Shown here one piece after another: positions 1 to 64,000 of a stretch of 64,000 nt of DNA (the first letter of the stretch is position 1; the number at the start of each line of letters is the position of its first letter). Below the pieces are notes generated by a model. That model was not told where the DNA came from. It saw only the letters and a program-made list of their open reading frames with translations, and made no database searches. Both the position numbers and the translations under genes were made by a program. The DNA lies in the NCBI GenBank assembly GCA_016784605.1, contig JADHUI010000010.1, forward strand, positions 1 through 64,000. The letters run 5' to 3'. This DNA is from Fidelibacterota bacterium. GTDB lineage: Bacteria; Fidelibacterota; Marinisomatia; Marinisomatales; UBA1611.

Positions 1-453
1 CTTATTCATATTACGAAATTCTCCCGCATCAATTCCTTCATCTAATATGTGTTCAATTTCAAGTTTATATTCTTCATAAAAATCTACAAGTTGAGATGAT
101 GTTGTCCCGTGATAATGCCCGCGACTCGCCTGTGCCCATAATTCTGTAATAATGAGCATTGTATCTCCCATTTCCATGGACATATTTAATGACCAATTCA
201 TAATGTGAAGTATTTTTTCGTTGGGTGAAAGGGGAGATGTTTTTATGGATTTAAATTCAGTGGCAATTTCGGAAAACATCAATTGCTCAATCGCTTTAAA
301 AATATCATCCTTACTTCGGAAATAATCGTAGATAGTTCCTTTGCCAATGCCTGCTTCTTTGGCGATGTCGGCAATTTTTCCTTTTTCAAGTCCGTCTCGG
401 GAAAACACCTTGATGGCGGCTTCGATGATAAGTGTTTTTTTACCTGTTTGCAT
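1..453 (-). CDS. TetR/AcrR family transcriptional regulator (3' end outside window)
   Basis: This is the N-terminal 151 residues of a TetR-type repressor, reading leftwards and still open at the window edge. It starts at the ATG whose complement lies at 451-453 and begins MQTGKKTLIIEAAIKVF. A typical TetR helix-turn-helix follows at about residues 20-48 (IADIAKEAGIGKGTIYDYF). The remaining residues should form the ligand-binding helices. A palindromic operator-like site lies 17 bp upstream at 470-487, so autoregulation is likely. A broken second copy of the same gene start lies at 1379-1533. The ligand and the target genes are unknown; control of the neighbouring efflux or copper genes is only a guess. 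Confidence 0.9.
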   Translation of the reverse strand, partial: MQTGKKTLIIEAAIKVFSRDGLEKGKIADIAKEAGIGKGTIYDYFRSKDDIFKAIEQLMFSEIATEFKSIKTSPLSPNEKILHIMNWSLNMSMEMGDTMLIITELWAQASRGHYHGTTSSQLVDFYEEYKLEIEHILDEGIDAGEFRNMNK

Positions 454-469
454 TGTATTTATTATATTA

Positions 470-487
470 TGACTGACCGGTCGGTCG
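470..487. promoter_or_regulatory. Palindromic TetR-type operator, copy 1
   Basis: The 18-bp site TGACTGACCGGTCGGTCG is an imperfect palindrome around GACCGGTC, placed just upstream of the tetR start. A nearly identical site lies at 1541-1558 in front of the broken tetR copy. Position and symmetry fit a TetR family operator; binding is inferred. Confidence 0.7.
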
Positions 488-513
488 GAATTTATATACT
501 TAAGATTTAAATA

Positions 514-675
514 TCAAGTGTGAGTTTTCAGGAAATGGTTCAAGAAAGTCCAAGAGATGCGACAGCATTTTCCTTGGGTATAGCTGTTAATATTTTTTAC
601 AATATATGATTGGGGTAAGGCGCAACTATTGCTTAAAGAAAAACAAAGCCAAATATGTTATAAATACAAAAAATG
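514..675 (+). pseudogene. 5'-deleted remnant of the exported-protein gene found intact at 1642-2115
   Basis: This stretch matches 1951-2115 at roughly 97% by eye but lacks the promoter-proximal part of the gene, including start and signal peptide. It also lost two bases in the TTTTTTATACA run, which creates an early stop. The left break falls at TCAAGTGT. That sequence, as TCAAGTGTAA, occurs in the intact copy both upstream of the gene (1585-1594) and inside it (1951-1960). A deletion between these short repeats explains the remnant. It cannot make the full protein. Confidence 0.85.
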
Positions 676-681
676 AATTAG

Positions 682-693
682 CTTGGATTATTC
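682..693 (+). repeat. 12-bp direct repeat, left copy, flanking the inserted block
   Basis: CTTGGATTATTC occurs here, just after the stop of the truncated gene remnant, and again at 3917-3928 just before the 3' end of the intact copA. The two copies bracket the block that carries a second version of the locus. It may be a target-site duplication or a recombination scar. Confidence 0.5.
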
Positions 694-828
694 GCCACAA
701 AATTCACAAAGCTCACAAAAGACTAATACTAAAAAGAAGTTAGAAGAAATTCTTTAGTATTATTTTTATAATTATGTTATTCTTCATTTTTTTCTTTTCC
801 TTCGTGAAACTTCGTGTTCTTCGTGGCT
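690..828. repeat. Palindromic intergenic element with terminator-like inner hairpin
   Basis: The left arm (about 694-720, GCCACAAAATTCACAAAGC) is an imperfect inverted copy of the right arm (about 797-828, which reads GAAACTTCGTGTTCTTCG). Inside lies a perfect 10-bp stem, TAATACTAAA at 724-733 with TTTAGTATTA at 753-762, followed by a run of T. The CACGAAG-type arms suggest a dispersed intergenic repeat. The inner hairpin could terminate transcription on the plus strand. No gene is visible between 676 and 877. Confidence 0.5.
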
Positions 829-877
829 AATGAATTAATCAGGTTAGAGCATTCGAAGCACTTCATTTTATTTACTA

Positions 878-1336
878 TTACCAATAGTTTTTCATCAATT
901 CACTTGTCCATTTAGGTTGTTTTATTTCATCTTTTGGTAAGTATTCTTCAAATACTGGTTTTATATCAAGAATGGGTGTTCCGTCAATTGCGTCAAGATT
1001 TGAAACAATCAGTTTTCGCCCATCTTTTCTTATCAAATTGACAATAGTTAGTCCGATATGATTTGGTCTGTCTTTTTTCCGTTGAGCAAAAATGCCAACT
1101 TTTGGCCAATTTGTATTTTCTCTTGGGTGTTCGCTTCCAGTTATCGTCTTATTTGCTTTATCGAGATAGTATATAATTTCTAAATGGGAAAAGGTTTCAA
1201 TGCCGTCAAAACTTTCAATTGGTAAATTGTCTGCAAGTTCGATTTCAGAAATAATTTCACTCCAATTGTCATCTGAATTTTCTTTGCGATTGTTTTTCAC
1301 AAAGGCGATGGGTTTTAATGTTATTTCTTCATTCAT
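878..1336 (-). CDS. TrmO/TsaA-like (UPF0066) family protein
   Basis: This 152-residue protein is a single TrmO-type domain. The family includes the SAM-dependent methylase that modifies N6-threonylcarbamoyladenosine at tRNA position 37. The signature is visible: HPREN, then VGIFAQRKKDRPNHIGLT and later LDAIDGTPILDIKP. These match the family's FAxRxxxRPNxIGL and DGTPxLDIKPY patterns. E. coli TrmO has an extra C-terminal domain that is absent here, so this is the short form. The gene sits directly downstream of a broken tetR copy inside an inserted block, so it may be accessory rather than the housekeeping enzyme. The domain is clear; the exact substrate is not. Confidence 0.85.
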   Translation of the reverse strand: MNEEITLKPIAFVKNNRKENSDDNWSEIISEIELADNLPIESFDGIETFSHLEIIYYLDKANKTITGSEHPRENTNWPKVGIFAQRKKDRPNHIGLTIVNLIRKDGRKLIVSNLDAIDGTPILDIKPVFEEYLPKDEIKQPKWTSELMKNYW

Positions 1337-1378
1337 AATTTAATTCCTTAACTTTTCAAGAGTTGCTGGATTGTAATT

Positions 1379-1533
1379 AACTTTAAAGATATCTCCTTTA
1401 CTTCTGAAATATTCGTAAACGGTCCCTTTGCCAATGCCTGCTTCTTTGGCGATGTCGGCAATTTTTCCTTTTTCAAGTCCGTCTCGGGCAAAACCCTAAT
1501 GGCGGCATTAATAATTAATTCATGTTTATTCAT
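1379..1533 (-). pseudogene. Broken second copy of the tetR gene start
   Basis: The stretch begins with ATG and MNKHELIINAAIRV, parallel to the intact regulator. A one-base deletion then throws the frame off near 1490. The following bases in the other frame still encode GLEKGKIADIAKEAGIGKG and YEYFRSKGDIFK. Similarity to the intact gene ends near 1379, so the ligand-binding half is missing. A 64-bp stretch (1425-1488) is identical to 338-401, while flanking bases are clearly diverged. This suggests gene conversion or mosaic recombination between the copies. Confidence 0.85.
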
Positions 1534-1540
1534 TATAAAA

Positions 1541-1558
1541 TGACTGACTGGTCGGTCA
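1541..1558. promoter_or_regulatory. Palindromic TetR-type operator, copy 2
   Basis: TGACTGACTGGTCGGTCA is a nearly perfect 18-bp palindrome, better preserved than the copy at 470-487. It lies 7 bp upstream of the broken tetR start and 83 bp before the intact exported-protein gene. It could still be bound in trans by the intact TetR protein. Confidence 0.7.
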
Positions 1559-1584
1559 TAAATTATTTACTTAAGATTTTAATT

Positions 1585-1594
1585 TCAAGTGTAA
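1585..1594 (+). repeat. 10-bp direct repeat matching 1951-1960
   Basis: TCAAGTGTAA occurs here and at 1951-1960. These are the two positions between which the deletion seen in the remnant at 514-675 must have occurred. It is microhomology, probably not a functional site. Confidence 0.5.
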
Positions 1595-1641
1595 CTTTTA
1601 AAGTTTCAACCATCTAATTAATAAAACACTGAGGTTAGTCC

Positions 1642-2115
1642 ATGAAAAAATTCTTCATTTTATTTAGTTTTATTTCGTCCTTTATTATAGGACAAGATGT
1701 TCAATTCCAAGTGACACACCCTCGAGAATTACCAACGTTACCAGATTCAATGGAAATAGAAGAATTCCAAATAATAGATAGGCATTTAGGCTGGAAAGAA
1801 TTATTTACTTCCGTCATTTATCCAGGATATAATCATGAATACATACTGGAAGATTCTACAGCAGATAAGATTAAAACAATTAGATTAATTGCAAGTGGAC
1901 TCGTTGTGGCTGCGTGGGCTGATTTCACATTTTTTGGTAAGCATGAACTATCAAGTGTAAGTTTTCAGGAAATGGTTCAAGAAAGTCCAAGAGATGCGAC
2001 AGCATTTTCCTTGGGTGTAGCTGTTAATATTTTTTATACAATATATGATTGGGGTAAGGCGCAACTATTGCTTAAAGAAAAACAAAGCCAAATATATTAT
2101 AAATATAAAAAATGA
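1642..2115 (+). CDS. Small exported protein of unknown function
   Basis: This 157-residue protein starts with a clear signal peptide (MKKFFILFSFISSFIIGQ) with likely cleavage near residue 18. The mature part has a WKELFTSVIYPGYNHEYI segment and a hydrophobic stretch around residues 75-92 (IRLIASGLVVAAWADF). The C-terminus is short and lysine-rich. I do not recognise the family. The signal peptide and the single later hydrophobic segment suggest an envelope protein. The gene lies divergent from a broken tetR copy across an operator, so TetR control is plausible. A deleted copy lies at 514-675. Its stop is 9 bp from the tail of a copA relic. Confidence 0.75.
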   Translation: MKKFFILFSFISSFIIGQDVQFQVTHPRELPTLPDSMEIEEFQIIDRHLGWKELFTSVIYPGYNHEYILEDSTADKIKTIRLIASGLVVAAWADFTFFGKHELSSVSFQEMVQESPRDATAFSLGVAVNIFYTIYDWGKAQLLLKEKQSQIYYKYKK

Positions 2116-2124
2116 ATTAGAGCA

Positions 2125-2205
2125 TCACAATTTTACCGATTTCAATCTATTTGAATTCCCTACCACATTGATGCTGGAAAGCGCCATGGCAATTTCTGCA
2201 ACTAC
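2125..2205 (-). pseudogene. Relic of the 3' end of a second copA gene
   Basis: Read on the minus strand, this encodes VVAEIAMALSSINVVGNS and then the tail NRLKSVKL plus stop. The C-terminus of the intact CopA at 3944 is almost the same: VMAEVAMALSSINVVGNS, then the same tail. DNA identity is about 88% by eye, with differences mostly at third codon positions. Similarity stops near 2205, so only about 26 codons survive. It lies tail-to-tail with the exported-protein gene, which shows that an original tetR, exported protein, copA arrangement existed in two diverged versions. Confidence 0.85.
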
Positions 2206-2262
2206 AGACTTTTTGCCTATCTTTTATAATTTAGAATGTAACTCAATTATGGCGAGTTCTTT

Positions 2263-2736
2263 CTATTTATATTTTTTATCAAGGATATTTTTGTATTCAT
2301 CAGGAAGTTCAATATCTAAATCTTTAAAATCTTCTCCGTCATTAATATTTCTCCCTTCAGGTGCAAATTTAATATCATAAAGCAAAACTGCATCTTGAAT
2401 TGTATTTATTATGTAATCCCACTGATAATCTGTAATATTTAGAAAAGATGTATAATTCAAAGCTCCATATTGTTGATACCTTTTTAGCTTTCCATATTCG
2501 CGAACTGTTGATTTTGCATACTTAAATCCAATTGTTTTCAATTTTTGTTTTTTCACTGGTAACATAGAATATGGAAATATTGGCATAGGAATGAATGCCT
2601 TAAAATCTTCATAAAGTTTGTTCATATAAAGACCCATCCAATATGCTGCAGTTTCAAGCTGTTTCTTACTATTAATATTATTGGAATTGTTAGTTAATTC
2701 ATATGCAATTTGTCAAATGCTTTTATCTCCAATCAT
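2263..2736 (-). pseudogene. Unknown protein gene interrupted by an in-frame TGA at codon 8
   Basis: The natural start is the ATG at 2734-2736, preceded by an AGGAAAA ribosome binding site. It reads MIGDKSI, then TGA (2713-2715), then QIAYELTNNSNNINSKK without further stops to 2263. The next in-frame ATG is at 2637 and would give a 124-residue product lacking the first 33 codons. The protein is rich in Lys, Tyr and Asn and has no signal peptide or membrane segment. I do not recognise it. A nonsense mutation is the simplest reading; readthrough cannot be excluded. It shares the inserted block with two orphan membrane protein genes. Confidence 0.6.
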
Positions 2737-2760
2737 TGTTTTTCCTATTTGAAATACATA

Positions 2761-3396
2761 TTAAATAGCCTTTCTTCTTTTACTAATCTGTAACCATCCC
2801 CAGATAAGAAAACCAATTCCGATACCAAAAAATATTGTGCTCAATTCTTCATTGACTATTGTAACCCAAAATGATAGAAAAATTGATAGAAGACCAATTA
2901 GTATATTAATATTAGAATATTTTAAATAAATGGCAATTATAAATGAAAGAATTCCCGACCAAAAAAGTAAAAACCTTAATTGAAAAATAATTAAATTGTA
3001 GTTTGCATCTATTTCTAAAGATACCAAGACTAATAGAGTTCCCGTTAATAATAATTTTTCGAATAGGAACATTTCTTTCCAATTCTTCGATTTATTTGAA
3101 GGATAGTTTTTTGAAAAAGGGAAAAGCCCACTTTTTACCCATATTTGAGCAGGCTTTTTTATAGCTAAGTGTTGTAAAATGGTTATTAATAGAAGGTAAA
3201 ACAATGGTGATTCCCACGCTCTATTATATCCCATATATACTGCAATATAGTATGTCATAAAGAATGAAAGAACGGGAAGAATAAGTCTATAATAAGTTTT
3301 TCTTGATTGTTGCCCATCCCACGATCCAATTCTTTTAAAGCCCTTATAGCAGATAATTAACAATATTGCTACAGCAAAACTTTCACCTTGTCTCAT
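2761..3396 (-). CDS. Orphan multi-pass membrane protein
   Basis: This 211-residue protein is very hydrophobic, with about five or six membrane segments. They fall around residues 8-18, 37-55, 65-75, 112-125, 133-157 and 162-203. A charged loop with LFPFSKNYPSNKSKNW lies near 91-106. The ATG start at 3394-3396 follows a weak ribosome binding site. I do not recognise the family. It has the high AT content of its neighbours in the inserted block and no link to the surrounding housekeeping genes. Confidence 0.6.
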   Translation of the reverse strand: MRQGESFAVAILLIICYKGFKRIGSWDGQQSRKTYYRLILPVLSFFMTYYIAVYMGYNRAWESPLFYLLLITILQHLAIKKPAQIWVKSGLFPFSKNYPSNKSKNWKEMFLFEKLLLTGTLLVLVSLEIDANYNLIIFQLRFLLFWSGILSFIIAIYLKYSNINILIGLLSIFLSFWVTIVNEELSTIFFGIGIGFLIWGWLQISKRRKAI

Positions 3397-3492
3397 AGTA
3401 ATTCTTTACTTTATTAGAAATTTCGAATCCAATAATAGGTAAATAGGGAATGTTGCATGAATAGGACAATTTTGTAATAATCATAAATTTAT

Positions 3493-3858
3493 CTATAGAT
3501 ATTTTCTTCCTTTTGTCGTTAAATGCGTATGTATAAATTCATTAAAATCTTTTTGCATATCAAATTTTGTTGACTTAGAAAAAATTGTTTTTAATAAAAA
3601 AATACCTACACCTATTTTAACTTCAATTCGATTGATAAATTCAGGGGAAAAATACCAAATTATAAAAATGACTAATAATCCTATTATTGGAGAAATAAGA
3701 TAATAAAAGATACATATTGGTTTTACATAACCTTTATTAACCAGTTTTAATGCTTTTGGAATTCCATAAAAAATTGGCAGGAGAATATTAGCTGGCCAAA
3801 CAAGCCCAAAGATAAATGCAATACTACTTAATAAAATATTACCGATTAAACTAAACAT
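3493..3858 (-). CDS. Orphan small membrane protein
   Basis: This 121-residue protein has membrane segments at about 5-32 and 48-69, and a third weaker one near 83-90. A polar C-terminal tail follows (KDFNEFIHTHLTTKGRKYL). It may act with the membrane protein at 2761-3396, 96 bp downstream on the same strand. I do not recognise the family. It ends the orphan part of the inserted block before the second 12-bp repeat. Confidence 0.55.
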   Translation of the reverse strand: MFSLIGNILLSSIAFIFGLVWPANILLPIFYGIPKALKLVNKGYVKPICIFYYLISPIIGLLVIFIIWYFSPEFINRIEVKIGVGIFLLKTIFSKSTKFDMQKDFNEFIHTHLTTKGRKYL

Positions 3859-3916
3859 ACTCTTTAATTAAGTTACAAATACTTTTTTTTAGAATCTAAT
3901 ATTTTAATATTTCAAT

Positions 3917-3928
3917 CTTGGATTATTC
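3917..3928 (+). repeat. 12-bp direct repeat, right copy, flanking the inserted block
   Basis: CTTGGATTATTC here matches 682-693 exactly. It lies 15 bp from the stop codon of the intact copA. If 694-3916 and one repeat copy are removed, the exported-protein remnant becomes the direct tail-to-tail neighbour of copA. That is the same order as in the second copy at 2115-2125. Confidence 0.5.
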
Positions 3929-3943
3929 AGAAAGCATTAATAG

Positions 3944-6139
3944 TCACAATTTCACTGATTTCAGTCTATTCGAATTTCCAACCACATTGATGCTGGAAAG
4001 GGCCATGGCCACTTCTGCCATGACTGGATGAAGCACACCAGCAAAAGCTAAAGGAATGGCTACAATATTATAAATAAAGGCCCAAAATAAATTTTGTTTA
4101 ATTTTACTAAAGGTGGCATTGGCCAATCGGGTGGCTCGAAGGACTGCTTTTAAATCACCGTGCGCTAAAACAATTTCACCCGTTTCCATCGCAATATCCG
4201 TCCCACTTCCCATAGCAATTCCTACATCAGCTTGTGCAATGGCAGGGGCATCATTAATCCCGTCGCCCACCATGGCAACAACAAATCCTTGATCTTGATA
4301 GGATGAAACAATATTCGCTTTTTCATCGGGCAAAACTTCTGCATGAACGTGATCTATTTGGAGCTTGTTAGAAAGAGATTCAGCGATTTCTATTTTGTCC
4401 CCCGTGAGCAAAACACATTTATATCCGGCTGAGTTGAGAGAAACAATTGTATCGGCAGAGTCAGAACGAATGGCATCTTCGATTTCAAAAATGGCTATAC
4501 AGTTTCCATCCAAAGAAAGAAAAACGGGTGTTCCTGATAAAGCTATATCCGTCTTGGAACTTGTGAAAGATGCGCTTCCCACTTTTAAGGTTGCGCTGCC
4601 ATATTTACCTGAAATGCCTTTCCCCGGAACGACTTCAATATCCGAAACAGGGTCCAAACTCATTTCTTTTTCTTCTGCAAGATTTATAATTGCTTTTGCC
4701 AGTGGATGTGTGGATTCTTTTTCCAAGGATGCGGCCATTCGGATCAAATCATTTTCCATAATTCCGGAAATTTGATGCACTTTTTTAACGACGGGTTTTC
4801 CTTGGGTGAGTGTGCCTGTTTTATCAAATAATATCATATTCACTTCATTGAGTCTTTGGATTGCGGCGCCATCTCGAATGAGTATTCCATTCTCCGCTCC
4901 TAATCCAGTTCCCACCATGAGAGCTGTGGGCGTAGCAAGACCCAAAGCACACGGACAGGCAATCACTAAGACGGCAATCGTGGCGTAAATCGCCATTCCT
5001 ATGGGTGTTAAATCCAAATTGATCCAAGGAAGAAACTCAGAAAATAACTGGGCCAATTGTTTCATTTTGGAAGGAAAAATTGTCCAAACGAAAAAGGTAG
5101 AGCCAGCCAAGAGCAAAACCACGGGAACAAAAATGGCTACCACTTTATCAGCAAAAACTTGGATAGGAACTTTGGTCGTTTGAGCATTTTCAACCATTTG
5201 GATCACTTTGGAAAGAAATGTTTCTGAACCGATTTTTGTTACTTCTACTTTAAGTGTGCTATCAGAGCAAATAGTTCCGCCAATCACATCGTCATCGATA
5301 TTTTTTGTAACCGGGACTGATTCTCCCGTTACGATTGATTCATCAATGGTCGCGCGACCTTCTCTAATAATCCCATCAGTGGGAATAGCTTCACCTGCAC
5401 GAACAATCATGATTTGTCCAATAACAAGACTTCGCACATCAATTTGAACTTCATTATTATCCATATCCAAAACGGTAGCTTGTTTCGCACCCAAACTCAT
5501 AAGCTTTTGGATCGCTTCTGATGATCGTCCACGTGCTTTGGTTTCAATATATCTTCCCGTTAAATGAAAGGACATAATCATGCCAGCAACGCCTGCAAAA
5601 GAGTGGATTTCGATATAGTGTGTAATAATACCTGTGGAAAGTGCTGCTAAGGAACCAAGGGCAATGAGCACATCCATATTGGGTGACAAATGAATGGCAG
5701 ACTTCCACGCACTTGCGAGTGTTTCTCGTCCGGGGATAAAGCAAACGAGCGCACTTAAAATAAAAATGCTTAATTCCATTCCATCCATAGACGGCCAAGC
5801 AAATCCCGTTAACATATGAATCCCCATCCACATCATTGCAGGGACGGTTAGCATCCAAGCCCATTTCATATTTTGGAAGGATTCATCTACTTTTTCGTCC
5901 GTTTTTTCTTGGAGATTAATCGGCGTTTCAGACTCAAGTAACTCAGCGCCATATCCGGTTTTATCGATGGCAGATAATAGTTCTGTCGAGCCAACTTCTC
6001 CCGAAATAGTGGCCTTTTCTAAAGTAAGGTTCACCACAGCTTCTTCCACGCCATCGACTTTTCGTAAGGCGCTTTCTACAGAGCCAACGCAGCCTGCGCA
6101 ATGCATTCCTGTTATTTTTAATTCAATAGTATTGTTCAT
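3944..6139 (-). CDS. copA: Copper-transporting P1B-type ATPase
   Basis: This 731-residue inner-membrane pump couples ATP hydrolysis to export of Cu(+) from the cytoplasm. One N-terminal heavy-metal domain carries GMHCAGC (Cys14, Cys17). The membrane CPC metal site is at residues 395-397 (IACPCALGLATPTALMVG), and the phosphorylated Asp439 lies in DKTGTLTQG. TGES, the HP motif (STHPLAKAI) and GDGINDAPA are all present. The length is normal for a single-HMA CopA. Its start overlaps the MOSC gene stop by 4 bp (ATGA), making it the last gene of the pab operon. A relic of a second copA end lies at 2125-2205. Cu(+) specificity is inferred from CPC and family likeness. Confidence 0.95.
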   Translation of the reverse strand: MNNTIELKITGMHCAGCVGSVESALRKVDGVEEAVVNLTLEKATISGEVGSTELLSAIDKTGYGAELLESETPINLQEKTDEKVDESFQNMKWAWMLTVPAMMWMGIHMLTGFAWPSMDGMELSIFILSALVCFIPGRETLASAWKSAIHLSPNMDVLIALGSLAALSTGIITHYIEIHSFAGVAGMIMSFHLTGRYIETKARGRSSEAIQKLMSLGAKQATVLDMDNNEVQIDVRSLVIGQIMIVRAGEAIPTDGIIREGRATIDESIVTGESVPVTKNIDDDVIGGTICSDSTLKVEVTKIGSETFLSKVIQMVENAQTTKVPIQVFADKVVAIFVPVVLLLAGSTFFVWTIFPSKMKQLAQLFSEFLPWINLDLTPIGMAIYATIAVLVIACPCALGLATPTALMVGTGLGAENGILIRDGAAIQRLNEVNMILFDKTGTLTQGKPVVKKVHQISGIMENDLIRMAASLEKESTHPLAKAIINLAEEKEMSLDPVSDIEVVPGKGISGKYGSATLKVGSASFTSSKTDIALSGTPVFLSLDGNCIAIFEIEDAIRSDSADTIVSLNSAGYKCVLLTGDKIEIAESLSNKLQIDHVHAEVLPDEKANIVSSYQDQGFVVAMVGDGINDAPAIAQADVGIAMGSGTDIAMETGEIVLAHGDLKAVLRATRLANATFSKIKQNLFWAFIYNIVAIPLAFAGVLHPVMAEVAMALSSINVVGNSNRLKSVKL

Positions 6140-6618
6140 ATTATTTGTAGAATGGAGTCTCCTTTTGAAACTCTGCCTTCTTTGATTACTTTTGCATACC
6201 AGCCCCGTCTATGCATCATAGTCTTTATGAAATCATTTATTTTTTCTTCACCTACATATGGGAGAATAGCCAAATAATGACATGGATCACATTCAATTGT
6301 AATTTCTAAAATGCATTCCCCAAGATGGAATTGTTGTCCAAATGAAAAATGAGAGTGTGGTATTTCGGTTATTGTGAAATTTTCGCCGACATCTCCTTTT
6401 TGAATGGGCCATCCTTCTTTATTTAATTCATCAATGGTTTCTTTTGGATATAATAATACGGCCATATCAGGGTCTCTATTTTTTGTATCAGTGCGATAAT
6501 TATTATAATCTCCATCTAATCCCATTTTAGATACAAAAACATATTCCACAGATTTTTTTGGAAGTCCGTGCTCACCCAACACGTTGGGTTTGACATTTAT
6601 TTGAACCACTTTACTCAT
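6136..6618 (-). CDS. MOSC domain protein
   Basis: This protein of about 160 residues consists of one MOSC domain, a beta-barrel fold found in molybdenum cofactor sulfurases and in YiiM-type proteins. Visible features are GLDGDYNNYRTD, GDVGENFTI, LGECILEIT and the conserved Cys in ECDPCHYL. The start is placed at MSKVVQINV (ATG at 6616-6618). It has an AGGAGA ribosome binding site and overlaps the pabC stop by 4 bp; an upstream in-frame start would lack such a site. It sits between pabC and copA with overlaps on both sides. Its substrate is unknown; transfer of sulfur or another small group to a cofactor is the usual inference. Confidence 0.85.
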   Translation of the reverse strand: MSKVVQINVKPNVLGEHGLPKKSVEYVFVSKMGLDGDYNNYRTDTKNRDPDMAVLLYPKETIDELNKEGWPIQKGDVGENFTITEIPHSHFSFGQQFHLGECILEITIECDPCHYLAILPYVGEEKINDFIKTMMHRRGWYAKVIKEGRVSKGDSILQII

Positions 6619-7412
6619 ATTGAATCTCCTTTTAAATCTTGAACCATCCACTGATGATAGATGGGCAATAATTGTTTTGTTATTGGCCCAATGGTTCCAT
6701 TGCCAATCAATTCATCATTTATTTGTCTAACAGGAATAATACCTGAACCGCTATTAGTCAAAAAGCACTCATCTATATTTCTTATTTCGGAAATATTTAG
6801 TAATCCATAGTCGATTGGAAAAGGTGATTGATTTATAATCGTTTGTCGTGTAATCCCCGGGAGAACGTCGCCTTTTCGTGTGAATATTATTCCATTTATA
6901 ACCCAGAAAAGATTGCTTCTACTTCCTTCAAATAGCAATCCATCTTCATCCATTAAAATTGCTTCAAAACACCCAGCATCATTGGCGGTTTTCCATGCAT
7001 TTAAGCAGGCGTGGTATTGTGTTGTTTTTAGTTCTGGATTATCCCGAAATGCCTTTACGGTCATGACCGAAACACCGTCATATATAATTGAATCCAAGTT
7101 TAAGTGAGATGTATAAAGTATCAATTTGTTTGGAACAGCCAATATTCGGACACGCTGGTTCGGGTCAGGAAAATCATGAATTACCTTTAATAACATTTCC
7201 AAAATGCTTGACTGAGAATAGGAAATATTTAAATTGATTTTTTGGGCAGACTTAAATAATCGATTTAAATGCGCTTGAAGAAATACTGGTTTAAAATCGA
7301 GTGTTCGAAATGTTTCATACAATCCAGTTTCATAAGAAAATGTCGTTGCCCCAAGTTGAAGGTTCTCTTCTGGGATAGATTCCCACTGGTTATTGATTAA
7401 TGCTTTTATCAT
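6615..7412 (-). CDS. pabC: Class IV aminotransferase, probable 4-amino-4-deoxychorismate lyase
   Basis: This 265-residue PLP enzyme belongs to fold type IV. It probably splits aminodeoxychorismate into p-aminobenzoate and pyruvate for folate synthesis. The family signature is visible: GLYETFRT near residues 30-37, the PLP lysine in ELKTTQYHACLNAW, EAILMDEDG and FEGSRSNLFWV, then LPGITRQ. On sequence alone it could be a branched-chain or D-amino acid aminotransferase. Its position directly after pabA and pabB, with 4-bp overlaps on both sides, supports PabC. Confidence 0.88.
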   Translation of the reverse strand: MIKALINNQWESIPEENLQLGATTFSYETGLYETFRTLDFKPVFLQAHLNRLFKSAQKINLNISYSQSSILEMLLKVIHDFPDPNQRVRILAVPNKLILYTSHLNLDSIIYDGVSVMTVKAFRDNPELKTTQYHACLNAWKTANDAGCFEAILMDEDGLLFEGSRSNLFWVINGIIFTRKGDVLPGITRQTIINQSPFPIDYGLLNISEIRNIDECFLTNSGSGIIPVRQINDELIGNGTIGPITKQLLPIYHQWMVQDLKGDSI

Positions 7413-8509
7413 GGCTGGAAAGATGCAGCTTTTGTTAAAGATTCATCGTATTCATTCTCATTATTTGAATCGACTGTAATACCACCGCCCACGCCGAGTT
7501 TTAGTGTTTCTCCTAATTGGCTTACGGTGCGAATGGCGATATTAAAATTAAGGGTTCCATCCGGTAAAATATAACCAATCGTTCCTGTATATATACCTCG
7601 TGATTCTGGCTCCAATTCATAAATGATTTCACAAGCTCGTTTTTTGGGACACCCAGAAATGGATCCACCTGGAGACATGGAAAGGAGTGCTTGAATTGGA
7701 TGCGTATTATTTTTTAGTTTGCCCTGAATAACGCCATAAGTATGAAACACTTTTTCTAACCTTTGGATTGATTTTGATTCCAAAACTTGAACAGATCCTG
7801 TTTTGCAGATTTTACCCAGATCGTTACGTAAAAGATCAATAATCATATAAAGCTCCGCTTGTTCCTTCTCACTATTTAATAATAAGTTGAGATTTCGATC
7901 ATCATCCATTTGAGATTTCCCACGGGGGAATGTCCCTTTAATGGGCTTAGCAGTAATGACTCCATTTTCAATTTTAATAAATTGTTCAGGCGAAAGGGAA
8001 TGAATCGCCAAATCATCGTTTTCCATAAAGGCAGAATATCCTACATGGTTATTTTTACGCAGATTTAGAAATAAATCACTGGGCAATGCTTTTGTTTTTG
8101 AGTGAAGCGGATGGGTAAAGTTGATTTGATAAAAATCACCAGAACGAATATGGCTTTGGATTTTAGCAAACCCAGAATTGTAATCTAATTTTGATATTAT
8201 TGGATGGAAACTATCCCATTTTATCTTTTTTGGATTACCAAACGTTGGATTTTCCTCAAAAGAATCATACGCTCGAAAATGAACCGCAGGAAAATCTGTC
8301 AATTCATGAACAGGAACACCTAATTGTTTTGCGCCAAATTCATAAGAAATAAATCCTGCCATGAATTTTCCATCATAATTTTTGACAAATTTCACCAATT
8401 TTTCGGGTGGATCATCAAGAGATAAAGACAAACTGTCAATTGGATTTGACGCGGAAATATTCTTCCAATCGGATGTTTCATTCCCAATAAATAGAACAGT
8501 ATTATTCAT
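7409..8509 (-). CDS. pabB: Aminodeoxychorismate synthase component I
   Basis: This 366-residue chorismate-binding enzyme aminates chorismate to 4-amino-4-deoxychorismate with ammonia from PabA. The PIKGT motif carries the lysine nucleophile that separates PabB from anthranilate synthase, which has PIAGT. Other conserved blocks are EKEQAELYMIIDLLRNDLG, FHTYGVIQG, SMSPGGSISGCPK and ESRGIYTGTIGY. The protein is shorter than E. coli PabB (about 450 residues), with a reduced N-terminal domain. Its start overlaps pabA by 8 bp and its stop overlaps pabC by 4 bp, which suggests translational coupling. Confidence 0.93.
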   Translation of the reverse strand: MNNTVLFIGNETSDWKNISASNPIDSLSLSLDDPPEKLVKFVKNYDGKFMAGFISYEFGAKQLGVPVHELTDFPAVHFRAYDSFEENPTFGNPKKIKWDSFHPIISKLDYNSGFAKIQSHIRSGDFYQINFTHPLHSKTKALPSDLFLNLRKNNHVGYSAFMENDDLAIHSLSPEQFIKIENGVITAKPIKGTFPRGKSQMDDDRNLNLLLNSEKEQAELYMIIDLLRNDLGKICKTGSVQVLESKSIQRLEKVFHTYGVIQGKLKNNTHPIQALLSMSPGGSISGCPKKRACEIIYELEPESRGIYTGTIGYILPDGTLNFNIAIRTVSQLGETLKLGVGGGITVDSNNENEYDESLTKAASFQP

Positions 8510-9059
8510 TTAGAAAATTCTCCAATATCTTATTCCCCACAGGTGTAAGAAATGATTCTGGATGAAACTGAACTCCAAACACAGGTTTTTCAATATGTTT
8601 CATAGCCATAATCTCACCATCATTTGCCCAGGCTGTTTTTTTGAAATCTTGTGGAATTGTATCTAAGGACAAGGAATGATACCGTGCACCTTGAAACGGA
8701 GAAGGAATATTGTTAAATAAATTATTGGACTTATGATGGATTAAAGACGTTTTTCCATGTAGGATTTGTTTTGAAGGTATAATATTTGCGCCAAAAACTT
8801 CTCCAATGCATTGGTGTCCCAAGCAAACACCTAATAGGGGTATATTTTTCCAATAATCATTGATAATTTGACTTGAAATACCAGCATTTTTTGGCGTTCC
8901 GGGCCCGGGAGAAATAATAATTTTATCAGGGTTGAGTTCATCAACATCCTTGGTTGTGATGCAATTATTTGATTTAACGATTACCGTTTCGCCAAGTATT
9001 TCAATGGCTTGAACAAGATTCCAAGTAAATGAATCATAATTATCTATGAGTAAAACCAC
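8502..9059 (-). CDS. pabA: Aminodeoxychorismate synthase component II (glutamine amidotransferase)
   Basis: This 185-residue class I glutamine amidotransferase supplies ammonia to PabB. It shows LLIDNYDSFTWNLVQ at the N-terminus, the ISPGPGTP oxyanion loop, the catalytic Cys in GVCLGHQ and the His-Glu pair in VQFHPES. The length is standard. TrpG is nearly identical in sequence, and many bacteria use one subunit for both roles. The pabB and pabC neighbours favour folate. It is the first gene of the five-gene minus-strand operon. The 149 bp between it and the divergent valS should hold both promoters. Confidence 0.92.
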   Translation of the reverse strand: MVLLIDNYDSFTWNLVQAIEILGETVIVKSNNCITTKDVDELNPDKIIISPGPGTPKNAGISSQIINDYWKNIPLLGVCLGHQCIGEVFGANIIPSKQILHGKTSLIHHKSNNLFNNIPSPFQGARYHSLSLDTIPQDFKKTAWANDGEIMAMKHIEKPVFGVQFHPESFLTPVGNKILENFLNE

Positions 9060-9208
9060 GTTAAAAGCTAAAAGAAGAATTTAAAAAGACCTAAAATCTA
9101 AAAAATAAGTTTCTATTTGTATTTCTGATGCTGGATATAGAAGGGGAACCGTCGTAAAATAGAAGACTTTATTTTGAAAAATACGAATGAAAAACACCTA
9201 ATAATTAT

Positions 9209-11842
9209 ATGGCAACACCTCTTTTAGAAAAACAATATAATCCTAGAAATGTAGAAGATCACTGGTATTCCCACTGGATGGAAAACGGATATTTCCATGC
9301 AAACAGTGATTCCGATAAAGAGCCATATACCATTGTTATTCCGCCTCCCAATGTGACAGGAATGCTAACAATGGGCCACGTTTTGAATAATACCATTCAA
9401 GATATCCTCATTAGAAAAGCACGTATGGAGGGAAAAGAAGCCTGTTGGATTCCAGGGACAGATCATGCCTCAATTGCGACAGAATCTAAAGTTGTAAAAA
9501 TGCTCCAGGAAAAAGGAATCCAAAAGAAGGATCTTTCTAGAGATGAATTTTTATCTCATGCTTGGGAATGGAAGGATAAATACGGCGGAATTATTATTAA
9601 TCAGTTGAAAAGGCTGGGCTGTTCATGTGATTGGGAACGGGAAAGATTTACAATGGATGAAGGATATACAAAAGCGGTTCTGCATACATTTGTAACATTA
9701 TATGAAAAAGGGCTAATCTATCGTGGCCATCGATTAGTGAATTGGTGCCCTGTTTCAAAGTCAGCTATTAGCGATGAAGAAGTATTTCATCGTGAAATAA
9801 ATGGACATTTATGGCATTTTCGATATCCCGTGATAGGCTCTGAAGAATCGTTAGTTGTGGCAACTACTCGACCAGAAACCATGTTAGGTGATACTGCAGT
9901 GGCCGTTCACCCAGATGATGAACGATATCAGCATTTAGTGGGTAAAAAAGTAAAGCTTCCATTAGTTGGGCGCGAAATCCCTATCATTTCTGATGACTAT
10001 GTAGATCCAGAATTTGGAACAGGTTGTGTGAAAATCACACCAGCACATGACCCAAATGATTTTTCCATGGGTGAAAAACATGATTTGGAATTCATTAATA
10101 TTATGAATAATGATGCTTCATTGAACAATCATGTTCCTGAAAAATATCGTGGTTTATCTAGAGAAGTAGCTCGAAAAATAATCGTGAAAGATTTGGATGA
10201 ACAAGGTCATTTGGTGAAAACGGAAGATTATATCAATAACGTAGGTTATTCTGAACGGGGGAATGTACCCATCGAATTTTATATGTCGGAACAATGGTAT
10301 TTAAAAATGTCCGAGTTAGCCCAACCGGCGATTAAAGCAGTAAGGGATGGGAAAATAACCTTTCATCCTCAGCATTGGGATAAAACATATTATCATTGGA
10401 TGGATAATATTAAAGATTGGTGTATAAGTCGACAATTATGGTGGGGGCATCGTATTCCGGTTTGGTACCAAAAAGATGACCCAACGAATATGCATGTTTC
10501 TGTCGATGGTCCAACTGACCCAGAAAATTGGGACCAAGATTCAGATGTTTTAGATACTTGGGCAAGTTCATGGCTTTGGCCAATGGGGGTTCATGCTTGG
10601 CCTAGCGAAGATGATAATCTCAAAAAGTTTTACCCAACAAATGCTTTAGTTACGGGACCGGATATTATCTTTTTTTGGGTAGCAAGAATGATTATGACCG
10701 GTTACGAATTTATGGATGAGTTACCATTTAAAGATGTTTACTTCACATCCATTTTACGGGATGAAACTGGAAAAAAATTCAGTAAATCTCTAGGGAACTC
10801 TCCTGATCCGTTCGATTTATTTGATGAATATGGGACAGATGCTGTTCGATTTGGTACCATGTTGATGGCCCCGCAAGGATTGGATGTTTTATTTACAAAA
10901 GATCGACTCGAAGTGGGTCGAAATTTCATGAATAAACTTTGGAATGCTTGCCGATTTGTTCAAATGAATTTATCTGAAGGTGAAACCGTTGACGACTCAT
11001 TGATGGATACAAATTTAGATTTACCTGAAAAATGGATTTTAAGTCGATTAAACCAAGCCATTAAAGATTATAATCGTCAATTGGATCGGTTCCATTTCAA
11101 TGAAGCTGCAAAAGTAATCTATGATTTTACATGGAATGATTTTTGTGACTGGTATATTGAAATTGCCAAAACTCGATTTTATGGAGACGATGTATTATTG
11201 GCAGAAAAAGCGAGAATTGTGTCTAAAAAAGTTATTCGAACTGTTTTGGCATTACTGCATCCATATGCCCCTTTTATGACTGAAGAATTATGGAGTCACT
11301 TTAAAAAGGACACAGATAAAGATTTAATCGTATCACCTTGGCCAGAACTGGATGAAAAGGAAATTCATGATGATATCACAACAGATATGGCTTTATTGCA
11401 AGATATTATTTCTTCTATAAGAAGTATTCGTAGTCGGATGAATGTTCCTCCATCAAAAGAAGCAGAATTATTTGTACGATGCACACCCGAACAAACCGCT
11501 TTTTTAGAGAAATATGCTCAATTTATTCGTACGCTTTCCCGGGTTCGAACAATAGAAGCAGGCTCAGATATTAAAAGGCCGGATCCTTCAGCAACGGCCG
11601 TTGTAAAAGGAATGGAATTATACCTACCTTTAGGGGGGTTGATTGATTTAGATAAAGAAAGAGCTCGATTGGATAAACGAAAAAAAGAGATTGAAAAATT
11701 GCTCATGGGTATTCAAAATAAATTGAGTAATGACCATTTTACAAAACGGGCTCCTAAGCATATTGTAGATCATGAAAAAACAAAACTAAATGATTTGACA
11801 GATGAATTGAATAAAGTACGAGATAACTTGGAGATGCTATAA
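9209..11842 (+). CDS. valS: Valine--tRNA ligase
   Basis: This 877-residue class I aminoacyl-tRNA synthetase charges tRNA-Val. The HIGH-type motif appears in PPPNVTGMLTMGHVLNNT and the KMSKS-type motif in GKKFSKSLGNSPDP. The editing domain contains ATTRPETMLGDTAVAVHP. The catalytic core has WCISRQLWWGHRIPVWY. The C-terminal coiled-coil arm typical of ValRS occupies about residues 810-877 and is rich in Leu, Lys and Glu. No T-box leader is visible in the short upstream region. The stop overlaps the next start (TAATG), so the DUF4139 gene is probably co-transcribed. Confidence 0.98.
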   Translation: MATPLLEKQYNPRNVEDHWYSHWMENGYFHANSDSDKEPYTIVIPPPNVTGMLTMGHVLNNTIQDILIRKARMEGKEACWIPGTDHASIATESKVVKMLQEKGIQKKDLSRDEFLSHAWEWKDKYGGIIINQLKRLGCSCDWERERFTMDEGYTKAVLHTFVTLYEKGLIYRGHRLVNWCPVSKSAISDEEVFHREINGHLWHFRYPVIGSEESLVVATTRPETMLGDTAVAVHPDDERYQHLVGKKVKLPLVGREIPIISDDYVDPEFGTGCVKITPAHDPNDFSMGEKHDLEFINIMNNDASLNNHVPEKYRGLSREVARKIIVKDLDEQGHLVKTEDYINNVGYSERGNVPIEFYMSEQWYLKMSELAQPAIKAVRDGKITFHPQHWDKTYYHWMDNIKDWCISRQLWWGHRIPVWYQKDDPTNMHVSVDGPTDPENWDQDSDVLDTWASSWLWPMGVHAWPSEDDNLKKFYPTNALVTGPDIIFFWVARMIMTGYEFMDELPFKDVYFTSILRDETGKKFSKSLGNSPDPFDLFDEYGTDAVRFGTMLMAPQGLDVLFTKDRLEVGRNFMNKLWNACRFVQMNLSEGETVDDSLMDTNLDLPEKWILSRLNQAIKDYNRQLDRFHFNEAAKVIYDFTWNDFCDWYIEIAKTRFYGDDVLLAEKARIVSKKVIRTVLALLHPYAPFMTEELWSHFKKDTDKDLIVSPWPELDEKEIHDDITTDMALLQDIISSIRSIRSRMNVPPSKEAELFVRCTPEQTAFLEKYAQFIRTLSRVRTIEAGSDIKRPDPSATAVVKGMELYLPLGGLIDLDKERARLDKRKKEIEKLLMGIQNKLSNDHFTKRAPKHIVDHEKTKLNDLTDELNKVRDNLEML

Positions 11843-13176
11843 TGAGAATTAAACTATTATTTATCTTAGCAGGACTTCTATTTGGACAATCTAACTTTGC
11901 TACATTAACCATTTATAAAGATGGAACAGGTTTAGTAAAACAACCGGTTATATGGAATGTTACAAAAGGAAATGATTATTTGATTTATGACGATCTTCCC
12001 AAAGCAATTCAAGCAGAAACGCCTTTTTTAGATATTCATGGTGTTCAAGTTTTATCTCAACAATATTTTAATAAAGTCTTTTCCGGAAATGATTATTTTG
12101 ATTCTCTTATTGGAGAAACTATTTCCGTCAAACCAAAAGATGAAAGATCCGTTGATGGAATATTATTAGAGTACACTTCGAGAGATATTACATTGAAGCA
12201 TAAAAATTCTATTTACATATATAACAGGAATGAAGTTGAATATATCGAAGGAACCCAAAGATTAAGGAATCCAATTCTAAAACCATATTTATCATGGGAT
12301 GTGAATGCGAGCCAATCTGGCGATGTAGAAGGTAAAGTTTTATATAAAACATCCAATATGAATTGGACAACATTATATCGTTTTTTATTGTTAGATCAAG
12401 AACATGGCGAACTCATTGCGGATGCTGTTATTTCTAATAATACGAATTTGGATTATGAAGATGCTCAATTACAGGTGGTCGAGGGGAAATTAAATATTTC
12501 AAAGGCAAAAGGGGGCGGGAGTGTTTTCCGAGGCAATAGAATGATACAAGTAGAAGCTTACACTCAAGCAGCCACAGAAAATAAATTAGGAGACTATCAT
12601 ATGTATTCATTGAATGGAACATATGATTTACAATCAAAAGAAAAATTATCAGTACGTTTATATGGACCCCTAAAAGTTCAATTTCATAAAACATATATTT
12701 TTGAAAATATGGAACGGCGTCAAAAAGAAGAACCTTTAGCTGTCGAATTATCCTTAGAAAACACAGATGAATATGGGCTAAATATTCCATTGCCAGAGGG
12801 AAAAGTGGAAATGTATTTAAATACTAATTCTCATTCAATGGAATATATTGGGTCAGATGATATGAGCCAAACGCCAAAAGGGCAATCAATTCAATTGTCA
12901 TCTGGTCGTGCTTTTGATGTAATTGGTAAACGAAAAGTTATCAATTATGATCGTCAAAGAAAAAGCGAAGAAGCTGTTATCGAAATTCAAGTCATGAATG
13001 GGAGAACAGATTCGGTAACTGTTAAACTTATCGAACATATTAATGGTGATTGGATTGTTAAGCAAGAATCTCATAATTATACTAAGGAAGATGCATCTAC
13101 CATTCAGTTTCCATTAACTCTTGGGCCAGGTGAAACAAAAATAGTCTCTTATACATACCGCAAAGAATGGCAATAA
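11842..13176 (+). CDS. DUF4139 family exported protein
   Basis: This 444-residue protein has an N-terminal signal peptide (MRIKLLFILAGLLFG) and then looks like the DUF4139 family of beta-rich proteins. The N-terminal part includes ATLTIYKDGTGLVKQP. The DUF4139 core lies around residues 180-440, with YRFLLLDQEHGELIADAVI, NTDEYGLNIPLPEGKVEMY and a C-terminal GPGETKIVSYTYR. The function of the family is not established; such proteins are thought to reach the periplasm or surface. It follows valS with a 1-bp overlap and precedes recG by 9 bp. Confidence 0.75.
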   Translation: MRIKLLFILAGLLFGQSNFATLTIYKDGTGLVKQPVIWNVTKGNDYLIYDDLPKAIQAETPFLDIHGVQVLSQQYFNKVFSGNDYFDSLIGETISVKPKDERSVDGILLEYTSRDITLKHKNSIYIYNRNEVEYIEGTQRLRNPILKPYLSWDVNASQSGDVEGKVLYKTSNMNWTTLYRFLLLDQEHGELIADAVISNNTNLDYEDAQLQVVEGKLNISKAKGGGSVFRGNRMIQVEAYTQAATENKLGDYHMYSLNGTYDLQSKEKLSVRLYGPLKVQFHKTYIFENMERRQKEEPLAVELSLENTDEYGLNIPLPEGKVEMYLNTNSHSMEYIGSDDMSQTPKGQSIQLSSGRAFDVIGKRKVINYDRQRKSEEAVIEIQVMNGRTDSVTVKLIEHINGDWIVKQESHNYTKEDASTIQFPLTLGPGETKIVSYTYRKEWQ

Positions 13177-13185
13177 AGGTGATTT

Positions 13186-15267
13186 ATGGGGTCGCTGACT
13201 TTTTCAACTTCCATATCTGAATTAAATAGAATCGGAGTACAGCGGGCAAAGGTTCTTTCTGAAAATAATATCCAAACCGTCCAAGATTTATTATATACTT
13301 TCCCGCGAAGGCATTTAGATCGCACTTCTGTATCACAGATAAAATCACTTCGAAGGGGAGACCATTCATCGATTATTGGCACAGTACGAACGACGGGAGA
13401 AAAATCAATCCGAAGAGGAAAAATATTTCAAGTTATTCTGTCTGATGGTACAGGATCTATGACTCTCACCTGGTTTAATGGAGTTAGATATATAAAAAAT
13501 TTATTTAAAGTTGGTGATCGCCTAGCTGTGTATGGTAAAATTGATTATTACAATGGATTTACAATAACCCACCCGGATTTTGATCGTCTTTCGGAGCATG
13601 ATGATCCTATAAATACTGGAGCTATTTTACCGCTATATCCATTAACGCAAGCATATAAATCAGCCGGATTAGAACAACGGATATTTCGAAAAATAATGTT
13701 AGACATTTTTGATGGTTTGGATGATGTTCCAGAATTATTCACTCCAGAAATCTGTAAAGATAATGGACTTTTATCGAGAAAAGATGCATTGCATAAAATC
13801 CATTTTCCAGATGATGAAGATTCATTAAATAAAGCAATTTATCGATTAAAATTTGAAGAACATTTTTTTCTCCAACTTTTGATGGCTTTTCGAAAAGCAA
13901 CTTTAAAAGTTTCAAAAGCATCACCATTTCTTCAAATTGGTCCTTATATCAAATTAATAGAAGATTCACTTCCTTTTGAATTAACAAATGCACAAAAAAG
14001 GGTGATTGCTGAAATCAGAGAAGATATGAAAAACCCCCAAGCTATGAATCGCCTTCTGCAGGGAGATGTTGGATCTGGAAAAACGATTGTGGCTATTTTA
14101 TCCATGTCATTAGCCGTAGGAAATAAGGCTCAAACAGTTTTAATGGCGCCCACAGAAATATTAGCTCATCAGCATTATGAATCGGTGAAATCAATATTGG
14201 ATCATGTTAATATTCCATGTGCGCTGCTTATTGGACAAATGAAAAAAAGTGATAGGCAAAAAATTCTTCAAGGATTGGAAAATGGATCCATCCCAGTTGT
14301 GATTGGGACGCATGCATTAATCCAAGATGACGTTTTGTTTCAACAGTTAGGATTAGTTATTGTTGATGAGCAACATCGTTTTGGCGTTAAACAACGAGGA
14401 AAATTAATTGATAAAGGATTGAATCCTCACTTTTTAGCAATGACAGCTACACCAATTCCTCGCACATTATCGATTACATATCATGGAGATATGGATTTAT
14501 CCATTATTGATGAATTACCCAAAAATAGGATTCCTATTGTGACAAAAGTGATTGAACCAAGTCGATTAAAAAGTGTCTATTCATTCATGAAGGATGAAGT
14601 AAATAAGGGTCGCCAATGTATGGTTATTTATCCGTTAGTGGAAGAATCTGAAAAATCAGATTTAACGGCTGCGGTTGAAGCGCATAAACAATTAGATAAA
14701 TATGTCTTTCCTGAGTGTCAAGTTGGACTCATTCATGGTCGTTTAAAAACAGAAGAAAAAGATACTATTATGGATCGCTTTTCTAATAATGAGATTAATA
14801 TTTTAGTTTCAACTACCGTGATAGAAGTGGGCGTTGATATTCCGAATGCGACCGTCATGCTTGTAGAACACGCTGAACGGTTCGGGTTGACGCAATTACA
14901 TCAGTTACGCGGACGAGTAGGTCGCGGTGCAGAAAAAAGTTATTGTATTTTAGTTAAACGAAAAGTAACTGACACTTCTCAGGATAGATTATCCATTATG
15001 GAGCGAACCAACGATGGATTTGTCATCGCGGATGAAGATTTAAAATTGCGTGGCCCGGGTGAATTTTTCGGAATTCGCCAAAGTGGATTTTTACAATTTC
15101 GTATTGCCAATCTATTAACGGATGGCCCAATAATTCGAAGTGCAAGAAAAGTGGCTTTTGAAATTGCAAAGAATGACCCAAATCTGACGGATAAAAATCA
15201 TCAATTTATAAGAAAAACATTCATGCAAGAATATGCGGAACGTATGGATTTTGTGCAGATTTCGTAA
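13186..15267 (+). CDS. recG: ATP-dependent DNA helicase RecG
   Basis: This 693-residue helicase drives regression of stalled forks and branch migration of Holliday junctions. An N-terminal wedge/OB domain (about residues 55-155) contains SDGTGSMTLTWFNG. The helicase core has Walker A GDVGSGKT, Walker B DEQHRFG, MTATPIPRT, and motifs V and VI in STTVIEVGVDIPNATVM and QLRGRVGRG. The C-terminus contains DLKLRGPGEFFGIRQSG. The length is normal. The ATG at 13186 has a good AAAGGTG ribosome binding site. Confidence 0.97.
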   Translation: MGSLTFSTSISELNRIGVQRAKVLSENNIQTVQDLLYTFPRRHLDRTSVSQIKSLRRGDHSSIIGTVRTTGEKSIRRGKIFQVILSDGTGSMTLTWFNGVRYIKNLFKVGDRLAVYGKIDYYNGFTITHPDFDRLSEHDDPINTGAILPLYPLTQAYKSAGLEQRIFRKIMLDIFDGLDDVPELFTPEICKDNGLLSRKDALHKIHFPDDEDSLNKAIYRLKFEEHFFLQLLMAFRKATLKVSKASPFLQIGPYIKLIEDSLPFELTNAQKRVIAEIREDMKNPQAMNRLLQGDVGSGKTIVAILSMSLAVGNKAQTVLMAPTEILAHQHYESVKSILDHVNIPCALLIGQMKKSDRQKILQGLENGSIPVVIGTHALIQDDVLFQQLGLVIVDEQHRFGVKQRGKLIDKGLNPHFLAMTATPIPRTLSITYHGDMDLSIIDELPKNRIPIVTKVIEPSRLKSVYSFMKDEVNKGRQCMVIYPLVEESEKSDLTAAVEAHKQLDKYVFPECQVGLIHGRLKTEEKDTIMDRFSNNEINILVSTTVIEVGVDIPNATVMLVEHAERFGLTQLHQLRGRVGRGAEKSYCILVKRKVTDTSQDRLSIMERTNDGFVIADEDLKLRGPGEFFGIRQSGFLQFRIANLLTDGPIIRSARKVAFEIAKNDPNLTDKNHQFIRKTFMQEYAERMDFVQIS

Positions 15268-15332
15268 TTTGGTCTTATCCTTCCATGGTTTAAATTTCCG
15301 GGCTTTAATTGGGTGTAATGAGTACCCCAACT

Positions 15333-15358
15333 CTATTCAGTTGATATTATCTGAATAG
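15333..15358. terminator. Hairpin between recG and the DUF1844 gene
   Basis: CTATTCAG (15333-15340) and CTGAATAG (15351-15358) form a perfect 8-bp stem with a 10-bp loop, 22 bp before the DUF1844 start. No T run follows, so it may be a weak terminator, an mRNA-stabilising hairpin or an operator. Confidence 0.4.
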
Positions 15359-15380
15359 TTAAATACAATAGGAAAAAGAT

Positions 15381-15677
15381 ATGTCAGAAAAAACACTAAC
15401 CAAGGATGAACAATTATTTTTATACCTTGTGTCAACATTTCAGTCCAGCGCATTAATAGCTATGGGCAGAATAAAAAACCCTATGTCGGACACAATTGAA
15501 AAGAATTTAGATCAAGCTACATTTTATATTAGTTTATTAGATACGATTCAAAAAAGAACCATGGGAAACCTTTCTCAAGAAGAGGAACAATTTCTTATTT
15601 CTGCAGTAAGTGATTTAAATATGAATATGATTGAAGAAAAGCAAAAAAAACAACTAGATAAGAAAGCAAAAGCGTGA
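15381..15677 (+). CDS. DUF1844 domain protein
   Basis: This 98-residue protein matches the DUF1844 pattern: LFLYLVSTFQSSALIAMGRI near the N-terminus, then NLDQATFYISLLDTIQKRT and a charged Lys-rich tail. DUF1844 proteins are small, mostly helical and of unknown function. The ATG follows an AGGAAAAAG ribosome binding site. Its stop overlaps the GTG start of the large membrane protein (GTGA), so the two are probably translated together. Confidence 0.8.
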   Translation: MSEKTLTKDEQLFLYLVSTFQSSALIAMGRIKNPMSDTIEKNLDQATFYISLLDTIQKRTMGNLSQEEEQFLISAVSDLNMNMIEEKQKKQLDKKAKA

Positions 15678-18619
15678 TACACACTGATTATATAAGACTC
15701 AACCGCATTATAGCGGCATTAACATTTATTATTTCCTTTTTCGTATATTATGGCACGATGGCTTCAACCGTTTCGTACTGGGATTGTGGAGAATTTATAG
15801 CCACATCCTACACGTTAGGAGTACCCCATCCACCGGGGAGTCCATTCTTTTTATTGTTAGGACGCATATTTTCAATGATTCCTTTTAATCAAGATATTGC
15901 TTTTCGTGTTAACCTTCTTTCTCCACTATCTAGTGCTTTAGCAGTCATGTTATTATATCTTGTTGTGGTTAAAGTGGTTACACATTGGCGAGGTAAAATT
16001 GAGAATTCCACCGATGCAATGATTGCATTTGGTGGAGCAGCTGTGGGTGCGCTTGCTTTTGCATTTACCGATAGTCACTGGTTTAATGCAGTGGAAGCGG
16101 AAGTGTATGCCATAAGTACATTTTTTACAGCAATCGTGGTTTGGTTGATTTTATTATGGAGTGAAAAAGCAGATGAACCAGGGCATGAAAGATACATCTT
16201 AATTATTGCCTATATGATGGGTCTTGCGACAGGACTCCATTTACTCAATTTACTTGCATTGCCCTTTATTGCACTTATCATGTATTTCAGGAAATACACA
16301 TTTGAATGGAAATCATTTATGGCAACGGTTGGTTTAACGGGTTTAACCTTTTTTATTATTCATAATATGATTATTAAAGGACTGCCTAAAATGGCAGCAA
16401 GTGGGTTGGGGATTGGAGGAACAGCCATTATTGTTGGAGCTGTTTTTGCGAGTACAGTATGGGCGGTGATGAATAAACAGCATTTATTATCAGTCGCTCT
16501 TACATCTATGGTGATGATTTTAATTGGTTATTCAACTTATACAACTATTTTTGTACGTTCTAATCAAAACCCAACCATTGATGAAAATGATCCTGAAACG
16601 GTTGAAGCGTTTGTCAGTTATCTTGAACGAGAACAATATGGAAGTGTTGGAACATTTCCAAGACGGTACAAAGGGATTGATCCTATTCACGAAGTGGTTG
16701 GTCGTCCTGAAAATGGTCGAGACTTTTCTCCGAGACAAGAGCGTGAATACATGACTTATAATACGTCAAAACAATGGAATTATTTTTGGAATTACCAAAT
16801 TAAGAAAATGTATAATAGATACTTTTTGTGGCAATTTGCAGGAAAAGGATTATCGGTCAATCCAGGCGTAACCCCCATGGGTGCTAAAAGTAATGAGGAT
16901 GGTGTAGATTGGAATCAATTTGGATTACCTTTAGCTTTTATTCTGGGTTTATTTGGCATGATGTATCACGCCTATAAAGATGAACGAATGGCCTTTTCAG
17001 TCCTGGCCTTATTTGTGATGACAGGGTATGCCATTATTGTTTATTTAAATCAAGATGACCCTCAACCAAGAGAACGAGATTATTCTTATGTTGGCAGTTT
17101 TTATGCGTTTGCTATTTGGATTGGTGTGGGTGCTGCTGGAATTGGTGAAAAGATTTCAGAATATTTTAAAGAAAAAGAATTGGGCAATCGTTTAATTCTA
17201 GGAGCACTTGTAGTCCAATTTTTATTTATTCCGGGTGTTATGCTTAAAGCGAATTATCATTCCCATGATCGTTCAGGGAATTACGTAGCCTGGGATTATA
17301 GTTATAATATTTTACAGTCTGCTGGACCCAATGGAATTATTTTCACCAATGGGGATAATGATACATTTCCTCTTTGGTATTTGCAAGAAGTGGAAAATGT
17401 CCGGACAGATGTGGCTGTGGTTAATTTGAGTTTGTTAAATACGCCTTGGTATATTAAACAAATGAGAGATTCCCGTCCAGATGAAACCAAATTTATTCGT
17501 ATGAGTGATAGTCAAATAGATGCATTAACTGCGAATTTAATGCGGTGGGAAACTCAAAAAATAAAAGTGCCTGTATATAATGATCCTGAAAATAAAGACG
17601 GATATATCGAATGGACGGTTAAGCCGACTTTTGCGGGTCAAGCATTACGTGTTCAAGATATGATGATTCTTCGAATCATTAATGATGCAAGATGGAATGT
17701 GCCCATATATTTTGCTGTAACCGTATCTAATACGAACCGAGTTGGTCTAGACAAGTATATTGATATGCAAGGATTAACATTCCAACTAAAAAGTCATAAA
17801 ACAAACCCAATTGATCTAGAAGAAATGACAAATAACCTTCTCACGGATGTGGGCGCTAAAACTTGGTCTGAAGCATTTGATCAAGCAGACTTTAATCAGA
17901 CAGAAGAGTTAGACTATTTGAATTGGTCTAGAGATTTTCAACAAGGATATATGTTTAGGAACCTCGGCAATGAAGAAGTGTATTTCAATCCGCAAATAAT
18001 TCGCCTTCTCCAAAATTATCGAAGTGCCTATATGCAACTTGCTGTTACTTATTATATGGATTTCCAAACAGAGAAACGTCGAAAGAATCCAAATCAACAA
18101 AAGTTGGAAGAACTTCGAAAAAACACTTTAAATGTTTTGGCTAAGATGCGTAAAAATATTCCTGAAAAAACAATACCTGTTTCATCCAGTGGGCTCTATT
18201 ATCAAGTGGGTCGTATGTATGGTGAAATGGGAGAAAAGGAAGAATTGCGTGCTGTCTTGGATGATTTAATTTCAAGACAAAGTCTTCCTCCACGGGAACG
18301 AGTTGAGTATGGAAATGTTTACATACGAGAGTTGGATGATTCAGAAACAGCCATTCAAATTTTTGAATCCTTACATGCTGAATTTGAACAAATTGAATCA
18401 ATGGTTAGACTCAAAGGGTTCAGTCGGAAAACTGCAACAAAAAAACAATGGTCTCAATGGCAGAAAAGTTATCCTGATATTATATCTTCCTTGGTTTTCG
18501 CTTATAAATCCACAGGGCAAAATGAAGATGCCCAAATGATATTAAATGATTGGATTAAAAAATATCCGGAAGATAAGGCTGCTCAAAAAATGTTGGAAAG
18601 TATTGGAAAAGAAGGATAA
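15674..18619 (+). CDS. DUF2723 family multi-pass membrane protein, possible glycosyltransferase
   Basis: This 981-residue protein carries the N-terminal DUF2723 domain common in Bacteroidetes and relatives. YWDCGEFIATSYTLGVPHPP lies near residues 35-54, with an acidic loop motif after the first membrane helix as in GT-C type transferases. About ten or more membrane segments cover residues 10-290 and 415-520. A soluble part follows (NGDNDTFPLWYLQEVE), and the C-terminus (about 800-980) is helical and TPR-like. The eukaryotic relative TMEM260 is an O-mannosyltransferase, so protein or lipid glycosylation is plausible. The start is a GTG overlapping the previous stop. A glycosyltransferase gene follows. 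Confidence 0.8.
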   Translation: MIHTDYIRLNRIIAALTFIISFFVYYGTMASTVSYWDCGEFIATSYTLGVPHPPGSPFFLLLGRIFSMIPFNQDIAFRVNLLSPLSSALAVMLLYLVVVKVVTHWRGKIENSTDAMIAFGGAAVGALAFAFTDSHWFNAVEAEVYAISTFFTAIVVWLILLWSEKADEPGHERYILIIAYMMGLATGLHLLNLLALPFIALIMYFRKYTFEWKSFMATVGLTGLTFFIIHNMIIKGLPKMAASGLGIGGTAIIVGAVFASTVWAVMNKQHLLSVALTSMVMILIGYSTYTTIFVRSNQNPTIDENDPETVEAFVSYLEREQYGSVGTFPRRYKGIDPIHEVVGRPENGRDFSPRQEREYMTYNTSKQWNYFWNYQIKKMYNRYFLWQFAGKGLSVNPGVTPMGAKSNEDGVDWNQFGLPLAFILGLFGMMYHAYKDERMAFSVLALFVMTGYAIIVYLNQDDPQPRERDYSYVGSFYAFAIWIGVGAAGIGEKISEYFKEKELGNRLILGALVVQFLFIPGVMLKANYHSHDRSGNYVAWDYSYNILQSAGPNGIIFTNGDNDTFPLWYLQEVENVRTDVAVVNLSLLNTPWYIKQMRDSRPDETKFIRMSDSQIDALTANLMRWETQKIKVPVYNDPENKDGYIEWTVKPTFAGQALRVQDMMILRIINDARWNVPIYFAVTVSNTNRVGLDKYIDMQGLTFQLKSHKTNPIDLEEMTNNLLTDVGAKTWSEAFDQADFNQTEELDYLNWSRDFQQGYMFRNLGNEEVYFNPQIIRLLQNYRSAYMQLAVTYYMDFQTEKRRKNPNQQKLEELRKNTLNVLAKMRKNIPEKTIPVSSSGLYYQVGRMYGEMGEKEELRAVLDDLISRQSLPPRERVEYGNVYIRELDDSETAIQIFESLHAEFEQIESMVRLKGFSRKTATKKQWSQWQKSYPDIISSLVFAYKSTGQNEDAQMILNDWIKKYPEDKAAQKMLESIGKEG

Positions 18620-18642
18620 TCCATTCCTAGCTAGAGTGCCCC

Positions 18643-19680
18643 TTGCCTAACACTAATCCAAAAATTAGTATCATTATTCCCCATTGGAATGGGATTGATG
18701 TTTTATCTGAATGTTTGGACAGCTTGAAACAGTCCACTAATGCTTCAATTGAAATTATTGTATCTGATAATGCATCCTCTGATGGATCGCAAGGGTGGAT
18801 AAAATCAAATCACCCTGACATTATATTATTAGAAAATGACCAAAATTACGGTTATGCTGGAGGATGTAATAGAGGCGCAACCATTGCTAAGGGAGATTAT
18901 TTTTTATTTTTAAATAACGATACAATTCAAGATCCCAATTGGATTGATCCTTTAATTTTGCGAATGGACTCGGACAGTACCATTGGGGCTGTTCAGCCGA
19001 AAATATTAAATTATTACAAACGAGACTTATTTGATTATGCAGGAGGATCTGGCGGTTTTATGGATGTCTTAGGTTTCCCATTCGCTCGGGGTCGTGTATT
19101 CTTAAGACAAGAAAAAGATTTAGAACAATATAATGATTCAAGGCAGATATTTTGGGCTTCAGGAACGGCTATTTGTGTTCGTAAAGATGCATTTCATCAA
19201 GCGGGTGGTTTCGAAGAATCTTTTTTTGCTCATATGGAAGAAATAGATTTATGTTGGAAATTCCACTTAATGGGAAAACAGGTTTATGTTGAGCCTAAGT
19301 CCGTTGTATATCATAAAAATGCTGTTTCTCTTCCTATGCAATCTCACCGGAAATATTATTTAAATCATCGGAATTCAATGTTAATGATTCTAGGAAATTA
19401 TACACTTCCGTTGAGCTTATATTTTTTTAGCATTCGGTTTATCTTAGAATGGGTGGCATTTTTATATGCATTTATTAAATTCGATTTCAATCATATGACT
19501 GCTATCCTTAGGTCACTCGTTTGGATTCTGGTTCATCCTCATATTGTTATTAAAAAACGATTGGCTATTTCTCGTTTGAGAAAAGTAAAAGACAAACATA
19601 TTTTAAACAAATTATATCAGGGTAGCTTAGTATTATCCCATTACATATTAGGTAAGAAAAAATATAGTGATTTAAAATGA
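18643..19680 (+). CDS. Family 2 glycosyltransferase
   Basis: This 345-residue GT-A enzyme resembles rhamnosyl and other family 2 transferases. It has KISIIIPHWNGIDVLSECLD at the N-terminus, SDNASSDGS for nucleotide-sugar binding, the metal-binding stretch FLFLNNDT, and HMEEIDLCWKFHLMGK near residue 205. A C-terminal hydrophobic stretch (about 255-300) may anchor it to the membrane. The best start is a TTG at 18643, since no ATG or GTG lies in frame nearby. Donor and acceptor are unknown. The preceding DUF2723 protein suggests joint surface glycan or glycoprotein assembly. Confidence 0.85.
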   Translation: MPNTNPKISIIIPHWNGIDVLSECLDSLKQSTNASIEIIVSDNASSDGSQGWIKSNHPDIILLENDQNYGYAGGCNRGATIAKGDYFLFLNNDTIQDPNWIDPLILRMDSDSTIGAVQPKILNYYKRDLFDYAGGSGGFMDVLGFPFARGRVFLRQEKDLEQYNDSRQIFWASGTAICVRKDAFHQAGGFEESFFAHMEEIDLCWKFHLMGKQVYVEPKSVVYHKNAVSLPMQSHRKYYLNHRNSMLMILGNYTLPLSLYFFSIRFILEWVAFLYAFIKFDFNHMTAILRSLVWILVHPHIVIKKRLAISRLRKVKDKHILNKLYQGSLVLSHYILGKKKYSDLK

Positions 19681-19684
19681 TTGT

Positions 19685-19713
19685 ATTAGAATCAATATGA
19701 AATTGATTCTAAT
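19685..19713. terminator. Perfect 12-bp hairpin between convergent genes
   Basis: ATTAGAATCAAT (19685-19696) and ATTGATTCTAAT (19702-19713) form a perfect stem with a 5-bp loop between two converging genes. It probably terminates both. It overlaps the last codons of the DUF4835 gene on the minus strand. Confidence 0.7.
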
Positions 19714-20546
19714 GCGCTTTGATAAATATCATGTTGATCCGGATCCAGATCTTTCATATCCAATAACAATCCTTTTCGCCCAAGTTTTGCAAAAATATCC
19801 GCTATTGATTCTGCCTGTACTTTCATAAAAAATAACGTATATCGTTCTCGGCCGAAATCACTATAAACCAAATCAAGCCCATCAATCATTTTTTTAAATT
19901 CGATAATGGCTTCTTCCATTAATCCATCTTGATATAACTCTAATCCATAATAAAACGATAATCGAGCCATCCGTAATCCATTGTTGGATGTTAGATCGTC
20001 CACTAGATTTGAACGAGAAGACCAACCCTTTTTTAAAATTGATGTTTGTCCTCGAAAGGATATTTCACGCGAAATTTCAAAATGTTTTGCTCCACCATGA
20101 AGCTCATATGTATCTATTTCTCCGGCTAAAATTAAATGAGTATAAAAGGCTAGAAAGCTAGCCAATGGATCAAATAGGACGGGATCAAAGTAGAGTGAAT
20201 TCCCGGGACTGTAAAAAAATTGAACCCCTTTGTCAAAATAACGTTGGTCAGAACCATTAGAAAAGAGTGCCTGGCAGATATATGTTTTTTGGCCGCTCTT
20301 AAAAGATGTACCTTCAAAAACGAGTTGAATATAAAGTGGGATATCTAAATCATTAAATTCTTCATTCCATTCAGTATTTGAAATGAAACGACGAATATCA
20401 TCTTTCAATTGAAAGACTTCTTGCCTTTCATCGCCTCGAAGAAGTCGATCGTCAAAGGTAACTTGTATATCGCCAAATTGACCATATACTAACGATAATA
20501 GAGTGGCAAAGGGTATATATCTCTTTAAGGATAAGAGTTTCATCAT
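19692..20546 (-). CDS. DUF4835 family exported protein
   Basis: This 284-residue protein has a signal peptide (about residues 1-22, ending in LSLVYGQ). It follows the DUF4835 pattern: an N-terminal beta-rich part with DIQVTFDDRLL and FNDLDIPLYIQLVFEG, a central LASFLAFYTHLILAGEIDTY, and a helical C-terminal region. The family is typical of Bacteroidetes and related phyla and has no established biochemical role. Its last codons lie in the terminator hairpin shared with the convergent glycosyltransferase gene. Confidence 0.75.
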   Translation of the reverse strand: MMKLLSLKRYIPFATLLSLVYGQFGDIQVTFDDRLLRGDERQEVFQLKDDIRRFISNTEWNEEFNDLDIPLYIQLVFEGTSFKSGQKTYICQALFSNGSDQRYFDKGVQFFYSPGNSLYFDPVLFDPLASFLAFYTHLILAGEIDTYELHGGAKHFEISREISFRGQTSILKKGWSSRSNLVDDLTSNNGLRMARLSFYYGLELYQDGLMEEAIIEFKKMIDGLDLVYSDFGRERYTLFFMKVQAESIADIFAKLGRKGLLLDMKDLDPDQHDIYQSALESISY

Positions 20547-20638
20547 TCTAAAATTGCGCCAATGATTTATGACCTACAAGAAAATAATTGATTCGAAGCA
20601 CTGGTTCACATTTCTTTTATTTAGAAGTAATTTTAACA

Positions 20639-22069
20639 ATGACAAATGTCAAAGAATTATTCAGAGGGGAGGAAAGTAAGGCATGTTTGCCCCTTCTCAA
20701 ATTGGCGGGAGAAATTGCATCTTCACTGGATGTGGAAGCCTATGTTGTGGGTGGATTTGTCCGAGACCTAATGATGGGGCGGCCTCTCAATGATATTGAT
20801 ATTATGGTTGTTGGTGATGGTATTGCATATGCAAAAAAGGTATCTCTGGCGCTTGGAATTGGCAAAGTAGTTCCATTCGAAAAATTTGGGACAGCAATTA
20901 TTCCTAGTCAACCGATTCAAATTGAAATAGCGTCTGCTCGAACTGAAAAATATGATGACCATTCTCGGAAACCTAGTCAAATAAAATATACGGATTTAAA
21001 AGGGGATTTAGTTCGGCGAGATTTTACCATTAATGCAATGGCGGTTGATATACGCCCTGATTATTTTGGTGAATTGCATGATCCTTTTGAAGGTATCCTA
21101 GATTTAAGTGCACAAAGGCTTGTAACGCCTTTAGACCCAGATGATACATTTTCGGAAGATCCACTTCGCATGATGCGAGCTGCCTATTTCGCTTCAAAAC
21201 TCGGATTTAATATGGATCTCGAATGTTTTGAATCAATTCAAAGGCAGGCTAAACGTATTGAAATAGTTTCATGGGAGCGAAAAACAACTGAATTACAAAA
21301 AATATTGAAAACAACAAAACCATCTATCGGATTAAATATTCTTCAAAAAACTGGATTGATGGAGTATGTTTTTCCTGAAATTGATAATATGGTTGGCTTG
21401 GATCAAACATCTGAATGGCATCATAAGGATATTTATACTCACACTATGCAAGTGGTGGATAATGCGGCAATTTTAACGGATAAAATGGAAATTCGGTTTG
21501 CTGCATTGGTTCATGATATTGCAAAGCCACATACGCGCCGCATTGACCCCAAGAAGGGGTATACGTTTCATGGACATAGTGAAGTAGGAGCTCGGATATT
21601 AATTAAAGTTGCAAAACGCATGAAACTATCAAACGAGTTACGTGATTATTTAGTCAATTTAACATTGCTTCATTTGCGCCCAATCGCATTAGTTAAAGGG
21701 GAAGTGACTGATTCTGCTGTGAGAAGAGTCATGGTTGCGGCTGGAGATCGTATTGATGATTTGCTCATTTTATGTAGAGCTGATATCACTACAAAAAATC
21801 CAAATAAAGTAAAACGGTATCTCAATAATTTTCAAATCGTTGAATCTAAAATGGCCAACGTGCACGAACGAGATGCTATGAGAGCCTTTCAGTCCCCAAT
21901 TCGAGGAAAAGAAATCATGGACATATGTGGACTCACAGAAGGGAAAGTAGTGGGTAAAATAAAAATGACAATTGAAGAAGCTATTTTGGATGGTGAAATC
22001 GAAAATACCTATCAAGATGCAAAATCTTTTTTGCTTAAAAATAAAAAATCTTTATTAGATAATAATTAA
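20639..22069 (+). CDS. CCA-adding / poly(A) polymerase family nucleotidyltransferase with HD domain
   Basis: This protein of about 476 residues combines a class II tRNA nucleotidyltransferase head with an HD domain. The head shows YVVGGFVRDLMMG, the catalytic DIDIMVVGD and GDLVRRDFTINAMAVDI. RMMRAAYFASKLGF and a neck region follow. The HD domain (about residues 265-370) has HHKDIYTHTMQVVD and FAALVHDIAKP. It probably adds or repairs the CCA end of tRNAs; adding only A residues is possible. The ATG at 20639 (MTNVKELF) is preferred over an upstream TTG that would prepend a poorly conserved hydrophobic stretch. Confidence 0.88.
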   Translation: MTNVKELFRGEESKACLPLLKLAGEIASSLDVEAYVVGGFVRDLMMGRPLNDIDIMVVGDGIAYAKKVSLALGIGKVVPFEKFGTAIIPSQPIQIEIASARTEKYDDHSRKPSQIKYTDLKGDLVRRDFTINAMAVDIRPDYFGELHDPFEGILDLSAQRLVTPLDPDDTFSEDPLRMMRAAYFASKLGFNMDLECFESIQRQAKRIEIVSWERKTTELQKILKTTKPSIGLNILQKTGLMEYVFPEIDNMVGLDQTSEWHHKDIYTHTMQVVDNAAILTDKMEIRFAALVHDIAKPHTRRIDPKKGYTFHGHSEVGARILIKVAKRMKLSNELRDYLVNLTLLHLRPIALVKGEVTDSAVRRVMVAAGDRIDDLLILCRADITTKNPNKVKRYLNNFQIVESKMANVHERDAMRAFQSPIRGKEIMDICGLTEGKVVGKIKMTIEEAILDGEIENTYQDAKSFLLKNKKSLLDNN

Positions 22070-22114
22070 ATGGGAACCAAATATTCATTTGATTGTCTAA
22101 TGAGATTACTCACT

Positions 22115-23458
22115 ATGAACTCATTTAAATATATTACTTTTATTAGTCTCCAAATTATTTTAATTGGACAATCGTTTGGGCAAATAACCTATAACTTAAA
22201 TGAATGTATTGAAATTGCTTTGGAAAGCAAAAAAACGCTTTTTTCAGCTGAATTGGATGTCATCTCCGCTGAAAAAGGAGTTGTCGGGTCAAAAAGTGGT
22301 TATCTCCCATCACTCAATTTGTCAGCATCTACGGGTCGGACTCAATTTCCTGAATTGAATTCTGTGAATTATGATTTAAATAATTTGTCATCAGATACAA
22401 CCCAAATAAATCATACAAATAATATGTCTGCTGGCCTGTCTTTAAACCAAACTATTTATAATGGTGGCCGTACTAGAAATACGGTAAAACAAGCTAAATC
22501 TAACTTAAATATTGCCCAATTGTCCCAGAGACAAACTCGGATACAAGTTATACTAAATGTGGTAAAGTCTTATTATGGTTTATTGCAGGCACAACAGTTG
22601 TTGGATGTGGCCGAAAACAATCTTGACTTATCGAACCAACAAGTATCTCTTGTCCAACAAAAATTTGAATTAGGTGCTGTTCGCAAAACTGATTTATTAA
22701 AGGCAGAAGTGGCAAAAGGGCAAGGGCGCGTAGATGTTTTAAACCGGAAAACTATGTTAGAAAATGCTCGTCGAGAATTATTTAATAATATGGGAATGTT
22801 AGATTTTGGACAATCTATTTCTGCTGTGGCAGAAGAATGGACAGAAGTAATCGTCCCATCCACTTCGGATGCATTGAATTATTTAAAGACAAAAAATCCG
22901 AGTTTATTGACTCAAGAAGCGCGGGTTGTATTAAGTGGGTTACAAATTCAACTCACAAAAGGGTTACGATTGCCATCGGTTGGCGCTTCAGTGAACTATG
23001 GAGCGAATGGGGGAAATAGTGATGAATTATTAGATGCCATCAAAGATGAATGGACGTTGGGAATGAATGTATCTATTTCATTGCCTATATATTCTGGTAA
23101 TAGTTTATCCATTCAGCAGCAACAAGCTAAATTGGCTCAGCAAAAAATTAAAAATGACTATATAACTTATTTAAATGATTTAAAAGTTCAGGTAGAATTC
23201 TTGCGAAAATCATTGATGAATTATAGTGAAATTATTCCAATCAATAAGGAAGTAGTTGTTTCAGCAAACGAAGATTTAAAACTAGTGAAAAAAAGATACA
23301 GTCTAGGCTCAGCATCAATATTGGAAGTATTGGATGCGCAAGTATCCTTAATTAGAACAAAATCAACCTTAATCAACTCGATTCATGAAGCCCGAATTCA
23401 AGAAACAAACTTGAAAGCACTTTTAGGTATATTGGATTTAGATTACAAAGTAGAATAA
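22115..23458 (+). CDS. TolC family outer membrane efflux protein
   Basis: This protein of about 447 residues forms the outer-membrane channel of an efflux system. A signal peptide (MNSFKYITFISLQIILIGQ) precedes two OEP repeats with long helices, such as GGRTRNTVKQAKSNLNIAQL and KKRYSLGSASILEVLDAQVS. The start is set at MNSFKY because it gives a clean signal peptide; an in-frame ATG at 22070 would add 15 residues in front of it. It is followed after 4 bp by a membrane fusion protein and then ABC subunits, forming a complete tripartite system. Confidence 0.92.
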   Translation: MNSFKYITFISLQIILIGQSFGQITYNLNECIEIALESKKTLFSAELDVISAEKGVVGSKSGYLPSLNLSASTGRTQFPELNSVNYDLNNLSSDTTQINHTNNMSAGLSLNQTIYNGGRTRNTVKQAKSNLNIAQLSQRQTRIQVILNVVKSYYGLLQAQQLLDVAENNLDLSNQQVSLVQQKFELGAVRKTDLLKAEVAKGQGRVDVLNRKTMLENARRELFNNMGMLDFGQSISAVAEEWTEVIVPSTSDALNYLKTKNPSLLTQEARVVLSGLQIQLTKGLRLPSVGASVNYGANGGNSDELLDAIKDEWTLGMNVSISLPIYSGNSLSIQQQQAKLAQQKIKNDYITYLNDLKVQVEFLRKSLMNYSEIIPINKEVVVSANEDLKLVKKRYSLGSASILEVLDAQVSLIRTKSTLINSIHEARIQETNLKALLGILDLDYKVE

Positions 23459-23462
23459 ACAT

Positions 23463-24746
23463 ATGTTAAAAAAATTGAAACAAAAGAAAGTTTGGATTCC
23501 ATTAGTCATTTTAATCTTTATAGTAGGGTATTTTATCCAAAATGGGAATAAAAAAGAATTAACGACTGTTCAATATGAATTGGTTGAACGAAGAAATATA
23601 ATTCATAAAGTGAATGCGAATGGAAAGATTCAGCCAGAAGAAGAAGTCCAAATTACATCGACGATTACAGGTTGGATAACACAAATTACAGTCGTGGAAG
23701 GGGATACTGTAAATACGGGGCAACATTTAATAAGTATTGACGAGAAACAATTTAGGGCATCCTACAATCAGGCGGCCTCTCAAGTAAAATCTTCTGGAGC
23801 GAATCTCAAAAAAGTTAAAGCACAAATGGAAAGAACGAATACGCTCTATTCTCAAAAACTAATTTCAAAACAAGAATTGGAACAAGTTGAAGCTGCCTTC
23901 GAATTAGCTCTCAGTCAATTAGAGCAAGCAAAGGCTAGTTTATTTTCACGAGAAGATGAATTGTCAAAAACGCAATTATTAGCTCCTAAATATGGTATTG
24001 TAACAAGTTTAACCAAAGAAGAAGGTGAAATGGCTGTGGGAGGAATGTTCAATCCAGGTGTCCTGATGACGATTGCAGATTTGAGCCGTATGGAAGTATT
24101 AGTTGATGTGAACGAGAATGATGTTGTAACAATTAGTGTGGGCGACACAGCTGAAATTGAAATAGATGCTTTCCCGGATACTGTTTTCTATGGTTATGTA
24201 AGTGAAATTGCACATACCGCCCAAACAATGAATTTGGGAAGCCAAGAACAGGTGACCAATTTTAAAGTGAAGGTAAAAATTCTATCTCCACCCAAAGCTG
24301 TACGACCCGGGATGAGTAGCACAGTAAATATTATCACGGAAAAGAAAAAAAATACAATTTCAATTCCAATTCAATCATTAACTGCCCGACCAAAAAATTA
24401 TAAAAATATAAAAAAAGAAGAGCCCAAAGAAAAGAAATGGGGAAACCGTCGAGGCAATAAAAGTAACAATGAAAAGCTGTCAAATAAGAAAGAGGAACCT
24501 ATAGAAATTGTATTTATTTTGGTCGATACATTTGATGGAAAAGAAGCTAAAGCTGATGAAAAATATGCGGTTGTTCAACCTGTCTCAGTTGGTGTAGATA
24601 GCGAAACACATTATTCTGTTTCATCTGGTGTGAAAGAAGGTCAACTTATTGTTACAGGAAGTTACAAAGCTATCAGTCGAGAGATACAACATGGAACTTT
24701 AGTCTCCATTGATAAACAAGAAGATATGGCTTTCGAAAAGGAATAA
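23463..24746 (+). CDS. MacA-like membrane fusion protein
   Basis: This 427-residue periplasmic adaptor is of the HlyD/MacA type. An N-terminal membrane anchor (about residues 10-26) leads into a lipoyl-like half (VQITSTITGWITQITVVEGD). A long coiled-coil hairpin (about residues 100-165) and the second lipoyl half (LLAPKYGIVTSLTKEEGE) follow. Beta-barrel and membrane-proximal domains end the protein. A Lys/Glu/Asn-rich insert near residues 315-345 is unusual. It links the TolC-like protein upstream with the ABC subunits downstream. Confidence 0.9.
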   Translation: MLKKLKQKKVWIPLVILIFIVGYFIQNGNKKELTTVQYELVERRNIIHKVNANGKIQPEEEVQITSTITGWITQITVVEGDTVNTGQHLISIDEKQFRASYNQAASQVKSSGANLKKVKAQMERTNTLYSQKLISKQELEQVEAAFELALSQLEQAKASLFSREDELSKTQLLAPKYGIVTSLTKEEGEMAVGGMFNPGVLMTIADLSRMEVLVDVNENDVVTISVGDTAEIEIDAFPDTVFYGYVSEIAHTAQTMNLGSQEQVTNFKVKVKILSPPKAVRPGMSSTVNIITEKKKNTISIPIQSLTARPKNYKNIKKEEPKEKKWGNRRGNKSNNEKLSNKKEEPIEIVFILVDTFDGKEAKADEKYAVVQPVSVGVDSETHYSVSSGVKEGQLIVTGSYKAISREIQHGTLVSIDKQEDMAFEKE

Positions 24747-24756
24747 TTGAGTTAGT

Positions 24757-25437
24757 ATGTCCTTAATTTTTCTTAAGAATATTTATAAAATATATAATGT
24801 AGGCGGAGAAGAAGTTCGTGCCTTAGACGGCGTGGATTTAACCATTAAAGAGAATGAATATTTGGCTATTATGGGTCCATCGGGTTCGGGCAAATCAACA
24901 TTAATGAATATGGTAGGTTGCTTGGATACACCTTCTTCAGGTGATTATGAATTTGAAGGTGAAAAAGTTCATAATATGGATGATAATCAATTGGCTTCCA
25001 TCCGGAATCGAAAAATTGGATTTGTATTTCAAACGTTTAATTTATTGCCTAAAGCTACCGCCCAACACAATGTTGAAATTCCTTTAGTTTATGCAAATAT
25101 TAAAAGAGAAAAACGTCTAAAAATGGCGTCAAATGCCTTAGCAAGTGTTGGTTTAGATGATAGAATGCATCATAAGCCAAATGAATTGTCCGGTGGCCAA
25201 CGTCAACGAGTTGCGATTGCTCGAGCACTTGTGAATAATCCATCTTTAATTCTTGCTGATGAACCTACTGGAAATCTTGATTCCAAAAGTGGCCAAGAAA
25301 TCATGAATATATTTGATACATTGCACCAAAATGGCAACACCATTGTTTTGGTCACGCATGAAGATAGTATTGCTTCCCATGCAAATAGAACCATTCGACT
25401 CTTTGATGGGAAAATTATAGAAGATGTAGCAAAATAA
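24757..25437 (+). CDS. MacB/LolD-type ABC transporter ATP-binding protein
   Basis: This 226-residue ATPase powers the efflux or extrusion system encoded around it. Walker A is GPSGSGKST, the signature is [15 protein letters not shown] and Walker B is [12 protein letters not shown], with the H-loop in VLVTHED. It is a stand-alone ATPase, unlike E. coli MacB where ATPase and permease are fused. Two permease genes follow within 6 bp and directly adjacent, so the transporter probably carries a permease heterodimer. Confidence 0.95.
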
Positions 25438-25442
25438 GATTT

Positions 25443-26657
25443 ATGTTTTCTCTCTTTATTGAAAATATTAAAATTTCTGTCTCATCAGTTTTATCCAATA
25501 TGACGCGTTCATTATTAACGGCTTTAGGCGTGGTTATTGGTATTTTAGCTGTAACACTTATGGGGACTCTCATTTCTGGATTAGATCAATCATTTGAAAA
25601 AAGTATGGAATTTTTAGGAAAAGATGTTCTGTATATTCGAAAATTTCAATGGTTTGGCAATAAAGATTGGTGGGAAATAAGAAATCGCCCAAATATCCAA
25701 ACAAAACACTCAGAAACAATTCGAAATAAATCTCAATATGCAAAATATGTTGCCCCAGTAGCAGAATGGTGGACATCTGTAAAAAAAGGGGATGAAAATG
25801 TATCAGGTGTTCGTGTATCTGGTACAACGGAAGAATTTGCTATGATTACCATTGCTGAAGTGGATAAAGGTCGATTTTTTTCGAGAGCTGAAAATCGTTC
25901 GGGCGCAAGGGTTGCAATTATTGGCAAAGATATATCAGATGCATTATTCCAAGATAAAAATTCTCTTGGAGAACGAATTCGAATCGGGAGTTATAATTTT
26001 AGAGTTATAGGTGAAATGGAGAAACAGGGAAAATTTTTGGGAATGTTTAGTCTAGATAATCAAGTTATAATTCCTATTGGGGCTCACCAAAGATTATTCT
26101 CAAGGCGAGGGTGGACAGGCATAAATGTAAAGGTAGATGAAGCAGACTTGGATAATGCGACAGAAGAATTAACAGCATTAATGCGACAAGTTAGGCGTCT
26201 TCGTCCATCTGATGAAGACAATTTTGCGATTAATCGTCAAGACCCATTTAAAGAACAATACGCCATGATAAAAATCGCGATTGGCGGAACAGGGTTATTT
26301 ATCACAATTTTATCGTTGGTTGTAGGCGGAATTGGGATAGCAAATATAATGTTTGTTTCAGTTAAGGAGCGAACAAAGGAAATAGGGACACGTAAAGCGC
26401 TCGGGGCTACTTCAAAAATGATCCTATTTCAATTTTTAATGGAGTCGGTAATTATTTGTCTTTTTGGTGGATTAATTGGATTAGGGCTAGCCTATGGCGG
26501 GAGTTTAATTATTAATTCATTTTTTCCCTCGGAAATGCCATTTGGTTTAGCTTTAGCGGCTTTAGGATTATCGATGATTGTGGGAATTGTTTCTGGGCTA
26601 GCACCGTCGTATAAAGCAGCCAAATTAAACCCAATTGATGCACTGCGTTACGAGTAA
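25443..26657 (+). CDS. MacB-type ABC transporter permease (first of two)
   Basis: This 404-residue permease has the MacB layout: one N-terminal membrane helix (about 20-43, MTRSLLTALGVVIGILAVTL), a large periplasmic domain, then three C-terminal helices (about 280-400, FtsX domain). RTKEIGTRKALGATSKMILF is the coupling helix. It ends LNPIDALRYE, typical of the family. With the adjacent second permease it should form the membrane part. The substrate is unknown. Confidence 0.93.
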   Translation: MFSLFIENIKISVSSVLSNMTRSLLTALGVVIGILAVTLMGTLISGLDQSFEKSMEFLGKDVLYIRKFQWFGNKDWWEIRNRPNIQTKHSETIRNKSQYAKYVAPVAEWWTSVKKGDENVSGVRVSGTTEEFAMITIAEVDKGRFFSRAENRSGARVAIIGKDISDALFQDKNSLGERIRIGSYNFRVIGEMEKQGKFLGMFSLDNQVIIPIGAHQRLFSRRGWTGINVKVDEADLDNATEELTALMRQVRRLRPSDEDNFAINRQDPFKEQYAMIKIAIGGTGLFITILSLVVGGIGIANIMFVSVKERTKEIGTRKALGATSKMILFQFLMESVIICLFGGLIGLGLAYGGSLIINSFFPSEMPFGLALAALGLSMIVGIVSGLAPSYKAAKLNPIDALRYE

Positions 26658-27914
26658 TTGATGAAAAATAAATCACATTTTAAAAATACTTTTAAGGAAA
26701 GTTTTCGGATGGCTTTAGAAGCGATTCGAGATAATAAGATGCGATCGTCATTAACTTTATTAGGAATTACCATTGGTGTATTTTCAGTGATTGGCGTTAT
26801 GACAGCCATTAATACGCTTGAAGCATCCGTTCAATCGGGGTTAAATATTTTCGGAACAAATACGTTTTCCATTTCAAAATATCCGACGGTTGTTATTGGG
26901 GATAGTAAGCATTGGAAATATCGTAATCGCCCCAATATTACTTTTGATCAAGTTCAAGAATTGAAAAAAAGAGCCACTTTGCCAGAAATGATTACTGGCA
27001 TGACAGGAAAACAAGGCTTAACCATAAAGTATAAAGATAATCAAGCTTTAAAAAACACCCAAGTTGCCGGAGGTGATGAAGGGTCTATTATGACTTATAA
27101 TACATCTATCCAGGATGGCAGAAATTTTACAGAGAATGATGTAGCGCATTTACGAAAAGTGGCTGTTCTAGGGATGGATGTTGTTTCTCAATTATTCCCT
27201 TTTGAAGATCCACTGGATAAAACCATAAAAATAAATGGTATTAAATTTCGTGTTATAGGCATTACAAAACCTATGGGGCAATCATTTGGCCAAAGCCAAG
27301 ATAACTACATCGTCATTCCATTAACAAGTTATCTTAATCATTTTGGGAATCGTCGAGCATCTTTGCAAGTGAATATTCAAGCAAAGTCAGAATTACTTGT
27401 TGATCAAACCAAGGATGAAGTTATTGGTTTATTACGAGTTATTCGTAACTTGAAACCGCAAGATGAAAATAATTTCGAATTATCGTCAAATGAAGAAATT
27501 ATAGAAGAATTATCTGTTTTTTCAAATGGTATAAAAATATTTGCATTTTCGGTAAGTATCATTGCGCTAGTTGTTGCTGGGATTGGCATCATGAATATAA
27601 TGTTAGTTTCTGTGACAGAGAGAATCAAAGAGATTGGGATTCGAAAAGCAATTGGCGCCACTAAAAGAGATATATTATTACAATTTTTACTTGAGGCAAT
27701 ATTTTTAAGTGAATTTGGTGGAATTGCAGGAATTATATTGGGCGTTGCTGGAGGAAATGCAGTCGCAAGCCTTTTTAATGTACCGGCTGTTGTTTCGCTA
27801 GAATGGGGATTCTTTGGTCTATTAGTTTGCTCAGTTATTGGTATCGGGTTTGGGATTTATCCTGCTTGGAAAGCAGCACAGATGGATCCAATAGAATCAT
27901 TACGCTTTGAATAA
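26658..27914 (+). CDS. MacB-type ABC transporter permease (second of two)
   Basis: This 418-residue permease starts directly after the stop of the first and shares its layout: an N-terminal helix with SSLTLLGITIGVFSVIGVM, a periplasmic domain and three C-terminal helices. TERIKEIGIRKAIGATKRD is the coupling helix, and the end is MDPIESLRFE. The pair probably arose by duplication. It closes the tolC-macA-ATPase-permease operon. Confidence 0.93.
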   Translation: MMKNKSHFKNTFKESFRMALEAIRDNKMRSSLTLLGITIGVFSVIGVMTAINTLEASVQSGLNIFGTNTFSISKYPTVVIGDSKHWKYRNRPNITFDQVQELKKRATLPEMITGMTGKQGLTIKYKDNQALKNTQVAGGDEGSIMTYNTSIQDGRNFTENDVAHLRKVAVLGMDVVSQLFPFEDPLDKTIKINGIKFRVIGITKPMGQSFGQSQDNYIVIPLTSYLNHFGNRRASLQVNIQAKSELLVDQTKDEVIGLLRVIRNLKPQDENNFELSSNEEIIEELSVFSNGIKIFAFSVSIIALVVAGIGIMNIMLVSVTERIKEIGIRKAIGATKRDILLQFLLEAIFLSEFGGIAGIILGVAGGNAVASLFNVPAVVSLEWGFFGLLVCSVIGIGFGIYPAWKAAQMDPIESLRFE

Positions 27915-28011
27915 TAATTAAAAAGAAATTGGGTAATGATTTTTTTAAAACCACTAATTTCCCACTAGGTTAACAAAAACATTATATTCGATTTGGAGAG
28001 AAAATAATTAC

Positions 28012-28389
28012 ATGAAATTACTCATTTTGGTTGGCGCAATTCTTATAACTGTTGCATTAGTACTTTATACCAAAGCTATGTTTGGTATTCTTAAAACAAA
28101 GATTATAACAAAAAAACAACTCTTTGTTTTAAGTGTCGGATTCCTATCAGAAATCGTTGCTGTAGCTTGTATGGGAGCCGTTTCTACTAAATCAATATTT
28201 TCAGCTCATTCACTTTTAGGTTATGCCGGAGCTTTATTTATGTTAGCAGCCATTGTATGGGGGTGGAAAACTTCTTCAAATGATGATGAGTGGGAAGCAA
28301 CCATTTTGCAATATAATTTTTATCGATTCGTATATATATTTTGGGTGATATCTTATATCACAGGTGTGTATAGCGCAACATTGAGATAG
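28012..28389 (+). CDS. Small four-helix membrane protein of unknown function
   Basis: This 125-residue protein has about four membrane helices, at residues 3-25, 39-58, 66-85 and 103-121. A short acidic loop (SSNDDEWEAT) precedes the last helix. The ATG follows a GGAGAGAAAA ribosome binding site. I do not recognise the family with certainty. It lies alone between the efflux operon and pyrG, separated by about 100 and 237 bp. Confidence 0.7.
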   Translation: MKLLILVGAILITVALVLYTKAMFGILKTKIITKKQLFVLSVGFLSEIVAVACMGAVSTKSIFSAHSLLGYAGALFMLAAIVWGWKTSSNDDEWEATILQYNFYRFVYIFWVISYITGVYSATLR

Positions 28390-28542
28390 AGTGTAAAAAA
28401 TTATAACCTTAACTCTTTTCTTTATGGAATTATACAGGGTAAATTTTTTCATCGTTTTTATGGAATATCCAATCGAAAACAAATGATTAATCGGAATAAT
28501 TAATGATATTATTTACTTCTGATTCAAGGTTCCTACGGTAGT

Positions 28543-28554
28543 GCCTTATAAGGC
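28543..28554. other. 12-bp perfect palindrome upstream of pyrG
   Basis: GCCTTATAAGGC lies 72 bp before the pyrG start in a 237-bp gap that otherwise shows nothing clear. It could be an operator or chance. Confidence 0.25.
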
Positions 28555-28626
28555 TCTATGGGACCACTATCTCTTCAATAAAACATTTAGATCTCTCCCT
28601 TCTTTTCTCACTAGACTTTCCCTATT

Positions 28627-30249
28627 ATGACACCAACTAAACCTACTAAATATATTTTTGTCCTTGGAGGCGTCATGTCTGGGTTAGGAAAAGGAATTGC
28701 CGCTTCTTCTATAGGCTATTTATTAAAAAGTGCAGGTTTAAGAGTAACCATTTTAAAATTAGATCCTTATCTTAATGTGGATCCGGGAACGATGAACCCA
28801 TATCAACATGGGGAAGTATTTGTATTGGATGATGGCTCTGAAACTGATTTGGATTTAGGGCATTATGAACGATTTATTGATGTAAATATGACTAAAAATA
28901 ATAATGCTACCGCTGGTCAAATTTATAGCACTGTCTTAGAAAGAGAGCGAAAAGGCGAATACCTCGGGGAAACAGTTCAGGTGATTCCTCATGTTACAAA
29001 TGAAATTATAAATCGAATTAAGGCCGTAAATAAACCCAAAAAATATGATATAGTTATTTGTGAAGTGGGCGGTACTGTGGGTGATATAGAAAGTTTACCT
29101 TTTATGGAAGCGATACGTCAATTGTCCTTAGAGTCTGGGTATCATAATCATATATTGGTGCATGTAACGTTATTACCATATATTAAAGCGAGTGGTGAAC
29201 TCAAATCAAAGCCAACACAACATTCTGTTATGAAATTGAGAGAAATAGGATTATCACCTGATATCATTTTATGCCGCTCTGAGTATGCCGTTGAAAAATC
29301 CGTCAGGGAAAAAATCGCCCTATTTTGTAATGTTCGCGCAGATCATGTGATTGAAGGACGTGATGTAGAAAGTATTTATGAAGTACCATTAGTTCTCAAT
29401 GAGCAAGGTGTCGGGGACATTATTAATGATAGGCTTCAACTAGAAAAAAATACAGATGTAAGCCAATTAAAAGATTTTATATATCATTTTAAAAATCCTG
29501 AGCATGATGTGACTATTGCCATGTGCGGGAAATATACCGAACTCTGGGATGCCTATAAAAGTGTAACAGAATCTTTTATTCATGCGGGTGTTGAAAACAA
29601 TGCTCGTGTTAATCTTAAATGGGTTCAAACAGAAAAAATTGTTGATGATATTAGTGCAGCTAAAGTTTTCAAAAAGGTCGATGGCATTCTTCTTCTCCCT
29701 GGGTTTGGATCAAGAGGTTCTGAAGGAAAAATTTTATCTTCCAAATATGCGCGCGAGAATAAGATACCATTTTTAGGAATTTGTCTAGGACTACAATGCG
29801 CTGTAATAGATTTTGCTAGACATGTTTGTGGTTTAGATAAAGCAAATTCAACAGAGTTTAATCCAAAAACGCCTCATCCTGTCATTGATTTAATGGAATC
29901 CCAACGTGCGATTAAAATAAAAGGCGGAACCATGCGATTAGGCGCCTATAATTGTGCCTTGAAAACAGGGACAAAAACATTTGCTGCTTATCGTAAAAAA
30001 GTGGTTTCTGAAAGACATCGCCACCGATTTGAAGTGAATAATCGATATAAAGCACGACTAGAGAAAAAAGGTTTAATTTTTTCTGGCGAAAATCCGGAAC
30101 TGGGCGTTGTTGAAACAATTGAATTGCCTAACCATCCCTGGTTTGTGGCAGGACAGTTTCATCCAGAGCTAAAAAGTCGTGTAAATCATGCCCATCCTTT
30201 ATTTCGGAATTTTATTGGCGCAGCCGTAAAATTCGACCAATCTAAATAA
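28627..30249 (+). CDS. pyrG: CTP synthase
   Basis: This 540-residue enzyme converts UTP to CTP using glutamine and ATP. The N-terminal synthase domain shows YIFVLGGVMSGLGKGIAASS, KLDPYLNVDPGTMNPYQHGE and ICEVGGTVGDIES. The C-terminal class I amidotransferase domain has the nucleophile Cys in FLGICLGLQCAV and the GQFHPE triad region. The length is standard. It starts at an ATG with a weak upstream site. Confidence 0.98.
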   Translation: MTPTKPTKYIFVLGGVMSGLGKGIAASSIGYLLKSAGLRVTILKLDPYLNVDPGTMNPYQHGEVFVLDDGSETDLDLGHYERFIDVNMTKNNNATAGQIYSTVLERERKGEYLGETVQVIPHVTNEIINRIKAVNKPKKYDIVICEVGGTVGDIESLPFMEAIRQLSLESGYHNHILVHVTLLPYIKASGELKSKPTQHSVMKLREIGLSPDIILCRSEYAVEKSVREKIALFCNVRADHVIEGRDVESIYEVPLVLNEQGVGDIINDRLQLEKNTDVSQLKDFIYHFKNPEHDVTIAMCGKYTELWDAYKSVTESFIHAGVENNARVNLKWVQTEKIVDDISAAKVFKKVDGILLLPGFGSRGSEGKILSSKYARENKIPFLGICLGLQCAVIDFARHVCGLDKANSTEFNPKTPHPVIDLMESQRAIKIKGGTMRLGAYNCALKTGTKTFAAYRKKVVSERHRHRFEVNNRYKARLEKKGLIFSGENPELGVVETIELPNHPWFVAGQFHPELKSRVNHAHPLFRNFIGAAVKFDQSK

Positions 30250-30264
30250 GTTATTGTGAATGAA

Positions 30265-30284
30265 CAGACAGTTACTCCTGTCTG
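30265..30284. terminator. Hairpin between pyrG and kdsC
   Basis: CAGACAG (30265-30271) and CTGTCTG (30278-30284) form a perfect 7-bp stem with a 6-bp loop in the 42-bp gap. No T run follows, so it may attenuate or process the transcript rather than terminate it strongly. Confidence 0.4.
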
Positions 30285-30291
30285 AAAATGA

Positions 30292-30843
30292 ATGAATCAC
30301 CCTGCTGAAAAAATAAAAATGATCATTTCAGACGTTGATGGCGTATGGACAGACGGATCCATTTATCTCAATGGGAATGGAGATGAGTTTAAAAAATTCT
30401 CCGTTTTAGACGGGGCTGGCATTGCCGTTGCCCGAATGGCAGGCTTAAAAGTAGCCCTAATTTCAGGTCGTTTTTCCAAAGCTACAGAAGCGCGGGCATT
30501 AGAACTCAAAATTGAAGATGTGTATAATGGAACGTTGAATAAAATAATTCCTTATAACGCCCTCAAAGAAAAATATAATCTTGAAGATGATGAAATCGCT
30601 TTTGTTGGAGATGGCATGATTGATATTCCTGTTATGGAAAAAGTGGCTGCTCCTATCGCGGTGTCTAATGCATATCCGTTAGTTAAAGAAATTGCCGTTT
30701 ATGTGACCGAAACCGCCGGAGGAGAAGGTGCATTTCGTGAAGCAGTTGATTGGATCCTTAAGGGACAGGACCGGTACGAATCAGTTTTAAAGAAATTGCG
30801 AGCTCATGTTGAATCGATGGATAACCTAGAATCGGGTCAATGA
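30292..30843 (+). CDS. kdsC: KdsC-type HAD phosphatase
   Basis: This 183-residue HAD enzyme of the C0 class lacks a cap domain and resembles 3-deoxy-D-manno-octulosonate 8-phosphate phosphatase, which makes Kdo for LPS. The nucleophile loop is ISDVDGVWTDG. SGRFSKATEARALEL and the Mg-binding FVGDGMIDIPVME follow. It has about 15 more C-terminal residues than E. coli KdsC. It overlaps lptC by 4 bp and heads the lptC-lptB-rpoN cluster, which supports an LPS role. Confidence 0.88.
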   Translation: MNHPAEKIKMIISDVDGVWTDGSIYLNGNGDEFKKFSVLDGAGIAVARMAGLKVALISGRFSKATEARALELKIEDVYNGTLNKIIPYNALKEKYNLEDDEIAFVGDGMIDIPVMEKVAAPIAVSNAYPLVKEIAVYVTETAGGEGAFREAVDWILKGQDRYESVLKKLRAHVESMDNLESGQ

Positions 30844-31370
30844 AAAGGTTAGGATTTGTTTTATGGTTATTCGTTTCCTGTAGTGCTCCAATCGAGATTG
30901 AAAATAGTGAAACGCGAGATGGTCGCCCGGATCAAGAGGGTTGGAATGTAACCATATATATGACGAATGAAGGGAGTATGACAGCCAAAATTCATGCGGG
31001 GCATTTGGAGAAATACCAGGAAAAAGAATTTGCTCTTTTGGATAGTGGCGTAGTGATTGATTTTTATGATAGTGATGAAAAACACATTTCCATTTTAAGC
31101 GCTCAAAGAGCAGAAGTGGATGAAAAATCAAATGATATGATTGCCATGGGTAATGTTATTGCCATTTCAGATAGTGGAATGACATTATATACCGATACTT
31201 TAACATGGAACTCTAAAAAGGAAATCATGTTTACGCAAGATTCAATTATGCTTACAACCCAGTACCAAGATACGCTCTATGGCGTGGGTTTTGAATCCGA
31301 TTCTGATTTGGAAAATTGGAAAATATTAAAACCATCTGGTGTCACAAATAGAGAATTAAAAAATGACTAA
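30840..31370 (+). CDS. lptC: LptC-like LPS export protein (lipoprotein form)
   Basis: This 176-residue protein is predicted to relay LPS across the periplasm. The N-terminus looks like a lipoprotein signal (LFVSCSAP, Cys near residue 14), where E. coli LptC has a membrane helix. The beta-jellyroll region includes GWNVTIYMTNEGSMTAKIHA and ISILSAQRAEVDEKSNDMIA. It is weakly conserved, so the call rests partly on position between kdsC and lptB. It overlaps both neighbours. Confidence 0.8.
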   Translation: MKRLGFVLWLFVSCSAPIEIENSETRDGRPDQEGWNVTIYMTNEGSMTAKIHAGHLEKYQEKEFALLDSGVVIDFYDSDEKHISILSAQRAEVDEKSNDMIAMGNVIAISDSGMTLYTDTLTWNSKKEIMFTQDSIMLTTQYQDTLYGVGFESDSDLENWKILKPSGVTNRELKND

Positions 31371-32100
31371 TCATAAAACACTGAGTGCAAAAAATTTATC
31401 TAAAAAATATGGAAACCGCCTGGTGGTTCGAAATGTCGATATTTCTGTTAATAAAGGAGAAATTGTTGGCTTGCTTGGACCGAATGGAGCAGGGAAAACC
31501 ACATCCTTCTATATGATAACGGGTATGGTAAAGCCGACTACCGGTAAAATATTTTTAGATGATATAAATGTGACAGATGAGCCCATGTACAAACGTGCGA
31601 GAGCTGGTATCGGGTATTTAGCTCAGGAACCCTCCATATTTGGAAAACTTTCAGTAGAAGAAAATTTAAAGTTAGTTTTAGAAATGCGTGGTGATTTATC
31701 GACGAGCGAACAAAGGGATAAGATGGAAACATTATTAGATGAATTATCTATTTCTCATTTAAGAAAATCTAAAGGTGGAACTCTATCAGGCGGAGAAAGA
31801 AGGCGTGTTGAAATAAGTCGCGCTTTAGCCATGGACCCAGATTTTATACTATTAGACGAACCATTTGCAGGTGTAGACCCCATTGCGGTCGAAGATATTC
31901 AATCCATCGTTCGCTCACTAAAAGAAAAAAATATAGGTGTTTTGATTACGGACCATAATGTGAGAGAAACATTATCCATCACAGATCGATCTTATCTTTT
32001 ATTTGAAGGACAAGTTCTAAAAACAGGCACTTCTGAATCATTAGCCAACGATGAAGAAGCACGACGCCTTTATCTTGGTGAAAAATTTCGACTGGACTAA
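31363..32100 (+). CDS. lptB: LPS export ABC transporter ATP-binding protein
   Basis: This 245-residue ATPase powers LPS extraction from the inner membrane with LptF and LptG. Walker A is GPNGAGKTT, the signature is LSGGERRRVEISRALA and Walker B is FILLDEPFAGVDP. ITDHNVRETL is typical of LptB. The gene overlaps lptC by 8 bp and rpoN by 1 bp (TAATG). No lptA lies between lptC and lptB, unlike the usual proteobacterial order. Confidence 0.95.
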   Translation: MTNHKTLSAKNLSKKYGNRLVVRNVDISVNKGEIVGLLGPNGAGKTTSFYMITGMVKPTTGKIFLDDINVTDEPMYKRARAGIGYLAQEPSIFGKLSVEENLKLVLEMRGDLSTSEQRDKMETLLDELSISHLRKSKGGTLSGGERRRVEISRALAMDPDFILLDEPFAGVDPIAVEDIQSIVRSLKEKNIGVLITDHNVRETLSITDRSYLLFEGQVLKTGTSESLANDEEARRLYLGEKFRLD

Positions 32101-33446
32101 TGGCCACTCATCTAAGACAAGTATTAGCCCAAAAGCAAAAGCTGTCTCCCACGCAGGTGCTGCAGGCAAAATTGCTCCAACTCAATTCCATAAACCTGGA
32201 ACAGGCCATATTTGATGAATTAGAAATCAACCCACTTTTGGAACAAGTAGAAACAGATCTGCCTGAATCCAAAGATTCAGAGGATGAGTCGCCATTGGAT
32301 GCATTGGATTTAGATCCAAAAGATGTTTACGAAGATGATTTTTCGTATAACAAACAGGAAGAAAAAAAGTTTAGTCCATTACCTGATAAACATAGTTTTT
32401 TGGATGACATTATTTCCCAATTAGCGGATTCGGGTTTATCGGACTTCGACAAAGAAATTGCAGAAGAAATCATATGGAACGTGAATGATCGTGGATATTT
32501 AGATACAGACCTTATTCTTATTGCAGATCGATTTGGAAAAACCGATGAAGAGATTGAAGGTATTTTGAAAATAGTCCAAAGACTGGAACCAAAAGGGTTA
32601 GGCTCAAGAAATATCCAAGAATGTTTATTAATACAATTGGAAGATGAAGAAGAATCTGTTTCGTGGAAAATAGTCCGATATATGTTTGAAGATTTCATGC
32701 ATAAACGGTACGAAAAAATTCAAAAGAAAATTAAATGTTCAGATGATGAACTCCATGAGGCCATTGAGCAGATTTCCCATTTAAACCCACGCCCAGGAGA
32801 AGGTTTGCAAGATCGATATCAAGTAGTCATCCCCGATCTCATTGTTAAAGAAGAAAACGATGGTTGGAGAATCACAACCAATGATGGAGGCATTCCTGAA
32901 GTTCGTGTCAATCAAACTTATGCCGGTACATTAGATCAAAAATCCATTTCTGCCGAAACAAAAAAATTCATGAAGGAAAAATTAGATTCTGCTACTTGGT
33001 TTGTAGATGCCATCAATCAAAGACGACGAACCATGCTAAATGTGATGAAAACAATCATTGAAAAACAGTCAGAATTTTTTAGCGGAAATATTAATTATTT
33101 GCGCCCGATGGTTTTGCAAGATATTGGCGATGTGATTAAGATGGATATATCCACCATTAGTCGATCAACTCGCGGTAAATTTGTGGATACTCCATACGGT
33201 GTTTTTGAATTGAAACATTTCTTTTCGGATGCTGTTGAGTTAAATGATGGACGTATTATTTCTAATTTTGTTATTAAAAAGGCATTAGAAAAGATCATAT
33301 TGGCAGAAGATAAACAAAGTCCTTTAAGTGACGATGACTTGGGGAAAAAATTAAATGAAACAGGGTATAAAATGGCACGAAGAACCGTAGCAAAATATCG
33401 CGACCAATTAGGATATCCTGTGGCACGATTAAGAAAAGAATTTTAA
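32100..33446 (+). CDS. rpoN: RNA polymerase sigma-54 factor
   Basis: This 448-residue sigma factor recognises -24/-12 promoters and needs an activator ATPase. Region I at the N-terminus is Gln/Leu-rich (LSPTQVLQAKLLQLNSINLE). An acidic region II follows (about 55-100), then the core-binding domain with LNPRPGEGLQ. The DNA-binding C-terminus includes MDISTISRSTRGKFVDTPYG and the RpoN box ARRTVAKYR. The length is standard. It lies last in the kdsC-lptC-lptB-rpoN cluster, a classic arrangement. Confidence 0.97.
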   Translation: MATHLRQVLAQKQKLSPTQVLQAKLLQLNSINLEQAIFDELEINPLLEQVETDLPESKDSEDESPLDALDLDPKDVYEDDFSYNKQEEKKFSPLPDKHSFLDDIISQLADSGLSDFDKEIAEEIIWNVNDRGYLDTDLILIADRFGKTDEEIEGILKIVQRLEPKGLGSRNIQECLLIQLEDEEESVSWKIVRYMFEDFMHKRYEKIQKKIKCSDDELHEAIEQISHLNPRPGEGLQDRYQVVIPDLIVKEENDGWRITTNDGGIPEVRVNQTYAGTLDQKSISAETKKFMKEKLDSATWFVDAINQRRRTMLNVMKTIIEKQSEFFSGNINYLRPMVLQDIGDVIKMDISTISRSTRGKFVDTPYGVFELKHFFSDAVELNDGRIISNFVIKKALEKIILAEDKQSPLSDDDLGKKLNETGYKMARRTVAKYRDQLGYPVARLRKEF

Positions 33447-33453
33447 CTCTTCG

Positions 33454-34491
33454 ATGAAGTATTTATTTCACCTTATCCATCCCATGATGTATAGAATTAT
33501 CAAAGGAATAATTGGTGTAATTATTGCAATTGTTTGTTTGCAAGCTCAATCGATGAATGATACTCTTTATAGTGTTGGTGAATTGGATGGTGATATCCAT
33601 TACTGGTATAATCAGAATTGGTATTTAATAAGCAACGGCTCACTTGATTTAATAATAGGTGATGGGACGGATTGGGATGGATATTTAAACTATTCCAGAG
33701 CTTTTATCAGTTTTGATATTAGTCAATATAATGACCCCGACTCTATTGAATCGGCATTTATTGGATTATATCAGTTTTATAGCCGTGGAAATGATACAGT
33801 TGGGGCTTTCCCAACTTTTTTTAATCGTCCAACAGGGTTAGTACCTTGTATTTTCGACCATGTAATTTATGGTGATAGTTTGGAATGGGAAGATTGGGAA
33901 GCTGGAGATCTAGGTCACCCGAATACCATTTCTTCAAATATTGGATTTATCTCAAACACACCTGATTACGAATGGAAATACATAGATGTCACAGAGAGTG
34001 TTCGAGCTGATATTTCAGAGAATAGGTTATTATCACAATATCGCATTCGTTTTACAATAGACCACGACGATGATACATTGGTTGATAATTTAGGTTTTAG
34101 GTCTGCTGAATCAAATTATTGGAGCGGTTTTGGTCCCCGCCTTATCATTTCACCGAGGCAAAGCACATCAATTATCGATGAACCATTTCCATTACCTGAA
34201 TCAATAAAATTAAATTGTTTCCCTAATCCATTTAATCCTGTTACAATTTTAAAATATGATATACCCGAAAATAGCTATGTCAATTTGACAATTTATAATT
34301 TATCTGGAAAAGTAGTTACAGAATTGGTGAATAGAATCACATCAGAAGGTTCGCAACATACTACGTGGAATGGAACAGATCATAAGGGGCGTGAAGTACC
34401 TTCAGGTGTTTATTTATATACACTTACAGCAGAATCAATAGAAACAAAGAATATTTTTACTCAATCGAAAAAAATGGTTTTATTGAAATAG
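33454..34491 (+). CDS. Secreted protein with type IX secretion C-terminal sorting domain
   Basis: This 345-residue protein has an N-terminal signal region; the likely signal peptide is IIGVIIAIVCLQAQ. An ATG at 33484 would give a shorter leader. The middle part (about residues 60-235) is beta-rich and resembles DNRLRE-type surface modules (RAFISFDISQYNDPDSIES, FGPRLIIS). The last 90 residues form a type IX sorting domain with NCFPNPFNPVTILKYDIPEN and GVYLYTL, ending KKMVLLK. Transport to the cell surface is therefore likely. Its ligand or activity is unknown. Confidence 0.8.
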   Translation: MKYLFHLIHPMMYRIIKGIIGVIIAIVCLQAQSMNDTLYSVGELDGDIHYWYNQNWYLISNGSLDLIIGDGTDWDGYLNYSRAFISFDISQYNDPDSIESAFIGLYQFYSRGNDTVGAFPTFFNRPTGLVPCIFDHVIYGDSLEWEDWEAGDLGHPNTISSNIGFISNTPDYEWKYIDVTESVRADISENRLLSQYRIRFTIDHDDDTLVDNLGFRSAESNYWSGFGPRLIISPRQSTSIIDEPFPLPESIKLNCFPNPFNPVTILKYDIPENSYVNLTIYNLSGKVVTELVNRITSEGSQHTTWNGTDHKGREVPSGVYLYTLTAESIETKNIFTQSKKMVLLK

Positions 34492-34531
34492 TAAAAACAT
34501 TCTTAAAAAGTAAAAAAAAGGAAAACTAAAA

Positions 34532-35502
34532 ATGGCATATCGAAGAATCATAGTCGGGGACAGTGAAATTAAGGTCCCTGAAAAATTGTTAACTATGGGA
34601 GTAATTCCCATGATTTTAATCATTTTATTAGGGTGGCTTTCTACCGGTATTTATAAGGTTGGACCAGATGAGGTAGGCGTTGTAAGAACATTTGGGGAAT
34701 TTACCCGTGTGGCACAACCGGGGTTGAATTATCATTTTCCCTATCCAATTGAATCAGTGGATACTCCTAAAGTCACGGAAGTGAAACGGATCGAAATTGG
34801 GTTTCGTTCTCTTGGGAATGGGCAATATCGTTCGGTGAACCAAGAAAGTTTGATGCTCACTGGAGATGAAAATATTGTGGATGCTGAAATGATTGTTCAA
34901 TATAAAATTAAATCACCAGAAGCGTATTTATTTAATATTGTTAAACCAACCATGACGGTACGAGAAGCATCTGAAGCGAGTCTCAGAACGGTGGTAGGAC
35001 GACATAAGATTGATGAATCCCTTACAAGCGGAAAATTGAAAATTCAGGAAGAAACAAAAGAATTATTGCAAGAAATATTAGATAAATATGAATCGGGAAT
35101 TCAAGTAGTTGCAGTGCAATTACAAGATGTTTCTCCACCAGAGCAAGTTATTGGTGCTTTTAAAGATGTTGCATCTGCAAAAGAAGATAAAAATCGTATG
35201 ATTAATCAAGCAGAAGGGTATCGAAATGATCTTATTCCAAAGGCACGTGGTGAAGCTGAAGCTAACATTCGCGATGCAGAGGGATTCAAAGAAGCTCGTA
35301 TTAAAAGAGCAGAAGGAGATGTTGCAAAATTTAAATCCATGCTGAAGGAATATAGAAAAGCAAAAAGTATTACAAAAAAACGACTCTATTTAGAAACTAT
35401 GGAAGAAATATTACCGGGGATTGAAAAAGTAATTGTTCCCGATGGAGATAACGGTAATGTTCTCAATCTACTAAATCTCAACCCATCGAAAGGGAAGAAA
35501 TA

Positions 35503-35503
<1 letters not shown>
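34532..35503 (+). CDS. hflK: HflK membrane protease regulator
   Basis: This 323-residue SPFH/prohibitin-family protein forms with HflC a complex that modulates the FtsH protease. A single N-terminal helix (about residues 22-42) is followed by the band-7 domain (GPDEVGVVRTFGEFTRVAQP) and a long coiled coil rich in Glu, Ala and Lys. Its stop overlaps the hflC start, as is usual for this pair. Confidence 0.92.
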
Positions 35504-37270
<1,767 letters not shown>

Positions 37271-37277
<7 letters not shown>

Positions 37278-38449
37278 GTAACGTCCCAATGAATATCCAT
37301 TGTATGGTATTGCGGTTTTGTGCCTCGCTTTATGGGAATAGTTAATTTATAAGATGTTGTTTGGCCGGGCTCTAAGGATGTATCGGATACAACACCTGTT
37401 TCATATTTTATTCTAGATCCTTTCACGAAGATGGAATCTGTTCCTGCAGATGAAGTTGTCTGCGTCCATAATTGCCCAATAACCCGAACAAAATCAGCTC
37501 TCACTTTTCCCGTATTTTTTACTTTTCCAGTAAAAATTTGTCTATCCGGATATTGATTTAACATAGGCTCTCCAACAAATTCAACATGAGGCGCCGGACG
37601 TTCTAACTCGTCCATTCGAATAACCATCTCTTTTTTCAACACAAGTTTTCCAATCTGAGTATCAATGGTTAAGGATGAATCGGACTCTAATAAAATATGT
37701 CCCATAATGACAGTACCATTTTGCAATTCAATTCGATGCTCATAATCAGGCACTTTAATCAAATTCAAAATATCTTCACTAATATTAGGCATTGTTTGTT
37801 TTTGCTCGAATGCAGTAACAACACTTTTTAATGAATCAATTTGATTCTGCATCGCTTCCAAATTCATTTTATATTCATAGAAGTATTGTCCCATTTGCAA
37901 TTTTTCTGTGTCCGGCTCTTTACGAATAGGCGGAAGAATAACAATGGAATCTGGGTGTATAACATTCAGAGGATCAGAAGGCTTTTTTAGGTTGGATAGA
38001 AGTGATTGTTTCCCTTTTTCAGACGTAACAGAATTTGATTCGATTTTGATTTGACTTTCACCTTTAATGGGATTCGATATAATTCCACTTGTATCAATGG
38101 ATGCTATTTCGGTGGACTCTTTTTCAGTTAAGTCATGTGTCAGAATTAAATCGATAGATAAATTTTCACCTGAAACGGCGATAGTTTGTGAAACATCCCC
38201 TAATGTTTTATGAGAAGCGGATAAAGTATAATCGCCTGATGTAACTTTTTTAAATTTAAAATCTCCCTTTTTCCCTGTTTTACTATCTTTAATCTCTTCT
38301 CCATTTTCATCTAATAATAAGACGATTGCTTTTTTGACCCTTAATCCTTGTGAGTCCTGAACTGTCCCAGATATAGTGACTTTTTTCTCTTTAGCAAACA
38401 TGAATGAAATGCTGAATAAAAGAATTAATATCCATCGAAAATTATTCAT
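37271..38449 (-). CDS. Exported protein with carboxypeptidase-regulatory-like and FxLYD domains
   Basis: This protein of about 392 residues has a signal peptide (MNNFRWILILLFSISFMFA), then a CarboxypepD_reg-like Ig fold (KVTISGTVQDSQGLRVKKA, about 22-110). A low-complexity Ser/Thr/Lys stretch and a short coiled coil (about 190-220) follow. The C-terminal FxLYD-like domain (about 285-390) includes QIFTGKVKNTGKVRADFVRV. The start is set at the ATG at 38447-38449, which has a GGAGGG ribosome binding site and a good leader. It overlaps the HEAT lipoprotein gene by 8 bp. The role is unknown, probably envelope. Confidence 0.72.
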
Positions 38450-39569
38450 GAGCCCTCCGAGAAAATTGTGCCCTATACGCATATTCTCTGACTTGATTTG
38501 CATACCGATCCTCTTGACCAAGCGCAAAAATCATATCTAAAATATTGTCATATAAATCATAATTATTTTTATCCTTCAAAGCGGGCAGAATCATGGGAAT
38601 AACATTTGGATCATCAAAGTTTGCCAAATTATCCACCGCTTTTTTACGAATTTTTAATGGGTAATCTTTATTCGTGGCAATTTCGATAACGGCTTTTTTT
38701 ACTTCAGGGTCTTTAAATTCACCTAAAGCAATTAACATTGTATTTAATAAACTATAATATTCATTTTTTCCCATGTTATATGTATCGAGTAAAGAAAGAA
38801 CTAAATTTTCTTCTTTGACCCCTTTCATGGTATTGAGAGCAAATTCGCGTACTTCCAAATTTGTATTTGGGTCACCCAGCAATTCAGCAAAAGCCCGAGC
38901 AACATCTTGGGGATTTTTCTTTCCTAGTATTTCGACAGCTTGATTACGAATTCCAATTTGAATTCTTGGATTTTTAGCAATTTCAGTCAACACAGGTATC
39001 ACTTGGCTGTCTCCCAATGCACCCATGGTTTGTGTCAGCAACCGTTCCGTTCGAGCCATATTAGCTTGTGCGACATGGTATAAATCCAGTAAAGCTAATA
39101 TTTGATCTTTAGTGCGAACACGATTCAAGTTTTCGACTAAAGTTATATGAATCGTATTGGTTCTTTCTTCCAAAATATGCATAGCCTTTATCATGGATTT
39201 TCCCGCTTTCGGATTTTCCTTGAATGCTGCAAGCATAGATATCGATTCTTTTAATAGAGTATAATCCACGGCACTGGTTGTGGCGACCATTTCAGCAATC
39301 GCATTTAAAGCTGTTGGATGATGTGTATTGGATAAAGTTTTTCCTGCTTCAATACGAAGCTCCATTTTTTCAGTGGTGTCTTCATATATTTTAATAAGAG
39401 CCATGAGTGCTTCATAATCTCCATCTTGATATTCATTCCGTAATTTTTCAATGCTTGCAAGAAAAAATTCTTCATCACCGTCGGGTTTCTTTTTAAAGAA
39501 ACCTTTAATCGTTGCACATCCTTGAACAAATAGAAGCCCGGTTAAGAAAAAGGGAAGAAAGCGTTTCAT
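38442..39569 (-). CDS. HEAT-repeat lipoprotein
   Basis: This protein of about 375 residues starts MKRFLPFFLTGLLFVQGC, a lipoprotein signal with the acylated Cys at about residue 18. The rest is alpha-helical with HEAT-like repeats, for example VIPVLTEIAKNPRIQIGIRN and VKKAVIEIATNKDYPLKIRK. The ATG at 39567-39569 overlaps the lpxH stop by 4 bp and is preferred over an upstream TTG. It is likely a periplasmic scaffold; its partner could be the FxLYD protein encoded next. Confidence 0.78.
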   Translation of the reverse strand: MKRFLPFFLTGLLFVQGCATIKGFFKKKPDGDEEFFLASIEKLRNEYQDGDYEALMALIKIYEDTTEKMELRIEAGKTLSNTHHPTALNAIAEMVATTSAVDYTLLKESISMLAAFKENPKAGKSMIKAMHILEERTNTIHITLVENLNRVRTKDQILALLDLYHVAQANMARTERLLTQTMGALGDSQVIPVLTEIAKNPRIQIGIRNQAVEILGKKNPQDVARAFAELLGDPNTNLEVREFALNTMKGVKEENLVLSLLDTYNMGKNEYYSLLNTMLIALGEFKDPEVKKAVIEIATNKDYPLKIRKKAVDNLANFDDPNVIPMILPALKDKNNYDLYDNILDMIFALGQEDRYANQVREYAYRAQFSRRAHE

Positions 39570-40303
39570 TTTGGGTCCCAATTTTTCATTTCAAAGTTTT
39601 CTCCATCAAATACAGCATATCTAGGTGTTTTGAACCAATCACCTAAAACGGCCAGTTTTCCTTTATTTATCTCAATCATTTCGCCTAGATGATAGTGTCC
39701 TGAGACTATGTAATCAAAGCCGTTTTCTACTTTCAATTTTGCATAATCAATCAATTCATTTCTCACTTTATTTGTTAACATTTCATCCATATCATATTCC
39801 GGTCCACTTTTGGATACCCAGCGCGCAAATTGAAATCCAATCGTAGGATGAATCCATCGAAATAATCCAATGAATAGTTTACTTCGAATGATTTTCTTTA
39901 AAAAACGATATCCGTAATCCCAAGATAATAAACCATCACCATGGGTGATATAAAATTTCTTCCCATTATTTTCGAATTCAAAATCACCAAAATGCGTATA
40001 AGTCATCAATTTATCTGTCATAAAATCCATAACCCAATAATCATGATTCCCAACGAGGAAATGGACATCTATTCCTTTTTCTCTTAATGCCCAAACTTTT
40101 GCATAAAGTTTAAAGTAAGTTTTAGGAATAACATCGGGATATTCATAATAAAAGTCAAATAAATCACCCACGAAAAAAACGGTTCCGCCTGTAGAAGCAA
40201 TTTGATCTAATAATCCATACAACTTTTCGCGCCGATTTAACTCTTCATCGGAACGTGAAAGCATTAAATGTACATCAGAAATAAAATAGAGTGGACTTTG
40301 CAC
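39566..40303 (-). CDS. lpxH: LpxH-type UDP-2,3-diacylglucosamine pyrophosphatase
   Basis: This 245-residue calcineurin-like metallophosphoesterase probably cleaves UDP-2,3-diacylglucosamine to lipid X in lipid A synthesis. The metal-binding motifs are complete: ISDVHL, GDLFDFYYEY, GNHDYW, THGDGLL and SGHYHLG. The length fits LpxH. Other phosphoesterases share the motifs, so the substrate is inferred from family likeness and the Gram-negative context. It heads a three-gene minus-strand operon. Confidence 0.88.
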   Translation of the reverse strand: MQSPLYFISDVHLMLSRSDEELNRREKLYGLLDQIASTGGTVFFVGDLFDFYYEYPDVIPKTYFKLYAKVWALREKGIDVHFLVGNHDYWVMDFMTDKLMTYTHFGDFEFENNGKKFYITHGDGLLSWDYGYRFLKKIIRSKLFIGLFRWIHPTIGFQFARWVSKSGPEYDMDEMLTNKVRNELIDYAKLKVENGFDYIVSGHYHLGEMIEINKGKLAVLGDWFKTPRYAVFDGENFEMKNWDPK

Positions 40304-40406
40304 GATGAAGGAAATTACTCATCCAATATTATTTATGAAAAGATTATGTCTTATAGTTGAATCCTATTGAAATTTTAACTAATGTTAAGGAACAGGTGTC
40401 GCAGTT

Positions 40407-43400
40407 ATGCGTACATATCATACAATGAAATTAAAAATTACACTTATTTTTCTACTTTTTTGGCAATTTGCCTATGGTCAGTCTTTCGGCCAAAATAAGG
40501 TTCAATATCGGGAATTTGATTGGTCTTATATCCAATCTCCCCATTTTGATATTTATTTTTATGGCGGAGAACAGGAATTGGCGGAATTCACAGCCGATGT
40601 TGCTGAAGATGCTTATGAACAAATTTCAATCCATTTAAGATGGAATTTAAAAAAGCGCGTAACAATTCTAGTATATAATTCTCACAATGAATTTCAGCAA
40701 ACGAATGTTGTTGGCACTTATATGCGAGAAGGGATTGGAGGTGTGACTGAATTATTTAAAAATAGAGTTATTTTTCCATTTGAAGGAGACTATGATCAAT
40801 TTCGTCATGTGATACACCACGAATTAGTCCATGCCATGATTAATGACATGGTGTATGGTGGAAATATGCAAAGTATTATTTCTAACAAAACGAAGTTACG
40901 TATTCCCCTTTGGGTTAATGAAGGATTGGCTGAATTTTTATCGTCTAATTGGGAAACCAAAGCGGACATGACTCTTCGCGATATTGCTATTCATGAACGT
41001 ATCCCAACGATTAATGATTTAAACTATTATATGGCCTATAAAGGTGGGCAATCTGTTTGGCGATTTATTACAGGAAAATATGGACGTGAAAAAGTGGGTG
41101 AAATCTTTAAAGCTATGAAGCAGACTCAGAGTGCGGAAAAAGGTTTTGAAAGAGCCATCGGTATGAAATGGGAAGATTTAACGACCCAATGGCATAAATA
41201 TTTGAAGAAAGAATATTGGCCTGATATTGCTGATCGAACACCATTGGAGGATATGGCGAAGAGTTTAACAGATCATAAAAAAGACCATAATTATTATAAT
41301 GTTTCTCCAGCCTTATCGCCAGATGGAAGTAAAGTTGCGGTTTTATCGGATCACAATGGTCATTTCAACATTCGTTTATTGGATGCATTAACAGGGGAAG
41401 AGATCCGAACCATCGTTAAGGGGAGCCGATCAGTCAATTTTGAAGAATTAAAATGGTTGTACCCAGGAATCACTTGGTCACCTGATAGTCGGGAAATTGC
41501 ATTTGCTGCAAAAGCGGGTCGAGGCGATGTCATTCATATTGTGGATGCCAAAACGGGGAAAACAAAAAAAATCCCAATTGATTTAGATGGCGTTTTTTCA
41601 GCATCTTGGAGTCCTACTGGAGATAAAATAGCTTTTGTTGGAAATAAAGGGAATGCAAGTGATATATATTTATTAAATATTGATGAAAAAAATTATTCAC
41701 CCTTAACAAATGATCCGTTTTCTGACTCTAACCCATCTTGGAATATGGATGGGTCTCGAATTGCATTTGTTTCAGATCGTGGGACGCATGTAGATGGAAA
41801 TTATGAAGGTAAAATGTCGGAACATGATTATACTCAAAGTGACATATATATTGTAAATATCCAGTCTAAGCAAATCCAACAAGTGACTGACACACCCCAT
41901 AAGGAAGACTATCCAGTGTGGGCAAACACACAGAATAGCCTTTTTTACACTTCCGATGAAAAGGGTGTCTGGAATCTATGGCGAAAAAATCTTGATGATA
42001 TTTCTTCAAATCCTTATCCAATTTCAAATGTATTAACGGGATTACAACAATTATCTCTTTCAGTAGATGATGAATTAATGATTTTTTCTGGGTATGCTGG
42101 AACAGGTTGGGATATTTATAGTTTATCAAAACCACTTGAGTTAACCATGGTCCCAGTTTTAGAAACTCAATTTATAAAAAATCGTGACATTGCCAATGAA
42201 TCTATCGCTGACCTTCGAATGAATAAGCGTAAAAAAGTAGAAGACACAAGTGGCGATTATTCGAGGTGGATATTTGCCCCACATTATGAAACATATAATG
42301 GTTCCATTGCTGGAAATAACTCTCTTGATAGTAAAGAAATTACCGTTGAAGATTCCATCGTTAATGGGCAACATATTCCTCATGCATATAAAACAAGATT
42401 TACGTTGGACATGATTGCAGGAAACTTGAGTATTAGTAATGTTTTTGGCGCAACTGGGATGACTTATTTTTCCTTTAGTGATATTTTGGGCGATCATCAA
42501 TTGGCCTTTGGTACAGAAATGGTTTTAACCCTAGAAAACAGTGATTATATGTTTTATTACGGGTACTTGAAAAATAAAACGGATTATCATTTTTATGCTT
42601 CTCAAACAGCTAATTTCTTTTCAGTTGGCTATACAGCTATTGGCCGATTACGTAATTATGGCGCTACCGGTTTTTTATCTCATCCCTTCAGTCGGTACCA
42701 GAGAGTTGATTTTGGATTATCTTTACAAAAAGTAACCTATTCCATAATGGAACAAGTTGTTGTCGATGTGGGCGGGCAATACCAATATCAATATGAAACA
42801 GTTTCTGAAGAAGGATTTTCTACGGTTATGCCGTCATTAAGTTGGGTGTTTGATAATTCTACCATGGGATATACTGGGCCTATTGATGGTTTTCGGCAAA
42901 ATGTAAGTTTAACCCTAAGCCCTGGATGGGGATCTGATAAAATCCAATTCCAAACATTTAAGTGGGATTCACGAAAATACTTTCTCTTGGGTCGTGATTA
43001 TACTTTAGCGGGGCGTTTTTATTTTGGAGGCAGTTTTGGTGAAAATGCACAGAAGTTTTTTATGGGAGGAATTCCATACTTAATTGGCGGGCACGGAGAA
43101 ACAGATGGCGAAGAAGATTTAGGGACTTGGCGTGATGTAATTTTAGACACGACAAATCAATCTTTACTTTATGATATCTATTTTACCGAATATGTCTTTC
43201 CCATTCGTGGTGCAAGATATGCTGAGAGATTTGGTAAAAATGCATTATTAATGAATTTTGAGATTCGTTTTCCATTTATTAATTATCTTGCTCTCGGATT
43301 TCCTTTAAAAATGGTGTTTGGCAATATTCGTGGTCATGCATTCGTTGACGTGGGTGCTGCTTGGGATGATCCAGAAGAATTTACAAATGGTGATTTATTA

Positions 43401-43577
43401 AAAAATAAATATGGCCAATCGTCACCAGATACCATGACTCCCTGGGTTACAACTTTCGGAGTAGGAACAAAAATAAATCTAGGCTATTTCTTATTAAGAA
43501 TTGATGCGGCTTGGGATGTTAATGAAAATTCTTATTCAAAACCTCAATGGTATTTTTCTCTCGGTCCTGATTGGTAA
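40407..43577 (+). CDS. Gluzincin metallopeptidase / TolB-like propeller / outer-membrane barrel protein
   Basis: This 1056-residue protein has three parts after a signal peptide (MKLKITLIFLLFWQFAYG). Residues about 40-270 form a peptidase MA-like zinc metallopeptidase, with HELVH at 138-142 and Glu172 in NEGLAEF as third ligand. Residues about 290-580 form a WD40/TolB-like beta-propeller with repeats such as VSPALSPDGSKVAVLSD, ITWSPDSREIAFA and SWNMDGSRIAFVSDRG. Residues about 660-1056 look like an outer-membrane beta-barrel ending in YFSLGPDW. It may be a surface or periplasmic protease fused to its own anchor. A second ATG at 40425 is possible. Confidence 0.8.
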   Translation: MRTYHTMKLKITLIFLLFWQFAYGQSFGQNKVQYREFDWSYIQSPHFDIYFYGGEQELAEFTADVAEDAYEQISIHLRWNLKKRVTILVYNSHNEFQQTNVVGTYMREGIGGVTELFKNRVIFPFEGDYDQFRHVIHHELVHAMINDMVYGGNMQSIISNKTKLRIPLWVNEGLAEFLSSNWETKADMTLRDIAIHERIPTINDLNYYMAYKGGQSVWRFITGKYGREKVGEIFKAMKQTQSAEKGFERAIGMKWEDLTTQWHKYLKKEYWPDIADRTPLEDMAKSLTDHKKDHNYYNVSPALSPDGSKVAVLSDHNGHFNIRLLDALTGEEIRTIVKGSRSVNFEELKWLYPGITWSPDSREIAFAAKAGRGDVIHIVDAKTGKTKKIPIDLDGVFSASWSPTGDKIAFVGNKGNASDIYLLNIDEKNYSPLTNDPFSDSNPSWNMDGSRIAFVSDRGTHVDGNYEGKMSEHDYTQSDIYIVNIQSKQIQQVTDTPHKEDYPVWANTQNSLFYTSDEKGVWNLWRKNLDDISSNPYPISNVLTGLQQLSLSVDDELMIFSGYAGTGWDIYSLSKPLELTMVPVLETQFIKNRDIANESIADLRMNKRKKVEDTSGDYSRWIFAPHYETYNGSIAGNNSLDSKEITVEDSIVNGQHIPHAYKTRFTLDMIAGNLSISNVFGATGMTYFSFSDILGDHQLAFGTEMVLTLENSDYMFYYGYLKNKTDYHFYASQTANFFSVGYTAIGRLRNYGATGFLSHPFSRYQRVDFGLSLQKVTYSIMEQVVVDVGGQYQYQYETVSEEGFSTVMPSLSWVFDNSTMGYTGPIDGFRQNVSLTLSPGWGSDKIQFQTFKWDSRKYFLLGRDYTLAGRFYFGGSFGENAQKFFMGGIPYLIGGHGETDGEEDLGTWRDVILDTTNQSLLYDIYFTEYVFPIRGARYAERFGKNALLMNFEIRFPFINYLALGFPLKMVFGNIRGHAFVDVGAAWDDPEEFTNGDLLKNKYGQSSPDTMTPWVTTFGVGTKINLGYFLLRIDAAWDVNENSYSKPQWYFSLGPDW

Positions 43578-43620
43578 AACTTGATTCCATTCTTTCAATG
43601 GGGCAATTTCCCGTCCCGTC

Positions 43621-44976
43621 ATGGCTAAAATAAAATCTAAAATCCATTATCTCTGCTCAGATTGCGGAGACGATTTCCCAAAATGGCATGGGCAATGTCC
43701 ATCCTGCAAGGAGTGGGGTACTTTAACTGAATTTAAAGTTTCTGGAAAAGGAACTTCGTTGAAGAAAAAAGGAGTTATAAAAGAATCGAGATCACTCACA
43801 GAAGTTCTAGCTGGAAATCCGGGTGAACGATTTATGACAGGAATGGGTGAAATGGACCGTGTTCTAGGCGGAGGACTTTTATCCGGTTCCCTTATTTTAT
43901 TGGGAGGAAATCCTGGAGTTGGGAAATCCACTTTAGCATTACAAATGGGTCATAATGGATTAAAAATACTGTACATCACAGCTGAAGAAAGTGAAGACCA
44001 AGTTGCGATCAGAGCAAAAAGGTTGGGAATCAAATCCGACCAATTACATTTATCTGGTGAGAATGAAATCCAAGCAATTGAAACGCATATTTCTACCGTG
44101 AATCCTCAATTAGTCGTCGTGGATTCTATACAAACCATTTTTAATGAAGATTTAGATTCTATAGCCGGGTCTGTGAGTCAAATAAGAGAATGCGGCCAAC
44201 AATTATTATCCATTTCAAAACAGAAAAATGTGGCCATTTTAATCATTGGTCATGTGACTAAAGAAGGGACGATAGCCGGTCCTAAAATGTTAGAGCATAT
44301 GGTGGACACAGTATTGTATTTGGAAGGGGATGATCGGCACGATCATCGCATTTTAAGGTCAGTTAAAAATCGATTTGGCCCGACACATGAAGTCGGTATT
44401 TTTCAAATGGAGTCCGATGGACTTTCAGAAGTCAATAATCCATCAGAATTATTCTTAGCTGAAAGAAGTGAAAATATACCCGGGACATCTATATTCCCAT
44501 CATTGGAAGGGACTCGCCCTATCTTAGTTGAAGTTCAGGCGCTCGTATCTAACGCAAATTATGGAACACCTCAAAGAAATGTGAATGGATTTGATTATAA
44601 AAGATTATCTATGTTATTAGCTGTATTAGAAAAAAGAATGAAAAACCCCATGGGGACAAAAGATGTATTTGTGAATTTAGTTGGCGGACTTCGGGTAGAT
44701 GATCCTGCCGCAGATTTATCTATTCTTTGTTCTGTTGCTTCGAGTGCGCGAGATGAATCCATACAGGATGGAATGATTATTATTGGTGAAGTAGGTCTCG
44801 CAGGTGAAATTCGATCTGTGGGTCAAATCGAAAAACGATTGCAAGAAGCTTCTGCGTTGGGATTTACTGAGGCGGTTATTCCAAATGGCAACCATAATGA
44901 AAAAACCAAAAAAATTAAAATGAAACTTCACCCAGTGCGCACTGTTCAGGATGTATTTAGCCTTATTTTCCATTAA
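43621..44976 (+). CDS. radA: DNA repair protein RadA
   Basis: This 451-residue RecA-like ATPase helps branch migration during recombination. The N-terminal zinc finger has Cys12, Cys15, Cys26 and Cys29 (YLCSDCG, GQCPSCKEWG). Walker A is GGNPGVGKST. The RadA motif KNRFG is in SVKNRFGPTHEVGIF, and the Lon-like C-terminal domain (about 345-451) includes GEVGLAGEIRSVGQIEKRL. The length is standard. It is followed directly by tgt. Confidence 0.97.
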   Translation: MAKIKSKIHYLCSDCGDDFPKWHGQCPSCKEWGTLTEFKVSGKGTSLKKKGVIKESRSLTEVLAGNPGERFMTGMGEMDRVLGGGLLSGSLILLGGNPGVGKSTLALQMGHNGLKILYITAEESEDQVAIRAKRLGIKSDQLHLSGENEIQAIETHISTVNPQLVVVDSIQTIFNEDLDSIAGSVSQIRECGQQLLSISKQKNVAILIIGHVTKEGTIAGPKMLEHMVDTVLYLEGDDRHDHRILRSVKNRFGPTHEVGIFQMESDGLSEVNNPSELFLAERSENIPGTSIFPSLEGTRPILVEVQALVSNANYGTPQRNVNGFDYKRLSMLLAVLEKRMKNPMGTKDVFVNLVGGLRVDDPAADLSILCSVASSARDESIQDGMIIIGEVGLAGEIRSVGQIEKRLQEASALGFTEAVIPNGNHNEKTKKIKMKLHPVRTVQDVFSLIFH

Positions 44977-46110
44977 ATGAAATTCACAATAAAAGCAACG
45001 GATTCAAAGATTTCTGCTAGAACAGGCATTCTTGAAACAGATCATGGGATCATTGAAACACCTGTCTTTATGCCTGTTGGAACTGTTGGAGCCGTCAAAA
45101 CTATGACGCCAGATGAATTAACAGCTGTAGGATCCACTATTATTTTAGGGAATACCTATCATTTATATTTACGTCCTGGAACGGATATTGTGAATCAAGG
45201 AGGTGGCTTACATTCCTTTATTAATTGGGGTGGCGCCATGTTAACCGACAGTGGTGGTTTTCAAGTTTTTTCCTTGGCGCAATTAAATAAAATTAATGAC
45301 CATGGCGTCGAATTCCGTTCCCATTTAAATGGAAGCAAACATTTGTTTACACCAGAAAAATCTATGGAAATCCAACAATTATTGGGCGCTGATATTGTAA
45401 TGGCTTTTGATCAATGTCCACCTGGAGATGCCGATGATGAAATAGTCATTCAAGCGGTTAAAAGAACAACAGCTTGGATGGAACGATGCAAAACGTATAT
45501 GGATTCACATCCAGCCCTTTACGACTGGGAGCAAACTGTTTTCCCAATTGTGCAAGGTGCAATTAATCCGGAATACCGAAAAAGAAGTGCAGAAGAATTA
45601 ATCCCTTACTCCAAATGTGGAATGGCTATTGGTGGTTTGGCTGTGGGCGAAGAAAAAAATGCTATGATGGAAACAATTGATTTATGCGATAGCCTTTTGC
45701 CCAAAGATCAACCTCGATACCTTATGGGAGTAGGTCGACCTTCAGATTTAGTAAAAGCGGTTCGAATGGGCGTTGATATGTTTGATTGTGTTATGCCGAC
45801 ACGAAATGGACGAAATGGACAATTATTTACTTCAACCGGTGTTATAAATATTCGAAATGAAAAGTATAAAGACGATTTTTCTCCTGTGGATGAAAATAGT
45901 ACAATATCATTTGGGACAGATTTTACAAAAGCATATCTCCGACATTTAATAAAAGTAAATGAAATATTGGGGCTTCGGATGGCTTCATATATCAATATTG
46001 CTTATTATCAAAATCTCATGAAACAAATGCGAGACGAAATTAATGCGGGTACATTTGATTCGTGGTCACGCCAATGGTTAAGTGATATGGAGCATGAGGG
46101 GCGAATGTAA
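44977..46110 (+). CDS. tgt: Queuine tRNA-ribosyltransferase lacking the zinc site
   Basis: This 377-residue enzyme exchanges guanine 34 of GUN tRNAs for the queuosine precursor. The general base Asp91 is in MLTDSGGFQVFSL and the nucleophile Asp270 is in MFDCVMPTRNGRNG. IRNEKYKDDFSPVDEN leads into the place where the zinc site CxCxxC should be. This stretch reads STISFG instead (Ser308, Ile310, Gly313), and the fourth ligand His is Ile339. All four canonical zinc ligands are missing while the fold and catalytic residues look intact. It lies flush after radA and 1 bp overlapped with the Nudix gene. Confidence 0.93.
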   Translation: MKFTIKATDSKISARTGILETDHGIIETPVFMPVGTVGAVKTMTPDELTAVGSTIILGNTYHLYLRPGTDIVNQGGGLHSFINWGGAMLTDSGGFQVFSLAQLNKINDHGVEFRSHLNGSKHLFTPEKSMEIQQLLGADIVMAFDQCPPGDADDEIVIQAVKRTTAWMERCKTYMDSHPALYDWEQTVFPIVQGAINPEYRKRSAEELIPYSKCGMAIGGLAVGEEKNAMMETIDLCDSLLPKDQPRYLMGVGRPSDLVKAVRMGVDMFDCVMPTRNGRNGQLFTSTGVINIRNEKYKDDFSPVDENSTISFGTDFTKAYLRHLIKVNEILGLRMASYINIAYYQNLMKQMRDEINAGTFDSWSRQWLSDMEHEGRM

Positions 46111-46583
46111 TGCCAGAAGCTGTGATTCGTGTGGTGGATGCCTATGTTTTTAAAAAGTGTGAGAATAGTGTTCAATATCTTTTATTAAAAAGAGCTAAAA
46201 CGAAAATATATGAACATTTATGGCAAGGAGTTGCAGGAAAAATTGAACCGGGTGAAAAGGCTTGGGAAGCGGCCATCCGCGAACTAAAAGAGGAAACGGG
46301 GTTTATCCCTAAAAGCTTATTTGTAGCTGACCATGTGAGTCGATTTTATGAAGTGTATGGGGATCGTGTAAATTTAATTCCTGTTTTTGGGATTGAAGTA
46401 CCGGATTTACCTGTACAACTTTCTGGAGAGCATTCTGAATTTGAATGGATGTCTTTCAATGATGCCTTAAATCGGCTAGTTTGGCGTGGACAAAAACAAG
46501 GTTTAACCGTTGTCAATGAAATGATAACAAAAAATGACGATCGAATGCGATGGTCAAAAATGGAAATAGAGGAGAAGATATGA
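46110..46583 (+). CDS. Nudix hydrolase
   Basis: This 157-residue protein has a complete Nudix box, [20 protein letters not shown] followed by TGF, near residues 43-65. The context [20 protein letters not shown] resembles dATP or dihydroneopterin triphosphate pyrophosphohydrolases (NudB type). NudB acts in folate synthesis and a pab operon exists in this window, but the two are far apart. Its stop overlaps the start of the peroxiredoxin gene (ATGA), which suggests coupled translation. The substrate is not certain. Confidence 0.85.
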
Positions 46584-47041
46584 TGTTAAATGTTGGTGAT
46601 AAAGCACCCGGGTTTTCATTATCTGATGGAAATGGGAATACTGTTTCATTGAGTGATTTTAATGGGCAAAAAGTTTTATTGTGGTTTTATCCTAAAGCCA
46701 GTACGCCTGGATGAATGGTTGAAGGTCAAGGATTCCGGGATGAATTCAAACAATTTAAAGAGAAAAATATTGCCATTATTGGTATGAGTGCTGATTCTGT
46801 AAAACGACAAAAGAATTTTGGAGATAAACAAACATTTCAATATCCATTATTAAGTGACGAAGATCATAAAACGATTGAAGCATATGGTGCGTGGGGATTG
46901 AAAAAGTTATACGGTAGGGAATATGAAGGCATTTTTCGGTATTCCTATTTAATTGACGAAAATGGAAACATTGAAAAAGTTTACCCAAAAGTAAAAACTA
47001 AAACACATGCGTTAGATGTATTATCTGATTTAAACGAATAA
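46580..47041 (+). CDS. Peroxiredoxin (Bcp/PrxQ-like), probable selenoprotein with TGA-encoded catalytic residue
   Basis: Read through one TGA, this is a 153-residue Bcp/PrxQ-like thiol peroxidase. It starts [20 protein letters not shown] and continues [13 protein letters not shown], then TGA at 46712-46714 (codon 45), then [14 protein letters not shown]. In this family the motif is YPKxxTPGCTxEGxxFRD, so TGA sits exactly at the peroxidatic cysteine. The frame, the Nudix overlap and the GGAG ribosome binding site place the start upstream of the TGA. Starting after it would remove the active site. The resolving Cys five residues on is Gln, so regeneration would need another thiol. A candidate SECIS hairpin follows. 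Selenium genes are not in the window. Confidence 0.88.
46730..46747 (+). promoter_or_regulatory. Candidate bacterial SECIS hairpin downstream of the TGA codon
   Basis: GGATTC (46730-46735) and GAATTC (46742-46747) pair as a 6-bp stem (one G-U) with loop CGGGAT. The loop starts 21 bases after the TGA and has G at its second position, as bacterial SECIS elements usually require. A nearer alternative is TTGA/TCAA (46719-46729) with loop AGG, supported by an outer CCTGGA/TCCGGG stem. Function is inferred. Confidence 0.5.
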
Positions 47042-47165
47042 ATATATTTTTATTATCGTATGGATTTGTCATCAATATTATAATGGGTAAAAACAATTTT
47101 TTATTTCAGAAAAAACTTTTGCAAAGTCAAAATAATTAAAATATATATTTTATAGAGAAATTTGT

Positions 47166-47194
47166 TTGTTGCTTTTTATAAACAGTCATATAAT
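47166..47194 (+). promoter_or_regulatory. Sigma-70-type promoter candidate for the BNR protein gene
   Basis: TTGTTG (47166-47171) and TATAAT (47189-47194) are spaced 17 bp apart. The predicted start near 47201 leaves a leader of about 130 bases before the ATG at 47334, which has an AAAGGAAA ribosome binding site. The rest of the 292-bp gap shows nothing else clear. Confidence 0.45.
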
Positions 47195-47333
47195 TTCTTG
47201 CCATGATAAAACTATAAAAAAGTCATTAGATATAACTTTATTATTAAGGGGTGATGATATTAATGTAGTCAATCATGCTGCGTTAGATAAGAGAGTAGGT
47301 TTTAAAGCAATAAGATAACAAAAGGAAATAATC

Positions 47334-50300
47334 ATGAAAACGATCAAAAAAATAAGTGGATTAATTGCGGTTATGTTAATAAGCATTATAATATTTCAAG
47401 TAAATACGAGCACAGCTGATTCTCGTGTCGAGTTTGAGCAATATTTGCAAAACCATCCGTTTAATAAACGTGAAAAATTAAGCAAGGCAGAATGGAAAAA
47501 ACGGTTGCCTAAAAAAGATAGACCCGATTTAGCTTGGGAACAGGATTTTTTAATGACTCTTGATCCAGCAACAAAGACCGTTCCTAAAGAAAGGTTATTT
47601 GAGGCCTATCAGTACGCAGAAGAATTACGAGCAACTATGCCAGTTTCACGTAACGCAAATTGGACTGAACATGGGCCAGACAATGTTGGCGGGCGATCAC
47701 GTGCTATTATGTTTGATCCCAATGATGCGACAAATAAAAAATTCTGGGCTGGATCTGTTTCGGGCGGTTTATGGTACACAAATGATATAACTGAAAACTC
47801 TCCTTCATGGGTGAGTGTTGATGGTTTTTGGGTAAATATTGCTATTTCCACTATTGCGTATGACCCTTCAAATACACAAATATTTTATGCCGGAACGGGA
47901 GAAGGCTGGGGCAATGGAGGTGCTGTTAAAGGATCTGGAATATTCAAAACAGAAGATGGTGGAAATACGTGGTTTCAATTAGCCAGCACAATTTCTACTG
48001 ATGCATTTGATTTTGTCCAAAAAATTGTGGTTGATGCTAATGGAAATGTATTTGCAGCTACCCGGCCGGGATATTGGTGGGGTAATAATGGTGGTATTTT
48101 TAAATCGGAAGATGGTGGAAATAGTTGGACCCAAGTATTAACTGGGAGTACACAATATCCCAAAGGAGCGGATTTAGAAATTGCTACAGATGGGTCAATT
48201 TATGCATCATTAGGGATTCATTCTTCAGATGGTCTTTATAAAAGTACAGATAATGGAAATAATTGGACTCCATTAAATTATGGAGGCTTTCCAAGCGGTG
48301 GCCATAGAATTGAAATAGCCTGTGCACCATCAGATGCTAATGTATTATATGCACTTTGCGCAGATGCTGGAAGTGGGAATATGGAAGCAATTGTTCGTTC
48401 TGACGATGCAGGTGCAACTTGGACAACACTCACTATCCCATTAAATGAAGATGGTAACCATTTTACTCGTGGACAATCTTGGTATGATTTAATTTCAATT
48501 GTAGATCCTGTCGATGCACAGACTGTGTATATTGGTGGAATAGATTTACATAAAACAACGGATGGTGGGGCAACTTGGAATATGGTTTCTCATTGGTATG
48601 GGGGTTTTGATTTACCTGAAGTCCATGCAGATCAACATGCGATAGCATTTCGTCCCGGTGATTCACAATATGTGGTTTTTGGAAATGATGGAGGTATTCA
48701 CGTTTCTGATGATGGTGGTTCTAGTTATAATCATAGAAACTCTGGATATAATGTTACCCAATTTTATTCTGTTGCTATGCATCCTTCTGATGATGAAAAT
48801 TATTATCTTTCAGGAGCTCAAGACAATGGGACACAACAATTTGTAAATGCAAGTGGTGTGGTTTCCACAACGGAAGTTTCAGGAGGAGATGGCGCTTTTT
48901 GTTTTATTGACCAAAATAATCCAGATTATCAAATTTCATCCTATATTTATAATAATTATTATTTAAGTACGGATGGAGGTGCCGAATTTTGGGGAATAAC
49001 AAATTCACAAAGTGGACGTTTTATTAATCCATGTGATTATGATAATAATGCAAATATTTTATATTCTGCAATTGATGCAGATTCTATTTGGGCTATTTCA
49101 ATTCCACAAGATGGCAGTGACATTACAGCGGCCTCAATTGGCATTGGCTTGGGAGATTTAGCTTCTCATTTCAGAGTATCTGATTTTGCAGATAACACCT
49201 TATTTATTGGGACTGGAAGTGGGCGGGTGTTTAAGATGATTGAATCAACAGCTTCTAATCCGACTATTACAGAAATAACGGGTTCCTCGTTCCCCACAGC
49301 TTATGTCTCATGCATCGAGTTGGGTGAATCAGAAGATCAAATATTGGTTACCTTCTCAAACTATGGCGTTTCATCTATTTGGGAATCTTTAGACGGTGGA
49401 ACAAGTTGGATAGAAAAAGAAGGGAATCTACCCGACATGCCTGTTCGTTGGGCATTATATAATCCAACCAATAGAAATGAAGTTTTGCTCGCAACTGAAT
49501 TAGGGGTATGGAATTCGATTAATTTTAGTGACTCATCACCTAATTGGCTTCCATCAAATACAGGATTAGCAAATGTTCGAACCGATATGTTTCAAATTCG
49601 GGAAGATAATTTGATTGCAGCAGCAACCCACGGAAGAGGCTTATTTACAAGTGATGGTTTTCAAAAAACGCCTATAGCCTCGATAAGTACGGACGCTATT
49701 TCGGTAAGTATGGGTCTTGATGAAAGCATCGAAGAATCATTTACAATCTCAAATATTGGTGAAGATGGTTCTGTGCTAAGTTATCAAATCGTTCTAGATT
49801 TTTATAATTTACTAGCTGATACACTCTTTTTTGAAAATTTTGATGGTGAAGGTATTCCTGAAGGATGGACTTCATCGTCAAATGCAGTTGGCTGGCAGTT
49901 CGGGACAACATCAGGTACCTACTTTAACCCTCCACCCTTTGATGGTAATTATGCTTATACCAATGATGACGCGAATGGTAACGGGAGTGATGGCAGCGTT
50001 GATTATTTAATCATGCCATTATTAGATTTGACAAATGCAGGGTCTGCAACGTTGAAATTTTCATCTTATCTTCCTCCGGAACAGTTTAATATAATACAAG
50101 CAGGAAATGTTGAAGTATCTACAAATGCAGTTGATTGGACACTATTACATACGGTGTTAAATGGATCTAACTGGTCAAATATCGAAATCGATTTATCAAG
50201 TTTAGTTGGCGAATCAGTGTATGTCCGATTTCATTCTGACGATAATGACGCTTGGGCTTATGGCTGGGCGATAGATAATGTCCTTATTGAGACTACACAA

Positions 50301-50783
50301 GCGTGGCTATCTGTTAGTCCTTCATCAGGCGCCTTAGATGCAAATGTTCCCGAAACGATTGTTGCTTCATTTAATTCAGCAGGATTGTCTGAGATTATTT
50401 ATACAGCAAATTTATCTGTGGTACATAATACTGGAATAGATACCATAGCAATCACAATGGATTTATCGGAGACAGTCAGTATTGCTGGAGATATTTCAAT
50501 TCCAACTACATTTGCATTGCATCAAAATTACCCAAATCCATTTAATCCCATTACTACATTGAGTTACGAATTACCAGAACGGGCATTCGTAAATATTACA
50601 ATTTATGATATGCTTGGGAAAAAGGTAAAAACCTTGATAAATCAATCTCAAGGAGCAGGATATAAAACCTTAAAATGGAATGCTACAAATGATTACGGTA
50701 AACCTGTAAGTGCTGGAATGTATGTTTATACCATTCAAGCAGGAGATTATAATCATAAAAGGAAGATGACTCTTTTAAAATAA
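47334..50783 (+). CDS. Large secreted BNR/sialidase-like repeat protein with type IX sorting domain
   Basis: This 1149-residue protein has a signal peptide (residues 1-27, LIAVMLISIIIFQVNTSTA). A large beta-propeller region (about 100-780) carries Asp-box repeats such as EDGGNTW, EDGGNSW, TDNGNNW, DDAGATW, TDGGATW and LDGGTSW. A jelly-roll module follows (about 835-990, FFENFDGEGIPEGWTSS and VYVRFHSDDND), like the choice-of-anchor or cleaved-adhesin type. The C-terminal type IX sorting domain has QNYPNPFNPITTLSYELPE. The propeller resembles VPS10-type or photosystem II stability factor-type propellers. Activity is unknown; a surface glycan- or protein-binding role is plausible. Confidence 0.88.
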   Translation: MKTIKKISGLIAVMLISIIIFQVNTSTADSRVEFEQYLQNHPFNKREKLSKAEWKKRLPKKDRPDLAWEQDFLMTLDPATKTVPKERLFEAYQYAEELRATMPVSRNANWTEHGPDNVGGRSRAIMFDPNDATNKKFWAGSVSGGLWYTNDITENSPSWVSVDGFWVNIAISTIAYDPSNTQIFYAGTGEGWGNGGAVKGSGIFKTEDGGNTWFQLASTISTDAFDFVQKIVVDANGNVFAATRPGYWWGNNGGIFKSEDGGNSWTQVLTGSTQYPKGADLEIATDGSIYASLGIHSSDGLYKSTDNGNNWTPLNYGGFPSGGHRIEIACAPSDANVLYALCADAGSGNMEAIVRSDDAGATWTTLTIPLNEDGNHFTRGQSWYDLISIVDPVDAQTVYIGGIDLHKTTDGGATWNMVSHWYGGFDLPEVHADQHAIAFRPGDSQYVVFGNDGGIHVSDDGGSSYNHRNSGYNVTQFYSVAMHPSDDENYYLSGAQDNGTQQFVNASGVVSTTEVSGGDGAFCFIDQNNPDYQISSYIYNNYYLSTDGGAEFWGITNSQSGRFINPCDYDNNANILYSAIDADSIWAISIPQDGSDITAASIGIGLGDLASHFRVSDFADNTLFIGTGSGRVFKMIESTASNPTITEITGSSFPTAYVSCIELGESEDQILVTFSNYGVSSIWESLDGGTSWIEKEGNLPDMPVRWALYNPTNRNEVLLATELGVWNSINFSDSSPNWLPSNTGLANVRTDMFQIREDNLIAAATHGRGLFTSDGFQKTPIASISTDAISVSMGLDESIEESFTISNIGEDGSVLSYQIVLDFYNLLADTLFFENFDGEGIPEGWTSSSNAVGWQFGTTSGTYFNPPPFDGNYAYTNDDANGNGSDGSVDYLIMPLLDLTNAGSATLKFSSYLPPEQFNIIQAGNVEVSTNAVDWTLLHTVLNGSNWSNIEIDLSSLVGESVYVRFHSDDNDAWAYGWAIDNVLIETTQAWLSVSPSSGALDANVPETIVASFNSAGLSEIIYTANLSVVHNTGIDTIAITMDLSETVSIAGDISIPTTFALHQNYPNPFNPITTLSYELPERAFVNITIYDMLGKKVKTLINQSQGAGYKTLKWNATNDYGKPVSAGMYVYTIQAGDYNHKRKMTLLK

Positions 50784-50801
50784 AAGATTATTCATTTGAT
50801 A

Positions 50802-50844
50802 TAATGCCTGATCAACCATCAATTGGGTGTTTGATCAGGCATTA
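50802..50844 (+). terminator. Strong hairpin after the BNR protein gene
   Basis: TAATGCCTGATCAA (50802-50815) and TTGATCAGGCATTA (50831-50844) form a perfect 14-bp stem with a 15-bp loop, 19 bp after the stop. AAAAGTT follows on this strand and there is no long T run, yet a terminator is the best reading. Confidence 0.65.
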
Positions 50845-50877
50845 AAAGTTATATTATTGTCAGTATAATGTTTTACT

Positions 50878-51006
50878 TATTACTCCGGCATGGTTTAGTC
50901 GTATGATTATTAGGATTTCACCCATTTTTAATGACCCCTCCCCGAACTTGTTTCGGGAGAAACACAAAGGGGTGTAAAATTACGGTTAATTGCCGCCGGA
51001 GTAATA
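50878..51006. repeat. 129-bp palindromic (MITE-like) intergenic element
   Basis: The ends are a perfect 12-bp inverted repeat: TATTACTCCGGC (50878-50889) and GCCGGAGTAATA (50995-51006). Weaker inverted likeness continues inward (TTA..CGTA). A nested hairpin lies inside: ACCCCT/AGGGGT (50934-50939, 50968-50973) around CCCGAA/TTCGGG (50941-50946, 50952-50957). The right end touches the stop codon of the minus-strand gene at 51007. A related right end occurs at 52501-52534. No coding capacity is visible. Confidence 0.6.
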
Positions 51007-52221
51007 CTAATTAAACCTGACAAACGAAACTGCAGCCGTCCATTCTTTTTGCTCAGGGGAATGAACCAGACCTAGAATAAATCTGTTAGCAAATGTTGCT
51101 CCTATATGGAAGGATGTATAAGTTATCTTTACATCATCAAATGAAAAGGTTATTGGATTAAAAACAGGTGTTGTTTCTTCCGTAAAATAAATGCCAATTG
51201 TTGGGGTACTCACTGGATGGAATTCAAAGTCAATCCATTGGGTAATGGCACGAGCCGTACGGAAGCCAACTGTATTTAGTTGGAAAGGTGTTATCGAAAT
51301 CTTTTGATCGAGGGCAACATAAAGCAGTGAAACATTTGCATACCGATGATCATCTGTAATTGACATTAACTGTTTTTGCCGAAGTTCAGCATTTTCACGT
51401 AACGCAATACTCCCTATAAATATGCCATGTGTCATGCCAAGCACCGCGGGGCGTATAAATAAATTTTTCTTACCAAAAAAAAGTCCACCTATTTGAAATG
51501 TGTAATTTTTCTTGTCTCTTTGAACAAAAATACCACTGGGGACGCCATCAGCTTCCCAAGAAGCCCATCTTCCAACCACAGTTGTATTTATATCTTGTTC
51601 AAATTCATTTCCGCGTATTTTTCCTATGAAAGCAAATGTGTTAAATGGTCCACCAATCATGGCTCCTGCGCCAGCAAAGGATCCTGAATTTGATCTATCT
51701 TGCCGTGTCCCGGCTATTCCGATAATACCGAATTTATACATATCAAGTTTTCCAGCAGTATAAAGAGACTGGGTTTGTTCTTTCTCCATCATTCGAACTT
51801 CATTTAATGTATGCCCATTAAATGACTCAAATCCTACACGAAACCAATATCCCTTTTTTGGCCTATAAGTAGCACGGCTCATAAATGTCAGATTCGTTTT
51901 AAGTGAATCTTTGATTGCATCGACTGTTCCACCGATTTGAAGTTGAAACAATTTTTTATTTTTTAAAGGAAACCAAACACCGCCGCCCGTTAATTGGGTT
52001 ACTCGAAATTCATTTCGAGTATTCCATCCATTATCCATTAATCGGAAAAATAGAGTTTTATTAAAATTATTCATTTGATAATAATTGATAGAAGAAATGG
52101 CTTCACCATCATCTTGAATGATTGAAACTTGTGTTTCCGAAGATGGAAAACTGTCTTCCCCTTTAATCAAAGATGAAAGAAGGATTACAGAGGTAAGTAT
52201 GTGAAAAATTAAACGTATCAT
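51007..52221 (-). CDS. Probable outer-membrane beta-barrel protein of unknown function
   Basis: This 404-residue protein has a signal peptide (MIRLIFHILTSVILLSSLIKG). The rest alternates short amphipathic strands, such as LFQLQIGGTVDAIKDSLKTN, KNYTFQIGGLFFGKKNLFI and FHIGATFANRFILGLVH. It ends in Phe-Val-Arg-Phe-Asn, close to the terminal aromatic expected for a barrel protein. I do not recognise a family. It is flanked on both sides by palindromic intergenic DNA and has no operon partner. Confidence 0.6.
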   Translation of the reverse strand: MIRLIFHILTSVILLSSLIKGEDSFPSSETQVSIIQDDGEAISSINYYQMNNFNKTLFFRLMDNGWNTRNEFRVTQLTGGGVWFPLKNKKLFQLQIGGTVDAIKDSLKTNLTFMSRATYRPKKGYWFRVGFESFNGHTLNEVRMMEKEQTQSLYTAGKLDMYKFGIIGIAGTRQDRSNSGSFAGAGAMIGGPFNTFAFIGKIRGNEFEQDINTTVVGRWASWEADGVPSGIFVQRDKKNYTFQIGGLFFGKKNLFIRPAVLGMTHGIFIGSIALRENAELRQKQLMSITDDHRYANVSLLYVALDQKISITPFQLNTVGFRTARAITQWIDFEFHPVSTPTIGIYFTEETTPVFNPITFSFDDVKITYTSFHIGATFANRFILGLVHSPEQKEWTAAVSFVRFN

Positions 52222-52536
52222 GAAGGATAGAATATAATAAGATATAGATGTCTTATAATATAAAAAAAATGGTTTTGGGGGAACGCGTATAATAGTGCTT
52301 TTGTTAAGCGTAGTGAATTAATAATCTGGCGAATAATAGTCGCCTGCCTGTTCGTAGCGGATCGCAGACAGGTAAGTTATTTTGATTTTCTTACCTTGCG
52401 TATCCCCAGCACCTTTTTATTCCCCCATTGTGGGGGATGTAGGGGGGGCTCAATAAATGGGCAAAGGGGGATTGATGGGGGTTATCAATAATGAAAGAAA
52501 ATTAAAAATACGATTAATCCTCGCCACCGTAATAGC
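52222..52536. other. Gene-free gap with hairpins and G-tracts
   Basis: This 315-bp gap has no gene. It holds a hairpin CCTGCCTG/CAGACAGG (52343-52350, 52365-52372) and a second hairpin TCCCCCA/TGGGGGA (52421-52427, 52431-52437). Five G runs of 3-7 bases lie between 52432 and 52481 on the plus strand, able in principle to form a G-quadruplex. The right end (52501-52534, ATACGATTAATCCTCGCC) resembles the right end of the element at 50878-51006. Promoters for the gene at 52221 should lie at the left edge. Confidence 0.5.
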
Positions 52537-53478
52537 TTAATTCTTATAGGTTAAAATCATGGAATTATTTTTAAAAATACTTTCATTTTCATTTTCCTTT
52601 AAATAACCCATCATAATAGAATGTCCATCGATAGACAAATGATTTGGCTCATGATTAATGTTTGTCATATGTATAGGTTCTTTACCAAAGGAAAGTGCGC
52701 ACGTATTTTCAGGGCAAATCAATATAGAAGTATCACCCATAGACGAATAAGAAGTTAAATCATGGCAGAAAGTATAAGATTGTTTTGTGAACTGTCCTTT
52801 TTGACCTAAAATAATTTCCGGACTATTTGAAGTGTATAAACAAGCGGCATAAAAGGGCAGTAGTGTTTGAAAAATAAGCCATTCCATGGAATGGGCTTTT
52901 AAATCGGTATATATTTTTTCTCCACCTGATAATTTCATACTTTGTTGAATGCCATTCGTATTGACTAAAAGATTATAATGACTTAATTGAATTACTTTTT
53001 TATTATCCATAAAAAGGACAGCTTCATCCCTAAGGTTTGGTTTGTGCTTTGGGATGTAAGTGGGTTCAAATTCAGAAATAATTGAGAAAAGATCAATATC
53101 GTTGGGAATAATATTTTTACCATAAATGGATTTTAGGGATGAATCATTTGGCGATTCATTTGCTATAACAATTGTGGCGCCCAAATACCAAATACCAAAA
53201 GCAATTATTTCGCTAAAGGGAAAGGCTAATGGAGGCAAAAATAGGCGGTCTTTGGATTTTAAACCTAGGCTCTCTAACCAATGAGCTGTTTGTTGAACTT
53301 TTTCAAAAAATAGTTTATTTGTTATTCCCAGAGAATCATAAACAACAAGATTTGCGTGTTTAACATTTTGACCTTCAATGAGAGCGCTGGTATTTGGATA
53401 AGGAACCATATATTCAATCGGTTCAACATTTCCTAAACATTGGGCTTGATATATTCTATTTTGTAAATCTTGATTCAT
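52537..53478 (-). CDS. Degenerate AMP-binding (acyl-CoA synthetase-like) homologue
   Basis: This protein of about 313 residues resembles the N-terminal domain of AMP-dependent synthetases. KDRLFLPPLAFPFSEIIAFG and WYLGATIVIA match the family, as does IQLSHYNLLVNTNGIQ (usual: LTHxNL). The phosphate-binding loop SGTTGxPK, which should precede that last motif, is replaced by VLFMDNKK. The C-terminal domain with the catalytic Lys is absent; usual enzymes have about 500-600 residues. It therefore should not activate acids and may bind a ligand or partner. The ATG at 53476-53478 is preferred over an in-frame TTG 12 bp upstream. It is the last gene behind the tyrosine catabolism group. Confidence 0.65.
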   Translation of the reverse strand: MNQDLQNRIYQAQCLGNVEPIEYMVPYPNTSALIEGQNVKHANLVVYDSLGITNKLFFEKVQQTAHWLESLGLKSKDRLFLPPLAFPFSEIIAFGIWYLGATIVIANESPNDSSLKSIYGKNIIPNDIDLFSIISEFEPTYIPKHKPNLRDEAVLFMDNKKVIQLSHYNLLVNTNGIQQSMKLSGGEKIYTDLKAHSMEWLIFQTLLPFYAACLYTSNSPEIILGQKGQFTKQSYTFCHDLTSYSSMGDTSILICPENTCALSFGKEPIHMTNINHEPNHLSIDGHSIMMGYLKENENESIFKNNSMILTYKN

Positions 53479-53543
53479 TTTGTCACTCAAAGGAGATTGT
53501 TGAAATAAGTTCCAACATTATTAATGGTTTTTCGCAGGAGAAT

Positions 53544-54470
53544 TTATAAATACATTTCATTGGTTAGGCAGTGAAATGAACCACCGGCGTACCGATAATA
53601 AGTGAGGGGTGAAACAAAGCGCTCAACACCCAAGGATATGATTAATTCTTCAACTCCCGGTGTTAAAAAAGGTGCGCTATTTAACATTACACCTGGCCCA
53701 ATCAATGTATTGACAGCATAATTTCCAAGTTCCTTGCCTTCACCCGAAGCATCAACAGGATCTATATCAATACATTGTATATCTAATTCACGTATATGAT
53801 TAATACTTTCAGAGTGAATCATTTTTTTTGAAAGAATACACGCAACCAATTCACTCTCTGAATTAATAACTGGACTAAATACAGTGTCTAAATGATACCC
53901 TTCCGATTGAATCAAACAATAAAAGTCGGGCTTAACGATAGACCTAACAAAATCGTGCCCTTCTTTACTGGATCGAGATAGTCCACCAAAGTAATAGGTT
54001 CCATTCTGAGTCTCCAATAAAAACACTTCCCCGAACTCTAGAAATGCGTTATCAGGAAGGTGTATAATCTCTTTCTTAAAAATTTTCTGCATTGTTTCAG
54101 CGTGGGAATCTGCTTCAATTTGTCTATCGATGGCGCTAAATCGAGCTTTAATCCAATAATCTTTATAGAATAGGCCTGAATCTCTCACAAAAACAGCATC
54201 GTGATGTAAAGAATTAGGTTGATTTAATTTCTCAGGAAAAGGGAGTAAATGTACCGTAAATCCAGCTTTTTTAATTGTTCGAATAAAATGTTCGAATTCT
54301 TGTTTTAATTTTATTTGGTTGGGAATAATATTATGCTCATTTGCGTAAACAGTTGCATAATTCAAACTGTTTTCGGATTGCCCTTTGTGAATAGGATATC
54401 CGTTATACCAACACCCCTTTATTGCTCCGTTTTCAGGTGGCAAATCAATTAGTATAATTTCATTCATCAA
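53544..54470 (-). CDS. Dimethylarginine dimethylaminohydrolase-like (pentein) enzyme
   Basis: This 308-residue protein belongs to the arginine-modifying pentein superfamily. VFVRDSG (Asp97), GYHLDTVF (His193) and the C-terminal nucleophile Cys301 in GGSFHCLT match the DDAH and arginine deiminase catalytic triad. The usual LEGGD reads LEFGE, which may shift substrate. DDAH makes citrulline from methylated arginines, and relatives act on other guanidino compounds. It lies 6 bp downstream of the flavin reductase-like gene, suggesting an operon with the amino acid catabolic genes. The exact substrate is unknown. Confidence 0.8.
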   Translation of the reverse strand: MMNEIILIDLPPENGAIKGCWYNGYPIHKGQSENSLNYATVYANEHNIIPNQIKLKQEFEHFIRTIKKAGFTVHLLPFPEKLNQPNSLHHDAVFVRDSGLFYKDYWIKARFSAIDRQIEADSHAETMQKIFKKEIIHLPDNAFLEFGEVFLLETQNGTYYFGGLSRSSKEGHDFVRSIVKPDFYCLIQSEGYHLDTVFSPVINSESELVACILSKKMIHSESINHIRELDIQCIDIDPVDASGEGKELGNYAVNTLIGPGVMLNSAPFLTPGVEELIISLGVERFVSPLTYYRYAGGSFHCLTNEMYL

Positions 54471-54476
54471 ATGAGT

Positions 54477-55091
54477 TTATTTTTTTCTTTTGATCTCAAA
54501 TCGATCCGTTGTGCGAACATAGCCATTTGCGCCGGCAAGACGGCCAATTGGTTTAAGTGCATCCAAATCGATACGGCCATTTTCATATAACTGTTCATCC
54601 ACATGAAAAAGAATAATTGTCCCTAAAACCAGAGCACCGCTTCCAGGGCTTCCATCCCCAATTTCAATAATCTGGTTTAACTCGCACTCGAAGGTGATTT
54701 TAGATTCGCCCACCCGCATTGATTGAATCTTTTCACATGGAATTGGTGTAAGTCCGGATGGGTCAAACTCACTTACATCGGGTGGAAATTCTATCGCAGT
54801 TTTCACCATTTCTGCAGCAAAAGATTCACTGACAATATTTAGTGCAAAAACGCCCGTGTCTTGGATATTCTTAAGCGTGTCCTTGATATTTCCATCGGTC
54901 CCGCGACGTACAGGACAGAATGAAATTGTTGGCGGATTTGAGCACACTCCATTGAAAAATGAGAAAGGCGCTAAATTATCAATCCCATCTTTGGATTGGG
55001 TAGAAACAAACGCAATGGGGCGAGGAACGATTGACCCAATCATGAGTTTATAATTATCCTTAAAGGACTGCTGTTTAGGATCAATAATCAT
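54477..55091 (-). CDS. Flavin reductase-like (FMN-binding split barrel) protein
   Basis: This protein of about 204 residues has the flavin reductase-like fold. LMIGSIVPRPIAFVSTQSKD at the N-terminus is the classic start of the family, followed by NLAPFSFFNGVCSNPPTISF and GVFALNIVSESFAAEM, with GRLAGANGYVRT near the end. The ATG at 55089-55091 overlaps the hmgA stop (ATGA) and has GGAAAG in front; an in-frame ATG 12 bp upstream is possible. It may supply reduced flavin or act as an oxidoreductase in aromatic metabolism; this is inferred from the neighbouring hmgA. Confidence 0.83.
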   Translation of the reverse strand: MIIDPKQQSFKDNYKLMIGSIVPRPIAFVSTQSKDGIDNLAPFSFFNGVCSNPPTISFCPVRRGTDGNIKDTLKNIQDTGVFALNIVSESFAAEMVKTAIEFPPDVSEFDPSGLTPIPCEKIQSMRVGESKITFECELNQIIEIGDGSPGSGALVLGTIILFHVDEQLYENGRIDLDALKPIGRLAGANGYVRTTDRFEIKRKK

Positions 55092-56239
55092 GATTCTTTC
55101 CATGAGTAGGGATAATTAATATCATCAATTTCATCCAAAATTTCCGCATATTGAAGTGGAGAAAAAGTGTCAATCATGACTGCGAGTTCAACGGTTTCTT
55201 TCTTCCCAAGAGATGCTTCAATTTTTCCTGGTTGCGGACCATGGGGTAATCCCATCGGGTGAACTGTCATTGATTCCGGTTCGATGCCTTTTCGGCTCAT
55301 AAAATTTCCCTTCACATAATATAATACTTCATCCGAATCCACATTACTGTGAGCATAAGGTGCGGGAATGGCGTCATCATGATAATCGTAAAGCCGAGGA
55401 ACAAATGAACAAATTACAAAACCAGGAGATTGAAATGTTTGATGAATGGGTGGCGGTAAATGCACTTTTCCTGTGATGGGCATGAAATCATTAATATTGA
55501 AAATCCATGGAAAGTAAAATCCATCCCATCCCACTAAGTCAAATGGATGGTGTTCATAAGAATACGTTTGGTATCCACCTTGAAGACGAACAAGTACATC
55601 AACAGGATTATTATGGTTTTTCGGTTCTGCGAAATTAGGTGTACGGACATCTCTTTCACAAAATGGAGCATCTTCCATAAGTTGCCCAAATCGATTTCGA
55701 TAGCGATTGGGTGTTTCAACGGGCCCCGATGATTCCACTACTAACATGTGTATGGGATCTTTAATGATTAATTGCCAAATAACTCCGCGTGGAATGACGA
55801 CATAATCTCCATGTTTAACGTCCATATTCCCAAAATTGGAGCAGAATTGACCTGTTCCTGATTGTATAAATAATACTTCATCATAATGTCCATTTCGATA
55901 TAATACATCCATAGATTGATCTACATGAGCTTTATGAATAAACATATCCTGATTAAATAAGAGTGGAATTCGAGCAGAAATAGCATCTCCTGAAGATTGC
56001 AATTGATGGGTTCTGAAATGGCGATTTCTATGAGTATCTTTCAACGGTTTAATATCAAATGGAATCCAATCCCCAACAGCTGTTACTGTCGTAGGGGGAT
56101 TATGATGATATACATTAGAATAAATGGAACTGAAGCCTTCCCTGCTAATCAATTCTTCCCAATATAAAGAATGATTCGTATCTCTAAATTGAATATGGCG
56201 TTTTTCTGGAACGGTACCGCGTTTTTGGTAAAATGGCAT
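55088..56239 (-). CDS. hmgA: Homogentisate 1,2-dioxygenase
   Basis: This 383-residue Fe(II) enzyme opens the ring of homogentisate to maleylacetoacetate in tyrosine breakdown. The cupin core includes HYDEVLFIQSGTGQFCSNFG and GDYVVIPRG. The likely iron ligands are in PYAHSNVDSDEVLYYVKG (His297, Glu304) and in HPMGLPHGPQPG (His327 or His333). The protein is shorter than the 430-440 residue enzymes of proteobacteria and animals but keeps the active-site blocks. It overlaps the DUF309 gene by 1 bp and the flavin reductase gene by 4 bp. Confidence 0.93.
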   Translation of the reverse strand: MPFYQKRGTVPEKRHIQFRDTNHSLYWEELISREGFSSIYSNVYHHNPPTTVTAVGDWIPFDIKPLKDTHRNRHFRTHQLQSSGDAISARIPLLFNQDMFIHKAHVDQSMDVLYRNGHYDEVLFIQSGTGQFCSNFGNMDVKHGDYVVIPRGVIWQLIIKDPIHMLVVESSGPVETPNRYRNRFGQLMEDAPFCERDVRTPNFAEPKNHNNPVDVLVRLQGGYQTYSYEHHPFDLVGWDGFYFPWIFNINDFMPITGKVHLPPPIHQTFQSPGFVICSFVPRLYDYHDDAIPAPYAHSNVDSDEVLYYVKGNFMSRKGIEPESMTVHPMGLPHGPQPGKIEASLGKKETVELAVMIDTFSPLQYAEILDEIDDINYPYSWKES

Positions 56240-56667
56240 TATCTCTCTCTTCTTCCTGTTATGTAAAGATTTTCAAACCGATCCAATAAAGCTTTCTTTA
56301 AAGTCGCATTTTGGAGATGTTGAATAAGCGAATTTACATCTATGTATTTATCAATTGTTTTCTTGTTTTGGATCATGCGTTCGAGAGCTTTATCAAATAA
56401 ATAATTTCCTCCCGACACTTTATTTAATTCATAATTCTGGGGCGAAACTGCTAACATAATAAATGGTTTTAAATAGGATCGGTCACCCGATTCTCCAATG
56501 CGCATCCAGCTATGCTCCCAAATATGATGCGCTTTGGGGTAATCTTGTTGATTGAAAGCTTCAATCCCAAGATAAAATTCATCCATTTCATTTTCACCTT
56601 TTGATTGCACAGATTGATGCGGATGAACTCCGATATTATTAAGATTATTTGATGATGTTTTTTTCAT
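56239..56667 (-). CDS. DUF309 domain protein
   Basis: This protein has up to 142 residues and one DUF309-like domain: FYLGIEAFNQQDYPKAHHIW is the signature (usual FNxxxYxxAHExWE). Helices follow with LKPFIMLAVSPQNYELNKVS. The first 27 residues are polar and may not be translated: an ATG at 56584-56586 (MDEFYLGI) has a better AAGGTG ribosome binding site and gives 115 residues. Function of the family is unknown. It overlaps hmgA by 1 bp (TAATG). Confidence 0.75.
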   Translation of the reverse strand: MKKTSSNNLNNIGVHPHQSVQSKGENEMDEFYLGIEAFNQQDYPKAHHIWEHSWMRIGESGDRSYLKPFIMLAVSPQNYELNKVSGGNYLFDKALERMIQNKKTIDKYIDVNSLIQHLQNATLKKALLDRFENLYITGRRER

Positions 56668-56796
56668 TTTTTTGATTTATCCAAAATACCTCTTTTAATT
56701 TGTAATCGAGGTTTCCTGAAATTTAATATTAGCACAGTTTATAACTATAGGTGTTAAATCATTTCATTTATTATTCATTTTCATCTGTGGAAGGAA

Positions 56797-57774
56797 TTAT
56801 TGAATTGTATTTTCGAGTGTACCTAGTCCTTCAATTTTCATTTTAACTGAGTCACCTTTTTTGAGCCACCCATTCGTATTCTCTGGACCAAGTTCTAAGA
56901 TACAGCCCGTTCCAACCGTTCCGGAGCCAATATAATCTCCGGCAAATAGTTTTGTATTTTGGCTTGCACGTTCAATCATATTGGAAAATGAATGGTACAT
57001 ATCAGATGTTTGTCCATCAGAATATAATTCTCCATTAATGTGACATGTCATTTTAAGATTCAATTGTCCATCATTATTAAGCAATTCATCTGGTGTTACC
57101 ATATAGGGCCCAAAACTCGTTGCGAAATCTTTCCCTTTAGCCGGACCGAGATTTAGGCGCATTTCTTCTCTTTGGAAATCGCGTGCCGACCAATCATTGC
57201 AAATGGTGTACCCTCCAATATAAGTATGCGCATTATCACTGGAAATATTTTTCCCGCCTTTGGCGATGATGGCTGCAATTTCTAATTCATAGTCTAATTC
57301 TTGGCATGGTTCTGGGTATGGAATATTCTCTAAATGGCCAAATAAAGCTGTTGGGTTTGAAAAGTAGAATACAGGCACTTTATACCAAAGTGGATCTATC
57401 TCCAGTCCCCGGTTTTTTCTGGCTGTTTTGACATGCTGTTCAAATGCATAATAATCTCGAAATGTTCTCGGATCAGGTACTGGTGGCAAAAATTGAACCG
57501 AATCTAAAGAAACAGCAATAGATTTCTCATGGGCGGAATAAGTATGTATAAGTGAGTCGGGTAAAGAACGCTCTAACTTTTTTAAGCTTTCAAATGAATC
57601 ATCCCAATTTTCCAGTGCCCTTTTTAAGGATGTAGGAATGGACAAAAATTCTTGATTTCCTTGGGAATCATTTATAAAAATTGCCGCATACAAAATATCA
57701 ACAACATAATTGTCACGTATAAACCCGAATCGGGGTTCTGTACCTACAATCCGTGTATAGGTCACAAATTTCAT
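56797..57774 (-). CDS. Fumarylacetoacetate hydrolase family protein
   Basis: This 325-residue enzyme is expected to split fumarylacetoacetate into fumarate and acetoacetate, the last step of tyrosine catabolism. The metal-binding region is in CQELDYELEIAAIIAKGG and ICNDWSARDFQREE. KGKDFATSFGPYMVTPDEL and GDYIGSGTVGTGC follow. The FAH superfamily also contains other diketone and enol hydrolases, but the hppD and hmgA neighbours support this role. It starts directly after the hppD stop. Confidence 0.9.
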   Translation of the reverse strand: MKFVTYTRIVGTEPRFGFIRDNYVVDILYAAIFINDSQGNQEFLSIPTSLKRALENWDDSFESLKKLERSLPDSLIHTYSAHEKSIAVSLDSVQFLPPVPDPRTFRDYYAFEQHVKTARKNRGLEIDPLWYKVPVFYFSNPTALFGHLENIPYPEPCQELDYELEIAAIIAKGGKNISSDNAHTYIGGYTICNDWSARDFQREEMRLNLGPAKGKDFATSFGPYMVTPDELLNNDGQLNLKMTCHINGELYSDGQTSDMYHSFSNMIERASQNTKLFAGDYIGSGTVGTGCILELGPENTNGWLKKGDSVKMKIEGLGTLENTIQ

Positions 57775-58896
57775 TTAGAGATTTCCTCGTTTTTCCTGTT
57801 CGATTTCGATGGACTCAAATAAGGCTTGAAAATTCCCTTGACCAAATCCACGTGACCCTTTTCGCTGAATAATTTCATAAAAAAGTGTTGGGCGGTCTTC
57901 AACGGGCTTCGAAAATAATTGTAATAAATAGCCTTCTTCATCTCTATCCACTAAAATGCCCAATTCTTTTAATGGCATTAAAGCCTCATCAATTGAGCCA
58001 ACGCGTTCTGAGAGTTCATCGTAATACGAATCAGGAACATATAGAAAATCCACACCATTATTTCGGAGAGCCGTAATTGTTTTAATAATATCATCCGTGA
58101 GTAAGGCTATATGTTGAACTCCCGGTCCTTCATTAAAATCTAGGTATTCTTCAATTTGCGATTTTTTTAATCCTGAAGCCGGTTCGTTTATGGGGAATTT
58201 TACTTTCCAGTTTTTGGACCGCATGACACGACTTTTTAAGGCTGAAAATTTGGTTGATATATCGTTTTCATCGAATACAACAAAATTGGTGAATCCGAAA
58301 ATGTCTTCATAGAAATCACGCCATTCATTCATTTTCCCTTCTTCCACATTTCCCACAATATGATCGATGAGTAGAAGTCCAGAGTCTTCTGAGTTTACAG
58401 TAGGTAAGTCCAGATGTATATAGCCTGGAGCCCATAATCCATTATAAGCTTTTCGCTCCACAAATGAATGAATGGTATCACCATACGTTTTAATGGCGGA
58501 TTTTCGATAAATCCCATTTTCATCTTCCCAGTCTTTGGAAGGGTGAACCGACTCAGCGCCTCGACTCACGCATGAGTCATGAGCTGTCTGATCGCACTCC
58601 ACTTTAAACGCAATATCCCGAACGCCGTCTCCATGTTTAGCCAACCAATCAGTTGCTGGATGATTAGACGTTAAAGGTGTCGTTATAACAAAATAGATTT
58701 GATTCTGTTTTAAAACATAACTGACTCGGTCTTTTTGTCCTGTCTCAGGCCCGGCATAAGCATAAGGTTGCATACCAAAGGCTGTGCGATAATAATGCAC
58801 TGCTTGTTTCGCATTTCCCACATAGAATTCAATATGATCGAGTTCGGTAATGGGGAAATATTCTTTACCTGTCCATTCTGTTGTAATGATTGCCAT
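57775..58896 (-). CDS. hppD: 4-hydroxyphenylpyruvate dioxygenase
   Basis: This 373-residue Fe(II) enzyme turns 4-hydroxyphenylpyruvate into homogentisate. Two vicinal-oxygen-chelate halves are seen. The iron ligands His179 (LIDHIVGN), His262 (GVQHIALLTDD) and Glu341 (LFYEIIQRKG) are all in the C-terminal half as expected. RKGSRGFGQGNFQALFESIE is the typical C-terminal gate helix region. The length is standard. It lies flush between the aminotransferase and the FAH gene. Confidence 0.96.
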   Translation of the reverse strand: MAIITTEWTGKEYFPITELDHIEFYVGNAKQAVHYYRTAFGMQPYAYAGPETGQKDRVSYVLKQNQIYFVITTPLTSNHPATDWLAKHGDGVRDIAFKVECDQTAHDSCVSRGAESVHPSKDWEDENGIYRKSAIKTYGDTIHSFVERKAYNGLWAPGYIHLDLPTVNSEDSGLLLIDHIVGNVEEGKMNEWRDFYEDIFGFTNFVVFDENDISTKFSALKSRVMRSKNWKVKFPINEPASGLKKSQIEEYLDFNEGPGVQHIALLTDDIIKTITALRNNGVDFLYVPDSYYDELSERVGSIDEALMPLKELGILVDRDEEGYLLQLFSKPVEDRPTLFYEIIQRKGSRGFGQGNFQALFESIEIEQEKRGNL

Positions 58897-59991
58897 TTAA
58901 TTTTCCTTTAAAATTTCTTTTAATTTTTTAATTATTCCACGATTCTGTTCCATGGTTCCAACACTGATTCGTATTGCATCTGGCCATCCAAATGCATTCA
59001 ATTGCCGAACGATATAACCTTGTCTAAATAATTTTTCTGTTATGAGTTTGGCTCCTTCTTCAGAATCCCAGAGTGTAGTAATGAAATTAGTCGCAGATGG
59101 TACCGTTTTAATATTCATCATAGAGAGATTCTTTTCTAAAAAGGAAATGCCATCTTGAGTTACTTTTAATGTATTCTCTAAATGGCTCTGATCCATTAAT
59201 GCACCTAACCCAGCTGCTTGAGCTGGGAGAGATGGCTCGAACGGTACTTTCACTTTAATAAGATTTTCAATTAAATTTTTGTGAGCAAGGCCATAACCGA
59301 TTCGTGCGCCAGCTAATCCATACGCTTTTGAGAAAGTTCGTAGTGTAATCACATTGTCATATCGATATGTCATGGAATCGGGGTAGTCTGGTTTATCTTT
59401 AGCAAATTCGTAATATGCTTCATCCAAAATAATGAGACATCTTTCTGGAACGTGTGTATAAAACTCATCAAATTCGGATCGAGTGATATAGGTACCCATG
59501 GGATTGTCTGGGTTTGCTAAATATATTATTTTCGTATAATCTGTTATCTTTTCACCGATGGCTTTTAAATCGTATCGATAGTTTTTCATTGGAAGCCAAT
59601 GAGCTTTTCGTCCAGAAGCGTTTGCCAAGACTTTGAACCCAATAAAACTGTTTTTAGCCGAAATGAGTTCATCATCCGTAAGCAAAAATGTTCGCATTAT
59701 CGTGGACATAACCCCTTCAGAACCTGCGCCTAAAATAACATTATCAATCATCACATTATATTTTTTAGCTAAAGCATCCCTTAAATGATATCCAGATGCT
59801 TCTGGGTAATAATGCATATTCTTCATCACAGAATTCATTGCATCTATGGCTTTTGGAGACGGACCTAGTGGGTTTTCATTTGATGCCATTTTAACAAATG
59901 ACTCTAACCCTAATTCTCTGCGAGCTTGATCTACGGATTTCCCAGCTTTATAGGCTGTGAGCTGCTTGATATATGACGGAACTAACGCCAT
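58897..59991 (-). CDS. HisC-family aminotransferase, probable aromatic amino acid transaminase
   Basis: This 364-residue fold type I PLP enzyme has ASNENPLGPSPKAIDAM, the substrate and PLP region LANPDNPMGTYI, and the PLP lysine in FSKAYGLAGARIGYG. HisC-type enzymes act on histidinol phosphate or on aromatic amino acids. There are no histidine genes here, and the gene lies between lrp and hppD. It therefore most likely converts tyrosine to 4-hydroxyphenylpyruvate, feeding HppD. The start overlaps the lrp stop by 1 bp (TGATG). Confidence 0.87.
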   Translation of the reverse strand: MALVPSYIKQLTAYKAGKSVDQARRELGLESFVKMASNENPLGPSPKAIDAMNSVMKNMHYYPEASGYHLRDALAKKYNVMIDNVILGAGSEGVMSTIMRTFLLTDDELISAKNSFIGFKVLANASGRKAHWLPMKNYRYDLKAIGEKITDYTKIIYLANPDNPMGTYITRSEFDEFYTHVPERCLIILDEAYYEFAKDKPDYPDSMTYRYDNVITLRTFSKAYGLAGARIGYGLAHKNLIENLIKVKVPFEPSLPAQAAGLGALMDQSHLENTLKVTQDGISFLEKNLSMMNIKTVPSATNFITTLWDSEEGAKLITEKLFRQGYIVRQLNAFGWPDAIRISVGTMEQNRGIIKKLKEILKEN

Positions 59992-60452
59992 CAGGATACG
60001 GCTAGTTTTGATTCTTGTTTAAAGGTAGATAACACGACAGACGTTTTCATATTTTGGACATTGGGAAGAGCTGATAGTTGATGTAGAATAAATTCTTCAT
60101 AACTTGGAATATCTTTTGTTGCAACTCGTAAAAGAAAATCAGCTTCGCCTGTAATATGGTGGCATTCTAAAATTTCGGGTAATTCACTGATTGCATTAAA
60201 AAAACTTTCGACAGGTGTTTCTCCATGTCTAGCTAACTTTACTTCAACAAAAGTAAAACACGTATATCCTGCTTTTTGCGGATTTAATAAAGCAATATAT
60301 TTATCAATTAAGCCACTGCTTTCTAACTTTTTTACTCGCTCCAATGTGCTCGAGGGCGATAAGGAAACGCGTTTGGCTAGCTCTGCATTTGTAATGCGAC
60401 AATTGGATTGTAACTCATCCAATAATAGTCTGTCTATTTCATCAATAATCAT
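59991..60452 (-). CDS. Lrp/AsnC family transcriptional regulator
   Basis: This protein of about 153 residues has an N-terminal winged helix (DEIDRLLLDELQSNCRITNA then ELAKRVSLSPSSTLERVKKL). A C-terminal RAM ligand-binding domain follows (CHHITGEADFLLRVATKD). The ATG at 60450-60452 is the natural start; an in-frame start further upstream would add a hydrophobic tail unlike the family. It is the first gene of the minus-strand tyrosine operon. By analogy with Lrp family regulators it probably senses an aromatic amino acid or keto acid and controls this operon. Confidence 0.9.
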   Translation of the reverse strand: MIIDEIDRLLLDELQSNCRITNAELAKRVSLSPSSTLERVKKLESSGLIDKYIALLNPQKAGYTCFTFVEVKLARHGETPVESFFNAISELPEILECHHITGEADFLLRVATKDIPSYEEFILHQLSALPNVQNMKTSVVLSTFKQESKLAVS

Positions 60453-60614
60453 ATATAAATTCTTTAAAAAGGTTAATAAGCAAAAGAAAATATGGAAAAC
60501 ATACCAAAATACCAAACTATATACTGCATGTCTTCTTTTGTTATATTAAAATTAGAATTAGGGAGATAATGGTTTATTTATGAATAAACTTGGACCCATT
60601 ATGAGCCATTATTT

Positions 60615-61325
60615 ATGAAAATTGAAGGTCCATTAATTCCAGCGCGATTCGTTTCGCGTCCTAATCGATTTATCACTATTGTAGAAGTTGATGGGAAAAG
60701 TGTTGTTAGTCATTTACCTGACCCGGGTCGATTAAAAGAAATTCTTATCCCTGGAGTGGAATTGTTGGTTCGACCCGCACCCAAAAACGCAAATAGGAAG
60801 ACTAAATATTCTACAGTTATGGCTCAAAAAGATGGACAATGGGTGTCACTTGTTTCAGCTTTACCTAATCAATTCGTTAAAGAAGCGTTAATGAAGGATG
60901 AGTTACCCATGTTTAATGATTTTACATTTATTCGTCCTGAAATTACTAAAGGTAAGCATCGTTTTGATTTCCTACTTGAATCTCCCAGTGGATCTCCATT
61001 TTTCCTTGAGGTCAAATCAGTGACATTTGTTAATAATGGTTTAGCACAATTCCCGGATGCTGTTACTGCTCGTGGAACTAGACATGCAATTGCCTTATCA
61101 AATATTGCTAAAAGTGATGGGCCAGATGAAGCTGGGATTTTGTTTGTATGTCAGCGACCAGATGCAGACCGATTTAGCCCAATGTGGGAAAGAGACCCTG
61201 TATTTAGCAAGGCATTATTGGAAGCAAAAAAGTCCGGAGTCACCCTTTGGTGTATAACGACGCATGTTTCAAAAACACATATGCAATATTATCGGGAGAT
61301 TCCATTAAATTTAGCGCCTTTATGA
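60615..61325 (+). CDS. sfsA: SfsA-like DNA/RNA nuclease family protein
   Basis: This 236-residue protein matches SfsA: ARFVSRPNRFITIVEVDGK, SHLPDPGRLKEILIPG, and the PD-(D/E)XK nuclease core FDFLLE, FLEVKSVTFVNNGLAQFPDA, TARGTRHAIAL. GILFVCQRPDADRFSP follows. E. coli SfsA was named for maltose regulation, but the fold is a nuclease. It is the first plus-strand gene after the divergent tyrosine operon. Confidence 0.95.
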   Translation: MKIEGPLIPARFVSRPNRFITIVEVDGKSVVSHLPDPGRLKEILIPGVELLVRPAPKNANRKTKYSTVMAQKDGQWVSLVSALPNQFVKEALMKDELPMFNDFTFIRPEITKGKHRFDFLLESPSGSPFFLEVKSVTFVNNGLAQFPDAVTARGTRHAIALSNIAKSDGPDEAGILFVCQRPDADRFSPMWERDPVFSKALLEAKKSGVTLWCITTHVSKTHMQYYREIPLNLAPL

Positions 61326-61357
61326 TGCTACTTGATCTAAGATAATTGGAGTATTCA

Positions 61358-63037
61358 TTGTATTCCTTTTTTAAGAAGAGCCCTTTTTTAATCTTCATTG
61401 GAATCTCACTTTGGTTCTGGGTGAGTTGCGCGGCGGTTAAACAACCTCCAGGTGGTCCTAAGGATATTCAACCACCAGAACTTTTATTTACTCATCCTAT
61501 GAGCGGTGCTACCCATTATTCAGGTGGTGAAATTGAGTTAATATTTAATGAATATATAGATGAAAAAAGTATCGCATCTGCATTCAACATTTACCCTCAA
61601 CTTTCAAAAAAACCGGATATTTCCTATAAGGGAAAGAAAATTATTATACATATTCCGGATTCGTTAAATAGAAATCAAACTTATATATTGTCCTTGAATC
61701 GTAATTTGAAAGATGAACATGGTGTACCCATTCCAGAAAATATACAAATCGCTTTTAGTACGGGCGCATTTATAGATCAGGGGGAAATATCCGGTCGCGT
61801 GTTTGATGATGGTGATGTTTCAATTCATCTTTGGCGAATAAGAGAGACAGATGAAAAACCGTTTTTTGAAAAATTACCTGATTATATCACCGATGCAAGC
61901 GATGAAGGGTATTATCAATTTCAATATTTATCGCCAGGAAATTATCAAGCAATGGCTGTCAAGCGTTCAACAGCAGGAATGATGTTAATTCCTGATCGAA
62001 TGGCATATGGCTTTCCTTGGGTAAATCAGGTCCATATTGATTCTGCCTCTATACAATCTAACATCAATATGATTATTGAACAGCAGGCCCATCCCATCCG
62101 TTTACTTAGAAGTGAATGGACTGACCTTTCATGGGGGAAAGCAATTTTTAACCAAAATATAACCGATTGGGAAAACATGCTATCTCTCACAATTATGAAC
62201 GGGGATTCGCTTGTACCCATCTTGAGAGCATCCTCTCATAAAATGGATTCATCAGAAATAATTCTAATTCCAAAAAGTAACTTGAATTCAGACCATACAT
62301 ATGTGTTAAATATTCCAAGTGTGATGCGTGGCAATGATATTTTGGTCGATTCAAGTAAAGTCCGTTTTTCTACGCCAACTCAATTGGATACAACTTACCT
62401 AAAATGGGTTGATCAAAAAGCGACTATGACTTTTGCCCCAGACCCTGATTCGATTTTATCCGTGATACTTCCTTTTTCACGGCCCATTAGCCTAAATAAA
62501 GATTCCTTATCATTATCCATCCAATTGTCAGATTCAATTCCAGTGGAATATGAATTAAATATTATGGATGAAATGCAATTATCTATTTCACCCCTCGTCA
62601 AATGGGAACAAGAAAAAATATATAAACTCCAATTAAACCCAATTGGAATAATCCCAATATCGGGTAAATCGATGATTGATTCTTTATTAGAGCTACAGAT
62701 TCAGACAACGCGCTACGAACCCACGGGTCGATTAATATTATCTGTAAAACGGGGATCCATCCAAAATATAAAATCCGTATTAATGTCTGCGGAAAAATCG
62801 CAATATATTTTAACAAAAAGTGTAAATTCCAATGCTCTATTTGACTATGTAAAAGTACCGGAAGGACGTTACCGGTTAATGTTTTTTTCAGATATGAATC
62901 AAAATAACAAAATTGATGCCGGCCGCGCGGAACCATTCCAAACGGGCGAGTGGTTTACGTTCTATCCTGACACGATTGACATTCGTGCAAATTGGGATTT
63001 GGAATTAAAAACAATCTATTTGGAGACTAAACCATAA
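61358..63037 (+). CDS. Ig-like domain lipoprotein
   Basis: This protein of about 559 residues has a lipoprotein signal ending WVSCAAVKQPPGGPKD, a pattern common in FCB bacteria. The N-terminal Big_5-like Ig module (about 30-130) includes SGGEIELIFNEYIDEKSIAS and NQTYILSLNRNLKDEHGVPI. A prealbumin-like fold (about 140-215) and further beta-rich segments follow. The start is placed at a TTG at 61358, which has GGAG seven bases upstream; a TTG at 61346 is possible. It may serve in the outer-membrane inner leaflet. The role is unknown. Confidence 0.75.
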   Translation: MYSFFKKSPFLIFIGISLWFWVSCAAVKQPPGGPKDIQPPELLFTHPMSGATHYSGGEIELIFNEYIDEKSIASAFNIYPQLSKKPDISYKGKKIIIHIPDSLNRNQTYILSLNRNLKDEHGVPIPENIQIAFSTGAFIDQGEISGRVFDDGDVSIHLWRIRETDEKPFFEKLPDYITDASDEGYYQFQYLSPGNYQAMAVKRSTAGMMLIPDRMAYGFPWVNQVHIDSASIQSNINMIIEQQAHPIRLLRSEWTDLSWGKAIFNQNITDWENMLSLTIMNGDSLVPILRASSHKMDSSEIILIPKSNLNSDHTYVLNIPSVMRGNDILVDSSKVRFSTPTQLDTTYLKWVDQKATMTFAPDPDSILSVILPFSRPISLNKDSLSLSIQLSDSIPVEYELNIMDEMQLSISPLVKWEQEKIYKLQLNPIGIIPISGKSMIDSLLELQIQTTRYEPTGRLILSVKRGSIQNIKSVLMSAEKSQYILTKSVNSNALFDYVKVPEGRYRLMFFSDMNQNNKIDAGRAEPFQTGEWFTFYPDTIDIRANWDLELKTIYLETKP

Positions 63038-63038
63038 A

Positions 63039-64000
63039 ATGTATGCTGTAATATTAGCTGGAGGGAGTGGGACACGATTTTGGCCATTAAGTCGATCCAA
63101 TAGGCCTAAACAATTACTATCCATTGTTGGAGACATGTCTATGCTTCAAATGACCGTCGATCGTTTGAAGAAAATCAAAAAAATCAAAGACATTTATATT
63201 ATAACTAGAGCTGACTTAAAGAAAACCATCCAAAAAGAAGTTACAGGCATTAAACCCAAAAATATTTTTACTGAACCTGAAGGAAAAAACACAGCTCCTG
63301 CAATTGCATTGATGGCTTTGCATATAGAAAAGAAAGATCCAGATGCTGTGATGGGAATATTCCCAGCGGATCACTTAATTGTAGGTCATCAAAAATTTCA
63401 AAAAGCTGTTAATCATTCGATTCATCTTGCGAGGAAAAATCATTCTTTAGTTACGATCGGGATACAGCCAACATTCCCTTCAACCGCTTATGGCTACATT
63501 CAATTCAGCGAAAAAAGCGAAGAAGACCATATAGATGGGTATCATGTAGTCACTTTTGCAGAAAAGCCACACCAAGATTTAGCTAACAGATTTGTTGATA
63601 GTGGTGACTTTTTGTGGAATGCGGGTATTTTTATTTGGAAAGTGAGTACCTTTTTTAACGGTCTCCAAATTCATATGCCTGACTTAAATGAACATATGGG
63701 GCTTATTCGAGATAGAATCAAAAAGAAAGAATCATTTGATGATATTTGGAGCTTGATTTCACCCGAATCTATAGACTATGGTTTATTGGAGAAGGCCAAA
63801 GACATTTTTGTCATAAAAGCAGAATTTGATTGGAATGATCTAGGATCTTGGAATGCTGTTTATGAATATTTTTCTAAATCAAAAACCGAGAATGTTGTTC
63901 GTGGTTTAGGGGAAGTACAAGAGGGTAATAATAATCTTATATTAAGTAAAAATAAATTTACAGCTGTCATTGGGGTAGATAATTTAGTTGTTATTAATAC
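63039..64000 (+). CDS. manC: Mannose-1-phosphate guanylyltransferase (3' end outside window)
   Basis: The first 320 residues are visible and the gene runs off the right edge. The nucleotidyltransferase motif LAGGSGTRFWPLSRSNRPKQ lies at residues 6-25. FPADHLIVG, FAEKPHQ, NAGIFIW and FDWNDLGSW are typical of GDP-mannose pyrophosphorylase. It makes GDP-mannose from mannose-1-phosphate and GTP for surface glycans. It starts 1 bp after the preceding stop. Whether a C-terminal isomerase domain follows cannot be seen. Confidence 0.93.
   Translation, partial: MYAVILAGGSGTRFWPLSRSNRPKQLLSIVGDMSMLQMTVDRLKKIKKIKDIYIITRADLKKTIQKEVTGIKPKNIFTEPEGKNTAPAIALMALHIEKKDPDAVMGIFPADHLIVGHQKFQKAVNHSIHLARKNHSLVTIGIQPTFPSTAYGYIQFSEKSEEDHIDGYHVVTFAEKPHQDLANRFVDSGDFLWNAGIFIWKVSTFFNGLQIHMPDLNEHMGLIRDRIKKKESFDDIWSLISPESIDYGLLEKAKDIFVIKAEFDWNDLGSWNAVYEYFSKSKTENVVRGLGEVQEGNNNLILSKNKFTAVIGVDNLVVIN

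Follow-up and report, generated by a model that had tools for sequence, protein, structure and literature searches.

The region between a tetR gene and the copper-type P-ATPase gene copA at the end of a Fidelibacterota contig is best explained as a hypervariable junction between convergent genes, a product of ordinary genome plasticity. It contains three partial gene duplications, and a repeat that had been taken for the edge of an inserted block is the end of a MITE, a non-autonomous DNA transposon. We see about an even chance that the present arrangement arose from two additive imports at the 3' ends of neighbouring genes, followed by a deletion in the first copy of the exported-protein gene (exp1) and the insertion of the MITE.

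The window, by which we mean the whole 64-kb stretch of DNA analysed, starts at base 1 of contig C22, a contig end. The source genome (G000) is a 2.17-Mb assembly in 46 contigs that is rated 89% complete and 0.01% contaminated. DNA searches were made against 130 genomes of the order, and orphan 2 was compared with 245 genomes of the phylum.

Organisation of the locus

Between tetR copy 1 and the intact copA there is a broken exported-protein gene, a TrmO-like gene, a truncated tetR, an intact exported-protein gene, a copA tail and three orphans. The features are as follows.

1-453, minus: tetR copy 1, N-terminal 151 aa, full-type, running off the contig start (PF00440 TetR_N, 2e-17)
456-513, no strand: divergent promoter of tetR and the exported gene, copy 1, with a TetR-type palindrome; G033 has a homologous promoter
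514-528, plus: deletion fusion point in exported-gene copy 1, TCAAGTGTGAGTTTT; parent repeats at 1584-1598 and 1951-1965 in the intact copy
529-676, plus: 3' remnant of exported-gene copy 1 (528-681 is 151/154 identical to 1965-2120)
678-681, plus: left 4-bp target duplication, TTAG
682-843, plus: complete MITE, 162 bp, an imperfect palindrome with terminal repeats CTTGGATTATTCGCCAC / GTGGCTAATGAATTAATCAGG (model R1, 114 bits)
844-847, plus: right 4-bp target duplication, TTAG
848-852, plus: exported-gene 3' flank past the MITE, AGCAT, identical to 2121-2125
878-1336, minus: TrmO-like gene, cargo 1 (TIGR00104, 94.5 bits against a cut-off of 93.25; PF01980, 2e-26)
1381-1533, minus: tetR copy 2 (tetR2), truncated and frameshifted
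1534-1641, plus: promoter and leader of exported-gene copy 2, compared with the copy 1 and G033 promoters
1642-2115, plus: exported-gene copy 2 (exp2), intact, 157 aa, with 82% amino acid identity to G018 and 56% to G033
2125-2207, minus: displaced copA 3' tail, 83 bp
2263-2637, minus: orphan 1, cargo 2
2761-3396, minus: orphan 2, cargo 2, hydrophobic
3493-3858, minus: orphan 3, cargo 2
3917-3928, plus: right copy of CTTGGATTATTC, with a weak match to the G001 flank
3944-6139, minus: copA, intact copper-type P-ATPase (TIGR01511, 519 bits, above cut-off)

The tetR start with its promoter (294-528 and 1381-1599), the exported-gene tail (501-681 and 1938-2120) and the copA tail (3944-4026 and 2125-2207) are each present twice in direct orientation, and these pairs are the sole strong direct duplications in the window, where one further, weak pair was found at 68%. 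Single-copy cargo lies between direct duplications of an anchor, with the exported-gene tails standing around TrmO and tetR2 and the copA tails around the orphans. The original prediction had distinguished an outer set, with a good tetR start, a broken exported gene and an intact copA, from an inner set with a damaged tetR, an intact exported gene and the tail of copA only; both sets are confirmed, and the TrmO-like gene and the three orphans were found where they had been placed.

No second TrmO was found in the source genome. None of the three orphans could be placed in a family; orphan 1 is without a match in Pfam, PHROG or NCBIfam, and for orphan 2 the 245 phylum genomes yielded a single weak match (E 5e-4). 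The GC content of the orphan cargo is 26.6%, compared with 36.2 +/- 1.7% for 1.7-kb pieces of the window (minimum 32.5%), which supports a foreign origin. A viral source was rejected, as the exported gene, TrmO, orphan 1 and orphan 2 have no match in viral contigs, PHROG gave no matches and orphan 1 has none in phages; a plasmid source was likewise rejected, orphan 2 being without a match in plasmids. No structured RNA or tRNA that could have served as a target was found.

What broke exported-gene copy 1 is the loss of ~367 bp between the 15-bp near-repeats TCAAGTGTAACTTTT and TCAAGTGTAAGTTTT, which the original prediction did not mention. Beyond the MITE this copy reads TTAG-AGCAT, the same as the flank of copy 2 (2117-2125), and then enters the flank of TrmO; after the same bases copy 2 passes into the copA tail. 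Since the two flanks match through AGCAT the first join, to TrmO, lies at ~852, at the position of the copA stop. The left edge that had been drawn at 694 is therefore not borne out, the exported-gene flank running on past the MITE. At 2115/2125 the ends of the exported gene and of copA are separated by 9-10 bp, evidently their native arrangement.

The MITE and the 12-bp repeat

It had been proposed that a block of 3.2 kb is bracketed by 12-bp repeats. Within the 2.17-Mb assembly CTTGGATTATTC is indeed present at both of these places, 682-693 and 3917-3928, and at no other, but these are not block edges, as the left copy is the first 12 nt of the element at 682-843. Being the MITE's own terminus the left 12-mer is not duplicated target DNA, and a 12-bp target-site duplication around the block is ruled out by the MITE ends and the TTAG duplication. 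The right 12-mer begins exactly at the element's first base and may be what is left of another MITE end; alternatively it may belong to the native copA flank and resemble the element by accident; its region is similar to a stretch of the copA flank of G001, a similarity that was equalled in 12/500 shuffles.

The window from ~679 to 846 is a dispersed repeat within the order. Aligned copies and a sequence model define a family of ~161 bp with fixed ends, model positions 1/2-161 being recovered repeatedly, and with imperfect terminal inverted repeats (CYTGGATTATTCGCCAC / GTGGCTRATGAATTAATCAGG in the aligned copies). The model has matches at E <= 1e-4 in 30/130 genomes, and the copies examined span 150-230 bp. 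The element aligns with its own reverse strand at 32 bits, and no ORF of at least 50 aa is found inside 682-843. An exact 4-bp target duplication is present at 31 of the 42 copies whose flanks were read, and when the comparison is shifted by 1 to 3 bases the number falls to 0 or 1 of 42 (1 at offset -1). Most of the duplications are YTAR, and the sequences seen are chiefly TTAG, TTAA, CTAG, CTAA and CTAT. We conclude that 682-843 is a MITE, of a new family but a familiar type; among the papers searched none dealt with MITEs in Marinimicrobia.

In genome G043 ten 176-bp copies lie at different sites (L160-L168, L189) and differ by one base at most. Almost all of them have a perfect target duplication, and the family looks to have been recently active there. 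The copies of G103 (L109 and others, 198-229 bp) are lengthened by the small internal palindromes CGCTAGCG and CCCGTTCCGCAGGCGGGG, which look like further tiny repeats that had entered the MITE. The family has the short non-coding form, terminal inverted repeats, 4-bp YTAR duplication, multiple copies and near-identical copies per genome of IS5-type MITEs, and it is from the target motif, which for IS5 is YTAR (PMC10359306), that an IS5-type relationship may be inferred. It differs from them in that a transposase-bearing partner was not recognised, the search covering ~20 further single termini, up to 3 kb and the two longest ORFs of each.

Divergence between the copies

Compared segment by segment, the identity between copies is heterogeneous: the tetR start has 129/155, the promoter (456-527) 60/72, the copA tail 70/83 and the exported tail 151/154. 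The view that the second set is a diverged homologue and not a fresh copy is supported by the 83-84% of tetR, promoter and copA tail. The exported tail differs from promoter and copA tail with a Fisher p of about 1e-4 or less. Between genera, however, the tail of the exported gene also changes more slowly than the rest of the gene (13/151 against 73/323 differences), so that the contrast is suggestive of a mixed history and not proof of one.

Within the tetR pair there is a 64-bp perfect run whilst the remaining sequence is diverged, 83% overall, and for a perfect run of 66 bp the simulated p is 1.5e-4. Three relatives differ at many positions within this stretch, and a perfect run that is variable in relatives points to recent exchange. 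The tetR2 stretch at 1450-1572 is 93.5% identical over 124 bp to G112, a genome of another family, compared with about 67-79% in the tetR region between other lineages, which gives tetR2 a foreign look. The matching stretch of G112 (L105:1-124) itself sits at a contig end, and its similarity is far above that usual at such a distance.

The locus in relatives

In G001, of the same genus, tetR stands 83 bp from copA with no exported gene and no cargo, the block being absent. Beyond tetR in G001 come an outer-membrane gene and an ABC-transporter operon, and this outer-membrane gene was not found in the source genome. The divergent tetR arrangement is present in G033 and G009.

In G018, of a cousin genus, 3.2 kb with other genes separate an intact exported gene from a second copy of its 3' tail, 76 bp long and 100% identical. 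The closest named relative with the exported gene is the 'Candidatus Neomarinimicrobiota' MAG SI053_bin69, whose locus is that of G018. Named by eye, the G018 cargo consists of two acetyltransferase-like genes, an ABM-like gene and a propeller gene; the same kind of footprint with other cargo indicates that elsewhere, too, the 3' end of the exported gene has been the site of such an additive event. Two attC-like spacers (52 bp, 81%) precede the propeller and acetyltransferase-like genes of G018, at L016:960-1011 and 2129-2180, and this cargo looks like gene cassettes.

True integron integrases (TIGR02249, 432-434 bits) are found in G001 and G002, both of the same genus as the source genome, at contig edges (L075:5481-6434 and L076:1-954). 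The integrase of G001, and also that of G039, adjoins a carbohydrate-kinase-like gene, and near the integrase of G002 there is a REP-associated (Y1-type) transposase-like gene (L076:1192-1815), recognised by eye from its MPNHVH motif.

Origin of the locus

The native order would have been tetR, exported gene, copA, into which DNA of related lineages would have entered twice, anchored each time in a gene 3' end. Most simply, a circularised fragment would have joined the chromosome by one crossover at each import. The first fragment, with TrmO, the exported gene and part of its tetR, would have recombined within the exported gene to give tetR1-exp1-TrmO-truncated tetR2-exp2; the second, with the copA 3' end and the three AT-rich orphans, would have recombined in the copA tail, leaving the 83-bp displaced tail beside exp2. 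Later the redundant exp1 would have lost ~367 bp between its 15-bp repeats, and the MITE would have inserted at TTAG just behind it. The abrupt ends of tetR2 and of the displaced copA tail would, in this model, be the places where a fragment ended.

From the end product we infer that fragments circularised and crossed over once, how many events took place and in what order, and what the donors were. No intermediate stage or donor arrangement was found in the 130 genomes of the order, and no circle junction is recognisable in the sequence. The copA tails, with a longest identical run of 20 bp, would seem poor for a crossover unless they diverged afterwards. The original prediction had seen here the capture of a strain variant by an unknown mechanism. 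Foreign DNA is indeed involved, but the order of the parts fits two additive events better than a single block, and there is no need for an unknown mechanism, as single crossovers of circularised fragments leave such footprints.

That one segment (~853-3916) came from a donor with tetR and copA remnants, by illegitimate recombination between exp1 and copA, is possible but doubtful. Its removal leaves tetR1-exp1-copA tail-to-tail, every inner homologous piece is diverged from its outer counterpart, and cargo and tetR2 have a foreign look; such an import would however require an unseen donor with two prior truncations and an insertion point falling exactly on the copA stop, there is no target duplication once the MITE is recognised, and the exported tail is 98% identical where the other parts are 83-84%, although this tail is the slower-changing part of its gene. 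It is unlikely that a TrmO...tetR-exported unit was duplicated in tandem in place, with later deletions, conversion and a separate insertion of the orphans. The common 3' flank of exp1 and exp2 would agree with this, and the 64-bp perfect tetR run, given the divergence around it, suggests conversion, but the genome is without a second TrmO, relatives carry the ABC-transporter operon and not TrmO beyond tetR, and the copA tail and orphans would be left unexplained. We regard it as very improbable that two strains or species were joined by the assembler near the contig end, where the MITE, as a family repeat, could have served as a bridge: it is flanked by matching TTAG and then by AGCAT continuing the exported gene's flank, the other joins have no common stretch long enough to mislead an assembler, and contamination is rated as negligible.

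The least probable of these explanations is that a site-specific recombinase placed a gene cassette or a small integrative element at the 3' ends of genes. The layout of gene, cargo and displaced tail is like that of islands integrating in 3' ends, and the integron integrases of the same genus and the attC-like spacers of G018 would be in keeping with it. The original prediction that no integrase is visible at the locus is correct, however, and the source genome has no TIGR02249 match over the cut-off, though at 89% completeness this absence is not proof; the tail lengths are unequal (76, 83 and at least 154 bp), they have no common core and belong to two unrelated genes, and no attC was seen between the genes by inspection. 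Integron cassettes were rejected, as the source genome has no integrase over the cut-off and no attC was recognised by inspection at the locus. It is also highly improbable that Marinimicrobia have a recurrent, recombinase-driven addition of cargo behind protein-gene 3' ends with displaced tails of 75-160 bp. If true, it would be a protein-gene counterpart of integration at tRNA ends, with the exported-gene and copA sites of the source genome and the exported-gene site of G018 as instances.

Relation to known systems and significance

In Escherichia coli, where homology-facilitated insertions were sought, circularised fragments that integrate by single crossover are reported to leave behind partial duplications of 109-950 bp (PMC3240628). 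Fragment integration and homology-facilitated illegitimate recombination of this kind share with our locus the foreign cargo, the partial duplication of the anchor and the lack of an integrase; here, in contrast, the events are deduced from the end product alone, the anchors are diverged and there has been later decay. For the T6SS of Vibrio cholerae it has been proposed that incoming modules are anchored in a conserved gene and push the older genes further downstream (PMC5361080), and these arrays of orphans are likewise without an integrase, whereas at the present locus no effector, immunity or Rhs genes were recognised and it is an exported-protein gene and copA that serve as anchors. Integron gene-cassette arrays resemble the locus in their row of small single genes, and integrases occur in relatives, but neither integrase nor attC was recognised here.

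A bracketing repeat can mislead: a single alignment to relatives showed that what had been taken for a target duplication is the end of a transposon. For an uncultured marine phylum, the locus would preserve a record of recombination with relatives in successive steps, and the MITE family provides a usable marker of transposition in Marinimicrobia.

Follow-up and report, generated by a model that had tools for sequence, protein, structure and literature searches.

Catalytically dead paralogues that are kept for binding or allostery are a recognised phenomenon, pseudokinases and the trypanosome prozyme being examples (PMC10211241, PMC5201418), and the protein described here would, as we propose, be likewise a dead relative retained for such a purpose. 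The main text of the pseudoenzyme review PMC10211241 contains none of the terms 'synthetase', 'AMP-binding' and 'adenylat', and the titles and abstract openings of the open-access papers among the best matches listed do not mention the family described here.

Among structures, the closest described systems are the N-terminal domain of FACL13/FadD13 (PDB 3t5c, 5zrn) and those of other ANL synthetases, whose fold is predicted to be that of our protein; compared with FACL13/FadD13, however, the latter has 13% identity and is without the P-loop, the A7 Asp, the hinge and the C-domain. A further close system is acetoacetyl-CoA synthetase (TIGR01217), which acts on the end product of the tyrosine pathway and occupies the same slot, after a flavin reductase, in five outgroup loci; our protein, by contrast, does not group with TIGR01217 and stands on another ANL branch.

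The gene lies in a stretch of 64,000 nucleotides (the window) whose host is a member of Candidatus Neomarinimicrobiota. We consider it likely that this gene, placed at the end of a tyrosine operon in the Neomarinimicrobiota, encodes a maintained pseudoenzyme that arose from a full-length acyl-CoA synthetase and most likely works by binding; within this proposal, the reading of the gene as a pseudoenzyme is strongly supported. Many members of this phylum of uncultured marine bacteria retain the gene, which is uncharacterised.

The gene and its predicted product

The frame between 52537 and 53478 is intact, as the original prediction had stated. The gene and the conserved parts of its product are:

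52537..53478, minus strand: ANL-derived pseudoenzyme, short form; 313 aa, ATG start, open frame
52603..52626, minus strand: A6-type motif GHSIMMGY, codons 285-292; G285, H286, M289, G291 and Y292 invariant in a 25-sequence alignment
52954..52992, minus strand: IQLSHYNLLVNTN, codons 163-175; aligns with the post-P-loop helix of the full-length relative L043, the loop itself being absent
53359..53454, minus strand: family-specific N-terminal segment, codons 9-40, richly conserved

A TTG upstream, at 53490, is a possible alternative start. The ANL motifs go here by the names A3 to A10. The A3 P-loop SG[ST]TG is absent from the window protein both in a motif search and in the alignment, and in the alignment this protein likewise lacks the A7 Asp (RTGD), the hinge and the C-terminal domain with its Lys, the C-terminus falling just before RTGD. 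The Pfam AMP-binding profile (PF00501) matches residues 48-110 weakly, at 17.6 bits, short of its gathering cut-off of 29.9; neither NCBIfam nor a phmmer search of the PDB returned a match up to E 1. The AlphaFold2 model, built from 59 family sequences, is confident (mean pLDDT 95.9, pTM 0.93), and Foldseek and VIA-align put it on ANL N-terminal domains, with 3t5c (FACL13) as the top match (Z 29.9, 2.3 A, 278 of 313 residues) and other ANL structures close behind, at a distance of no more than a few Z units, in this model comparison. Hence the N-terminal domain fold of the PF00501 enzymes is predicted to be intact, with the catalytic parts missing. Alignment, Pfam and model thus bear out the earlier description of the protein as an ANL N-terminal domain without the SGTTG loop and the C-terminal domain.

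Conservation was scored in 57 short forms (56 loci and the window; L044, the broken L080 and seven short proteins that contain unread residues are not among them). At least 80% conserved are 20 of the 32 positions in residues 9-40, 11 of 13 in residues 163-175 and all 8 in residues 285-292, and P26, G100, Y168, G285 and H286 are invariant across an alignment of 59 family sequences.

Distribution, descent and selection

Matches to the window protein at E up to 1e-3 were found in 95 of 200 related genomes, so the frame is not a product of chance. The gene is present in 93 of the 130 genomes of the order; the 11 listed genomes of the streamlined family f15, of 0.8-1.0 Mb, gave no match. Most fetched homologues (64 of 79) are 280-335 aa long, longer ones occurring in families f3, f4 and f7, and among 80 members of the family (the window protein and the 79 fetched homologues) the P-loop motif occurs in L043 only. 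Full-length homologues with a recent truncation in the window, the outcome that the original prediction had set against itself, are not what we found, since only one of the 79 is full-length. A pattern scan of an 84,980-species collection gave 86 pattern matches, 75 of them confirmed, with 64 in Neomarinimicrobiota or Marinimicrobia and the remaining 11 including 'FCB group' entries; the scan depends on a single peptide pattern and so misses any relative that does not carry it, such as L043. When four short or reduced members were compared with Pfam, three (the window protein, L068 and L044) fell below the cut-off or had no match, and L048 was above it. Annotation will often overlook this family.

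The family includes forms at different stages of reduction. L043, from another family of the phylum (genome G181), has 568 aa and carries YTSGTTGKPKG, RSGD and a C-terminal domain, which set it apart from the window protein, and is presumably active; it matches PF00501 at 284.2 bits and PF13193 at 34.4 bits, and its best NCBIfam match is NF004837/PRK06187 (378.9 bits, below the cut-off of 476). Searched at 1e-75 against 245 genomes of the phylum, it matched only G181 itself and a pseudo-form in G035. With the short forms it shares the slot after the flavin reductase and an AQ...PP...VPY N-terminal segment. Twelve intermediates of 347-428 aa lack the P-loop and the C-domain and end near the hinge in the alignment. 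In a tree of 36 rows, whose bootstrap had not fully settled, in which the branching order of the intermediates is not fixed and L044 is very long-branched, one clade (98/92) unites L043 and L044 with nine of the intermediates and with 15 short forms of about 310 aa, the latter making up a single clade within it (99/100). Judged from these sequences, the short forms and a motif-intact enzyme have a common descent. It is not the ATP chemistry that full-length and reduced forms have in common, but the N-terminal segment, the helix that followed the missing loop, and the region GH-x-x-M-x-Y.

Derivation from acetoacetyl-CoA synthetase was rejected on the branch position of the TIGR01217 enzymes in this tree; L144, provisionally labelled AACS, fell elsewhere in it.

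The gene is maintained by purifying selection. NG86 omega was 0.056-0.27 in 18 of the 19 measurable pairs (21 pairs, 2 saturated), the exception being L031/L070 with 0.48 at a dS of 0.07; the dN/dS comparison, which had been named beforehand as a check, thus came out on the side of maintenance. An additional set had nine pairs, 3 of them saturated and 2 with unread bases. Pairs that have no operon at this site show selection too (L079/L081, 0.158; L049/L107, 0.090; L037/L040, 0.257), as does a pair in which one member is without it (L065/L066, 0.097). Between the window and genome G001, omega is 0.16 for the pseudoenzyme, 0.040 for HPPD, 0.045 for HGD, 0.064 for the flavin reductase, 0.076 for the DDAH-like gene, 0.136 for FAH and 0.199 for DUF309, so the pseudoenzyme is constrained, but less than most of the operon.

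Genomic context

The gene had been placed at the end of a set of tyrosine catabolism genes, and this is where it stands. Upstream of it in the window lie:

53544..54467, minus strand: DDAH-like gene, between flavin reductase and pseudoenzyme; PF19420 at 29.7 bits; its NCBIfam matches fall short of their cut-offs
54477..55103, minus strand: flavin-reductase-domain protein; in relatives, the gene that most often stands immediately upstream
55088..56239, minus strand: homogentisate dioxygenase-like (HGD) protein, by profile matches
56239-56667: DUF309 protein inside the operon, found also in G001, G002 and G018 (L071, L072, L074) among the 80 fetched loci
56797..57774, minus strand: fumarylacetoacetate hydrolase-like (FAH) protein, by profile matches
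57775..58896, minus strand: 4-hydroxyphenylpyruvate dioxygenase (HPPD), TIGR01263 at 447.7 bits (cut-off 277)
58897..59991, minus strand: putative aminotransferase, assigned by sight and position; its counterparts in relatives make up neighbour cluster 5 (hisC-like)

In relatives the pseudoenzyme is most often the last gene of an HPPD-FAH-HGD-flavin-reductase operon. Within 8 kb on the same strand, the 79 loci have a flavin reductase in at least 58 cases, HGD in at least 47, FAH in at least 46 and HPPD in at least 42, counts that are lower bounds owing to contig ends. In 36 of 59 loci (median 38 nt) the start of the pseudoenzyme is no more than 60 nt away from the flavin-reductase stop or overlaps it. 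Of the two linkages suggested at the outset, that with hmgA-like genes recurs across families; the DDAH-like gene is so placed only in the window and in G001 (L071, same genus), that is, by tblastn, in 1 of 80 fetched loci, and a general DDAH linkage was rejected. The flavin-reductase-domain protein, an open frame of about 290 aa in several other members of the class, is regularly part of the HPPD/HGD operon.

A second cassette occurs in the same position. Tyrosine phenol-lyase (TIGR02618) scores over its cut-off in 8 of 133 genomes and lies directly upstream of the pseudoenzyme in 6 of these 8 (L046, L047, L050 and L067, of families f12, f13, f2 and f13, and, by coordinates, G060 and G061); HPPD and HGD were not detected in these 6 genomes. 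The loci L058 (f11) and L047/L067 (f13) have common flanks, clusters 20 (which lumps several PLP enzymes) and 32 upstream and clusters 33-35 downstream, and between them L058 has aminotransferase-HPPD-FAH-HGD-flavin reductase and L047/L067 have tyrosine phenol-lyase.

The gene is also found without the pathway. In L065 (G011) it is kept between flanks that enclose the whole operon in L066, of the same genus, and L049, L092, L107, L037, L040 and L081 likewise have it between operon-enclosing flanks without the operon. Among the 93 bearing genomes of the order, 65 have HPPD or intact HGD and 28 have neither detected; 6 of these 28 have an adjacent tyrosine phenol-lyase and 22 have neither route, many of the genomes being incomplete. 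Another five of these 130 genomes possess the pathway without a pseudoenzyme match. The association with HPPD/HGD over these 130 genomes (65/28/5/32, with the HGD remnants of G050, G069 and G118 counted as absent) has a Fisher p of 4e-9, which is no proof, since it ignores kinship and completeness, genomes are incomplete, and the matchless f15 genomes that it includes may drive it. Retention of the gene where the pathway is missing, together with the tyrosine phenol-lyase context and the reduction series, goes beyond the original prediction. In L057 (G069) and L106 (G118) HGD is reduced to fragments next to a flavin reductase, the pseudoenzyme frame beside them is open, and here the tyrosine pathway seems to be decaying while the pseudoenzyme persists.

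Among the outgroup loci that have HGD and flavin reductase, an ANL gene follows the flavin reductase in 6 of 8: the five tested, L123, L132, L133, L135 and L142, score over the TIGR01217 cut-off, and L124 is a sixth whose family assignment is not confirmed; in L127 and L128, tblastn found no ANL gene after the flavin reductase. The window genome has its own acetoacetyl-CoA synthetase elsewhere (G000:C1, 934.1 bits) and a CoA-transferase subunit.

Discussion

Judged from the existing forms, the pseudoenzyme probably arose in two steps: the P-loop and the swinging C-terminal domain would have been lost first, leaving intermediates with their end close to the hinge; a further trimming by roughly another 50-100 residues would then, once, have given the form of about 310 aa. 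Under the known ANL mechanism, such a protein should be incapable of ATP-dependent carboxylate activation and of thioester formation and, as the known chemistry would not be possible, binding is its most likely mode of action. The N-terminal segment, the post-loop helix and GH-x-x-M-x-GY may serve to bind either a partner protein or a ligand, which would be an aromatic acid or amino acid; such binding would tune the use of tyrosine. The simplest reading is that a binding function was retained or repurposed, perhaps as a ligand-binding or adaptor protein around tyrosine use by whatever route, the link to tyrosine being suggested because two chemically different cassettes share only tyrosine use. 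More specifically, these stand-alone ANL pseudoenzymes could be a route-independent tyrosine sensor or adaptor that stayed in place while the cassette upstream was exchanged between the homogentisate route and tyrosine phenol-lyase, an idea that we put forward tentatively and regard as possible rather than probable.

It is conceivable, though we doubt it, that the function has nothing to do with tyrosine and that the gene is an anchor, widespread in the order, upstream of which different catabolic cassettes came and went. The 22 bearing genomes with neither route suggest that its job may not concern tyrosine, and the gene persists, without the operon, in the seven loci named above and under an omega of 0.09-0.26 in pairs with operon-less members; both recurrent cassettes, on the other hand, serve tyrosine, and the HPPD/HGD association, uncorrected as it is and possibly driven by f15, is strong. 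The close spacing in 36 of 59 loci points to another role, in which the protein would be a non-catalytic subunit belonging to the flavin reductase or to some other operon enzyme, as does a strong flavin-reductase match in 10 of the 22 genomes without HPPD, HGD and tyrosine phenol-lyase. We hold this to be unlikely, since 640 to 4898 nt of other DNA separates both genes in 11 of 59 loci, 19 of the 93 bearing genomes are without a strong flavin-reductase match, and a read-through model of the two proteins reached a pTM of 0.65 and lent no support to a 1:1 contact (single copies, no control).

That the reduced N-domain gained a new chemistry, independent of ATP and of the C-terminal domain, strikes us as improbable. 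Candidate residues exist, E22, K40, S166, Y168, N173 and H286 being invariant in 25 sequences and E257 present in 98% of the 57 short forms; however, the full-length L043 already possesses H286, Y168 and a glutamate in alignment with E257, which are thus inherited rather than new, and the protein evolves faster than three neighbouring enzymes (HPPD, HGD and flavin reductase). Recent truncation was rejected because the orthologues are short too, and decay of a synthetase is hardly credible, even if the orthologue L080 (G024) has an in-frame internal stop and the copy in G036 (L136), in a stretch that also contains unread bases, looks broken: many families of the order have short forms, those 15 that were placed in the tree go back to one origin, and purifying selection acts on the short forms. 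Short homologues, their single clade, selection and the confident model all favour a maintained pseudoenzyme over decay, which is what had been proposed from the window alone.

The pseudoenzyme and its relatives thus form a natural series, from a full-length enzyme of 568 aa through forms of 347-428 aa to a pseudoenzyme of about 310 aa, the last of these still being under selection, and this series lets one test what an ANL N-domain is able to do without ATP.

Some observations on relatives may be added. Acetoacetyl-CoA synthetase after the flavin reductase in outgroup tyrosine operons links the end product of the pathway to its activation. A very divergent, P-loop-less relative of 289 aa, L044, is found in G193 (family f25; 9268-10134, minus strand); a tblastn search of its surroundings for the tyrosine genes of the window gave no match, and the genes upstream on the same strand, judged by sight of their first residues, resemble a CobW-like GTPase and a UroD-like protein.
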